From a virus, in the IMG/VR virus record IMGVR_UViG_3300032282_002471, positions 1 to 32,211 of that record: a DNA stretch of 32,211 nucleotides; one strand, 5' to 3'. The notes beneath the pieces were generated by a model that was given only the letters and a program-made list of their open reading frames with translations, did no database searches and was not told where the DNA came from. A program made the position numbers and the translations under genes. Positions 1 through 32,211 of this stretch are shown here, one piece after another. How positions within the stretch are numbered: the first letter of the stretch is position 1; each line of letters opens with the position of its first letter.

Positions 1-1
1 A

Positions 2-676
2 TCAGACATTGATATGGGTCCCCAATATTATGCACCAACAGTATTTCAAGGTGTAGGTCAATCAGCAGTAGCATATGACCAATTTGTTAATGATGGTAAC
101 TACGATGCGTTACATATTGAAAGTCAATTAGACAATGGTACAGTATTCCAGGATTATAATAACAATACTGGTTTAAGTACGTGGTTACACGTTCCAACAA
201 ACCCAACAACAGAACCAGCCCCAATATTCACACGTGGATTAGTAGTAAGTGGTTCACTTAAATCAACTAACAGTTTCACACAAGTTAATTTAACTGGTAG
301 TAACCAAACATTAACAAATGGAGTAGATACGAAAGTTAATTTCAATTCAGTTGGAATAAACAACAACGGATGGTGGACAACAGGTAATACTTTCCAACCA
401 ACAGTTGCTGGTACGTATGAAATATCATTCTCGGTATTAATGGACCAGGGTTCAGGTAACGGACAAATGAATGCACAAATTAATCTAAACAACGGAACAC
501 AAGTTTATATTAATCAAACGCAAGTTAATAATACACAAAACCAAACTGTAAATGGTTCAGCATTGGTGCAGATGAATGGTACAACAGATAATGTTAAAAT
601 CACATTCTATACAGCACATAATGGACACCAAATTATAGCTGGTTCTGGTACTAAGTTTATTGCAAAATTATTATAA
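2..676 (+). CDS. Tail fibre protein, C-terminal part (5' end off the window)
   Basis: The frame is open to the left edge (codons from base 2), so the ATG at 14 is probably an internal Met and the gene starts outside the window. About 225 residues are visible. The last ~135 residues look like a C1q/TNF-type beta jelly-roll: alternating short strands, a W-W...F-P-x-x-A-G-T-Y-E-I core (around residues 120-140 counted from the ATG) and many Asn/Gln/Thr residues. Such domains often form the trimeric receptor-binding tip of a fibre. The part before it resembles the Ser/Gly-rich repeats of the truncated fibre at the right edge (30387-32211), and the two are probably one gene. The stop codon TAA overlaps the ATG of the next gene. 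Fibre identity is inferred from composition and context. Confidence 0.6.
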   Translation, partial: SDIDMGPQYYAPTVFQGVGQSAVAYDQFVNDGNYDALHIESQLDNGTVFQDYNNNTGLSTWLHVPTNPTTEPAPIFTRGLVVSGSLKSTNSFTQVNLTGSNQTLTNGVDTKVNFNSVGINNNGWWTTGNTFQPTVAGTYEISFSVLMDQGSGNGQMNAQINLNNGTQVYINQTQVNNTQNQTVNGSALVQMNGTTDNVKITFYTAHNGHQIIAGSGTKFIAKLL

Positions 677-1200
677 TGGATTTAGACGCAATAGCACCTA
701 TAATTGAAAACATCATTAAGGAAGCTCTTAGTGAGAAAGTGTATATCTATGGTAGATACCAAAGAAGTACAACCAGTCGTGTAGCTACTGGCAATTTAAG
801 GAATGCTGTTAATGCTAAAGTAGGACCCAATAAGCAAGGTATTCAGGTTATTCAATTGGAAGCTTTTGGACAGCCATTAATTAATACTTATGCTTATTGG
901 TTAATTAACGATAGAAACCCAGGACCAGTTAAAAAGGGAGTTATAGAAGATTGGATTAGAAATAAAAAAAGTTTTAGGATTAGAGATTTTAAGACAGGTC
1001 AATATCTACCTAAAAATGAAAAAAATATAAAAAGTGTCGCTTATGTAATTCGTAGAAGTATTAAGACATGGGGTTTTCAAAATGAACCTAAAAACTTCTG
1101 GGAAATATCAGTAGATAAGATACTAAATAACCAACAAATCATTGATGCAATTGAAGATGCGACATTTGATGATTTAATAAAATTAATAGAAGGTATATAA
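676..1200 (+). CDS. HK97 gp10-like neck/tail-completion protein
   Basis: This 174-residue protein starts on an ATG overlapping the upstream stop. The early A-T-G-N-L-R-N-A motif (about residues 37-44), a central Y-W-L-I-N-D-R-x-P-G segment, a tryptophan-containing I-x-x-W-I stretch, and a final V-A-Y-V-I-R-R-S-I-x-x-x-G helix followed by N-F-W match the pattern of HK97 gp10-like proteins, which sit at the head-tail interface and help complete or cap the tail. The usual family length is about 110-180 residues. It lies among tail genes, but on the far side of the tail module from the portal. The assignment rests on motif recognition only. Confidence 0.55.
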   Translation: MDLDAIAPIIENIIKEALSEKVYIYGRYQRSTTSRVATGNLRNAVNAKVGPNKQGIQVIQLEAFGQPLINTYAYWLINDRNPGPVKKGVIEDWIRNKKSFRIRDFKTGQYLPKNEKNIKSVAYVIRRSIKTWGFQNEPKNFWEISVDKILNNQQIIDAIEDATFDDLIKLIEGI

Positions 1201-1201
1201 A

Positions 1202-2785
1202 ATGAGTTTTGGATACGCACAATTATACAGCAACGGATTAAACAGCACGTCTCAGATTAGACGAAGTGCTGACATGGTCTATCAAAGGGGCGGAACTTAC
1301 GAAGTGGTTCTTACTGGTACCACAAATCAAAGTTCAATGGAATTATCCGTTGGATTATATGCGAACGACAATCTCGTAGGTAAAATGGCGTTAGTTCCGT
1401 ATGACATTAGCTTGTCAGGTAGCACATATTACTATAAGTTTAATATTAGACCATATAACTACTTACAGAACTATATTAACACAGAACACTACCAATATTA
1501 TTGGGGTGATGACTTTGATGCAACAACTCAAGACATAAATGTTAATGCAGCATACCCTAATACCGCTAAAATAAACGTAAAATACGGCTATCAGTTCTTT
1601 TCTGGAGCCACTTTAGTACAAGAGTTTCCTACCGGATTAGTAAATAATGATTATAATCACTTTACATACATCCCGGAAAGTGTAAATGAGACAGGATTTT
1701 TTCCACAAGCATACACTTCAACAGGCAAATACTTTGATTATGTAGGTGGAACTTTTGAATTTGACAATAACTATTTCCTTCCAAACTTTGACCAGGAAGT
1801 AGGAACTGTTATTGGTTCAGGATTTACCACAAATGTATTAGACATATACACAAGATTTAGTCCTATAAGCCAGTTCTTAATGGACTATCCTACTGTTCCA
1901 GAGCAATCACAAACAGCTAGATTTTTAACCGAAGCACCGAGAATCCAATATATACAAATAGACGAAAATTATGTATTATATTACCTAAACGGACAGACTG
2001 GAGATAGACAAGTGATAGAAGCTGACTGGGCAGTTTATGAGTTTTACAATGAGAATAATGTTAGAGTTGGAAGACAAACTCAGCAATTAAATAAATTAGG
2101 CACAGCATTTGCGAGCCCAAGCGGTTATGACGATACTCTAAAAAGATTTGCATTACCTTGCGGACCGCAGGACATATATAATTTATTCTCGGGTGTATCT
2201 TTTAACGATGTTGCTTACTATAAAGTACAACTTTGTTATGGATACCCTACCTGGGAAGGTGATAGAACATCGACAGGACCAATAGGACCTTTATCAGAGA
2301 TATTCTATTTCTACTTATATGACAATTGCTTACCTGAAAGTACAAGACTTGTATGGTTGAATGATAGGGGCGGTTATGACTACTTCACATTCCAATCATA
2401 TAGACAAGACACTAAAAAGATAGAGAGACAATCTTATGATAATAGATATTATGCTACCAATCTTGCTTCTCCTGACAGAAACATCGCCAGAAGCACTAAG
2501 ACATTTGATACAAACGTTACGCAAGAGATTGTATTAGAATCTGACTATCTTTCAACAGCTCAAGCTGAATGGATTGAGAGCTTATTTTATTCTCCACAAG
2601 TTTATATCATGAACAGTGATTATGTGTCACCAATTGATAGACCAAATAAAATCTATAAAGATTTAAGACCAGTTCAAGTTATTTCAAGTGATGTTGATAC
2701 CTTGACTAAAAAACATAAAAAATTAAACAAGTATCGCATCACTCTTAAAACAGGTGATAGCTTCTTTGTGAATAAAGGCTTCTAA
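1202..2785 (+). CDS. Tail protein, distal-tail/baseplate type
   Basis: This 527-residue protein is beta-rich, with many Tyr, Asn and Thr residues and no signal peptide or membrane segment. The final ~120 residues (Q-E-I-V-L-E-S-D-Y-L-S, W-I-E-S-L-F-Y-S-P-Q-V-Y, then P-V-Q-V-I-S-S-D-V-D and a K-x-N-K-Y-R-I-T-L-K strand) look like the C-terminus of tail proteins found next to the tape measure in Bacteroidota phages, where it probably contributes to the distal tail or baseplate. It is packed one base after the previous gene and one base before the next, consistent with a single late operon. Specific function is not established from sequence. Confidence 0.5.
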   Translation: MSFGYAQLYSNGLNSTSQIRRSADMVYQRGGTYEVVLTGTTNQSSMELSVGLYANDNLVGKMALVPYDISLSGSTYYYKFNIRPYNYLQNYINTEHYQYYWGDDFDATTQDINVNAAYPNTAKINVKYGYQFFSGATLVQEFPTGLVNNDYNHFTYIPESVNETGFFPQAYTSTGKYFDYVGGTFEFDNNYFLPNFDQEVGTVIGSGFTTNVLDIYTRFSPISQFLMDYPTVPEQSQTARFLTEAPRIQYIQIDENYVLYYLNGQTGDRQVIEADWAVYEFYNENNVRVGRQTQQLNKLGTAFASPSGYDDTLKRFALPCGPQDIYNLFSGVSFNDVAYYKVQLCYGYPTWEGDRTSTGPIGPLSEIFYFYLYDNCLPESTRLVWLNDRGGYDYFTFQSYRQDTKKIERQSYDNRYYATNLASPDRNIARSTKTFDTNVTQEIVLESDYLSTAQAEWIESLFYSPQVYIMNSDYVSPIDRPNKIYKDLRPVQVISSDVDTLTKKHKKLNKYRITLKTGDSFFVNKGF

Positions 2786-2786
2786 T

Positions 2787-5700
2787 ATGGCTCAACAACA
2801 ACAATCAGTTTTAAGGGTTTATAATAATTCAACTAGCGGTTATACCTATCTTGAAACTTATTCGTCTGTTCCAATTAAAGTAGTAAGAAGCTACGCTGAA
2901 TTACAAGACATTGGCAAACGAAATTCTGATTTAATTATTAGCGTTCAAGTACCAGGTTCAAAGAAGAACAATGCTTTCTTTGAATCATTCTTTGACGTTG
3001 ATGTAGCAACACTATTTTTCAATGCTACCAAGAAAGTAGATTGTGATGTGTTGATTAATGACGAAGTTTATTTTCGTGGATACCTTAGATTAAATAAAGT
3101 ATCCGTATTAAACAGTAAAGTAGAGTATGATATATCGTTATATAACTCCGTTGGTAACTTATTTGGTGACATAGGTAATAACTTACTGAAAGATTTGAAT
3201 TATGCCGATGAAGAATATACATTTAATCATACATTTGATGTATTTACGGTTGCAGATACATGGGGATATTCTAATTTTAGTTTAGACCAGGAAAAACCTG
3301 CACCATTCTTCTACCCTATTGTACATAATGGTTATTTGTACTCAGGAGATACTGTTAATTTTACAGGTGGTACATTACAAGACCAAACTAGACTATATAC
3401 ATCTACTGCACCTATTGGTGCTTATGGAACACTAGCTGATTTTAAGACTGCTGGCGGTAAAGAGTATAGAATTAATACTCCAACACAAGGATTGATAAAT
3501 AATCAGTTAAAACCTGCTCTATCTATGTGGAACTTGTTGAAATTAATGTTCAAAACCTATGGTTATAGCATTAAATCAGACTTTTTTAACACTCCATGGA
3601 TGAAAAGTTTGTACATGTATGGGTATTTTAGCTCACCAAATACAAAATTCACATTCACAATTCAGTCAATTCAGATTTTACCATTAGAAGGTGTGTCCAT
3701 TTTCTTTGCAAATGATGGCGGTGGAAACATCAGTCCTATTGTTGTTACAAGAGATACAGGCATTCCTTGTTATGCAGCTGATGATATTGGTGTTACTTTG
3801 GTCTATGAAGACCCAGGTTTTCCTGATTATGTGATAGAAAACTTCCCTATTTATGCTGGAACTTCTGGTGCAACCTTTAATATTGGATTGAATTTCATTA
3901 CAGGATACGTAAATACTCCACAAGTTGGTGTTGCAAGTTCTATAAAATACTTCCCAGTTCCAGTAAATACGCCAGTTCCTTTTGTAGATGGCAGCGAAGT
4001 TAATTTTAGTACCGTTGTCGACCCACTAATTAAACAGATTGACGTATTATCTTCAATAGCTAAGAAGTTTAATTTAGTATTTGTTCCTGACCCTGATGTT
4101 AAGAACCAAATCATTATTGAACCATTCTCATATTACTTTGGGACTGGTGATGTATTAGATTGGACTGACAAATTGAGTTATGATAAAGGATTTACGGTTG
4201 AACCAGCATTGAACTACATTGAAAGTAGTTTAGAAGTTACAGATTCAGAAGATGGTGATTATGGTAACCAACAATTTAAGGATAGAAACAATAGAATTTA
4301 CGGACAGTTAAATCAACAGAACCCTACTGACTTTAAGTCTCAGGAAAAGAGAATTACAACCATATTCTCCCCTGAAATTATCAGACAATGGGACACGGCA
4401 GATCAACCCGGTAACGGAGGTATCAAGATACCACTAGGAATTAACTATGCCGGTTCATCTAACACATCTTCAAACGGAGATAGTGAAGTAACTAACTGGA
4501 CATATACTGGTATTAAGACAAAGCCTAAGTTATTCTTTAATTTAGGTGCAGCTAACGTATTCATTGACCAATTAGGTGAAGTATATAACAATTTAGCTAT
4601 ATATAAATCGTATTTTGTATGGCTAACTAACTCCAATGACACTAATCATTATGGATTAGAGACCATTCCAATCATTTCACACACGATGCCGATTGGTATG
4701 GCTGACCAATATAAGATTAATAACGACAGTGCATCTATATTATTCAACTCAGAAGAAGCGACTTATGTAGATGTTTTAACATATAATGCTTATACAGAAA
4801 ACGATTCGTATGAATTATTCTACGCAAATCGTGTGAATAACCTGTATAATGCAGACACAAGATTTATTTCAGGTAATTTTTATCTAAAATTAAATGAATA
4901 TGCTAACTTAAAAGCTAATGACCTAATCAAAATTAAGGACCAATACTTTATTTGGAACAAGATTGATGGTTACAATTTAACTAATACAGAATTAACAAAC
5001 GTTCAATTAGTTCAAATTAATAATAACCCATCAGTTTATCCAACAAGATATTTCAAATATCAGTATTGTGACCAAACTGGTTATAGTTTTAAGTTAAAAA
5101 CAGATTTTACAAATCCAAATTTACTTTATACCTTATTTGGTTGGAGTATCTTATATGATTATAGTTGTGGTATCGTTTATGGTACAAACAAACCAGAAAA
5201 TGGTTATGTTTCAACTTTATTAGATATTCGTGGTGGAATATATTATTATGTTCCTTACAAAATCATTGAAATAACCGAAGATGAATACAATAATAGCGGT
5301 TATTATGATTGGACAGAAGATACGATGATGCTTCACATATTCTCAATTGAGAAGGGTCCATTTGGAACAAGAATGCCATCATTCTGGTATGGTCCTTTAT
5401 TTATTTATCAAGGATTGAATTTATTTACAAGTTGTAGTAATTTTTATTCAGTGGCTTCTACATACGGAATTAAAATAGGACCATCGACTTACTATGGACC
5501 TGTTATTTTACCGTCTCCTACACCAACTATAACCCCTACAATGACGGTTACTCCGTCTGCTACACCAGCACCAGTTAATGAATGTGTATGGGGTCAAGAT
5601 AATTTAAGATGGAATGCTAATGGAACATATTGGGGTTCTTGTGATACAGTAGCTCCGACGCCTACAATGACGCCGACTAATTCACCTACTCCTAGTATTA

Positions 5701-6920
5701 CTCCGACATTGACGGCTACGCCAACTGGTACTCCTTCGGTTACCCCGACTATTACAAATACTCCTACTATGACTAATACACCAACTCCTAGTGCTGAACC
5801 AGCATGTTTTAGTATTGGTACAGGATTTAATAATGGTGTTTGGGGAGCTGTTCAACAAACTGACAGTAAAATAATTCCTTATGGTGGTTTTACAATATAT
5901 AATTATATACCTAAAAATAGATTTGTTAGAATAAAAACTAATGGTATAATTGATACAACATATCCAATTGGTAATGGATTTACTATAAGTGGTAATACTG
6001 TTGCATTTGTAACTAGTGGAGCTTTACAAAGTACTGGTAAATTTATTGCTGTTGGAGCATTTAATCAATATGATAATGTTACATCAAAAGGTATTGCTAG
6101 AATAAATACTGATGGTACTTTGGACACATCATTTAATGGTGGCAATCCTTTATTTGGAGGAGCTATGACTGATGGTGGAGTTGTATATGTAGATAGTTCA
6201 GATAAGATTTATGTTGGTGGAGATTTTAATTCTTATAATGGTTCAACTGCTTATGGTTTATTAAAATTAAATTCAGATGGTACTTTAGATAATACATGGT
6301 CTTATTCAACAACAGGTTTTAGTAGAATATTTCGTATAGGACAACAATCTAGTGGTAAAATGATAATTTCATGTGGTGATATATATTCATCAACAACAGT
6401 TAATTACATAGCTAGATTAAATACTAACGGTACTGTTGATACAACATTTAATAGTGGCGGTTCAGGATTTGGTAATTGTTGTACAGATGCTATTGCAGTT
6501 CAATCAGACGATAAAATAATTGCAGCAAATAGGTCTAAAATATATAACGGAACATCTGTGGATTATATTTTAAGATTAAATTCAAATGGTTCAATAGATA
6601 ATACGTTTGCAACTGTTGGTACAGGTTTTAATAATATAGTTACAAGATTATTAATATTACCATCTGGTAAAATAATGGTTGCCGGATTCTTTACATCGTA
6701 TAATGGAACTTCTGTTAATAGATTGTGTAGATTAAACTCAGATGGTTCATTAGACACAACATTCAATACTGGTGGTTCAGGATTTAATAATTTAGTATAT
6801 GGAATAAATTTATTAAATGATGGTAATTTACTTATCAGTGGTTATTTCACTACATATAATGGAACAACTGCAAATAGAATAGTAAAATTATCACTAAATG
6901 GTACTTTACTTAACTGCTAA
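2787..6920 (+). CDS. Large tail/baseplate protein fused by Pro/Thr linkers to a delta-60 beta-propeller
   Basis: The product has 1377 residues. Residues 1-~905 form a tail hub-like region; near the start it carries D-V-L-I-N-D-E-V-Y-F-R-G-Y-L-R, typical of Bacteroidota phage tail-associated proteins. Two Pro/Thr linkers follow (about 909-929 and 955-1006), separated by a ~25-residue module with the signature W...W...Y-W-G-S. Residues ~1007-1377 hold about seven delta-60 (DUF5122-like) repeats, each with an R-L-N-x-D-G-x-L-D-x-T-F-type strand and a G-K-I-x-V-x-G-x-F-x-x-Y-N-G segment. Seven repeats would close a seven-bladed beta-propeller. The arrangement suggests a virion protein displaying a flexible tethered propeller, plausibly for adsorption; that role is inferred. 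A 23-bp gap with an AATATTTATT tract follows the gene. Confidence 0.6.
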   Translation: MAQQQQSVLRVYNNSTSGYTYLETYSSVPIKVVRSYAELQDIGKRNSDLIISVQVPGSKKNNAFFESFFDVDVATLFFNATKKVDCDVLINDEVYFRGYLRLNKVSVLNSKVEYDISLYNSVGNLFGDIGNNLLKDLNYADEEYTFNHTFDVFTVADTWGYSNFSLDQEKPAPFFYPIVHNGYLYSGDTVNFTGGTLQDQTRLYTSTAPIGAYGTLADFKTAGGKEYRINTPTQGLINNQLKPALSMWNLLKLMFKTYGYSIKSDFFNTPWMKSLYMYGYFSSPNTKFTFTIQSIQILPLEGVSIFFANDGGGNISPIVVTRDTGIPCYAADDIGVTLVYEDPGFPDYVIENFPIYAGTSGATFNIGLNFITGYVNTPQVGVASSIKYFPVPVNTPVPFVDGSEVNFSTVVDPLIKQIDVLSSIAKKFNLVFVPDPDVKNQIIIEPFSYYFGTGDVLDWTDKLSYDKGFTVEPALNYIESSLEVTDSEDGDYGNQQFKDRNNRIYGQLNQQNPTDFKSQEKRITTIFSPEIIRQWDTADQPGNGGIKIPLGINYAGSSNTSSNGDSEVTNWTYTGIKTKPKLFFNLGAANVFIDQLGEVYNNLAIYKSYFVWLTNSNDTNHYGLETIPIISHTMPIGMADQYKINNDSASILFNSEEATYVDVLTYNAYTENDSYELFYANRVNNLYNADTRFISGNFYLKLNEYANLKANDLIKIKDQYFIWNKIDGYNLTNTELTNVQLVQINNNPSVYPTRYFKYQYCDQTGYSFKLKTDFTNPNLLYTLFGWSILYDYSCGIVYGTNKPENGYVSTLLDIRGGIYYYVPYKIIEITEDEYNNSGYYDWTEDTMMLHIFSIEKGPFGTRMPSFWYGPLFIYQGLNLFTSCSNFYSVASTYGIKIGPSTYYGPVILPSPTPTITPTMTVTPSATPAPVNECVWGQDNLRWNANGTYWGSCDTVAPTPTMTPTNSPTPSITPTLTATPTGTPSVTPTITNTPTMTNTPTPSAEPACFSIGTGFNNGVWGAVQQTDSKIIPYGGFTIYNYIPKNRFVRIKTNGIIDTTYPIGNGFTISGNTVAFVTSGALQSTGKFIAVGAFNQYDNVTSKGIARINTDGTLDTSFNGGNPLFGGAMTDGGVVYVDSSDKIYVGGDFNSYNGSTAYGLLKLNSDGTLDNTWSYSTTGFSRIFRIGQQSSGKMIISCGDIYSSTTVNYIARLNTNGTVDTTFNSGGSGFGNCCTDAIAVQSDDKIIAANRSKIYNGTSVDYILRLNSNGSIDNTFATVGTGFNNIVTRLLILPSGKIMVAGFFTSYNGTSVNRLCRLNSDGSLDTTFNTGGSGFNNLVYGINLLNDGNLLISGYFTTYNGTTANRIVKLSLNGTLLNC
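5511..5804 (+). repeat. Two Pro/Thr-rich linkers around a W-W-YWGS module
   Basis: Bases 5511-5573 and 5649-5804 encode P-T-P-T / T-P-S-x-T-P type linkers, and the ~25 codons between them encode the W...W...YWGS module. Pro and Thr are written with all four synonymous codons in mixed order, so the repeat exists in the protein but not as tandem identical DNA. Confidence 0.8.
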
Positions 6921-6943
6921 ACAATAAAATAATATTTATTAAT

Positions 6944-8428
6944 ATGAGTAGAAAATATATAGGTCAGCTAAACAAAGATAATTTCGTCTATCCCAATTAT
7001 AGGATTGCGGAATACGATACTGAGATTATCCATGACCTAAAAGAAAACCCAGTAACTGGCTCAATTTCGGGGGTTACTATAACACCTAGCGGTACATCAA
7101 TTAACGTTACATTTTCATACAATTGGAATCTAAATGGTGCTGAACCATTCATTAGTGATGCAAATAAGTTAAATGTCTTATCTGTGCATCTAATGACTGG
7201 TACTAAGCAGTATTTTAAGCCGTGGGTATGTATCGGATACGTTGATGACGCAAATACAGCAGCAACAACAGCTTCTGGGACTAAGACTATTACTGTTTTA
7301 CCTTCAATGTTAAATCAAACTTCATTCACAAATGGTACTTACTATTTAGAATTTAGATTGATGAGTAAAAGACAGGTATTACCAGTTCTTGCTCATATTA
7401 ACTTTGTACAACCTAGTCCAACTCCAACACCTAGTGCTAGTGCAGTTCCTCCGGGAGCTTCTCCTACGGCTACGCCTACATTAACTCCAACTAAAACTCC
7501 TGCTGATACTCCAACGGTTACTCAAACACCGACTAATACTCCATCACCAGGTTTAGTTTATTATATTCTTTATAACTGTACAGATAATTTGAATTATAAC
7601 TCAGTTGGTAAGCCATATTTAACATTTAGTAGTGGTGATAGAGTTGTAGATGCTGGTTCAGGAATAAATTATGTAATTTCTGGTGGTACAGATAGAACTA
7701 CAAATCCAGGAGGTGCTTTAATTAATATTACAGCAACAGGTTTATATGGCTGTCCAGGCGGTGGCGCAACCCCTACTCCAACTCCATCATTATTACCAAC
7801 AGGTATTGGCGTTTATACAGGCGGAACTTATTCTAATTCAACAACGGCTTGTGCTGGTGGTGGATACTTAATCAGAAACTGTTATATCGGACCAGGTGAT
7901 ACATTATCTAATGGCGATATTATTTATACAGATAATGCATTAAACTTCCCATTCTCTGGTAATAGTCAGTACTATGTATTCTACAAAGATTCTAACAAAT
8001 GGGCTGGTCAAATCAGTGCAGGTGGTTACGTATCTAACTTAACAGTTTGTGGTGCGGCACCTTCACCGACTCCAACTCCTTCATTAGTAGTTACTCCTGA
8101 TGTTCAATTTTATTTAACATTAGACCCAGGTAACAGTGGCACGCTAGATATTTATACCAATGGTACATTATCAGCAACATTAGATTTTGATGGAGCTAGT
8201 ACAGCAATACACTTAAACCCAGGCGATACATTCTACACAGTAATTACTCAAACAGCAAGGGGAAATAGTGGTCAAAGGGGACAAATAACAATAAATGATA
8301 ATGGTGTTTTATACGAATATACAAATACAACATCAGGACCATTACCTAAATCAAAAACTTCATCAGTAGTTACAGTTGTAGCTGGACATGCTTATGTGGT
8401 ATATGGTTTATGTGGAACATTAATCTAA
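6944..8428 (+). CDS. Modular virion protein with Pro/Thr linkers
   Basis: This 494-residue protein is built as beads on a string. An N-terminal beta-rich head (1-~156) is followed by a long Pro/Thr linker (~157-203), a small Cys-containing domain (~204-273), a short A-T-P-T-P-T-P-S linker, a second Cys-containing domain (~288-370), another S-P-T-P-T-P linker and a final beta-sandwich-like domain (~385-494). The two middle domains each contain a few Cys, Gly and Tyr and may be related. The N-terminal head probably anchors the protein to the virion and the outer beads are exposed decoration or adhesion domains; this is inference. It lies directly before the tape measure gene and starts 4 nt after a TATTTAT heptamer. 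Confidence 0.5.
   Translation: MSRKYIGQLNKDNFVYPNYRIAEYDTEIIHDLKENPVTGSISGVTITPSGTSINVTFSYNWNLNGAEPFISDANKLNVLSVHLMTGTKQYFKPWVCIGYVDDANTAATTASGTKTITVLPSMLNQTSFTNGTYYLEFRLMSKRQVLPVLAHINFVQPSPTPTPSASAVPPGASPTATPTLTPTKTPADTPTVTQTPTNTPSPGLVYYILYNCTDNLNYNSVGKPYLTFSSGDRVVDAGSGINYVISGGTDRTTNPGGALINITATGLYGCPGGGATPTPTPSLLPTGIGVYTGGTYSNSTTACAGGGYLIRNCYIGPGDTLSNGDIIYTDNALNFPFSGNSQYYVFYKDSNKWAGQISAGGYVSNLTVCGAAPSPTPTPSLVVTPDVQFYLTLDPGNSGTLDIYTNGTLSATLDFDGASTAIHLNPGDTFYTVITQTARGNSGQRGQITINDNGVLYEYTNTTSGPLPKSKTSSVVTVVAGHAYVVYGLCGTLI
7412..7552 (+). repeat. Pro/Thr-rich linker
   Basis: About 47 codons of alternating Pro and Thr/Ser/Ala, with mixed synonymous codons. It is the same style of linker as at 5511-5804 and 29348-30023. 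Shorter linkers occur in the same gene near 7768-7800 and 8058-8096. Confidence 0.75.
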
Positions 8429-8444
8429 AAAATTAAACTAATAT

Positions 8445-11378
8445 ATGGCTACTAAAGACATAAATTTTAATATTAAGGTCAATAATAAGGCCCTTGATTT
8501 AACCAAAGTATCGTTCAAAGAGTTTGATAAAATTATCAAACAGGCTAAAGCTGATTTGAAAGACCTTCCTTTAGGTGACCCTAGGTATAAAGTATTGGCT
8601 ACTGATATTAAAAATGCTGAAAAGGCATGGAAAGCAGCCATGCAAAGTCAAAAAGATTTTAAGGATGAAAACGATAAAGGTGAAGCATCTGTAAAATCTT
8701 ATTCTCAACAAATTAGACAAGCTACCAGAGAATTAGTTGATTTAGAAAATCAATTCGGTAAAAACAGTGTTCAATATCAAGACCAAGCGCAAAAGATTAA
8801 AGACTTAAAAGATAAACAAGAAGAATTATCAAGAAGTACGTTAAAGTTTGACGATGCATTAAGTAATATTCCGGGACCTATTGGTAAAGTTGGTTCTTCA
8901 ATGCAACAATTAGAAGTTGTAACTCAGTCTGCTAAATCTGCATTTGGTAGTTTAGCTGCTCAATTCCCAATATTAGATAGTACAATTGCTAAAACTGGTA
9001 TCGGAGCATTAGTTGTATTATTAGGCATATTAGTTGGAGCTGTTGTTAAAGCACTCCAAAGTTCAAAAGCATTTCAAGCAGCATTAGCTGGATTTGGAGA
9101 TGCAATCGGTACAGTATTTGATGCATTAAAACCATTAACAGATTTTATTGTAAAAGTATTTGTTGGAACAATTGAGATTGCTGCTGCTGCAATTGAAGGT
9201 TTAGCTAGCATTTTTGGTGGTGTTAGCAACGGTTTCAAAAAACAATCTTTGGTTTTAGAAACAACAATTAATAGGGATAAAGCAATATTAGATAATTATT
9301 CAACTTTTTTATCTGAACATTATACAAATTTATTAAATTTACAAATCAAATATAATGAAAAGAAAAGAGCAATAATTGATGATGATAAAAGAACAACAGC
9401 AGATAAAAATTCTGAAATACTTGAATTAGATAAAATTTATTTAGTTGAAAAAGATTTATTACAAAAAAAATATGATAAGATAGTAAGAGATAGGAATATT
9501 TCTTTAGAAAAAATTAAAAAAGAAACGACAGAAAAAGGTATTGATAATGATAGATCAAATCAATTACAAAGTTTAAAAAATCAACAAAAATTTGATGAAG
9601 ATTTAGCCGATAGTGAAATTAAAGCAGCTAATGGTAGAATCATCAGAATGAAAAAACTTCAAACGGATATAGAAAAAATACAAGGTCAAGGTTCAACAGA
9701 ATTACAAAAACAAAGAGCTGAAGCGTTAGTTGCGTTAAAACAATCAATTGAAGATGAAAAAACACTTGTTGAATTTTTACAAGACCAAAAAAATAGTATA
9801 TATGAAGGCGGTAATGCCGATTTATTAAAATTACAAAGAGAATATAATAGAGAAGATATTGCTTTAGTAAATGAACGTAGTAATGCAACACTACAAGCAA
9901 CTACTGAATTAATTAAAGAAGAAAATGCACGTAATTTACAAGCTTCAAAAGATGAATTAGCAATTCTAATAGAAACTCATCGTAAAGAAATAGAAGATGC
10001 TAAAATAGCTGGTGTAACATTAGTTAATCTAAAAGAAAAACAATCCGCTGAAACAAAATTAGCATTAGAAAAAATTAGATTAGCTCAATTAAATTTTGAT
10101 GCTAATGAATTACAAATGGTAATTGACCAACAAGATAGAATTGCAACAGAAGCAGGTAAAGGCACTGAACAATATTTCAAAGCAAGAGAAGAGGCTATTA
10201 CAAAGGGTTTTGAAAAGGAATTTATGTTAGCGGATGGTAATGCTAATAAACAACAACAAGCCAGAACTAATCAATGGAAAGCCATACTTGATTTAGATAA
10301 AGAAAAAATACAAACTCAAATTGAATTAAGAACAAAAGAATTAGATGGACTTTATGAAAACTCAATGGCTTATTTCAATAAAGAAAGAGAAATTGAATTA
10401 AAAAATTATGAACTTCAACAAAAAGAATATCAGAATAATGCTGATATGTTGGAAGCTTTAAGAGTTGAGCATTTCAAAAAAATGAATATGATTGACAAAG
10501 CTCAATTAGATTATGCTTCACAATTTTTACAAAGACAAGCTGATACTGAAAGAAAACATTGGATTGATTTATACGCAGATTTAAGAGCAGCAGAAGATAT
10601 GAATTATAAAGCTAAACTTAAAGCTGCTGGTGATAATGCACAAGAAATTGAATTAATTAACAAAGAGCATCGTAAGAGAATGAAAGAGATTCTTAATGAT
10701 GAGATTCAAGATTTTGCAGATTTAGCTACAAAAAACTTAGATATGTTAGCCAATTTGTCAAATGCAATTGGTAGCATATATGAGATGGAAGCTAATAACA
10801 CCAAAAACTCTATGGAAGATAGAAAAAAGGCGTTTGAGCAAAACAAAAAGTATCAAATTGCTACCGCTATTTTATCTGCTGCTTCTGGTGTTATTCAAAT
10901 CTTAACTCAACCATCTACTTTACCTTCACCATTTGACTGGATTGTTAAGGTAGGTAACGCATTAGCATTAGGTGTTATGACTTATGCTCAAATCAGAAAG
11001 ATTCAAAGCACTGAGTTTAATGCTGGTACAAGTGGTTCTGGATCAGCATCCAAATCTATGGGTAAAAACTATGGTGATGGTGGTATGATTGAAGGAAAGA
11101 GACATGCCGATGGTGGTGTTCCAGTTAATGCCGAAGGTGGAGAAGCTATAATGACAAGAGGTGCCGTTACTATGTTTGGTCCATTGCTTTCAATGTTAAA
11201 TCAAGCTGGTGGTGGTGTATCATTCAAACAAGGTGCTGTGGGACAAGCTAACTATGACAATCCAAAAGTAGCAAACTCACCAACAGAACCACAAATAATA
11301 AAAACATACGTTGTCGAAAGTGAATTATCATCAACTCAGCATCGTATGGCTAGATTAAAAGATTTATCAACATTATAA
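8445..11378 (+). CDS. Tape measure protein
   Basis: This 977-residue protein sets tail length and is threaded through the tail tube. The first ~130 residues are Lys/Asp-rich helices. A strongly hydrophobic segment follows near residues 183-205 (I-G-A-L-V-V-L-L-G-I-L-V-G-A-V-V). A very long Lys/Glu/Gln-rich coiled-coil runs from ~270 to ~770, and a second hydrophobic stretch lies near 803-850. The C-terminal part has the Gly-rich D-G-G-M-I-E-G and H-A-D-G-G-V-P-V segments and A-E-G-G-E-A-I-M-T-R-G, characteristic of tape measure proteins. A ~977-residue helical protein would fit a tail on the order of 120-150 nm if it follows the usual length rule. The probable tail assembly chaperones are not adjacent but near 27.5-28.4 kb. 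Confidence 0.9.
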   Translation: MATKDINFNIKVNNKALDLTKVSFKEFDKIIKQAKADLKDLPLGDPRYKVLATDIKNAEKAWKAAMQSQKDFKDENDKGEASVKSYSQQIRQATRELVDLENQFGKNSVQYQDQAQKIKDLKDKQEELSRSTLKFDDALSNIPGPIGKVGSSMQQLEVVTQSAKSAFGSLAAQFPILDSTIAKTGIGALVVLLGILVGAVVKALQSSKAFQAALAGFGDAIGTVFDALKPLTDFIVKVFVGTIEIAAAAIEGLASIFGGVSNGFKKQSLVLETTINRDKAILDNYSTFLSEHYTNLLNLQIKYNEKKRAIIDDDKRTTADKNSEILELDKIYLVEKDLLQKKYDKIVRDRNISLEKIKKETTEKGIDNDRSNQLQSLKNQQKFDEDLADSEIKAANGRIIRMKKLQTDIEKIQGQGSTELQKQRAEALVALKQSIEDEKTLVEFLQDQKNSIYEGGNADLLKLQREYNREDIALVNERSNATLQATTELIKEENARNLQASKDELAILIETHRKEIEDAKIAGVTLVNLKEKQSAETKLALEKIRLAQLNFDANELQMVIDQQDRIATEAGKGTEQYFKAREEAITKGFEKEFMLADGNANKQQQARTNQWKAILDLDKEKIQTQIELRTKELDGLYENSMAYFNKEREIELKNYELQQKEYQNNADMLEALRVEHFKKMNMIDKAQLDYASQFLQRQADTERKHWIDLYADLRAAEDMNYKAKLKAAGDNAQEIELINKEHRKRMKEILNDEIQDFADLATKNLDMLANLSNAIGSIYEMEANNTKNSMEDRKKAFEQNKKYQIATAILSAASGVIQILTQPSTLPSPFDWIVKVGNALALGVMTYAQIRKIQSTEFNAGTSGSGSASKSMGKNYGDGGMIEGKRHADGGVPVNAEGGEAIMTRGAVTMFGPLLSMLNQAGGGVSFKQGAVGQANYDNPKVANSPTEPQIIKTYVVESELSSTQHRMARLKDLSTL

Positions 11379-11382
11379 TATT

Positions 11383-11514
11383 ATGGCTAAAAGTAAATCA
11401 TCAGGCGCTTCAATGAAAGTGTCATTCGGAAAAAGAAAATCAAACCCTAATGGACAAAAATCCTGGGGACCTAAAAGTCAGAAACCTAAAAAGTATAAAG
11501 GGCAGGGGCGTTGA
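11383..11514 (+). CDS. Small basic protein (43 aa), conserved-type phage ORF
   Basis: The ATG at 11383 opens 43 codons ending in TGA at 11512-11514. About a third of the residues are Lys or Arg, with Ser, Gly and no acidic residues; it begins M-A-K-S-K-S-S-G-A-S-M-K-V and ends in K-Y-K-G-Q-G-R. Proteins with this composition and a terminal G-Q-G-R often follow tape measure or structural genes in Bacteroidota phages, as far as I recall. It starts 4 bp after the tape measure stop, so it is probably co-translated. A nucleic-acid or capsid-interior binding role would fit the charge but is unproven. Its last codons overlap the -33 element of the next promoter. Confidence 0.6.
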   Translation: MAKSKSSGASMKVSFGKRKSNPNGQKSWGPKSQKPKKYKGQGR

Positions 11515-11541
11515 TTATCAAATAACAAAAAACTATATTTA
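11511..11541 (+). promoter_or_regulatory. Promoter TTG-N20-TATATTTA before the protease gene
   Basis: TTG at 11511-11513 and TATATTTA at 11534-11541 are 20 bp apart, the geometry of Bacteroidota promoters with the final G of TAnnTTTG changed to A. The expected transcription start falls about 4-7 nt downstream, essentially on the ATG at 11549, so the mRNA would be leaderless or nearly so. The same TTG-N20-TATATTTA arrangement occurs at 21344-21374 and 19491-19521 on the minus strand. Confidence 0.6.
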
Positions 11542-11548
11542 TTAGTAT

Positions 11549-13105
11549 ATGATTAAGAAAGAAAAAGTATTTGAACTTAAAATCCAGGATGATGATGAAG
11601 TGTCTGGTATTGATAGTATATCATTGGTAGATACACCGGCAATTGAAGTTAATTGGATTGCGTTTAAGAAGGAAGATAAAGATAAATTCATAATTCCTAA
11701 CGGTGAAGATATGAAATTCTCTGATATGATTATCCAAAAAGGTCATCCAGAAGAAGAACTATTAAATGATGGTTGGGAAGTATTCAAAACTAGTATAGAC
11801 GGAAAGGAAACATTTGTTACGGCGACCCCCGATGAACCATCAGTACAAGATACTGCTGAATATCAGATTAGATACAAATACATTCTAAATCCAGAAGCAC
11901 CCGGTGCTCCAATTAAATCAACAACTCGTGAGTTTTGTAGAGATTTGGTTGTTAAAAACTACGTTTATAGAATAGAAGATTTATTAAATATCATCAATGA
12001 CCAGGGTTCTTCTGCTGCTGACTGGCGTGGAGGATACAACTGTCGTCATTTATGGCAGCAAATTACATATAGAAAAGACGTTAAAATTGGTATCAAGTCA
12101 TCTGACCGTAAAGGTAGAGTTGATGGAGCTGAAAGTCTTGATGTTTGGGGATACCCACAAAATGACACAAGAGTACCTGAGTGGCCTTCTTTCTCAAAGA
12201 TGCATGACTTTGCAGGAGAAAAGGTTTCTATTGACTATGACGACACTTTAAACACGTCAGATGGTAAATTACTAGCCAAAAGACTTTTAAGTGAAGGAAA
12301 GGACGTTTATGTGGTAACTAGACGCCGTGAAGAGATGTTAGGTCCTGTAAAACAACTTGCAACTGAATTAGGTATCGGTGCCGATAAAGTACATGCTACC
12401 AATGGTAAATTAAAATGGGAAACATTAAAGAGATTAGGTATCCAAACTCATTATGATAATAATCCTGATGAAATTGCAGCTATAAAACAACATTTACCAG
12501 CAGTAAGAGCTATCAAGTTTGACTACGATGTATCAGGCTTACCAGCCTATGTAGATCCAGGACTTAAAAAGAAGCCAATTCCAAAAGCAATTAATACTGG
12601 TAGTTTTTTAGAGCAATTTGGTTATTTATTACCTGAAAATAAGATGCAACATTTTGCCGCAGACAATGAAAAACACATTGTTTTAGGTCCTGCAATGATT
12701 CCTGACCAAAAAATATTTCGTAAAGATGCAATAGGAAACCCATATTATGTTTATTTCTCACCTGAAACTATCAAAATGATAGCAGAAAAGTATATGAGAA
12801 ACAAATATACTGACAATAATGACTTGATGCATGACGGTACAGCAGTTAGAGATATACACGTATTAGAAAGCTGGATTAAGGAAGATGAACAAGATAAATC
12901 AAACAAATATGGATTTGAAAATTTACCAATCGGCACGTGGTTTATTTCTATGAAAGTTAATAATCCTGATGTATGGTCAAAGATTAAGTCAGGAGAATTA
13001 AAGGGATTTTCAGTGAGTGGTTACTTTGAAGAAGTAGCACAATTTACAAGAGAAGAGATGTTCTTATACAAAGTAGCAGAACTATTGAAGAATATAGAAG
13101 ATTAA
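11549..13105 (+). CDS. Prohead protease (XkdF/S78-like) with an internal HAD-phosphatase-like domain
   Basis: The protein has 518 residues. Residues ~1-45 match the opening of Bacteroidota phage prohead proteins (S-I-S-L-V-D-T-P-A-I-E-V-N-W). Residues ~125-170 hold a Cys/His motif (R-E-F-C130, then N-C165-R-H167-L-W). Residues ~224-327 look like a HAD-superfamily phosphatase: D229-Y-D231-D-T233-L (motif I), V-V-T257 (II), K287/K289 (III) and H-Y-D303-N-N-P-D307-E (IV). Residues ~375-500 form the protease, with H428 and the G-F-S488-V-S-G-Y-F motif supplying the probable catalytic His and Ser. It would cleave scaffold and capsid proteins during maturation and lies just before them. The HAD domain in the middle is not part of the family as I know it. 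Protease confidence is high; phosphatase activity is inferred from motifs. Confidence 0.78.
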   Translation: MIKKEKVFELKIQDDDEVSGIDSISLVDTPAIEVNWIAFKKEDKDKFIIPNGEDMKFSDMIIQKGHPEEELLNDGWEVFKTSIDGKETFVTATPDEPSVQDTAEYQIRYKYILNPEAPGAPIKSTTREFCRDLVVKNYVYRIEDLLNIINDQGSSAADWRGGYNCRHLWQQITYRKDVKIGIKSSDRKGRVDGAESLDVWGYPQNDTRVPEWPSFSKMHDFAGEKVSIDYDDTLNTSDGKLLAKRLLSEGKDVYVVTRRREEMLGPVKQLATELGIGADKVHATNGKLKWETLKRLGIQTHYDNNPDEIAAIKQHLPAVRAIKFDYDVSGLPAYVDPGLKKKPIPKAINTGSFLEQFGYLLPENKMQHFAADNEKHIVLGPAMIPDQKIFRKDAIGNPYYVYFSPETIKMIAEKYMRNKYTDNNDLMHDGTAVRDIHVLESWIKEDEQDKSNKYGFENLPIGTWFISMKVNNPDVWSKIKSGELKGFSVSGYFEEVAQFTREEMFLYKVAELLKNIED

Positions 13106-13107
13106 AA

Positions 13108-13134
13108 AAGGGCCCCATAAGGGCCCTTCTTGTT
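13108..13134. terminator. Bidirectional terminator between convergent genes
   Basis: The arms AAGGGCCC (13108-13115) and GGGCCCTT (13121-13128) form a GC-rich hairpin with a 5-nt loop. An A-run precedes it and an interrupted T-run follows, so it can terminate the head operon on the plus strand and the minus-strand gene 13135-13476. Confidence 0.75.
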
Positions 13135-13476
13135 TTAATCATAAGGATTGTAATAAGTTGGCTCACCATCCCAAATATGTACTGATGAATAATCATCTAT
13201 TTTAACGTATTCTGAGTGTTGAACATTTGGACCAAATATAAAAGAAGTTGTATTTTTAATTTTTCTTCTATAAACTTTATCGCTAGATTTTTGCGGAACG
13301 TCAATAGCAGTTTTTTTACCTTGACCTATTTTAGCATCCCATTCGGTTAATTCGCTTTCAATCTTATAAAATTTAGCGTAACCGTTTTTAACATCAATTA
13401 CTTTGTAAAACTCGACAAAAGTACAATTGCTACCAAAAGAACAATTTAGAATGTCACCAACTTTAATAGTCTTCAT
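13135..13476 (-). CDS. Hypothetical 113-aa protein, moron-like insertion in the head module
   Basis: I chose the ATG at 13476 rather than the upstream TTG at 13542, because the upstream part overlaps a canonical promoter and would be its 5' leader. The protein begins M-K-T-I-K-V-G-D-I-L, has an F-Y-K-V-I-D-V strand, an R-R-K-I-K segment and ends H-I-W-D-G-E-P-T-Y-Y-N-P. This is the pattern of small beta-rich early proteins of unknown function in phages, where W-D-G-x-P-x-Y near the C-terminus recurs. It is transcribed against the surrounding late genes, with its own host-type promoter and a shared terminator, which is the structure of a moron (an independently expressed cargo gene). A host-modifying role is possible, but none is shown by the sequence. 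Confidence 0.7.
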   Translation of the reverse strand: MKTIKVGDILNCSFGSNCTFVEFYKVIDVKNGYAKFYKIESELTEWDAKIGQGKKTAIDVPQKSSDKVYRRKIKNTTSFIFGPNVQHSEYVKIDDYSSVHIWDGEPTYYNPYD

Positions 13477-13525
13477 ATTTGTTGTGTTCAGATTTTGGCC
13501 TGTCCCCGCATTTAAGTTTGTTTCA

Positions 13526-13557
13526 CAAAGATAAAAAGACAATTTGGTTCCTGCAAA
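13526..13557 (-). promoter_or_regulatory. Consensus Bacteroidota promoter for the minus-strand cargo gene
   Basis: Reading the minus strand, TTTG (13557-13554), a 20-bp spacer and TATCTTTG (13533-13526) match TTTG-N19/20-TAnnTTTG exactly. The start codon at 13476 lies about 50 nt downstream. This is one of the two best host-type promoters in the window. Confidence 0.8.
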
Positions 13558-13659
13558 TTTATTTTCAAAAAGTTTTCCACATTTTTTTTAACATAATGAG
13601 AAAAGCTTAATATATATCTATTTATAGATAGAAATAATAAAAACAAATAAAGAAAATTT

Positions 13660-14415
13660 ATGTCTAATTCAAAAAGTGCTATTCAAGAAATTAAGTCTCT
13701 TATGGTACAATTTGGTTTCTTAAAAAACGACGAAATTTCATTACAATCATTCAAGTTAGAAGATAATACTATTTTACAAGCTGAAAAATTAGAAGTTGGT
13801 CAAAAAATCGTAAAGATTAATGACGCTTTTGAACAAGTAGTTTTGGAAGATGGTGCTTTTAAGTTGATTGAAAACTTTGAAATTGAAGTTGCTAACGGAG
13901 AAATTACAGTTGTTAAAGAGCTTTTCGTAGATGCAAAATTAGTTGATGGTACCGTTGTGAAAGTTGCAGGTGATGCAATTGCAGAAGGTGCTAAAGTTGT
14001 TGTCGTAACAGCAGATGCTGAAGTTCCGGCTCCAGATGGTATCCACGAATTGGAAGGTGGAGATAAAATTGAAACAAAAGACGGTGTTATTGTTAAGTAT
14101 ATGGAAGTAGGTCCTGAACCTGCTGACCCAAATGCACCAGAAACAGAAGCTCCAGAAGCACCAGCAATTGATGCTCCAATGGGAATGCAAAAGGAAATGT
14201 ATGATATGCTAAAAGAATTTGTTACTAAAATGCATGAAAAAATGTCTGAAATGGACGGAAAATATGCTGCATTGGAAAATGAATTTAACGCATTCAAAAA
14301 AGCTCCGGCTGCAAAAAAATTAGCTGATGGTAAAACAGAAGCGTTTAATAAACAAAAAGATAATGACCTTTTAGATGCAAGAGTTGCAGCTTTATTGTCA
14401 TTAAGAAATAAATAA
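13660..14415 (+). CDS. Capsid scaffold/assembly protein
   Basis: This 251-residue acidic protein lies immediately upstream of the major capsid gene. The first ~130 residues are beta-rich with many Val/Glu/Asp pairs. A Pro/Ala/Glu hinge follows (~138-168), then a helical, coiled-coil-like stretch from ~172 (M-Q-K-E-M-Y-D-M-L-K, K-M-H-E-K-M-S-E-M) to a basic C-terminus ending A-A-L-L-S-L-R-N-K. Scaffolds commonly have a helical body and a short charged capsid-binding tail, are removed by the prohead protease, and lie between protease and capsid genes, as here. No sequence family can be named with certainty. The 183-bp gap upstream carries the divergent minus promoter and an AT-rich leader with TATTTAT at 13619-13625. 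Confidence 0.65.
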   Translation: MSNSKSAIQEIKSLMVQFGFLKNDEISLQSFKLEDNTILQAEKLEVGQKIVKINDAFEQVVLEDGAFKLIENFEIEVANGEITVVKELFVDAKLVDGTVVKVAGDAIAEGAKVVVVTADAEVPAPDGIHELEGGDKIETKDGVIVKYMEVGPEPADPNAPETEAPEAPAIDAPMGMQKEMYDMLKEFVTKMHEKMSEMDGKYAALENEFNAFKKAPAAKKLADGKTEAFNKQKDNDLLDARVAALLSLRNK

Positions 14416-14438
14416 AAAAAATTAAAACTAAAAATTAA

Positions 14439-15416
14439 ATGAGTAATTTCAAAAATTCACAATTTAGCTATGACGTTTCTACTATTGGTGGGTACAGTGA
14501 CCAGGTAGGCGGTCAACTTTTGGCTAAAGCACTTATCGGCGGTACAACTGCTGGTATCGTAAATGTTAGAACTGGTATTAAAGGTACTCAAGCTTTTAAC
14601 TTATTGGATTCAACTCCTGTATTCCAAGCTGGTAACTGTTCTTTAAGTCCATCAGGCGTAACACAATTTACACAACATTCAATAACAACTTGTCCTGAGA
14701 CATTGTTTGAAAGTTTGTGTTATAAGGCTCTATTCGACACTTATCAATCTATGTTGATGAAGGAAGGTCAAACACAAGAAACTGTTCCATTTGAGCAGAT
14801 GATTTTAGACCTAAAGAAAAAGCAAATCGAGCAACACGTTGAGTCTAAATTATGGACTGCAACTACTGCTGGTGGTGACTGTTTCAACGGTTTCAAATTA
14901 TTAATCTCTCAATCAACTGGTAACACATTTGCTTCTGCAATTGCATCTTCAAGCGGTACAACTTTCTCAAGTTCAGCTGCTTACGGTTCTGCTGGTAACC
15001 CTATCACAGAAGTTGATAAATTAATTAACGTATTAGATGACAACGCATTAGTAAGAGAAGACTTAGTTGTTTTCATGTCTTATGCAAACTTCCGTTTATA
15101 TGTACAAGCATTAACTAAGGCTAACTTCTTTACTAATTATATTGGTAGTACAGATGTTACTTCTAACATGCAAGCAATACATCCAAATACAAACATTAAA
15201 GTTGTTCCAACTATCGGTTTGAACGGTTCTAATCAAGTTGTAATTGGACCTGCTGAGTATATGATTTACGGGGTAGATTTATTATCCGATGAAACGCTAA
15301 AGGCCTGGTATTCAGTCGATTTTGACGAAATTCGCATACGTTCAAATTTTAATTTTGGATGCACCATTGCGACATTTGGAACTACCAAATATTTCGCAAC
15401 AAACGGTTTATCATAA
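14439..15416 (+). CDS. Major capsid protein
   Basis: The 325-residue product has the features expected of an HK97-fold capsid protein. An N-terminal arm with G-G-Y-S-D-Q-V-G-G-Q-L-L-A-K is followed by a helix with I-L-D-L-K-K-K-Q-I-E-Q-H-V-E-S-K-L-W (the spine-helix position). A peripheral domain contains V-D-K-L-I-N-V-L-D-D-N-A-L and V-V-F-M-S-Y-A-N-F-R-L-Y. The C-terminal beta strands include V-V-I-G-P-A-E-Y-M-I-Y-G-V-D-L and F-D-E-I-R-I-R-S-N-F-N-F-G. The length (~36 kDa) and the position directly after scaffold and protease fit. Codon use is richer in C-ending codons in its central part than the neighbours, as expected of a highly expressed gene. A hairpin follows the stop. Confidence 0.85.
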   Translation: MSNFKNSQFSYDVSTIGGYSDQVGGQLLAKALIGGTTAGIVNVRTGIKGTQAFNLLDSTPVFQAGNCSLSPSGVTQFTQHSITTCPETLFESLCYKALFDTYQSMLMKEGQTQETVPFEQMILDLKKKQIEQHVESKLWTATTAGGDCFNGFKLLISQSTGNTFASAIASSSGTTFSSSAAYGSAGNPITEVDKLINVLDDNALVREDLVVFMSYANFRLYVQALTKANFFTNYIGSTDVTSNMQAIHPNTNIKVVPTIGLNGSNQVVIGPAEYMIYGVDLLSDETLKAWYSVDFDEIRIRSNFNFGCTIATFGTTKYFATNGLS

Positions 15417-15430
15417 TATCATTAAAAAAC

Positions 15431-15453
15431 TAAAGGGGTGAAAGTCCCCTTTA
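15431..15453 (+). terminator. Hairpin after the capsid gene, weak terminator or mRNA-stability element
   Basis: The arms TAAAGGGG (15431-15438) and CCCCTTTA (15446-15453) pair perfectly around a 7-nt loop, but no T-run follows (TAAAATTAAA instead). It may partially terminate or protect the capsid mRNA 3' end. Confidence 0.5.
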
Positions 15454-15482
15454 TAAAATTAAAAAAAATTAAATAAAAATAT

Positions 15483-16019
15483 ATGTCTTGTTTTATATCT
15501 TCTGGCGTACAATTGGGTTGCTCTGATGGTATTGGTGGTATTAAGAAAATTTACATCGTTGGTGGTGGTGGTTCAGTAACTGGACTTACTTATACAGCTA
15601 ATGGTGCAATTTCTGGTGCAACTTCTACATCTGGAACTACTTTGTATGGCTTCGAATTAAAGCGTCAAACTTCAAATTTGGCACAAAATACAACTAAGAA
15701 TTTTGAAAATGGCAGTATCTACTGGGAACAAGTATTAACAGCAGTGTTATACAAATATGACCAAGATAAGAGAAACCAATTGAAAATTTTAGGTCAAAAC
15801 GATAATTTACAAATTGTTGCAATTGACCAAAATGACACTCAGTATTACTTAGGTCAAATTAATGGTATGTACTTATCAGGTGGTTCAGCTGCTACTGGTA
15901 CAAACTTTGCTGATAGAAATGGCTTCGAGCTTATCTTCTCAGGAATGGAACCTCAGCCCGCTAACACAATTGTTGGTACATTAGCAACAGTATTTGCTGG
16001 AGCTACTATCAATGGATAA
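15483..16019 (+). CDS. Probable major tail tube protein
   Basis: This 178-residue protein is beta-rich, with a Gly-rich N-terminal region, a central F-E-N-G-S-I-Y-W-E-Q-V-L strand, an N-D-N-L-Q-I-V-A-I-D-Q-N-D strand, then Q-Y-Y-L-G-Q-I-N-G-M-Y-L-S-G-G-S and R-N-G-F-E-L-I-F-S-G-M-E-P-x-P-A. The order (diagnostic display or tracking strand, G-x-x-N-G-x-x-L-S-G-G, then N-G-x-x-L-x-F-x-G-x-E-P) matches small tail tube proteins of Bacteroidota siphophages as I know them. It lies between capsid and portal genes rather than next to the tape measure. A rho-independent terminator follows at 16058-16086. Confidence 0.55.
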   Translation: MSCFISSGVQLGCSDGIGGIKKIYIVGGGGSVTGLTYTANGAISGATSTSGTTLYGFELKRQTSNLAQNTTKNFENGSIYWEQVLTAVLYKYDQDKRNQLKILGQNDNLQIVAIDQNDTQYYLGQINGMYLSGGSAATGTNFADRNGFELIFSGMEPQPANTIVGTLATVFAGATING

Positions 16020-16057
16020 TAGCCAATTCGGCGATTTTCTATATAAATTCCTTTAAG

Positions 16058-16086
16058 AAAAGGGGGCTAATGCTCCCTTTTTTTTA
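16058..16086 (+). terminator. Rho-independent terminator
   Basis: The arms AAAAGGGGGC (16058-16067) and GCTCCCTTTT (16072-16081), with a G-T wobble, close a 4-nt loop and run into a T-tract reaching 16085. This is a strong plus-strand terminator separating the capsid/tube unit from the portal unit. Confidence 0.85.
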
Positions 16087-16138
16087 TTCTACCAATTCAA
16101 AATGAAAAAATCTATATTTATATATAAAGAAGGAAATT

Positions 16139-16510
16139 ATGTTATACCTAACCAAAGGTCAATCAAATACATTAGTACTTAATATTAATAACAATTCAAG
16201 AGAAACTTTTACCGAATATACGTTGGTTTTTACTCATATCATGAGTAAGGAAGTGAAGGAATATGTGGTTAGTGTAGCGGACCCAGCACAATTTTTTGAA
16301 AACATAAGATATTGCACATTAACAATCAACTTAGCAACAGACGATTTGAACTATGAAGGTCAATACCAATTGAACATTTATGGTCAGCCGTATGAAGAGT
16401 TGGTATTTGTTGGAATGGTTGTATTAGAAGGACAAGCTGAAAGTCATCCATTTACTCAATATATCTCACCTAATGAAGTTAATGAAAACTATATTTATAT
16501 ACAAGAATAA
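16139..16510 (+). CDS. Conserved-type structural protein upstream of the portal, function unknown
   Basis: The protein has 123 residues, all-beta in appearance: an N-terminal L-Y-L-T-K-G-Q-S-N-T-L-V-L-N-I strand, an F-T-E-Y-T-L-V-F-T-H strand, then L-N-Y-E-G-Q-Y-Q-L-N-I-Y-G-Q and a C-terminal Y-I-S-P-N-E-V-N-E-N-Y-I-Y-I-Q-E. Similar short proteins occur beside capsid/portal genes in Bacteroidota phages, and an Ig-like decoration or neck role is possible. The start has one of the few Shine-Dalgarno-like sites here (AAGAAGGAAATT before ATG). The tract CTATATTTATATA occurs upstream (16112-16124) and again inside its last codons (16489-16501) before the portal gene. Confidence 0.45.
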   Translation: MLYLTKGQSNTLVLNINNNSRETFTEYTLVFTHIMSKEVKEYVVSVADPAQFFENIRYCTLTINLATDDLNYEGQYQLNIYGQPYEELVFVGMVVLEGQAESHPFTQYISPNEVNENYIYIQE

Positions 16511-16512
16511 TT

Positions 16513-17685
16513 ATGAGTGAAACAAAAGAAACAGGCTTAAAAAAGTCTGAATTTAAGAAAATAGATTTTGCAAGAGCTTCAATGCCAGTATTCTCAGAAG
16601 TAATTCAAAGAGTACCATGGGTATTTTATGGCTTAAACAATTTATTACCACAATATTTTATAGAATTATATGACAATTGTGCTATACATAAATCAGTTAT
16701 TACTTCAAAGGTAAATCAAATCATGGGTGATGGTCTTGTATCATTAAATAATCCTATGGCAACAGTTAATCTTATTAATGATAATGAAACTGTATCAGAA
16801 GTAATGAAGAAAGCTACATTGGATTTTATGTTATTTGGTGGCTTCGCATTGAATTGTATATGGTCAAAAGATAGAAAGTCAATTGCTGAAATATACCATG
16901 TAGATTTTAGTAGAATACGTAGCGGTAAATTAAATCCTGAAACGGATAAGATTGATTGTTATTATTATTCACCTGATTGGACTAATGTAAAGAAATATCC
17001 ACCAGAAGAGATTAAAGCATTCTCACAAAAAGAAAATGACCCATCTCAATTGTTCTATTTCAAGATGTATATGCCGTCAATGACATATTATCCAGTACCA
17101 GATTGGTCAGCAGGTCAAAGAGCAATTGAAATTAATGTGGAAAGCTTAAACTTCCATATGAATAACCTTCGTAAGGGTATGAGCCCTAGCCTTTGGATTA
17201 ATTACACGAATGGAGTGCCAGGCGAAAACGAACAACGTGAATTAGTGCGTGCATTAGAGTCACAATATTCTGGAACTGATAATGCTGGACAAGCAATTAT
17301 TTCTTTCAATGAAAGCAAAGAACAATCACCTGAGATTATACAAATCCCACGTAACGATAGCGATGGATATTATCAAACATTAAATGATGATATTACAAGA
17401 ACAATATTATCAGCTCACAGAGTATCAAGTGCAGAGTTATTTGGTATTGCAACTGCTGGTAAATTAGGTGGAGGAGATGAAATTACACAACACTCAGAAT
17501 ATTTCCGTAAGATGGTTATTCAACCATATCAAAATGAAATTCTTCCAGTGTTTAATAAGTTGGTATCATTAAAATTTGAAAGACCAACAACATTTGAAGT
17601 AAAACCATTGTCATTATTTATTACTGGTGATGTACAAGAGAATCCAGTAGTGGAAGATAAACCTGTAACTCCAACATTAGCATAA
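16513..17685 (+). CDS. Portal protein
   Basis: This 390-residue protein shows the portal pattern. W-V-F-Y-G-L-N-N-L-L-P-Q-Y-F-I-E-L-Y-D appears near residues 36-54, followed by a helix with H-K-S-V-I-T-S-K-V-N-Q-I-M-G-D-G. The clip/stem region contains N-F-H-M-N-N-L-R-K-G-M-S-P-S, and the wing/crown region I-L-S-A-H-R-V-S-S-A-E-L-F-G precedes G-K-L-G-G-G-D-E. It forms the dodecameric ring through which DNA is packaged and to which TerL docks. At 390 residues it is a small portal but within the range of compact phages. It starts two bases after the previous stop and is followed closely by the adaptor gene. TerL is far away (26.2 kb). Confidence 0.8.
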   Translation: MSETKETGLKKSEFKKIDFARASMPVFSEVIQRVPWVFYGLNNLLPQYFIELYDNCAIHKSVITSKVNQIMGDGLVSLNNPMATVNLINDNETVSEVMKKATLDFMLFGGFALNCIWSKDRKSIAEIYHVDFSRIRSGKLNPETDKIDCYYYSPDWTNVKKYPPEEIKAFSQKENDPSQLFYFKMYMPSMTYYPVPDWSAGQRAIEINVESLNFHMNNLRKGMSPSLWINYTNGVPGENEQRELVRALESQYSGTDNAGQAIISFNESKEQSPEIIQIPRNDSDGYYQTLNDDITRTILSAHRVSSAELFGIATAGKLGGGDEITQHSEYFRKMVIQPYQNEILPVFNKLVSLKFERPTTFEVKPLSLFITGDVQENPVVEDKPVTPTLA

Positions 17686-17686
17686 C

Positions 17687-18322
17687 ATGGGTGTATTATT
17701 AATATCAGAAGTTAAATTAAAGAACTTCACAAACATAAATAAGAACGTTGATATGGATGTGCTGAAAGCAGAAGTGCAGGTAGCACAGGACATTGACCTT
17801 CAGACAATTTTAGGTTCTAAATTCTACCACGAATTACTTTCAAAAGTAAGCGCAACTGGTAATACATTCAATCCGGATGAGAAAGAATTAGTCGATTCTT
17901 ACGTGCAACCATACCTGATACAAACGGCATATTTTAATGCTATACCAAGTTTAATGTACAGAACATTAAATAGAGGCATACAGCAAGGTAACAATGAATT
18001 TGGTAGTCCAGTAGAAATTGAAACAATGAAGTATTTACGTTCATTACAAAAACAACGTGCAGACTTTTATTCACAAAGATTGTTAGATTATCTATTAACT
18101 GGACGCGGCCAAAATAAATTTCCTTCATATAACAACGCTTCTACGATTGATGGAATGGTCCCAGATCGCGTACAAAAATATAATAACGGTATCTTCCTTG
18201 GTCATTCAACACGTAAAGGTTGGAACTTTGGACAAATAACTAACTTAAACGGAAGTTCAGCAGGTATTCAACCTTATTCAGAACAAGGTGAAGCATGGTG
18301 GAACTGCCCAGATTGTTTTTAA
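17687..18322 (+). CDS. Head-tail connector/adaptor protein
   Basis: This 211-residue protein is mostly helical. It opens with I-S-E-V-K-L-K-N-F-T-N-I-N-K-N-V-D, then D-I-D-L-Q-T-I-L-G-S-K-F-Y-H-E-L and D-S-Y-V-Q-P-Y-L-I-Q-T-A-Y-F-N-A. This resembles gp6/gp15-type connector proteins, whose helices stack below the portal ring (the DUF6712-like group in Bacteroidota phages). The C-terminal ~60 residues are Gly/Asn-rich and probably extended. The position one base after the portal gene supports the role. Confidence 0.6.
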   Translation: MGVLLISEVKLKNFTNINKNVDMDVLKAEVQVAQDIDLQTILGSKFYHELLSKVSATGNTFNPDEKELVDSYVQPYLIQTAYFNAIPSLMYRTLNRGIQQGNNEFGSPVEIETMKYLRSLQKQRADFYSQRLLDYLLTGRGQNKFPSYNNASTIDGMVPDRVQKYNNGIFLGHSTRKGWNFGQITNLNGSSAGIQPYSEQGEAWWNCPDCF

Positions 18323-18323
18323 T

Positions 18324-18575
18324 ATGATAGAACAGATTATAATGACAGTTATTACCACCGCAATAGGATATTTTGTGGGGTATAGAAAATCTCAAAATGA
18401 GATTGAAGGCGGAAGATTAGAGAATTTAGAAAAATCAATTAAGATATATCAGGTCATCATTGACGATATGGGCAAGAAGGTTGAAGAGCTAACAGCTCAC
18501 ATCAACAAATTAGAAAAGCGCATTGAAGAATTAATGGCTGAAAATAGAAAACTTAAAAAACATACAGGATTATGA
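18324..18575 (+). CDS. Small membrane-anchored coiled-coil protein
   Basis: I chose the ATG at 18324, one base after the preceding stop; an earlier in-frame codon at 18288 would overlap the adaptor gene. The 83-residue product has an N-terminal hydrophobic segment (about residues 4-20, I-I-M-T-V-I-T-T-A-I-G-Y-F-V-G-Y) followed by a basic R-K-S and a continuous Lys/Glu heptad-type helix to the end. One membrane anchor plus a coiled coil is the architecture of holin-like or spanin-like accessory proteins in phage late operons, but neither identity can be fixed. Its TGA stop overlaps the next ATG. Confidence 0.6.
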   Translation: MIEQIIMTVITTAIGYFVGYRKSQNEIEGGRLENLEKSIKIYQVIIDDMGKKVEELTAHINKLEKRIEELMAENRKLKKHTGL

Positions 18576-18691
18576 GCTTACCAGAAGTAAAAGAAAACGA
18601 ATCTCTTCAAGATTATATCAGAAGAGCATTAAGCGAAGGAGTACAATCAACTGCTATTCCGCAATTAGTAATTAATTATAATAAAAAATAA
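18572..18691 (+). CDS. Hypothetical 39-aa protein
   Basis: The ATG overlaps the previous stop (ATGA) and the frame ends 1 bp before the next ATG, so both junctions support translational coupling. The sequence starts M-S-L-P-E-V-K-E-N-E-S-L and ends V-I-N-Y-N-K-K, with a short amphipathic helix (D-Y-I-R-R-A-L-S-E-G). Function is unknown. Confidence 0.55.
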   Translation: MSLPEVKENESLQDYIRRALSEGVQSTAIPQLVINYNKK

Positions 18692-18692
18692 T

Positions 18693-19064
18693 ATGGAGTT
18701 AAATCAATTTATATCTGCTTTACATCAGAGTAAGCAACAAGCTATTACCTGGCACCATCAAACGTCAGGACCTGGTTCATTCAGTGAGCACAAAGCTTTA
18801 CAGAACTACTATGAAGAAATTGTGGAACATATTGATGGTCTTGTCGAGTCTGTTCAAGGATATACTCCTAGAATTGTGGGTTATACTTTATCTAATCCCG
18901 TGGATTGGACTGAAGGTGGCTCAGAAGTATATTTCAAAGGGTTGTATGAGTTTGTGGAAACAAATAGAAAGACATTACCTTGTCAAGAAAGCTGGGTGCA
19001 ACAACAAATAGATAATATAAGCCAATTAATTTCAGAAACTAGATACCAATTAAGCTTAAAATAA
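18693..19064 (+). CDS. DUF5856-like ferritin/Dps-fold helical protein
   Basis: This 123-residue protein is all-helical. The segments F-I-S-A-L-H-Q-S-K-Q-Q-A-I-T-W-H-H-Q, S-E-H-K-A-L-Q-N-Y-Y-E-E-I-V-E-H-I-D-G-L-V-E and V-Q-G-Y-T-P-R-I recall the DUF5856 family of phage proteins, which resembles a Dps/ferritin four-helix bundle (W-H-x-x-T-x-S-x-x-x-H-K-A-L...Y-Y-E...D-x-L-V-E-x-x-Q-G). The His/Glu pattern would suit a metal or structural site. Role in phage biology is unknown; it lies after the portal/adaptor genes and 1 bp before the next ORF. Confidence 0.6.
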   Translation: MELNQFISALHQSKQQAITWHHQTSGPGSFSEHKALQNYYEEIVEHIDGLVESVQGYTPRIVGYTLSNPVDWTEGGSEVYFKGLYEFVETNRKTLPCQESWVQQQIDNISQLISETRYQLSLK

Positions 19065-19065
19065 T

Positions 19066-19254
19066 ATGAGAATTGAAGATTTAAGAAAAATTAGATTTGA
19101 ACTAGATAAAGCTAGACAAAAATTTGTAATTCCATCACCAGAAAGTGGTGAAGAGAAAGATGCGTACATAAGTCGTTGTATTAGTGCCATAATTGACGAA
19201 TACGGACAAGAACAAAGCGCAGGTATATGTTATGGTCAATGGGATAATAAGTAG
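19066..19254 (+). CDS. Small conserved-type phage protein (62 aa)
   Basis: The sequence P-S-P-E-S-G-E-E-K-D-A-Y-I-S-R-C-I-S-A-I-I, then E-Q-S-A-G-I-C-Y-G-Q-W, follows the P-x-x-G-E-x-x-x-x-(Y/F)-I-x-R-C...Q-x-x-A-(V/I)-C-x-x-x-W pattern seen in short proteins or domains near capsid and portal genes of many phages. Function is unknown. The last 23 bp overlap the ATG of the following short transmembrane ORF. Confidence 0.55.
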   Translation: MRIEDLRKIRFELDKARQKFVIPSPESGEEKDAYISRCISAIIDEYGQEQSAGICYGQWDNK

Positions 19255-19357
19255 CCTTAAATCAAAGATATTTGACTACTACGTTCATGTTGTATTGATA
19301 TGGGTCGTAGCGGCAGTATGCTTTGATATTTACAAGATAATTGAACACTTTATATAA
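19232..19357 (+). CDS. Short single-pass membrane ORF (41 aa), last gene of the late operon
   Basis: The ATG at 19232 opens 41 codons in another frame overlapping the end of the previous gene. Residues ~17-35 (Y-V-H-V-V-L-I-W-V-A-A-V-C-F-D-I) are a clear hydrophobic segment with a positively charged N-terminal flank (S-L-K-S-K). It is the last ORF before the bidirectional terminator. A small hydrophobic protein in this position could be a holin or lysis protein; this is an inference from position and topology. The ORF could also be fortuitous. Confidence 0.45.
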   Translation: MVNGIISSLKSKIFDYYVHVVLIWVVAAVCFDIYKIIEHFI

Positions 19358-19367
19358 TCTCCCAAAC

Positions 19368-19402
19368 AAAAAACCCCAGACGTAAAACACCTGGGGTTTT
19401 GT
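19368..19402. terminator. Bidirectional rho-independent terminator
   Basis: The arms CCCCAG (19374-19379) and CTGGGG (19391-19396) are extended by A-runs on the left (19368-19373) and T's on the right (19397-19400). It ends the plus-strand late operon. Read on the minus strand it has a T6 tail and would end the minus-strand operon and the candidate small RNA. Confidence 0.85.
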
Positions 19403-19486
19403 ATGAAAATACTAGGGGTGGGAACATTTTAACAATTAACAAAATGGCACTTCGTAAAATCAGAATAAAAAATAACGTCCCACCCT
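19368..19486 (-). ncRNA. Candidate ~119-nt phage small RNA with closed 5'-3' stem
   Basis: Everything needed for an independent RNA is present on the minus strand between two convergent operons. A TTG-N20-TATATTTA promoter (19521-19491) predicts a start near 19487-19484. TAGGGTGGGA (19487-19478) pairs with TCCCACCCCTA (19423-19413) through ten base pairs and one bulged C, closing the molecule. Inside, CATTTT/AAAATG (19446-19425) forms a second hairpin with a 10-nt loop. The terminator hairpin and T6 (19401-19368) supply the 3' end. No ORF of significance lies within it. It could also be an extended 3' UTR structure of the minus operon. The RNA class is not one I recognise. Confidence 0.5.
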
Positions 19487-19490
19487 AATA

Positions 19491-19521
19491 TAAATATAGA
19501 TAATATATTTTATTTAGACAA
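19491..19521 (-). promoter_or_regulatory. Promoter TTG-N20-TATATTTA for the candidate small RNA
   Basis: On the minus strand TTG is at 19521-19519 and TATATTTA at 19498-19491, separated by exactly 20 bp. The elements overlap the stop region of the gene 19510-19779. The only sequence downstream before a terminator is the structured 119-nt element, so the promoter cannot be explained by a protein gene. Confidence 0.6.
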
Positions 19522-19779
19522 GTTTTCTGAAATTTTATTTACAGGTGTCATATTATGAATATCTTCCATAGTTAAATCTGGATGAATTTCTTTTTTCATA
19601 ATTTCTTGCGCCATCTCATTAAACACAAAATATGCAAAGATTGGAAACATCAAAGGATTTTCTTTATGTTCCATATTGTCTTTTACATGGTCTTTATATT
19701 GGTTTAATAAAGTCTCGTGGTTTTGATTTACAAATGCTGTGAAATACTTACCGATGTGTTCTACTGGATTAATTATCAT
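19510..19779 (-). CDS. Hypothetical early protein (89 aa)
   Basis: The start at ATG 19779 (M-I-I-N-P-V-E-H-I-G-K-Y-F) overlaps the upstream gene by 11 bp; longer in-frame extension into that gene is unlikely. The product is helical, His- and Asn-rich, with M-F-P-I-F-A-Y-F-V-F-N-E-M-A-Q-E-I as a hydrophobic helix. No domain is recognised. It is the last gene of the minus-strand operon. Confidence 0.6.
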   Translation of the reverse strand: MIINPVEHIGKYFTAFVNQNHETLLNQYKDHVKDNMEHKENPLMFPIFAYFVFNEMAQEIMKKEIHPDLTMEDIHNMTPVNKISENLSK

Positions 19780-20278
19780 TTTGTGGTGGATTTGGTTTGA
19801 AATAATCTTCTTCTGTTCTTTCAGGAATAATAACATCCCCTATTGACAAGTCATTTACCACATAACCGTGCGTATCTAGCATGTCATTTTTTACATTACT
19901 CACAATATTTGGGTCGTGAGATTCTTCTGCCGGTCTATATAAGTTTTGAAACCCATTATCAGAAAAATAAATAAGCTTAAATTCTCTAACTAAGGTATCC
20001 ATAATATAGGTAGCGTTATTAAGCGAATATCTTGTCAATTCATGAATTTCTTCAGTATCAAGATATGGTTCTGTCTGTCCTTCATTTGTAACATATTGGT
20101 CAATAATATGTAAAATGTTACCATACTTGTCCTTTAAGAACTTTTTGTTATTGTTTGGGTCTGGATGACTAACAATCTCAATGTCAGTCTTTTCAAGAAT
20201 ATCCGTCTTGGGTATTCCTCTTAAAAAATAATAATCTGTGCTCATAATTATTGGGTTTGATTGTTTGTTATTCTCCAT
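19769..20278 (-). CDS. Hypothetical early protein (169 aa)
   Basis: The product is acidic and hydrophilic with no membrane segment. It includes D-K-Y-G-N-I-L-H-I-I-D-Q-Y-V-T-N and E-I-H-E-L-T-R-Y-S-L-N-N-A-T-Y, and a Pro/Asn-rich C-terminus. I do not recognise a family. It overlaps the gene upstream by 31 bp and the gene downstream by 11 bp, the tight coupling of an early operon. A start at the second Met (I-M-S-T-D-Y-Y-F, 20245) would remove the upstream overlap and is an alternative. Confidence 0.6.
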   Translation of the reverse strand: MENNKQSNPIIMSTDYYFLRGIPKTDILEKTDIEIVSHPDPNNNKKFLKDKYGNILHIIDQYVTNEGQTEPYLDTEEIHELTRYSLNNATYIMDTLVREFKLIYFSDNGFQNLYRPAEESHDPNIVSNVKNDMLDTHGYVVNDLSIGDVIIPERTEEDYFKPNPPQNDN

Positions 20279-20427
20279 GAAAGTTCTTCACGTTGTCTTC
20301 TTAATTCTTCTCCGGCTCTTATCAAAGCATTCTCAACTTCGGTTTCTTGCCACCATTCATCAGCGTCAGGTTCTTCGGCATATTCTCCCACAATGCCATA
20401 GAAAAACTTAAATTCACTATTTAACAT
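20248..20427 (-). CDS. Hypothetical early protein (59 aa)
   Basis: A complete frame from ATG (20427) to TAA fills what would otherwise be a ~140-bp hole in the minus operon. The protein is strongly charged: M-L-N-S-E-F-K-F-F-Y-G-I-V-G-E-Y-A-E-E-P-D-A-D-E-W-W, then a Glu/Arg-rich helix (R-A-G-E-E-L-R-R-Q-R-E-E-L). The start overlaps the preceding stop by 11 bp, as at the other junctions of this operon. Function is unknown. Confidence 0.6.
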   Translation of the reverse strand: MLNSEFKFFYGIVGEYAEEPDADEWWQETEVENALIRAGEELRRQREELSWRITNNQTQ

Positions 20428-20632
20428 CGACTAACGATTTGATGTGCTTATCAATTATTTTAATTGTTTTCTCCATATCTGGGGTTAAACCATTATTACA
20501 ATAATCAACGATGATGTTGGTAATTTTTATGGTTTCTAATAATGATAGTTTGCATTCCATTGTCTTGCAATATTCCATCATGAATTTAAGACTAGATTGT
20601 CTTACGATACTCTCTTGTGTGTTTTGTGCCAT
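20417..20632 (-). CDS. Hypothetical early protein (71 aa)
   Basis: A helical small protein: S-S-L-K-F-M-M-E-Y-C-K-T-M-E, then L-S-L-L-E-T-I-K-I-T-N-I-I-V-D-Y-C-N-N-G. The pattern S-S-L-K-F-x-M-E-Y...L-x-x-x-x-x-T-x-x-x-V-D-Y-x-x-x-G resembles short early proteins I have seen in Flavobacteriia phages, of unknown function. Confidence 0.6.
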   Translation of the reverse strand: MAQNTQESIVRQSSLKFMMEYCKTMECKLSLLETIKITNIIVDYCNNGLTPDMEKTIKIIDKHIKSLVDVK

Positions 20633-20647
20633 TTTGTTTTTTCTTTT

Positions 20648-20854
20648 TTAGTAATATATTTCTAACCATTCTAACTGGGGGTAACCACATTCTTTAATGG
20701 TATTTTCCCATATTTCAATTAACTCTTTCTTTTCCTTTGAGTAAAGGGACTTAACGTCATCTGCACTTAAATCTACCTTGCGGTATTGGTTTAACCAATC
20801 AATCTGTTGAATGATTAAAGCTTTCGTGTCTCTTTGTAATTTCCAAGTTTTCAT
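20648..20854 (-). CDS. Hypothetical early protein (68 aa)
   Basis: The sequence starts M-K-T-W-K-L-Q-R-D-T-K-A-L-I-I-Q-Q-I-D-W-L-N-Q-Y-R and ends C-G-Y-P-Q-L-E-W-L-E-I-Y-Y. It is Lys/Glu-rich and helical, with several Trp. It sits one base after the winged-helix regulator gene in the same operon. No family is recognised. Confidence 0.6.
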   Translation of the reverse strand: MKTWKLQRDTKALIIQQIDWLNQYRKVDLSADDVKSLYSKEKKELIEIWENTIKECGYPQLEWLEIYY

Positions 20855-20855
20855 A

Positions 20856-21323
20856 TTAATATTTGATTTTGTTTAATTTGAATTTCATTCCGTTGAGTAC
20901 GTTGAAGAAACTATCTTCATACACACCAGTGTTCTTATGATTGCTAATAAAGTCTTCAATCATTAACTCAAGTGCTAGGCATTCGTTGGTATCTAACTTT
21001 AACCTATGATGTGAAACCTTTTCAACCTGGTGTTCTTCATCTACCAAACGATAGATACTGTTGGGTGCGCCATATTCTCCGATACGTTTATCGGTAGTTT
21101 TAATGACTTTACCTTCTTTGGATAAATTGGATAATGAACGACTGATAGAACTTTCAGAAGTTTTGTCTTGTACCTGTTTGAAGATACCCATTAGATCTGC
21201 GCGGGTAAATTCTTTATGCTGTAAGAATAATTCGTAGATAATCTCTTCCTGATTCTTAGCTTTGGTCTCAAATTGATGTTTTAAATTGTCATCAAGGAAC
21301 AATGTGTTGTGATAGCTTGCCAT
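20856..21323 (-). CDS. Winged-helix DNA-binding protein, probable early regulator
   Basis: The protein has 155 residues. Residues ~24-95 look like a winged helix: E-E-I-I-Y-E-L-F-L-Q-H-K-E-F-T-R-A-D-L-M-G-I-F, then S-E-S-S-I-S-R-S-L-S-N-L-S-K-E-G-K-V-I-K-T as recognition helix plus wing (G-A-P-N-S-I-Y-R-L). The remaining C-terminal part is helical and may dimerise. It is the first gene after a TTG-N20-TATATTTA promoter whose spacer contains an imperfect 20-bp palindrome, so autoregulation is plausible. It could be a repressor of early genes or a replication-linked binder; no integrase is visible to argue for lysogeny. Confidence 0.6.
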   Translation of the reverse strand: MASYHNTLFLDDNLKHQFETKAKNQEEIIYELFLQHKEFTRADLMGIFKQVQDKTSESSISRSLSNLSKEGKVIKTTDKRIGEYGAPNSIYRLVDEEHQVEKVSHHRLKLDTNECLALELMIEDFISNHKNTGVYEDSFFNVLNGMKFKLNKIKY

Positions 21324-21343
21324 TTTGCTGTTTGTTTATAATG

Positions 21344-21374
21344 TAAATATACGTGTTATTATTAACATTAACAA
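21344..21374 (-). promoter_or_regulatory. Promoter with operator-like palindrome for the regulator operon
   Basis: On the minus strand TTG (21374-21372) is 20 bp from TATATTTA (21351-21344). The spacer (21354-21373) is a 20-bp imperfect palindrome, TGTTA...TAACA, with about 8 of 10 positions symmetric. This suits binding by a dimeric winged-helix protein such as the product encoded immediately downstream. Confidence 0.5.
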
Positions 21375-21392
21375 GTGTGTTGATAAATATTT

Positions 21393-22151
21393 CTATCTTT
21401 TTTGATAAGGTCGTCTATTATTAGCTTGTTGAATCGCAGTAGCCCATCTCAAATTACCGGGTTCATAGTTACCATCATTATTAATTCTATCCAATGAATG
21501 ACCTTTTGGTCTATGTCCAAGATTTTCTAAAATCCATGTCTTAAATCTAATCCAATCTCTAAAATAGTCACAAACTTTGATACCACGACCGCCATAATTA
21601 TGATATTTAATGTAATTTGGATTATGGCATCTAGTTACCATGGTACTCCAAGTAGTATATAAATAATAAAATTCAGAACCCCTAACAGCATCATAGTGAA
21701 TACCCATTCTTTCTGAATGTAATTCAACCCTAAAACAACCACAAGATGATGTGGCACCTTTAATTATTGATAAAAAATCGGCGACACCTTTATTGCCACA
21801 GTCACATACATAATTAACTCTTCTTCTACAACTAAATATTTTATTATACTTTCCTTTACGTGGTTCAGCTTCACTTAAAATAGTTAATTTATTAATCTTT
21901 TTACCAATATAATCTTCAATCTTATGTTTAATTGATGCTTCGCTTACATTCTTGTCTCTTATACAGCCACAAGATGTTGATAATCCAGCTTTAATATTTT
22001 GTAAATAATAATCTTTTATTTTACCGCAGTCACATTGAGCTTTTACTCTTTTCATTTTGTAACCTTGTTTGTTAAGGACTGGTTCTACTTCTGCTAGAAT
22101 TTTCAAAGAATTTATCTTTGCTCCGATTGGTGTTTCTTTTGCTACTCCCAT
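21393..22151 (-). CDS. HNH homing-type endonuclease with two Cys4 DNA-binding repeats
   Basis: The start at ATG 22151 (M-G-V-A-K-E) sits downstream of a consensus promoter, giving 252 residues. Residues ~12-64 and ~85-140 are two copies of one domain (K-I-N-x-L-x-I-L-x-E-x-E-P ... C-D-C-G ... S-C-G-C), with C40/C42/C61/C63 and C116/C118/C137/C139 probably binding zinc. Residues ~164-245 are an HNH nuclease of the phage type (Y-T-T-W-S-T-M-V-T-R-C, H-N-Y-G-G-R-G-I-K-V, H218-S-L-D-R-I-N-N-D-G, then G-N-L-R-W-A-T). Such enzymes are usually selfish homing nucleases; a DNA-processing role is possible. The free-standing C-x-C-x18-C-x-C protein at 26007-26234 carries the same zinc domain. Confidence 0.8.
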   Translation of the reverse strand: MGVAKETPIGAKINSLKILAEVEPVLNKQGYKMKRVKAQCDCGKIKDYYLQNIKAGLSTSCGCIRDKNVSEASIKHKIEDYIGKKINKLTILSEAEPRKGKYNKIFSCRRRVNYVCDCGNKGVADFLSIIKGATSSCGCFRVELHSERMGIHYDAVRGSEFYYLYTTWSTMVTRCHNPNYIKYHNYGGRGIKVCDYFRDWIRFKTWILENLGHRPKGHSLDRINNDGNYEPGNLRWATAIQQANNRRPYQKR

Positions 22152-22174
22152 AATTAATTGTTGGTTTATAAATA

Positions 22175-22206
22175 CAAATATAAATGTTTGCACCAACACA
22201 ACAAAA
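22175..22206 (-). promoter_or_regulatory. Consensus Bacteroidota promoter for the HNH gene
   Basis: On the minus strand TTTTG (22206-22202), a 19-bp spacer and TATATTTG (22182-22175) match the host consensus exactly. The ATG at 22151 is 23 nt downstream of the -7 box. Confidence 0.75.
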
Positions 22207-22243
22207 TGTGTGACTGATATTTTTTTTTCTGGTTTATACTATG

Positions 22244-22251
22244 TATATTTG
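22244..22251 (+). promoter_or_regulatory. Possible plus-strand promoter (-7 box TATATTTG)
   Basis: TATATTTG matches the -7 element TAnnTTTG. No TTG occurs 17-23 bp upstream (a T9 tract lies there instead), so the promoter is incomplete. It would fire divergently from the HNH promoter and run straight into the hairpin at 22277. Confidence 0.4.
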
Positions 22252-22276
22252 TATTGTACTAATGACTGAATATATA

Positions 22277-22319
22277 GGGGGCTAGCATTGGTGTGAGCTG
22301 GTCCCCACAATTTTTTTTT
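22277..22319 (+). terminator. Terminator-like hairpin at the head of the early plus operon, possible attenuator
   Basis: GGGGGCTAGC (22277-22286) pairs with GCTGGTCCCC (22297-22306) over ten positions, two of them G-T wobbles, around a 10-nt loop. After ACAA a T9 run follows (22311-22319). It points along the plus strand, yet no plus-strand gene lies upstream for nearly 3 kb, so it must act on late-operon read-through or on transcripts begun near 22251. Confidence 0.65.
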
Positions 22320-22366
22320 CAATCATTACCAAAGTTTCAGAAAAAAGTATATATTTATAATAGCTC

Positions 22367-22455
22367 CCTTCAACATAATACGAGCTTAACGACATTTAAG
22401 GGTTATTGAACGAAAACAGAGGTTGAAGGCTGTGAGTAATTTGATAGCCCTTTAA
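22367..22455 (+). ncRNA. Structured 5' leader of the initiator gene, possible pseudoknot
   Basis: Two complementary arm pairs interleave: CCTTCAAC (22367-22374) with GTTGAAGG (22422-22429), and TTTAAGGGTTAT (22395-22406) with ATAGCCCTTTAA (22444-22455; one bulge and one wobble). The order 5'1-5'2-3'1-3'2 is that of a pseudoknot, though the two stems might instead be alternatives. The tract TATATTTATAA (22350-22360) just upstream could be its promoter, placing the RNA 5' end at the first arm. The ATG of the initiator follows at 22475, so translational control is plausible. No known RNA family was recognised. With the promoters and the hairpin above, this accounts for the 323-bp gap 22152-22474. 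Confidence 0.4.
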
Positions 22456-22474
22456 CTTTTCAAAACAATTAACT

Positions 22475-23197
22475 ATGGCAAAACGCTACACAGATAGTGA
22501 AAAATGGGAAGACCCCTGGTTCACTGATTTAACAAATGAACAAAAGTTAGTATGGTTATACCTACTTGACAATTGTGATAATGCTGGATTATGGAAAAAG
22601 AATATTAAGTTATTGAATTTCCATTTAGGTACTACTTTCGTTGAGAGTGATTTATTAGAATTTCTTGATAAAAGAATAATTGAAGTTAATAACAAATGGT
22701 ATATTGAGAAATTTGTTATATTTCAATACGGTACTGATTATTTAATTAATAGTAATAAAGCAGTGCTATCCGCACTGGATAAGTTGGAGATAAATAATAT
22801 TATCAAATTCACAGGAAATTTCATTGAAGTACCTAACAAGTACAAACCATCTGAACCCAAAAAGATAAAAGAATATACCCTATCTATACCCTATCAATAC
22901 CCTATTGATACCCCCAAAGATAAAGATAAAGACAAAGATAAAGATAAAGATAAAGATAAAGATAAAGATAAAGATAAAGACAAAGAGAAAGATAAAGACA
23001 AAGAGAAAGATAAAGTTAAAGAAGAAGACAGGGATAAAGTAAAAGAAGAATTAAAAGATAAAATTCTGGATATATTCAAAGATGAAAAGATATTCAAATT
23101 AATAGAAAAAAGAGATATGGATGCTATTGAAAGAATGGATAAACATATGTTCAATATGCATTATGGTCTTATTAACAAATTAATAAATCTTAAATAA
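22475..23197 (+). CDS. Replication initiator-like protein with internal candidate origin
   Basis: The protein has 240 residues. Residues 1-~125 resemble the N-terminal winged-helix domain of phage replisome organisers (K-W-E-D-P-W-F-T-D-L-T-N-E-Q-K-L-V-W-L-Y-L-L-D-N-C-D-N-A-G-L-W, then L-L-E-F-L-D-K-R-I-I-E-V-N-N-K-W-Y-I and F-V-I-F-Q-Y-G). A Lys-Asp repeat fills ~147-180, and a Lys/Glu-rich helical C-terminus follows; no helicase or ATPase motif is present. It presumably binds origin iterons and recruits host replication proteins. The coding sequence itself contains three and a half 11-bp repeats (22876-22913) followed by a 96-bp AT-rich hexamer array, the arrangement of origins buried in initiator genes such as lambda O. 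It is the first gene of the early plus-strand operon. Confidence 0.65.
   Translation: MAKRYTDSEKWEDPWFTDLTNEQKLVWLYLLDNCDNAGLWKKNIKLLNFHLGTTFVESDLLEFLDKRIIEVNNKWYIEKFVIFQYGTDYLINSNKAVLSALDKLEINNIIKFTGNFIEVPNKYKPSEPKKIKEYTLSIPYQYPIDTPKDKDKDKDKDKDKDKDKDKDKDKEKDKDKEKDKVKEEDRDKVKEELKDKILDIFKDEKIFKLIEKRDMDAIERMDKHMFNMHYGLINKLINLK
22876..22913 (+). repeat. 11-bp iterons, candidate replication origin
   Basis: TACCCTATCTA (22876), TACCCTATCAA (22887), TACCCTATTGA (22898) and a partial TACCC (22909) are spaced exactly 11 bp apart, about one helical turn. Since 11 is not a multiple of three, the copies are read in different frames and give no protein repeat, so the repetition is probably selected in DNA. 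They directly adjoin the AT-rich hexamer array. Confidence 0.65.
22916..23011 (+). repeat. (AAAGAT)16 hexamer array encoding Lys-Asp/Glu
   Basis: Sixteen consecutive units AAAGA(T/C/G), 13 ending in T or C (Asp) at near-identical DNA level and a few in G or C, encode an alternating K-D/K-E tract. The array is very AT-rich and purine-biased on the plus strand. It could serve as an unwinding element for the adjacent iterons. Slippage would change length in steps of two residues without a frameshift. Confidence 0.9.
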
Positions 23198-23198
23198 T

Positions 23199-23405
23199 AT
23201 GAAACTAACAAAATGTGGACAATGGATTTTCCGGGATGGAGAATTGTCTATGCCAGCTTTTATTAAATCTACTTCAACTGAAAGAAAGGAATATTTGGAA
23301 TTAATTAAATCTATTCCAACTGATGAAAGAAGTACTATGGATCAATATCTAGTTGAATTATACAATTTAGATAAAAAACAATCTCAAAATTACTTTGAAT
23401 TGTAA
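23199..23405 (+). CDS. Hypothetical early protein (68 aa)
   Basis: It starts one base after the initiator stop. The sequence G-Q-W-I-F-R-D-G-E-L-S-M-P-A-F-I-K-S is followed by a charged helix (T-E-R-K-E-Y-L-E-L-I-K-S-I-P) and Q-Y-L-V-E-L-Y-N-L-D-K-K. No domain is recognised. Position suggests a replication accessory, but that is a guess from context only. A terminator follows at 23453. Confidence 0.55.
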   Translation: MKLTKCGQWIFRDGELSMPAFIKSTSTERKEYLELIKSIPTDERSTMDQYLVELYNLDKKQSQNYFEL

Positions 23406-23452
23406 AATAGAATTGTTATATTTTAGTATATTAATATCTGTTAATATTATAC

Positions 23453-23500
23453 AAAAGCCCGGTACGGTTTATGACTCCCATATCCAACCGGGTTTTTCTT
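23453..23500 (+). terminator. Rho-independent terminator after the initiator operon
   Basis: AAAAGCCCGGT (23453-23463) pairs with ACCGGGTTTTT (23487-23497) over 11 positions with one wobble, around a 23-nt loop, and ends in T's interrupted by a C. The rest of the 23406-23537 gap is AT-rich with no other feature seen. Confidence 0.7.
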
Positions 23501-23537
23501 TTGTTAAAGCTGGCGTTTGCTCAAATCGAAACTATTT

Positions 23538-24281
23538 ATGAAAATATGTACTGTTTGTAAAGTTGAGAAAGATGAAAATTTATTTCAACGTTACTGGCAT
23601 AAAACTCAAGGATGCTTTCGTACTCGTCGTCAGTGTTCCAAATGTTTCTATTTAAGACGAAAAAAAGATAAATTGATACAAGTACCCACTGAACCAGAGA
23701 TAAGCCAACCTGAGCCAATTCTGAAAGAAATAGAACTATCCTATGACCCAACCACACATAAGATTTGTAGGGAATGTAAGGAACTTAAAACTTTGAATGA
23801 ATATGGAAGACCAACAAAGTATCCAAAGAAGACCAAACCTTTATGTAAAAAATGTGAAAGGATTAGAGAGAATAAGAAGTATAGACAAAAAGTTGATGAC
23901 AAGGGTGGAAGTGACAAATGTCCCCCAAAACCAAACAGATATGCAGACCATTGGCAGCGTGAGCAAACATTTGAATTTCTTCAATTACTTGGCTGGCAGT
24001 TCAATCAAGATAAAGGAATATGGTGGAAGGAAGGAGTTAAAACACCCGAAGGGTTATTTATCAATATAAAAAAACCTTTCAAGGAACCTAAGCCAAAGAC
24101 AATCCAACCAATAAAGAAAAGGGGAAGAATGGCACACAAAGCCTGGGAAAGAAAAGATGACATAAGGAAATTAAGAAAGGAAGGGATGAAGTTTTGGGAA
24201 TTAGCTCAATTATTCAATGCATCCCAACCAACCATAAGAGAAATTGTTTATACCGAAGATGACGAACAAAGAACGAATTGA
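23538..24281 (+). CDS. Zinc-finger/HTH DNA-binding protein (endonuclease VII-like zinc modules)
   Basis: I chose the ATG at 23538 (M-K-I-C-T-V-C) over the in-frame codon at 23517. The 247-residue product has two C-x2-C...C-x2-C modules: C4/C7/C33/C36 and C77/C80/C103/C106. They resemble the zinc modules of phage recombination endonuclease VII-like and HNH-associated proteins. A middle region with W-Q-R-E-Q-T-F-E-F-L-Q-L-L-G-W follows, then a basic stretch, then a C-terminal helix-turn-helix (D-D-I-R-K-L-R-K-E-G-M-K-F-W-E-L-A-Q-L-F-N-A-S-Q). No nuclease catalytic motif is certain, so it may be a transcription or recombination factor. Confidence 0.5.
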   Translation: MKICTVCKVEKDENLFQRYWHKTQGCFRTRRQCSKCFYLRRKKDKLIQVPTEPEISQPEPILKEIELSYDPTTHKICRECKELKTLNEYGRPTKYPKKTKPLCKKCERIRENKKYRQKVDDKGGSDKCPPKPNRYADHWQREQTFEFLQLLGWQFNQDKGIWWKEGVKTPEGLFINIKKPFKEPKPKTIQPIKKRGRMAHKAWERKDDIRKLRKEGMKFWELAQLFNASQPTIREIVYTEDDEQRTN

Positions 24282-24528
24282 GTTAGGCTATATCGATATA
24301 CCGGTAAGGTATCCCAAATTCACAAAGAAACAAAAGAATGCTCTGTGTGATAAGATTATTGACACGTTGTTACACCACATTGAGACACAGATAGATGACA
24401 ACGAAATAAACAAAGTGACGTTATTGGATAGTGTTTTTGAAAGTACAATACTAACCAATGAAGAATACGAAAACTACGAAGTATGCCAGGTCATTTTAGA
24501 TTGTAGGAAACGATTGAATGATAATTGA
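24259..24528 (+). CDS. Hypothetical early protein (89 aa)
   Basis: The start at ATG 24259 (M-T-N-K-E-R-I-E-L-G-Y) overlaps the previous gene by 23 bp; a TTG at 24244 is the alternative. The protein is helical and acidic, with Q-K-N-A-L-C-D-K-I-I-D-T-L-L-H-H-I-E and N-E-E-Y-E-N-Y-E-V-C. Its end overlaps the sigma-like gene by 11 bp, so the two may be translationally coupled. No family is recognised. Confidence 0.55.
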   Translation: MTNKERIELGYIDIPVRYPKFTKKQKNALCDKIIDTLLHHIETQIDDNEINKVTLLDSVFESTILTNEEYENYEVCQVILDCRKRLNDN

Positions 24529-25033
24529 AGTTGAGCAGTACATTGCAAAAAATTATTACCAGCTATTAAAAATAGCAAAGAAATACACTAAGAATGACGA
24601 TTGGGCGTCAGAACTATTACATGAAGTTGTCTTACAACTATATGACAAGAAAGAACTAAAACTAAACCTTGATGATACAAGCATAAAAGCTTATATTATA
24701 AGGTGTTTGATGGTGAATTGGTGCTACCCATCGTCACCGTTCTTTAAGAAGCATAAGAAGCATAACAATACCCACATTGAACTAAGCGAGATAATGGAAT
24801 TGGTCCAGAAAGATTCGGAGCTGGAAGAACACAGATTAATGGATATATTGGAACAAGAGTTTGGGGATGTTAATTGGTTCAACAAGATTATATTTGAGAA
24901 ATATCTTACGCTTAATTCATTAAAGCGAGTATCACTAGATACCAAAATAACCATACCTTCAATCGGCAGGTATGTCAAAGAAACCAAAACCCAGGTAAGA
25001 TTCAATACCATAAGAAGATTTGAAAACGAATAG
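24518..25033 (+). CDS. Sigma-factor-like protein
   Basis: The protein has 171 residues. Residues ~9-72 resemble sigma-70 region 2: Y-Y-Q-L-L-K-I-A-K-K-Y-T-K-N-D-D-W-A-S-E-L-L-H-E-V-V then K-A-Y-I-I-R-C-L-M-V-N-W and a basic F-F-K-K-H-K-K-H. Residues ~120-165 (F-N-K-I-I-F-E-K-Y-L-T-L-N-S-L-K-R-V-S, then T-I-P-S-I-G-R-Y-V-K-E-T-K) could be a region-4-type helix-turn-helix. Similar small sigma-like proteins lie near terminase genes of Bacteroidota phages. It may direct host RNA polymerase to phage promoters such as the TATATTTA-type sites in this window; that link is inferred. Alternatively it is simply a DNA-binding protein of the terminase region. Confidence 0.5.
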   Translation: MIIEVEQYIAKNYYQLLKIAKKYTKNDDWASELLHEVVLQLYDKKELKLNLDDTSIKAYIIRCLMVNWCYPSSPFFKKHKKHNNTHIELSEIMELVQKDSELEEHRLMDILEQEFGDVNWFNKIIFEKYLTLNSLKRVSLDTKITIPSIGRYVKETKTQVRFNTIRRFENE

Positions 25034-25036
25034 CAT

Positions 25037-25120
25037 ATGTCATGTGGATGTAAAAAAAGAGAGCCAGTAATAATAACTCCGGTACCAACAGCAGTAATAA
25101 CAGAAGAAAAGAAAGATTAA
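25037..25120 (+). CDS. Tiny Cys-containing ORF (27 aa)
   Basis: The frame opens M-S-C-G-C-K-K-R-E-P and ends T-E-E-K-K-D, filling the gap between the sigma-like gene (3 bp upstream) and the next gene (1 bp downstream). A C-x-C motif at the N-terminus followed by a Val/Ile/Thr/Pro tail mirrors the start of the following C-A-S-C protein. The exact fit in the gap argues that it is real, but it is too short to be sure. Confidence 0.4.
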   Translation: MSCGCKKREPVIITPVPTAVITEEKKD

Positions 25121-25121
25121 T

Positions 25122-25409
25122 ATGGAAAAGAAACCAAAAGGATGTGCAAGCTGTAAGAAGAAGAAACCAATAACAGAATTACCCCCAGTAATGGAAGACC
25201 ACATACCATACATTCCAACGGTGGAAGATATGAAGTTAGCCTATGTTGAATTGGGAAACCAGTCAAGAGACAAAAGAGAATTTGTTAATCAGGTATATAA
25301 ATTCATATTTGATGAAGACTTTAACTTTGATTGTCAGAGCTGTGTAAATGTTCAAGCAAGAAAGTTTAAGAATTATTTGAATGACAACTTAAAATTAGGT
25401 ATATTATAG
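25122..25409 (+). CDS. Hypothetical Cys-rich protein (95 aa)
   Basis: The start M-E-K-K-P-K-G-C-A-S-C-K-K-K-K contains C-x2-C, and a second C-x2-C (D-C-Q-S-C) lies near residue 75, so a zinc site is possible. The middle is helical (M-K-L-A-Y-V-E-L-G and F-V-N-Q-V-Y-K-F-I-F). It sits in the block before TerS. Function is unknown. Confidence 0.55.
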   Translation: MEKKPKGCASCKKKKPITELPPVMEDHIPYIPTVEDMKLAYVELGNQSRDKREFVNQVYKFIFDEDFNFDCQSCVNVQARKFKNYLNDNLKLGIL

Positions 25410-25412
25410 TAT

Positions 25413-25589
25413 ATGGGAACAGAACGTAGATTTAAGAGAAAGATGGAACGTGATATTAAGAAAGATATTAAGAAGAATGGTGATAAATTTAACGTTCCGT
25501 CTGAACAACAGATAAAAGATTATATTTATAAGAAAGCCACAGAGCTTAAAATTATAAACAACGATGGAACAGAAACCGAAACGCGGTAG
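25413..25589 (+). CDS. Small basic protein before TerS (58 aa)
   Basis: A complete frame from ATG 25413, very Lys/Arg-rich (R-R-F-K-R-K-M-E-R-D-I-K-K-D-I-K-K), overlaps the TerS start by 26 bp. It could bind DNA or be translationally coupled to TerS. Its codons for D-Y-I-Y-K contain TATATTTATA (25521-25530), which may act as a promoter for the terminase genes. Confidence 0.55.
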   Translation: MGTERRFKRKMERDIKKDIKKNGDKFNVPSEQQIKDYIYKKATELKIINNDGTETETR

Positions 25590-25965
25590 AAAAACTGATG
25601 AGTTAGAGTTTGAACAGATGATGACAAGAGTATATGAACTTATGCTTTATGACCATTTATCTTACAAAGAATTTGCTAGCGCAGCCGCAAAAGAATTTAG
25701 TATAACAGAAAGACAAGCTGAAAACCTTTGGAAAGAAGCTAGAACACGTCTTAAAGAGCGTTTTGAACGCAATAAGGAAGAAATATTAGAAGACCACTTG
25801 AACCAGCTTTATGACCTATTAAAACGTTGTAGAGAAGACAGGAACAAAAGAGTTGAAAGAGAAGTACTAGCAGATATTGCTAAGGTACAAGGGATGGATG
25901 TTAAGAAAGTAGATGTAACATCAGGTGGCTCACCAATTTCTATCAACATTAATCTAGCAGAATAA
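25564..25965 (+). CDS. terS: Terminase small subunit
   Basis: The protein has 133 residues. Residues ~20-60 hold a helix-turn-helix (Y-K-E-F-A-S-A-A-A-K-E-F-S-I-T-E-R-Q-A), followed by a helical oligomerisation segment (~65-100) and a short C-terminus ending S-G-G-S-P-I-S-I-N-I-N-L, a frequent ending of TerS proteins. It would recognise the packaging site and stimulate TerL, encoded 247 bp downstream. An intervening zinc-domain gene separates the two. Confidence 0.75.
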   Translation: MEQKPKRGRKTDELEFEQMMTRVYELMLYDHLSYKEFASAAAKEFSITERQAENLWKEARTRLKERFERNKEEILEDHLNQLYDLLKRCREDRNKRVEREVLADIAKVQGMDVKKVDVTSGGSPISININLAE

Positions 25966-25970
25966 AAAAA

Positions 25971-26001
25971 TTTGCTTAGGCTACCGCCAAAATTACGTTT
26001 T
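25971..26001 (+). promoter_or_regulatory. Near-consensus promoter between TerS and TerL
   Basis: TTTG (25971-25974), a 19-bp spacer and TACGTTTT (25994-26001) match TTTG-N19-TAnnTTTG except for the last base. The ATG of the zinc-domain gene is 5 bp downstream, which would give a near-leaderless transcript. Confidence 0.4.
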
Positions 26002-26006
26002 TGACT

Positions 26007-26234
26007 ATGGTAAAAGAACAAAGATTAGAATTAATCCAATTTACGGGCTTCAAAAAGTCTGGACGTAAGTTTTATAAGACCGCATTATTTCAGTGCAGCT
26101 GTGGTGGCACAAGAGAAGCGTACTGGCATAATGTGCAATCTAACAGGACAACATCTTGTGGATGCAAAGACATAGCACACGCAAAAGAATTACATAAGTA
26201 CAAGAAAGTATATGGCGGATATAAATCTAACTAA
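26007..26234 (+). CDS. Free-standing C-x-C-x18-C-x-C zinc domain, probable remnant of a homing endonuclease
   Basis: I chose the ATG at 26007 rather than the TTG at 26001, giving 75 residues. C30/C32 and C51/C53 (Q-C-S-C-G-G...T-T-S-C-G-C) have exactly the spacing of both repeats in the HNH enzyme at 21393-22151, and the preceding R-L-E-L-I-Q-F strand also corresponds. No HNH nuclease residues remain. The gap between TerS and TerL is a common home for HNH genes. Either the nuclease domain has been lost, or this is a stand-alone DNA-binding protein. The 3' end overlaps the TerL start by 23 bp. Confidence 0.6.
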   Translation: MVKEQRLELIQFTGFKKSGRKFYKTALFQCSCGGTREAYWHNVQSNRTTSCGCKDIAHAKELHKYKKVYGGYKSN

Positions 26235-27540
26235 GAGACAAACGGTAGCATGGAAGTATCTATTCGATGATACAACTAATGAAGTATGCTTCGGTGGATC
26301 CGCCGGAGGCGGTAAGTCTATGCTTGCATCTCTGTGGCTTATGACAATATGTCTAAAATATCCTGGAATAAGAACATTATTAGGACGTACCACATTATCA
26401 TCCCTTAAACAAACATCACTTAATACTTTATTCGAAGTACTTAAAATGTCTGGGCTTCAAGCAGAAGTGCATTACAATTACAATGGTCAGTCCAATACAA
26501 TTACATTCCAGAACAAATCAGAGATTATCTTAAAGGACCTGGAGTACAAACCTTCTGACCCTAACTTCGATTCACTAGCAGGTCTGGAAATTACAGCAGC
26601 AGTTATTGAAGAAGCTTCACAAGTAACAAGGACAGCATATAATATTGTTAAGTCCCGTATTCGTTTCAAGTTAAATGAGTACAACTTAATTGGTAAGATA
26701 CTAATGACTACCAACCCATCACAAGGGTTCTTAAAGAAAGAGTTTTACTTACCTTACGTAGAAGAACGATTAGAACAGAACAAACAGTTTGTACCTAGTC
26801 TTCCACTTGACAACCCACACTTACCACAGTCTTATCTTAACATGCTTAATGAATTGCCACCAGAGCAACGTAAGCGTTTGTTATTGGGTGACTGGAACTA
26901 TAATGAAGAACTGGATGCGTTGTTTGATTTTGACAGCATTGCACAATGTGCGTTTAGAGCTGCACCTAACCCATTAGACAAAAAGTATATTAGTATTGAC
27001 GTAGCCAGATTTGGTGGTGACAGTACGGTCATTTGTATTTGGGTTGGTCTAACAGTAGTAGAAATAATAAGATATAATAAAATAGATACGGTTACATTAT
27101 CGTCCCATATAAAGGACTTAATCGCGAAGCATGGTATTCATCCATCACAAGTAATTGCGGACAGTGATGGGGTCGGAGGACCCCTTGTCGATATGCTTAG
27201 ATGTACATCCTTTGTGAATAATGCTAGACCCTTACACGAACAGAACTTTACTAACTTAAAATCACAGTGTTACATTAAACTATCAGACTTGATTAAACAA
27301 GAAAAGATTAGTATTAATATCATTGACCCTGTCATTGTAGATGAACTAACACAACAGTTATTATCAGTTAAATTAAAGGACGTAGAGAAAGACGGTAAGG
27401 TAGGGATTATAGGAAAGGACCAGATGAAGAAAGTCTTAGGTGTCAGTCCTGACTTAGCCGATGCAATGATGTTGCGTATGTATTATGAAGTTAAAAACCT
27501 GAAGAGCACAGGTAGATATTCAATTGCTTTTATAGGATAA
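26212..27540 (+). CDS. terL: Terminase large subunit (packaging ATPase/nuclease)
   Basis: The 442-residue product has all hallmark motifs. Walker A is G28-G-S-A-G-G-G-K35-S; Walker B is A-A-V-I-E133-E134, followed by A-S-Q; the coupling motif is T166-T-N-P. The RNase H-like nuclease carries D263 (S-I-D-V-A-R-F-G-G-D), D317/D319 (I-A-D-S-D-G-V-G-G) and D417 (P-D-L-A-D-A-M-M). It pumps DNA through the portal and cuts the concatemer. Length is usual. It overlaps the zinc-domain gene by 23 bp and is followed one base later by the chaperone gene, not by the portal gene, which lies ~10 kb upstream in window coordinates. Confidence 0.93.
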   Translation: MADINLTKRQTVAWKYLFDDTTNEVCFGGSAGGGKSMLASLWLMTICLKYPGIRTLLGRTTLSSLKQTSLNTLFEVLKMSGLQAEVHYNYNGQSNTITFQNKSEIILKDLEYKPSDPNFDSLAGLEITAAVIEEASQVTRTAYNIVKSRIRFKLNEYNLIGKILMTTNPSQGFLKKEFYLPYVEERLEQNKQFVPSLPLDNPHLPQSYLNMLNELPPEQRKRLLLGDWNYNEELDALFDFDSIAQCAFRAAPNPLDKKYISIDVARFGGDSTVICIWVGLTVVEIIRYNKIDTVTLSSHIKDLIAKHGIHPSQVIADSDGVGGPLVDMLRCTSFVNNARPLHEQNFTNLKSQCYIKLSDLIKQEKISINIIDPVIVDELTQQLLSVKLKDVEKDGKVGIIGKDQMKKVLGVSPDLADAMMLRMYYEVKNLKSTGRYSIAFIG

Positions 27541-27541
27541 T

Positions 27542-28285
27542 ATGATAGAGTTTGAAATAGACGGTAAAGAATACAAGATTAAAGAATACTTATCAGTAGG
27601 TGACTACCAAAAGATATTTAAGGTTAAGGACCTATTTGAAGATGACTACTTCAAAGCTAAGGTAGTGAATTTACTTACAGATTGTCCAATGGAAACATTA
27701 TTAGAAGCTGACAATCATAAGGTAGATTTTTTAGCCACATCAATCTTTGCAATGGTTCCTAAACAACCTGTAGTATTCCAGGATAGATTTACATTAGATG
27801 GCATCGAGTATGGATACCTACCATCATACAAAAAGATTAGCTTCGGTGAGTTTGTCGATTTAGATACGCTACTTACAAAGAAGCCAGAAGAAGTGATGGA
27901 CTACTTGCACATCATATCAGCGATTATGTACAGACCCATCATAAGTAAAAAGTCTAAGCACGATTTTCAGATAGAAAAGTACGATGTGAATACCATGGAA
28001 GAACGAGCAAATCTCTTCCGTGAGAAACTAGATATTAAGCTGACGTTAGGTGGGCAGTTTTTTTTTACACAGTTCGCAAAGAACTATTCGCACTATATCC
28101 CTCTATCTTTGACACAGAAGCTCCAGAGGGAATGGCAAACAGCGAAAATACTGTGGGCGAACAGGAAATGGATATGGAAATATCTTTTGAAAAAAGATTT
28201 GGATGGTATGTCGTCCTCAATAGAGTATCAGGAAGCGATATTACAAAACACACTCAAATCTTTCAGAAAAACGTTATTGAAATAA
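27542..28285 (+). CDS. Tail assembly chaperone-like protein (frame-0 product)
   Basis: This 247-residue protein starts I-E-F-E-I-D-G-K-E-Y-K-I-K-E-Y-L-S-V-G-D-Y-Q-K-I-F. It then contains Y-L-P-S-Y-K-K-I-S-F-G-E-F-V-D-L-D and H-I-I-S-A-I-M-Y-R-P-I near residue 130, and a G-G-Q-F-F-F-T-Q-F-A-K segment at ~170-180. The M-Y-R-P-I and F-F-F-x-x-F features recall tail assembly chaperones of Bacteroidota phages, which coat the tape measure protein. The F-F-F codons are a T9 run that would permit a -1 shift into the overlapping ORF. It is far from the tape measure gene by coordinate, which weakens the assignment. Confidence 0.5.
   Translation: MIEFEIDGKEYKIKEYLSVGDYQKIFKVKDLFEDDYFKAKVVNLLTDCPMETLLEADNHKVDFLATSIFAMVPKQPVVFQDRFTLDGIEYGYLPSYKKISFGEFVDLDTLLTKKPEEVMDYLHIISAIMYRPIISKKSKHDFQIEKYDVNTMEERANLFREKLDIKLTLGGQFFFTQFAKNYSHYIPLSLTQKLQREWQTAKILWANRKWIWKYLLKKDLDGMSSSIEYQEAILQNTLKSFRKTLLK
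28058..28066 (+). promoter_or_regulatory. T9 slippery site for programmed -1 frameshifting
   Basis: Three in-frame TTT codons precede ACA. The -1 frame has a stop at 28036-28038 and is then open to 28359, so T9 lies just inside the window where a shift can join the two frames. Frameshifting would yield a product spanning 27542-28359. Confidence 0.55.
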
Positions 28286-28359
28286 TGAACCAGTTGGTGT
28301 ATCTGATTGAGTACGACCAGGAACAAGCCCGCCAACAAAAAAAAGCAATGAGCAGGTAA
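28132..28359 (+). CDS. Second tail assembly chaperone ORF, probably made as a frameshift fusion
   Basis: The ORF is in the -1 frame relative to 27542-28285 and overlaps it by 154 bp from its own ATG; the frame is actually open from 28039. The conserved-looking part is F-E-K-R-F-G-W-Y-V-V-L-N-R-V-S-G-S-D-I-T, then an amphipathic helix N-V-I-E-I-M-N-Q-L-V-Y-L-I-E-Y-D and a basic C-terminus. R-F-G-W-Y...L...G-D-I is a pattern I associate with a small domain encoded downstream of tail chaperones in Bacteroidota phages. By analogy with lambda G/GT it would be expressed as a C-terminal extension after slippage at 28058-28066. Independent initiation at 28132 is the alternative. Confidence 0.55.
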   Translation: MANSENTVGEQEMDMEISFEKRFGWYVVLNRVSGSDITKHTQIFQKNVIEIMNQLVYLIEYDQEQARQQKKAMSR

Positions 28360-28399
28360 TTTCATTACACGTTCAGATAAATTAGATATTTATAGTTAG

Positions 28400-30334
28400 A
28401 TGATTCAAATCAATTACAAACAAATCTTAACGTATTTTAGCTCAATTGCTCAACACCATGAGCAGATTAAGTCTTATGGCTTTGGTGATTTGAACCAATG
28501 TACTAACGATATTGTCACAAAACAGGAACCTTTATTTACTAGGTTATATATTGTCCCAGAGAATGTAGAGTTTAATCAGAACCATATTCATTACAACTTT
28601 AATATGTTGGTAATGGACATTATTGATGATGACCTAAGCAATCAAAAGGAAGTAATGAGTGATACATTTGCTATCATTACAGATATTTGGACCGTATTTT
28701 GGCAGTCATATACTGAACAGTACGGTGATTTTTCACAGATTATTGTTGGTGACTGGGAACCTACTGTTGTTCCATTCTTAGAACGTTTCGATACAGTTGT
28801 TGGTGGATGGAATATGCATATTAAAATGTCTGCTCCATTTGACTACAATAGTTGTAATTTACCTATTGCAGCTGGTTATAGCTTCCCACAAGACCAATCA
28901 TTTAGTTCTTATAGACAAATTATACAGGACTGGGAAGACTTTGCTGATGCCCACGAACAAATTAAAAGCTTTGGTTATGGTGATGCACCTAATCTGACAA
29001 TGAACATTGATACAGAGAAGGAACCTTTATACCCACGTATCTATTTTATTCCAAAAGATTCTAGGTTAAATCCTAATCATATGCACATTACGTGGGAGAT
29101 TATGGTTGTGGATAAAGTGGATGAAGATTTAAGTAACCAGCAAGACGTTTTATCTGATACGTTAGAAATTCTTAAAGACTTTTATGCTAAGGCATATCTT
29201 TCGGATTATGAAGTTGATTTTGATGCTAACTTATGGCCGTGGTTAGAAAAGACTGATGCGGTATTAGCAGGATGGACAATTACATTAAGTATTACACAGA
29301 AGTTTGACTTTAATAGATGTGTATTACCTATGACTGATTTTGCACAGCCATCTCCTACACCTACTCATACTCCTACTCCGTCTGTAACAGCTACAATGAC
29401 TCCGACTCCGAGCATTGAGCCTACTAGTACGCCTACACCAACGGCTACGCCAGATCCTACAAGTACTCCAACACCTAGTGTAACAACAACTTTAACTGCT
29501 ACTCCTACTGGAACACCAGCAAGCACGCCAGATGTAACACCATCTGCTACGCCTACTCATACTCCAGCAGCAACAAGTACTCCAACATATACTCCTTCGG
29601 TTACTCCGACAGGAACGCCTGCTAGCACACCAAATGCTACAAGCACTCCAACTTTAACGCCTACAAGTAGTCCAACAGGAACACCAGCTATTACTCCAAC
29701 TAATACTGCAACCCCTACTTCTACTCCTACATATACCCCATCTATCACTCCAACAAATACAGTGACGCCAACAGCTTCACCTAAAATTGATAATGGAACA
29801 TGGAGTGGAACTACTCAGTCATGGAGTGGTAATACAAATTATTGGGGAAGTTACTCACCAGTTGCGCCTACGCCAACTCCAACTAGTACGCTTACTCCAA
29901 CACCGAGTATCACGCCAACATTTACACCTACTGCAAGTGTAACTCCAACAAGAACGCCAGCTGTAACAAGTACGCCTACGGTAACTCCTACTGGAACGCT
30001 TACACCTACGCCTACTCCATCATCAGCAGCAAAAACTTGTATTCGTATTCAAACTGGTAATAATGGTGGTGGTGGAAGTAGTTTCTTCACAACATTAGCA
30101 GGTGCTTGTGGATATACAGGTTCGTTACCAACAAACAGGGGAGCATCAGTACCATCTAGTAATACACAACCGGCTATTGGTGTTAGAATATATACTGGTT
30201 CATCTTGTACAACAACTGGTCCATTAGCAGGTGGAAATAAATACACTAAGTTTATATGGCCGAGTAATACAACAGGATATAACGTAATGCAAGTAGATAA
30301 TAACGGATATATAATCTGGTTGGGAACTTGTTAA
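28400..30334 (+). CDS. Virion protein: tandemly duplicated N-terminal domain, Pro/Thr linkers, YWGS module and C-terminal bead
   Basis: The protein has 644 residues. Residues ~15-155 and ~170-313 are a clear tandem duplication: H-E-Q-I-K-S-(Y/F)-G-(F/Y)-G-D, E-P-L-(F/Y)-x-R-(L/I)-Y, N-H-(I/M)-H, D-L-S-N-Q-x-(E/D)-V-(M/L)-S-D-T and a G-W-x-(M/I) strand occur in the same order in both. The domain recalls small tail-terminator or neck-type proteins, without certainty. A ~142-residue Pro/Thr linker follows (from ~317), then a W-S-G...Y-W-G-S module, a second linker (~488-541) and a Cys-containing C-terminal domain (~542-644). The composition suggests a virion-anchored base with a long flexible exposed arm. 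It starts 6 nt after TATTTAT. Confidence 0.5.
   Translation: MIQINYKQILTYFSSIAQHHEQIKSYGFGDLNQCTNDIVTKQEPLFTRLYIVPENVEFNQNHIHYNFNMLVMDIIDDDLSNQKEVMSDTFAIITDIWTVFWQSYTEQYGDFSQIIVGDWEPTVVPFLERFDTVVGGWNMHIKMSAPFDYNSCNLPIAAGYSFPQDQSFSSYRQIIQDWEDFADAHEQIKSFGYGDAPNLTMNIDTEKEPLYPRIYFIPKDSRLNPNHMHITWEIMVVDKVDEDLSNQQDVLSDTLEILKDFYAKAYLSDYEVDFDANLWPWLEKTDAVLAGWTITLSITQKFDFNRCVLPMTDFAQPSPTPTHTPTPSVTATMTPTPSIEPTSTPTPTATPDPTSTPTPSVTTTLTATPTGTPASTPDVTPSATPTHTPAATSTPTYTPSVTPTGTPASTPNATSTPTLTPTSSPTGTPAITPTNTATPTSTPTYTPSITPTNTVTPTASPKIDNGTWSGTTQSWSGNTNYWGSYSPVAPTPTPTSTLTPTPSITPTFTPTASVTPTRTPAVTSTPTVTPTGTLTPTPTPSSAAKTCIRIQTGNNGGGGSSFFTTLAGACGYTGSLPTNRGASVPSSNTQPAIGVRIYTGSSCTTTGPLAGGNKYTKFIWPSNTTGYNVMQVDNNGYIIWLGTC
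29348..30023 (+). repeat. Long Pro/Thr-rich linkers flanking a YWGS module
   Basis: Bases 29348-~29778 and 29861-30023 encode about 195 codons of Pro alternating with Thr/Ser/Ala/Val, interrupted by the W...YWGS module. Codons for Thr and Pro vary throughout, so no long identical DNA repeat exists. Confidence 0.8.
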
Positions 30335-30386
30335 GAAAAAAATAATATTTATAAAAGAACAATAATAAAATTAAAAATAATAAAAT

Positions 30387-32211
30387 ATGTCAAATTTAGC
30401 AGCACAGTTTATCAGTCAATCATACCAATCGGTAATTAACGTTGGTACTGGTTCAGGTGCATCACTTACATCTACCCTACAGCCATTGACTGATGGTTAT
30501 GGTACGGTATCTCCAATATCAGTATCAACAACTGATGTTGCAATAAACGGAACCTTATCAATTACAGGTTCCATTATCCCTTATTCTACAAGTTCTGTTT
30601 CAGGAGCTTATGATTTAGGTAGTCCATCCAAACCATGGCGTCACCTTTATGTAAGTTCTGGTTCGGTATATCTTGATGGTAACCGTGTAATGGGTCTTAC
30701 AAACGATAGTAATAACCTACATTTAATCGCACCAACAGGTAGCCAAATTCAATTTGGTACAAACGTATTCTTACAAAATCCAGAAGTAACATTAAACCCA
30801 GGTATTATCTTCGAAGCAACCGGAGAAGAGACTGGTTCATCAGTTTATTTCAATGGTGGTAAAGGACAAATAGTATCAGAAGGTGACTTGTCATTATTAC
30901 TAGTTACAGGTGATACGGTATATAATCCATCAGCATCGATTAGATTTGCTGTTGGTAACGTACCTAGTGGTTCAATTAATTTCTTCGGTAAGAACAATGC
31001 ACAATTAAACTTCGATTATCAAGGTTCAATTGGTTTATCTACTGATACTGGTTCAATTACAATAAACAGTAGAACTGGTAGCGTAGTAGTTTCACATCAA
31101 CAATATGATGGTGGTTTGCAAATCCAACCAGGATTTATGGAACTATATCAAAATGATTTAGATGGCGGTCTTACAATAACATCTCAATCAGTTGTTATAT
31201 CAGCTAATGCTCCTAGTTCATTATTCGAAGTGAATATGACACAAGGTCAAATCGCTTTATTGTCACAAGACGATATTAGCATTTCATCTTCATTAGGTAC
31301 AACAAACATCTATGGTACATCTTCATTCATCGGTAATGTTAATATTATTGAAGGACCATTAAACATATCAGCTAGTTCTGGTTTAGGAACTGCATTACAA
31401 ATTTATAATGGTGGTATTCAATCGGAAGGATATATTAAAACTGATGATGTATTTGTTGGTTCTAGTGAAAATTTATTAGGAAATTCACCAGCATTAAACT
31501 TAATGGCTAATCTAGATTATTCAGGTTCCCAATATCCAATTGCCACAACATATTATAGTAGTGGTTCTTATCCAACTGATATATATGCTGGTTTTCAAGT
31601 TCAAGATAGCGATACATATCAAATACCAATTGCAATGGTGGGTACAACTTACACATCACAATATAGTGGTCAAACAGTTGGTCAAATTTATGGTGGTGCT
31701 AACGTATCTGGTGGTGATAATACAGCATTTTTATTACCATTCAGTAATGCAATCATTGACGTTATTAAACCAATGTCATTAAGAAGCACATTAGATGTAA
31801 CTAACATTCAATCAACAGGTTCTATTAATTTATGGGCAGAAGGTGGTGATGTAACAGTTACAGGTGCGTTAAACTTAAATGGTGCTATTAAATTTGATAG
31901 TTCAGCATTTAATTATACAACCTTCCCATCAGGTGCATTATACTTCTCAACATTGAGTGGTGGTACTTTACATCTAAATGATGACGGTGGTGAAGGTGAT
32001 GTTTATATTGGATGGGGAACAAACAAGACACACATTAAAGGTGATACAGATATTACTGGTTCATTAGGTGTTACTACTATAAAAGGTACAGGAAGTTTAT
32101 TCTTACAACCAAATCAAGGTGATGCAAGATATTTAGAAGTATATAACACTTCACCAACAGATACACACATTACAGCAAGTGGTGGTCAAATATACCTAGG
32201 TAATGATGTAA
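30387..32211 (+). CDS. Tail fibre protein, N-terminal part (3' end off the window)
   Basis: The ATG at 30387 opens a frame with no stop up to the right edge (608 complete codons). The sequence starts M-S-N-L-A-A-Q-F-I-S-Q-S-Y-Q-S-V-I and is rich in Gly, Ser, Thr and Asn with recurring T-G-S / S-G-S steps, as in beta-helical trimeric fibres. The motif A-Y-D-L-G-S-P-S-K-P-W-R-H-L-Y-V, near residues 73-88, is common in phage fibres (L-G-S-x-x-x-x-W-x-x-L-Y). Similar style at the left edge suggests the gene continues there. An AATATTTATA tract lies at 30344-30353 with a TTG 21 bp upstream, a weak promoter candidate. Confidence 0.65.
   Translation, partial: MSNLAAQFISQSYQSVINVGTGSGASLTSTLQPLTDGYGTVSPISVSTTDVAINGTLSITGSIIPYSTSSVSGAYDLGSPSKPWRHLYVSSGSVYLDGNRVMGLTNDSNNLHLIAPTGSQIQFGTNVFLQNPEVTLNPGIIFEATGEETGSSVYFNGGKGQIVSEGDLSLLLVTGDTVYNPSASIRFAVGNVPSGSINFFGKNNAQLNFDYQGSIGLSTDTGSITINSRTGSVVVSHQQYDGGLQIQPGFMELYQNDLDGGLTITSQSVVISANAPSSLFEVNMTQGQIALLSQDDISISSSLGTTNIYGTSSFIGNVNIIEGPLNISASSGLGTALQIYNGGIQSEGYIKTDDVFVGSSENLLGNSPALNLMANLDYSGSQYPIATTYYSSGSYPTDIYAGFQVQDSDTYQIPIAMVGTTYTSQYSGQTVGQIYGGANVSGGDNTAFLLPFSNAIIDVIKPMSLRSTLDVTNIQSTGSINLWAEGGDVTVTGALNLNGAIKFDSSAFNYTTFPSGALYFSTLSGGTLHLNDDGGEGDVYIGWGTNKTHIKGDTDITGSLGVTTIKGTGSLFLQPNQGDARYLEVYNTSPTDTHITASGGQIYLGNDV

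Follow-up and report, generated by a model that had tools for sequence, protein, structure and literature searches.

The well-studied antisense RNAs of phages come mostly from enterobacterial phages and are often cis-acting or Hfq-dependent. The C4 antisense RNA of phages P1 and P7 is cut from the transcript of its own target and is located upstream of it. The CI immunity RNA of P4 pairs as an antisense with early transcripts of its own genome and causes their premature termination. OOP of phage lambda, sar of P22 and 24B_1 of an Stx phage are post-transcriptional repressors of regulatory genes of the phage itself (PMC12197685); OOP and sar are encoded opposite their targets and share long complementarity with them, and 24B_1 is processed to 20 nt with the help of Hfq. 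In the Bacteroidota, the host small RNA Rfp18 of Flavobacterium psychrophilum has predicted protease targets and a pairing region predicted to lie in one stem-loop (PMC9723704).

We analysed an RNA element carried by a 32-kb virus contig with portal, terminase and tail genes (the window, i.e. the whole stretch of 32,211 nucleotides). By its predicted working principle this RNA belongs to the phage antisense RNAs, and it belongs to no named family. It resembles C4 as a short structured phage RNA predicted to repress a phage gene through a loop that pairs close to its translation start, but unlike C4 it has its own promoter and lies, in the window, downstream of both predicted targets. Like OOP, sar and 24B_1, it would repress regulatory genes of its own phage post-transcriptionally; unlike OOP and sar, it is encoded elsewhere on the same strand as its targets and would use a short seed. 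With P4 CI it shares the predicted antisense action of a small phage RNA on early transcripts of the same genome, but the region predicted to be paired is here the start codon, and the RNA has no Rfam match. Rfp18 is likewise an independent small RNA from a Bacteroidota background with a promoter of the TAnnTTTG type; it is host-encoded, whereas the RNA described here is encoded by the phage.

The RNA element and its promoter

The element spans positions 19521-19366 of the minus strand, where a promoter of the Bacteroidota type is followed by an RNA closed at its ends and by a terminator (Table 1). It is flanked by the last ORF of the rightward structural operon, which stops at 19357, and by the last gene of the leftward operon, which stops at 19510 and which we call early on the basis of position and orientation. 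All the parts named by the initial annotation (TTG, a spacer of 20 nt, TATATTTA, closing stem, terminator with T6) were found on the minus strand, and no ORF of at least 50 aa is present within the element in the window. It had missed UGCCAU, the conserved part of the loop. The structural module on the rightward strand also contains a gene at 18693-19064 (+) matching PHROG 858, a starvation-inducible transcriptional regulator (Dps-like), and the structural region encodes large proteins with long proline-threonine-rich repeats (2787-6920, 6944-8428 and 28400-30334, all +).

Table 1. Coordinates of the RNA element and of its predicted targets in the window.
Feature	Position	Strand	Basis or remark
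-33 element TTG of the RNA promoter	19519..19521	-	sequence
-7 element TATATTTA, Bacteroidota sigma-A type, TAnnTTTG-like	19491..19498	-	sequence
Closing stem, 5' arm GGGUGGGA	19478..19485	-	sequence, fold, covariation
Loop hexamer UGCCAU, proposed seed	19444..19449	-	invariant in the aligned set, which was itself chosen by the hexamer
Closing stem, 3' arm UCCCACCC	19416..19423	-	fold and covariation
Intrinsic terminator, then T6	19370..19400	-	sequence
m20417, predicted target 1, 71 aa	20417..20632	-	confidently predicted three-helix protein
Predicted target site 1 AACAAAAUGGCAC, across the start codon of m20417	20626..20638	-	13 contiguous pairs with the loop
m20856, predicted target 2, 155 aa	20856..21323	-	predicted winged-helix protein; PHROG 9069
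Predicted target site 2 AGCAAAAUGGCA, start codon of m20856	21318..21329	-	12 contiguous pairs including one G-U

The promoter resembles the sigma-A consensus of F. psychrophilum, TAnnTTTG at -12 to -5 (PMC9723704). Presence of TATATTTA in most members of the RNA family described below is by construction, as it served as the search anchor. Of 38 non-redundant members, 26 have a TTG at a distance of 15-26 nt upstream of the -7 box, compared with 29% of all TATATTTA sites in the loci. In 36 of 37 distinct members, the closing stem starts 3-7 nt past the -7 box, which fits a transcript starting at the stem; in the window the predicted start is at about 19485-19489. Downstream, 16 of 38 members have a strict terminator within 120 nt, compared with 1.1% of random windows, and in many other members a U-tract directly follows the closing stem. 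Six of the 38 members also have a terminator just upstream of the RNA promoter (about 1% of random windows), showing that in several relatives the RNA is separate from the upstream operon. The conserved promoter, the stem, the terminator or U-tract and the absence of an ORF thus describe, on sequence grounds, a discrete non-coding unit.

Folding extends the perfect stem core GGGUGGGA/UCCCACCC to 12 pairs with one bulge. The 125-nt RNA folds better than all of 200 shuffled sequences (z -4.09); when the terminator is left out, z is -2.24 and 4 of 200 shuffles fold equally well. Much of the folding signal therefore comes from the terminator, and folding alone constitutes weak evidence, unlike the comparative evidence for the RNA, which is strong. 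Of the structure that had been proposed, the internal hairpin is the least well supported part: the minimum-energy structure of the 125 nt has a frequency of 0.0006, and the length and sequence of the loop vary among relatives. This loop comprises about 45-55 nt and contains a single conserved hexamer.

Conservation in a group of uncultured phages

A direct DNA similarity search against annotated phages found nothing, nor did a search with the 108-aa protein neighbouring the RNA. The portal protein was the gateway: searching with it retrieved 80 related contigs, several of which have the same promoter, a closing stem of another sequence and an identical loop hexamer. A descriptor scan combining promoter, stem and hexamer identified 25 distinct strong members; with any of eight control hexamers in place of UGCCAU, it identified none. 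Further pattern and portal searches raised the family to about 50 distinct members, all from one group of uncultured phages. In a test not conditioned on the stem, we searched for TATATTTA followed by NGCCAN at 28-60 nt and scored the stem afterwards: it is present at 56 of 68 distinct sites within the phage group, whereas of 173 sites in other contigs, retrieved by the same DNA patterns, a single one has it. The RNA lies in the interval between structural and replication genes, on the leftward strand, in 33 of 33 scored cases.

In 36 of 43 loci spanning the region, the scan detected the RNA or a variant of it was noted. Two of the seven scan negatives (L078 and L080) do carry it with a weakened promoter box, and were found without using the -7 box as anchor. 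L046 and L049 resemble L045, in which the stem is kept and the hexamer is absent. In L042 and L043 the RNA is on the opposite strand, and the hexamer itself varies in L005, L011, L036 and L039. The element of L045 (10533-10623), present also in L046 and L049, combines the same promoter and a 10-12 bp closing stem with a loop lacking UGCCAU, goes with an m20417 homologue whose start is ATGGAA rather than ATGGC, and may be a sister RNA with a different target.

The arms of the stem were compared in an anchored condensed alignment (A4) and in an alignable clade (A3), because MAFFT alone misaligns covarying arms. In 37 distinct arm pairs, 99.7% of cells are paired, a percentage that is partly by construction since these pairs were chosen for having a stem; all eight positions change on both sides, and double-change cells number 106 against 23 in shuffles. 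In the five sequences of the naturally alignable clade, 12 of 12 pairs are kept in all and three pairs are changed on both sides. The alignable clade, the control-hexamer scan, the scan of genome contigs reported below and the count of 56/68 against 1/173 are free of stem-selection bias. The initial annotation had proposed scoring stem covariation in homologues and named loss of the stem pairs or the promoter as evidence against the RNA: relatives retain the pairs and, a few exceptions aside, the promoter. Conservation of the promoter, the closing stem and the position, together with many compensatory changes, supports its central suggestion of a separate small phage RNA whose ends are held together.

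A scan of genome contigs gave 117 promoter-motif matches, none with the stem, so that no prophage or named host was found. The element was not detectable in the nearest cultured relative, Nonlabens phage P12024S, whose portal is 28% identical. Hosts of the phage group are probably Bacteroidota. Neither the window nor 13 relatives gave an Rfam match at gathering score, and the region 19300-19600 gave none at E 10. This holds for the C4 model, for the phi29-type packaging RNA and for 6S RNA (including 6S-Flavo). Weak scores, such as those for rnk_leader and RsaE, stemmed mainly from the terminator, were far under the gathering scores and were rejected. From the comparative data the conserved RNA family is almost certainly real. 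It appears to be previously undescribed: neither Rfam nor the literature searched, largely papers outside subscription journals, yielded an earlier description.

Complementarity of the loop to start regions of early genes

The hexamer UGCCAU is the complement of AUGGCA. A ranking by fixed hexamer was replaced by a ranking by duplex energy with swap controls, for which duplexes were computed between the loop and the start regions of all genes in each of 36 non-redundant phages; the energies leave out accessibility, gene starts were automatic, and the ranking covered phage genes rather than host targets. The best two of 25 gene families were those of m20417 (z -5.1, n=32) and m20856 (z -4.6, n=16). 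Members of both are always on the same strand as the RNA, in the leftward early operon. In the window, target site 1 ranks first of 38 start regions (-22.3 kcal/mol), its predicted duplex covering 19438-19450 of the RNA, and target site 2 ranks third (-21.4 kcal/mol). The second rank is taken by a rightward gene (22475-23197, +) encoding a replication-initiator-like protein with a long KD repeat, whose start ATGGCAAAA pairs well; that it scores nearly equal to the proposed targets speaks against the antisense reading in the window.

Simple swapping of RNAs and targets between phages gave z values of -2.3 and -3.2 for the two target families and about 0 for controls. Row and column means were then removed, which takes out the average stickiness of each RNA and each target. 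For own-phage targets starting with ATGGC, pairing was stronger than expected by 3.05 kcal/mol (p 2e-5); the ATGGC genes of the opposite strand gave -0.14 after the same correction (p 0.42 by t-test, 0.93 by Wilcoxon). A permutation test comparing own with others' targets in the two families gave z -5.05 and p 0.0003; all these p-values overstate independence since the phages are related, and the lineages bearing the signal number perhaps nine or ten, judged by eye. In phages with UGCCAU, 53% of target genes start with ATGGCA compared with 2.5% of opposite-strand genes, in which GCT is favoured as second codon.

The strongest single cases are two pairs of phages with matched changes. L006 has UGCCAU and the winged-helix target AUGGCA, whereas L011 has AGCCAU and AUGGCU in the same target, so that a silent GCA to GCU difference in the gene has its counterpart in a U to A change of the RNA. 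Similarly, L002 has UGCCAU and AUGGCA in a neighbouring gene, whereas L005 has CGCCAU and AUGGCG in the same gene: GCA to GCG is met by U to C. The neighbouring gene in question (L002:3824-5065, -), which adjoins the RNA, encodes a homologue of TET-associated glycosyltransferases (PF20691, E 4e-35), a hint that the DNA of some of these phages may be modified. In L045 and L046, which lack the hexamer, m20417 starts with ATGGAA, and in L375 and L377, which lack the RNA, with ATGTCA.

Several members run against the antisense reading. L136, L066, L392, L043 and others have no convincing target among the fetched genes; m20417 of L024 and L048 starts with ATGGCT, which mismatches the first seed base; L039 has AGCCAU yet its target is still ATGGCA, and its leader pairs instead; L355 has an ATGGCA target and the RNA was not found. 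The complementarity and co-variation expected of an antisense RNA are thus observed statistically, with exceptions.

No significant Pfam match was obtained for m20417 or m20856. The predicted winged helix of m20856 consists of helices 25-36, 41-51 and 57-69 and two wing strands; its best fold matches are mostly DNA-binding regulators, none of which reaches E 0.001. Beyond the targets, 21393-22199 (-) is an HNH endonuclease gene, and a similar gene lies elsewhere in relatives, e.g. beside g17687; such a shifting position is expected of a mobile homing endonuclease. The gene at 24518-25033 (+) has a weak match to sigma-70 region 2 (E 0.013), and P12024S has an annotated sigma-70-like gene at a comparable place.

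Proposed mode of action and alternatives

Comparison among relatives establishes, at the sequence level, the RNA unit, its stem, promoter, position and seed and its specific complementarity to target starts; from these we infer its production, its pairing in the cell, the repression and its purpose. The phage would transcribe a short RNA separately, from its own Bacteroidota-type promoter, with a length of about 120 nt in the window and about 75-80 nt in relatives with a U-tract straight after the stem. A stem of 7-14 bp would clamp the ends and expose a mostly single-stranded loop, in which UGCCAU and adjacent bases could pair with one or two same-strand early genes, those of the small three-helix protein and the winged-helix protein, over their start codon and A-rich leader (AAAAUGGCA). 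Shine-Dalgarno sequences are absent from Flavobacterium mRNAs, in which bases such as an A at -3 serve initiation (PMC6847099). Pairing over the start codon would block ribosome loading, which in such hosts relies on the bases immediately before the AUG rather than on a Shine-Dalgarno sequence, and the outcome would be post-transcriptional repression of the early operon, either to switch its timing or to give immunity to superinfection by another phage. We consider it probable that the RNA is a trans-acting antisense that blocks translation of the phage's own early genes.

Alternatively, the RNA could be real but have its main targets among host mRNAs, or in another host RNA, and its match to early genes of the phage would be secondary. 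A seed complementary to AUGGCA could match many genes starting with Met-Ala, host genes are the targets of known phage RNAs, PreS among them (PMC12197685), and some members have no good phage target. A host-directed loop does not predict, however, that two phage families stand out of 25, that own pairs exceed swapped ones or that base changes are matched, and we regard it as unlikely. Closed ends and a near-invariant hexamer within an otherwise variable loop would also suit a scaffold or protein decoy, packaging-RNA-like or 6S-like, in which the closed stem is the functional shape and UGCCAU a protein-binding site. The likeness to packaging or 6S RNA had been raised initially and is not upheld, as Rfam gave no match in the window or 13 relatives and the evidence favours antisense pairing; moreover, the element does not adjoin the terminase genes, and the hexamer varies in the four members named above, in two cases jointly with a candidate target start. 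A scaffold is accordingly rather improbable.

Two readings bind the element to its neighbours. In L024, L103, L365, L392 and L408, a small ORF begins a few bases from the post-stem U-tract, as would be expected of a cis-acting leader or attenuator of the gene immediately downstream, and in this clade the RNA could also be a leader. The window and most members have a terminator or a convergent operon there, not an ORF, which makes a leader very unlikely for the family. An ordinary 3' untranslated region with its terminator between convergent operons would account for the position at the end of the leftward operon, for a terminator that is real and for a fold that is only mildly unusual without it. 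Such a region would not have its own conserved promoter, a covarying closing stem and a conserved hexamer, nor would the operon terminator lie upstream of the RNA promoter, as it does in several relatives; already disfavoured by covariation, it is hardly credible.

Taking the RNA as a trans-acting antisense, we advance more tentatively, as a possibility we hold to be somewhat doubtful, that it is the immunity or timing determinant of a whole group of Bacteroidota phages, in which the seed would evolve in step with the start codons of early regulatory genes, giving each lineage a lock-and-key pair of its own, and the preferred target would shift between the three-helix gene, the winged-helix gene and neighbours. 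As an antisense, the RNA would represent a widespread phage RNA family in another phylum, with mRNAs that lack Shine-Dalgarno sequences and a seed placed over the start codon. The many natural RNA-target pairs with matched changes would make the mechanism testable by partner swaps.

Follow-up and report, generated by a model that had tools for sequence, protein, structure and literature searches.

A probable programmed −1 frameshift and a long dual-coding overlap in a phage gene next to the terminase

Layout of the locus

The window analyzed here is the whole 32,211-nucleotide stretch of the IMG/VR virus record IMGVR_UViG_3300032282_002471. It carries, directly after the gene for the terminase large subunit (TerL), a gene in which a run of nine T's (T9) is followed by two open reading frames. 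The features needed below are the following.

26212–27540, + strand: TerL (PF04466 / phrog_2), directly 5' of the frameshift gene
27542–28285, + strand: frame-0 gene, 247 aa, homologue P12024L_40 / phrog_32199
28058–28066, + strand: T9 run, in the phase CAG TTT TTT TTT ACA
28060–28066, + strand: slippery heptamer T_TTT_TTT within T9, found in 150 of 151 distinct loci
28066–28359, + strand: −1-frame segment after the slip, Y-T-V-R-K ... A-M-S-R, with its stop at 28357–28359
28067–28285, + strand: dual-coding overlap, 219 nt, assessed by parsimony counts by codon position
28132–28134, + strand: internal ATG in the −1 frame, a possible separate start, not kept in all relatives
8445–11378, + strand: candidate tape measure protein (phrog_1293/1506)

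The frame-0 protein consists of an acidic N-terminal domain (residues 1–172), FFF at the slip site and a basic tail of 72 residues. The first-pass annotation of this DNA had read T9 as three Phe codons, and T9 indeed forms three in-phase TTT codons (Phe173–175) of the 247-codon frame-0 ORF. It had also placed T9 20 nt past the last −1-frame stop and counted 107 open −1 codons. The closeness and the openness both hold, with the figures corrected to 19 nt and to 106 sense codons (28039 to 28356), the earlier count having included the stop. As had been claimed, the −1 frame passes the end of the frame-0 gene, by 74 nt; the estimates of about 73 frame-0 residues beyond the slip site and of about 220 bp read twice agree with the 72 residues after the T-run and the 219 nt given here. 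The predicted −1 fusion product has 272 aa and reads ...G-G-Q-F-F-F-Y-T-V-R-K..., and its C-terminus comprises an acidic linker and a conserved (K/R)(F/W)GWY...N-domain, referred to below as the GWY domain.

Several other ORFs of the window have features of their own. The ORF after the frameshift gene (28400–30334) starts with two diverged copies of a domain of about 150 aa, and together with two other tail-module ORFs (2787–6920 and 6944–8428) it contains long T/P-rich low-complexity repeats (SPTPTPTPS...). An XkdF-type protease ORF (PF14550; 11549–13105) has a HAD-phosphatase-like stretch (SIDYDDTLNTSDG) in its middle and also matches a portal C-terminal region. In the early region, the ORF at 22475–23197 bears a long (KD)n repeat near its C-terminal half. 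An HNH-endonuclease-like ORF with CxCG motifs lies at 21393–22199 on the minus strand, and next to the TerL start (26001–26234, plus strand) a 77-aa segment resembles the N-terminal part of that ORF; the pair may consist of a complete homing-type gene and a truncated copy of it.

The conserved heptamer and the probable change of frame

Homologous loci were collected in two ways. The frame-0 protein as query returned ten IMG/VR contigs, each with its T9 phased as in the window and its −1 frame open. More than 200 loci came from using the −1 segment, or profiles built on the individual parts (A1, A3, and A4), as queries, and because the A3 profile covers residues 1–172 only, its matches are unbiased towards the slip site. 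Removal of identical stretches left 151 distinct loci, among them those of the cultured Nonlabens phages P12024L and P12024S; the others have frame-0 identities of 31–100% to the window. A search of genome contigs (possible prophages) found no relative. The first phage match, Flavobacterium phage 2A and its relatives (E about 4), was dropped as a different gene in a different context.

An in-frame T_TTT_TTT occurs at the homologous place in 150 of the 151 distinct loci, some of which were retrieved with patterns that leave the site out. The sole locus lacking the pattern is L230, whose frame-0 ORF is broken upstream. The A4 profile recognizes the −1 ORF in 146 loci; of the four remaining heptamer-bearing loci, two lie on truncated contigs and two belong to the P12024 phages. 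Homologues with neither a T-run nor an open −1 frame had been named beforehand as refuting a frameshift; the opposite is seen, as the −1 frame is open in essentially all. Two loci deserve a separate remark: in L230 (around 3196–3770) the frame-0 ORF is broken, and in L142 (4001–4783) the −1 ORF is cut short, in both cases with T9 intact and probably through a contig indel.

In the 150 loci the codon before TTT TTT is TTT (123), GTT (10), ACT (8), TCT (3), CTT (3), AGT (2), or GAT (1). It is thus not Phe in 27 loci and ends in T in all of them, whereas for Thr, Ser, Val, and Leu in the upstream part of these genes T-ending codons make up 11–36%; the loci are related and so not independent trials, yet several different preceding codons are involved. 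T9 is present in 124 of the 151 distinct loci (window scan), and 13 loci have seven T's only, exactly in the phase T_TTT_TTT and with the −1 ORF kept. In the other long ORFs of the same contigs, T_TTT_TTT occurs in 11 of 204 Phe-Phe pairs and T9 in none of seven Phe-Phe-Phe triplets. Because the first codon varies yet still ends in T, and because 13 loci make do with seven T's, the unit under selection, as read from these alignments, is the heptamer and not T9. The expectation that the T-run would be kept in homologues is therefore correct for T_TTT_TTT and incorrect for T9 itself.

A cultured relative carries the same arrangement. P12024L and P12024S, which were cultured on a marine flavobacterium, carry CTT TTT TTT TAT, with T_TTT_TTT in frame, in the first gene behind TerL; the two ORFs concerned are genes 40 and 41 (38 and 39 in P12024S; phrog_32199 and phrog_38404). 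Their N-domain is homologous to that of the window family (E 3e-11 with locus L158), as is their −1 segment with the GWY domain (E 6e-4), and phrog_32199 is matched by 16 of 19 family members. Unlike in the window, frame 0 runs on for 25 codons after the slip and then ends. The pair is annotated as two hypothetical proteins with the frameshift unrecognized, and the annotated second gene starts late, leaving out roughly 28 residues at the beginning of the −1 segment. The presence of the same heptamer in 150 distinct loci and in a cultured phage rules out an assembly error or homopolymer artefact.

Where translation of the −1 frame begins can be judged from the parsimony changes per codon position, counted on a tree of 63 distinct sequences. 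In the upstream single-coding part, frame-0 positions 1, 2, and 3 change 5.5, 2.7, and 12.7 times per codon; from the slip to the internal ATG of the window, the figures are 4.0, 8.1, and 6.4. Frame-0 position 2, the third position for the −1 frame, is thus the least variable upstream and the most variable between slip and ATG, a pattern that no bootstrap of upstream codons reproduces. The invariant −1 residues in this interval are FFY..R.......P..F. That the −1 ORF is simply an overlapping gene in its own right, 75 aa long from ATG 28132 and perhaps translationally coupled, with the T-run incidental, is highly improbable. In favor of this reading, the window has that ATG, 132 of 146 loci have an ATG before the GW motif, and the P12024L annotators called two separate ORFs. 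Against it, the 21 codons from slip to ATG are under −1-frame selection with F, F, Y, R, P, and F invariant, 14 of the 146 loci have no such ATG, and in at least eight distant relatives the −1 stretch from slip to GW motif contains neither ATG nor GTG nor TTG; the invariant heptamer would also be left unexplained. Because of the −1 signature ahead of the ATG and the relatives without a start codon, an internally initiated gene cannot account for the segment, and the substitution pattern indicates that coding in the −1 frame sets in at the heptamer, with no start of its own.

The frame could also be changed by RNA polymerase slipping on T9, so that the mRNA gains or loses bases and the ribosome is not involved. 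The prevalence of T9, close in length to the 9–10 bp RNA-DNA hybrid (PMC5009743), and the lack of a detectable translational stimulator would suit such a process. Transcriptional slippage is possible for the T9 forms but fits the T7 forms poorly, since those 13 loci keep the exact heptamer phase and the −1 ORF; moreover, the codon that precedes TTT TTT has a variable first and second base and a fixed third, as a tandem-slippage heptamer requires. The 27 non-Phe codons that still end in T and the loci with seven T's point to tandem −1 tRNA slippage, and we regard polymerase slippage as quite improbable.

Stimulatory elements, i.e., a downstream hairpin or pseudoknot or an upstream Shine-Dalgarno sequence, are common but not obligatory at −1 frameshift sites. 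RNAalifold found no conserved downstream RNA structure in 41 sequences (pseudoknot-free models), the single-sequence folding z-scores were at best about −1, and no Shine-Dalgarno-like motif was consistent across sequences. Since neither kind of stimulator is conserved, the frameshift efficiency may be low. In E. coli, U_UUU_UUU is reported to be much less shifty than A_AAA_AAG (PMC5009743).

Programmed −1 ribosomal frameshifting at T_TTT_TTT (28060–28066) is very probably what this locus encodes, with two products, 219 dual-coded nt and, most likely, a lambda-like chaperone role; the first-pass proposal of a probable programmed −1 frameshift is supported by the kept heptamer and by −1 coding from the slip. 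In the proposed mechanism, ribosomes would read from 27542 onward in frame 0 and most would complete the 247-aa protein with its basic 72-residue tail. A fraction would slip back by one base with two tRNA-Phe on TTT TTT and continue with ...F-F-F-Y-T-V-R-K..., which would yield the 272-aa fusion. The 219 nt would thereby encode parts of two proteins, with both tails under purifying selection. That ribosomes do slip at this site, and how efficiently, we infer from the sequences.

Selection on both frames of the overlap

The overlap has a median length of 68 codons, and in the window's group frame 0 extends 68–97 codons past the slip. Relative to the single-coding rate upstream, change at −1 third positions in 51 sequences with the early frame-0 stop falls to 0.63, 0.53 (the linker), and 0.60 across the three parts of the overlap and is back at 1.10 beyond the frame-0 stop. 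By permutation, p is ≤5e-5 in the GWY segment; in the segment from T9 to the ATG it is 3.5e-4. In the 12 sequences with a longer frame 0, the ratio in the columns that follow the early stop is lower, at 0.77, which lies in the expected direction with wide limits. Because −1 third-position change drops inside the overlap and recovers past the frame-0 stop, both frames of the overlap are, on this substitution evidence, under purifying selection. The check for synonymous-site conservation suggested at the outset thus comes out in favor of dual coding, with synonymous change suppressed in both frames. The heptamer, the two frames, and their dual selection can be read in the alignments directly.

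It might still be supposed that the frame-0 tail is non-functional, with frame 0 open by chance and the −1 product alone mattering past the slip. Two observations lend this some weight: K-W-G-W-Y in the −1 frame entails N-G-D-G in frame 0, one base on, so that frame-0 conservation is partly forced, and frame 0 of P12024L stops early. Yet the −1 third positions, all of them frame-0 second positions, are held back across the whole overlap and released past the stop. Moreover, when the −1 protein was fixed and its synonymous codons were resampled, frame 0 reached its actual length without a stop in a mean of 0.2% of trials, and for the window sequence in none of 400. A non-functional frame-0 tail is hence improbable.

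Net charge differs between the two ends: the frame-0 tail carries +8 to +15 (63 sequences) and the −1 tail is mostly acidic (0 to −8), a contrast that is partly a consequence of the code, as a reading shifted one base downstream makes many K codons out of D/E codons. We lean slightly towards a reading in which both C-termini, i.e., the basic frame-0 tail and the acidic linker with the GWY domain, are working parts encoded over the same ~70 codons; the products would then be two complementary chaperone forms, a two-tailed variant of G/GT in which frame 0 was extended by overprinting.

Gene context, probable function, and meaning

Chaperones of the lambda G/GT type are encoded directly upstream of the tape measure gene; their N-domain binds the tape measure and their C-domain the tail tube, and they are absent from the virion. 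The slip heptamer in lambda is G_GGA_AAG. The gene described here resembles lambda gpG/gpGT (Xu/Hendrix/Duda type) in its −1 frameshift, in its shared N-domain with a longer fused C-domain (PMC5009743), and in having both ORFs together in the structural module. It differs in its heptamer, T_TTT_TTT, and in the length of frame 0 past the slip, as the lambda G and T ORFs overlap by 19 nt only, as annotated. It also lies after TerL and many kb upstream of the tape measure gene, and no sequence similarity to lambda was found. The chaperone frameshifts of SEA-PHAGES, used to train PRFect, likewise join two chaperone ORFs by a backward shift; the average slip-to-stop distance of these annotated actinophage chaperones is 26 nt (PMC10885494), as against the median of 68 codons here.

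The frameshift gene adjoins TerL in the window and in P12024L, and it opens a module of same-strand genes extending to the tape measure gene. The order common to the relatives is TerL, frameshift gene, tail genes, tape measure, with the last on the same strand and roughly 12–20 kb downstream of the frameshift gene, not adjacent to it. Searches of Pfam, PHROGs, and PDB sequences gave no tail-chaperone match, and only phrog_32199 and phrog_38404 (function unknown) were consistently above noise.

By analogy, the products probably act like the lambda gpG/gpGT tail assembly chaperones, a role suggested by the shared N-domain, the alternative ends, and the position as first tail-module gene upstream of the tape measure gene. 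A low-ratio frameshift product also fits such a role, as in lambda (PMC5009743). The first-pass assignment to tail chaperone genes thus agrees with the two-ended architecture and the gene order, and finds no match in a chaperone family and no adjacent tape measure gene. Because of that distance to the tape measure gene, the gene is described here as working like the G/GT family and is not filed as a member of it. Alternatively, the frameshift and the dual coding may be real and the products may serve outside the tail, for example in packaging or head completion. The place directly after TerL and the missing family match agree with this, but the same-strand neighbors downstream run into the tape measure gene in the relatives, no other frameshifted pair was seen among the window ORFs upstream of the tape measure gene, and −1 fusions of this kind in tailed phages are typical of tail chaperones (PMC5009743). 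A non-tail role is possible, if rather unlikely. Four points count against our preferred explanation, in which the heptamer makes ribosomes produce two chaperone forms: the low shiftiness of U_UUU_UUU in E. coli, the lack of a stimulator, the lack of chaperone similarity, and the non-adjacent tape measure gene.

Frameshifted tail chaperones as such are already well known. As far as the literature examined shows, the gene family, the invariant T_TTT_TTT, and the dual-selected overlap of ~70 codons are new; long overlaps elsewhere are possible. With this finding, widespread aquatic phages whose hosts are probably Bacteroidetes gain a family of probable −1 frameshift genes that is both large and unannotated. 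The PRFect predictor takes slip-to-stop length as a feature (PMC10885494), and predictors that rely on a short distance may miss this family because its overlap is so long. The locus also provides a quantified natural case of overprinting, in which ~70 codons are selected in two frames, and since the cultured relative P12024 has an overlap of only 25 codons, the growth of the overlap is open to study. If −1 slippage by ribosomes is what takes place, one gene apparently makes two proteins with different ends at an invariant T-run, and about 220 bases are read twice.
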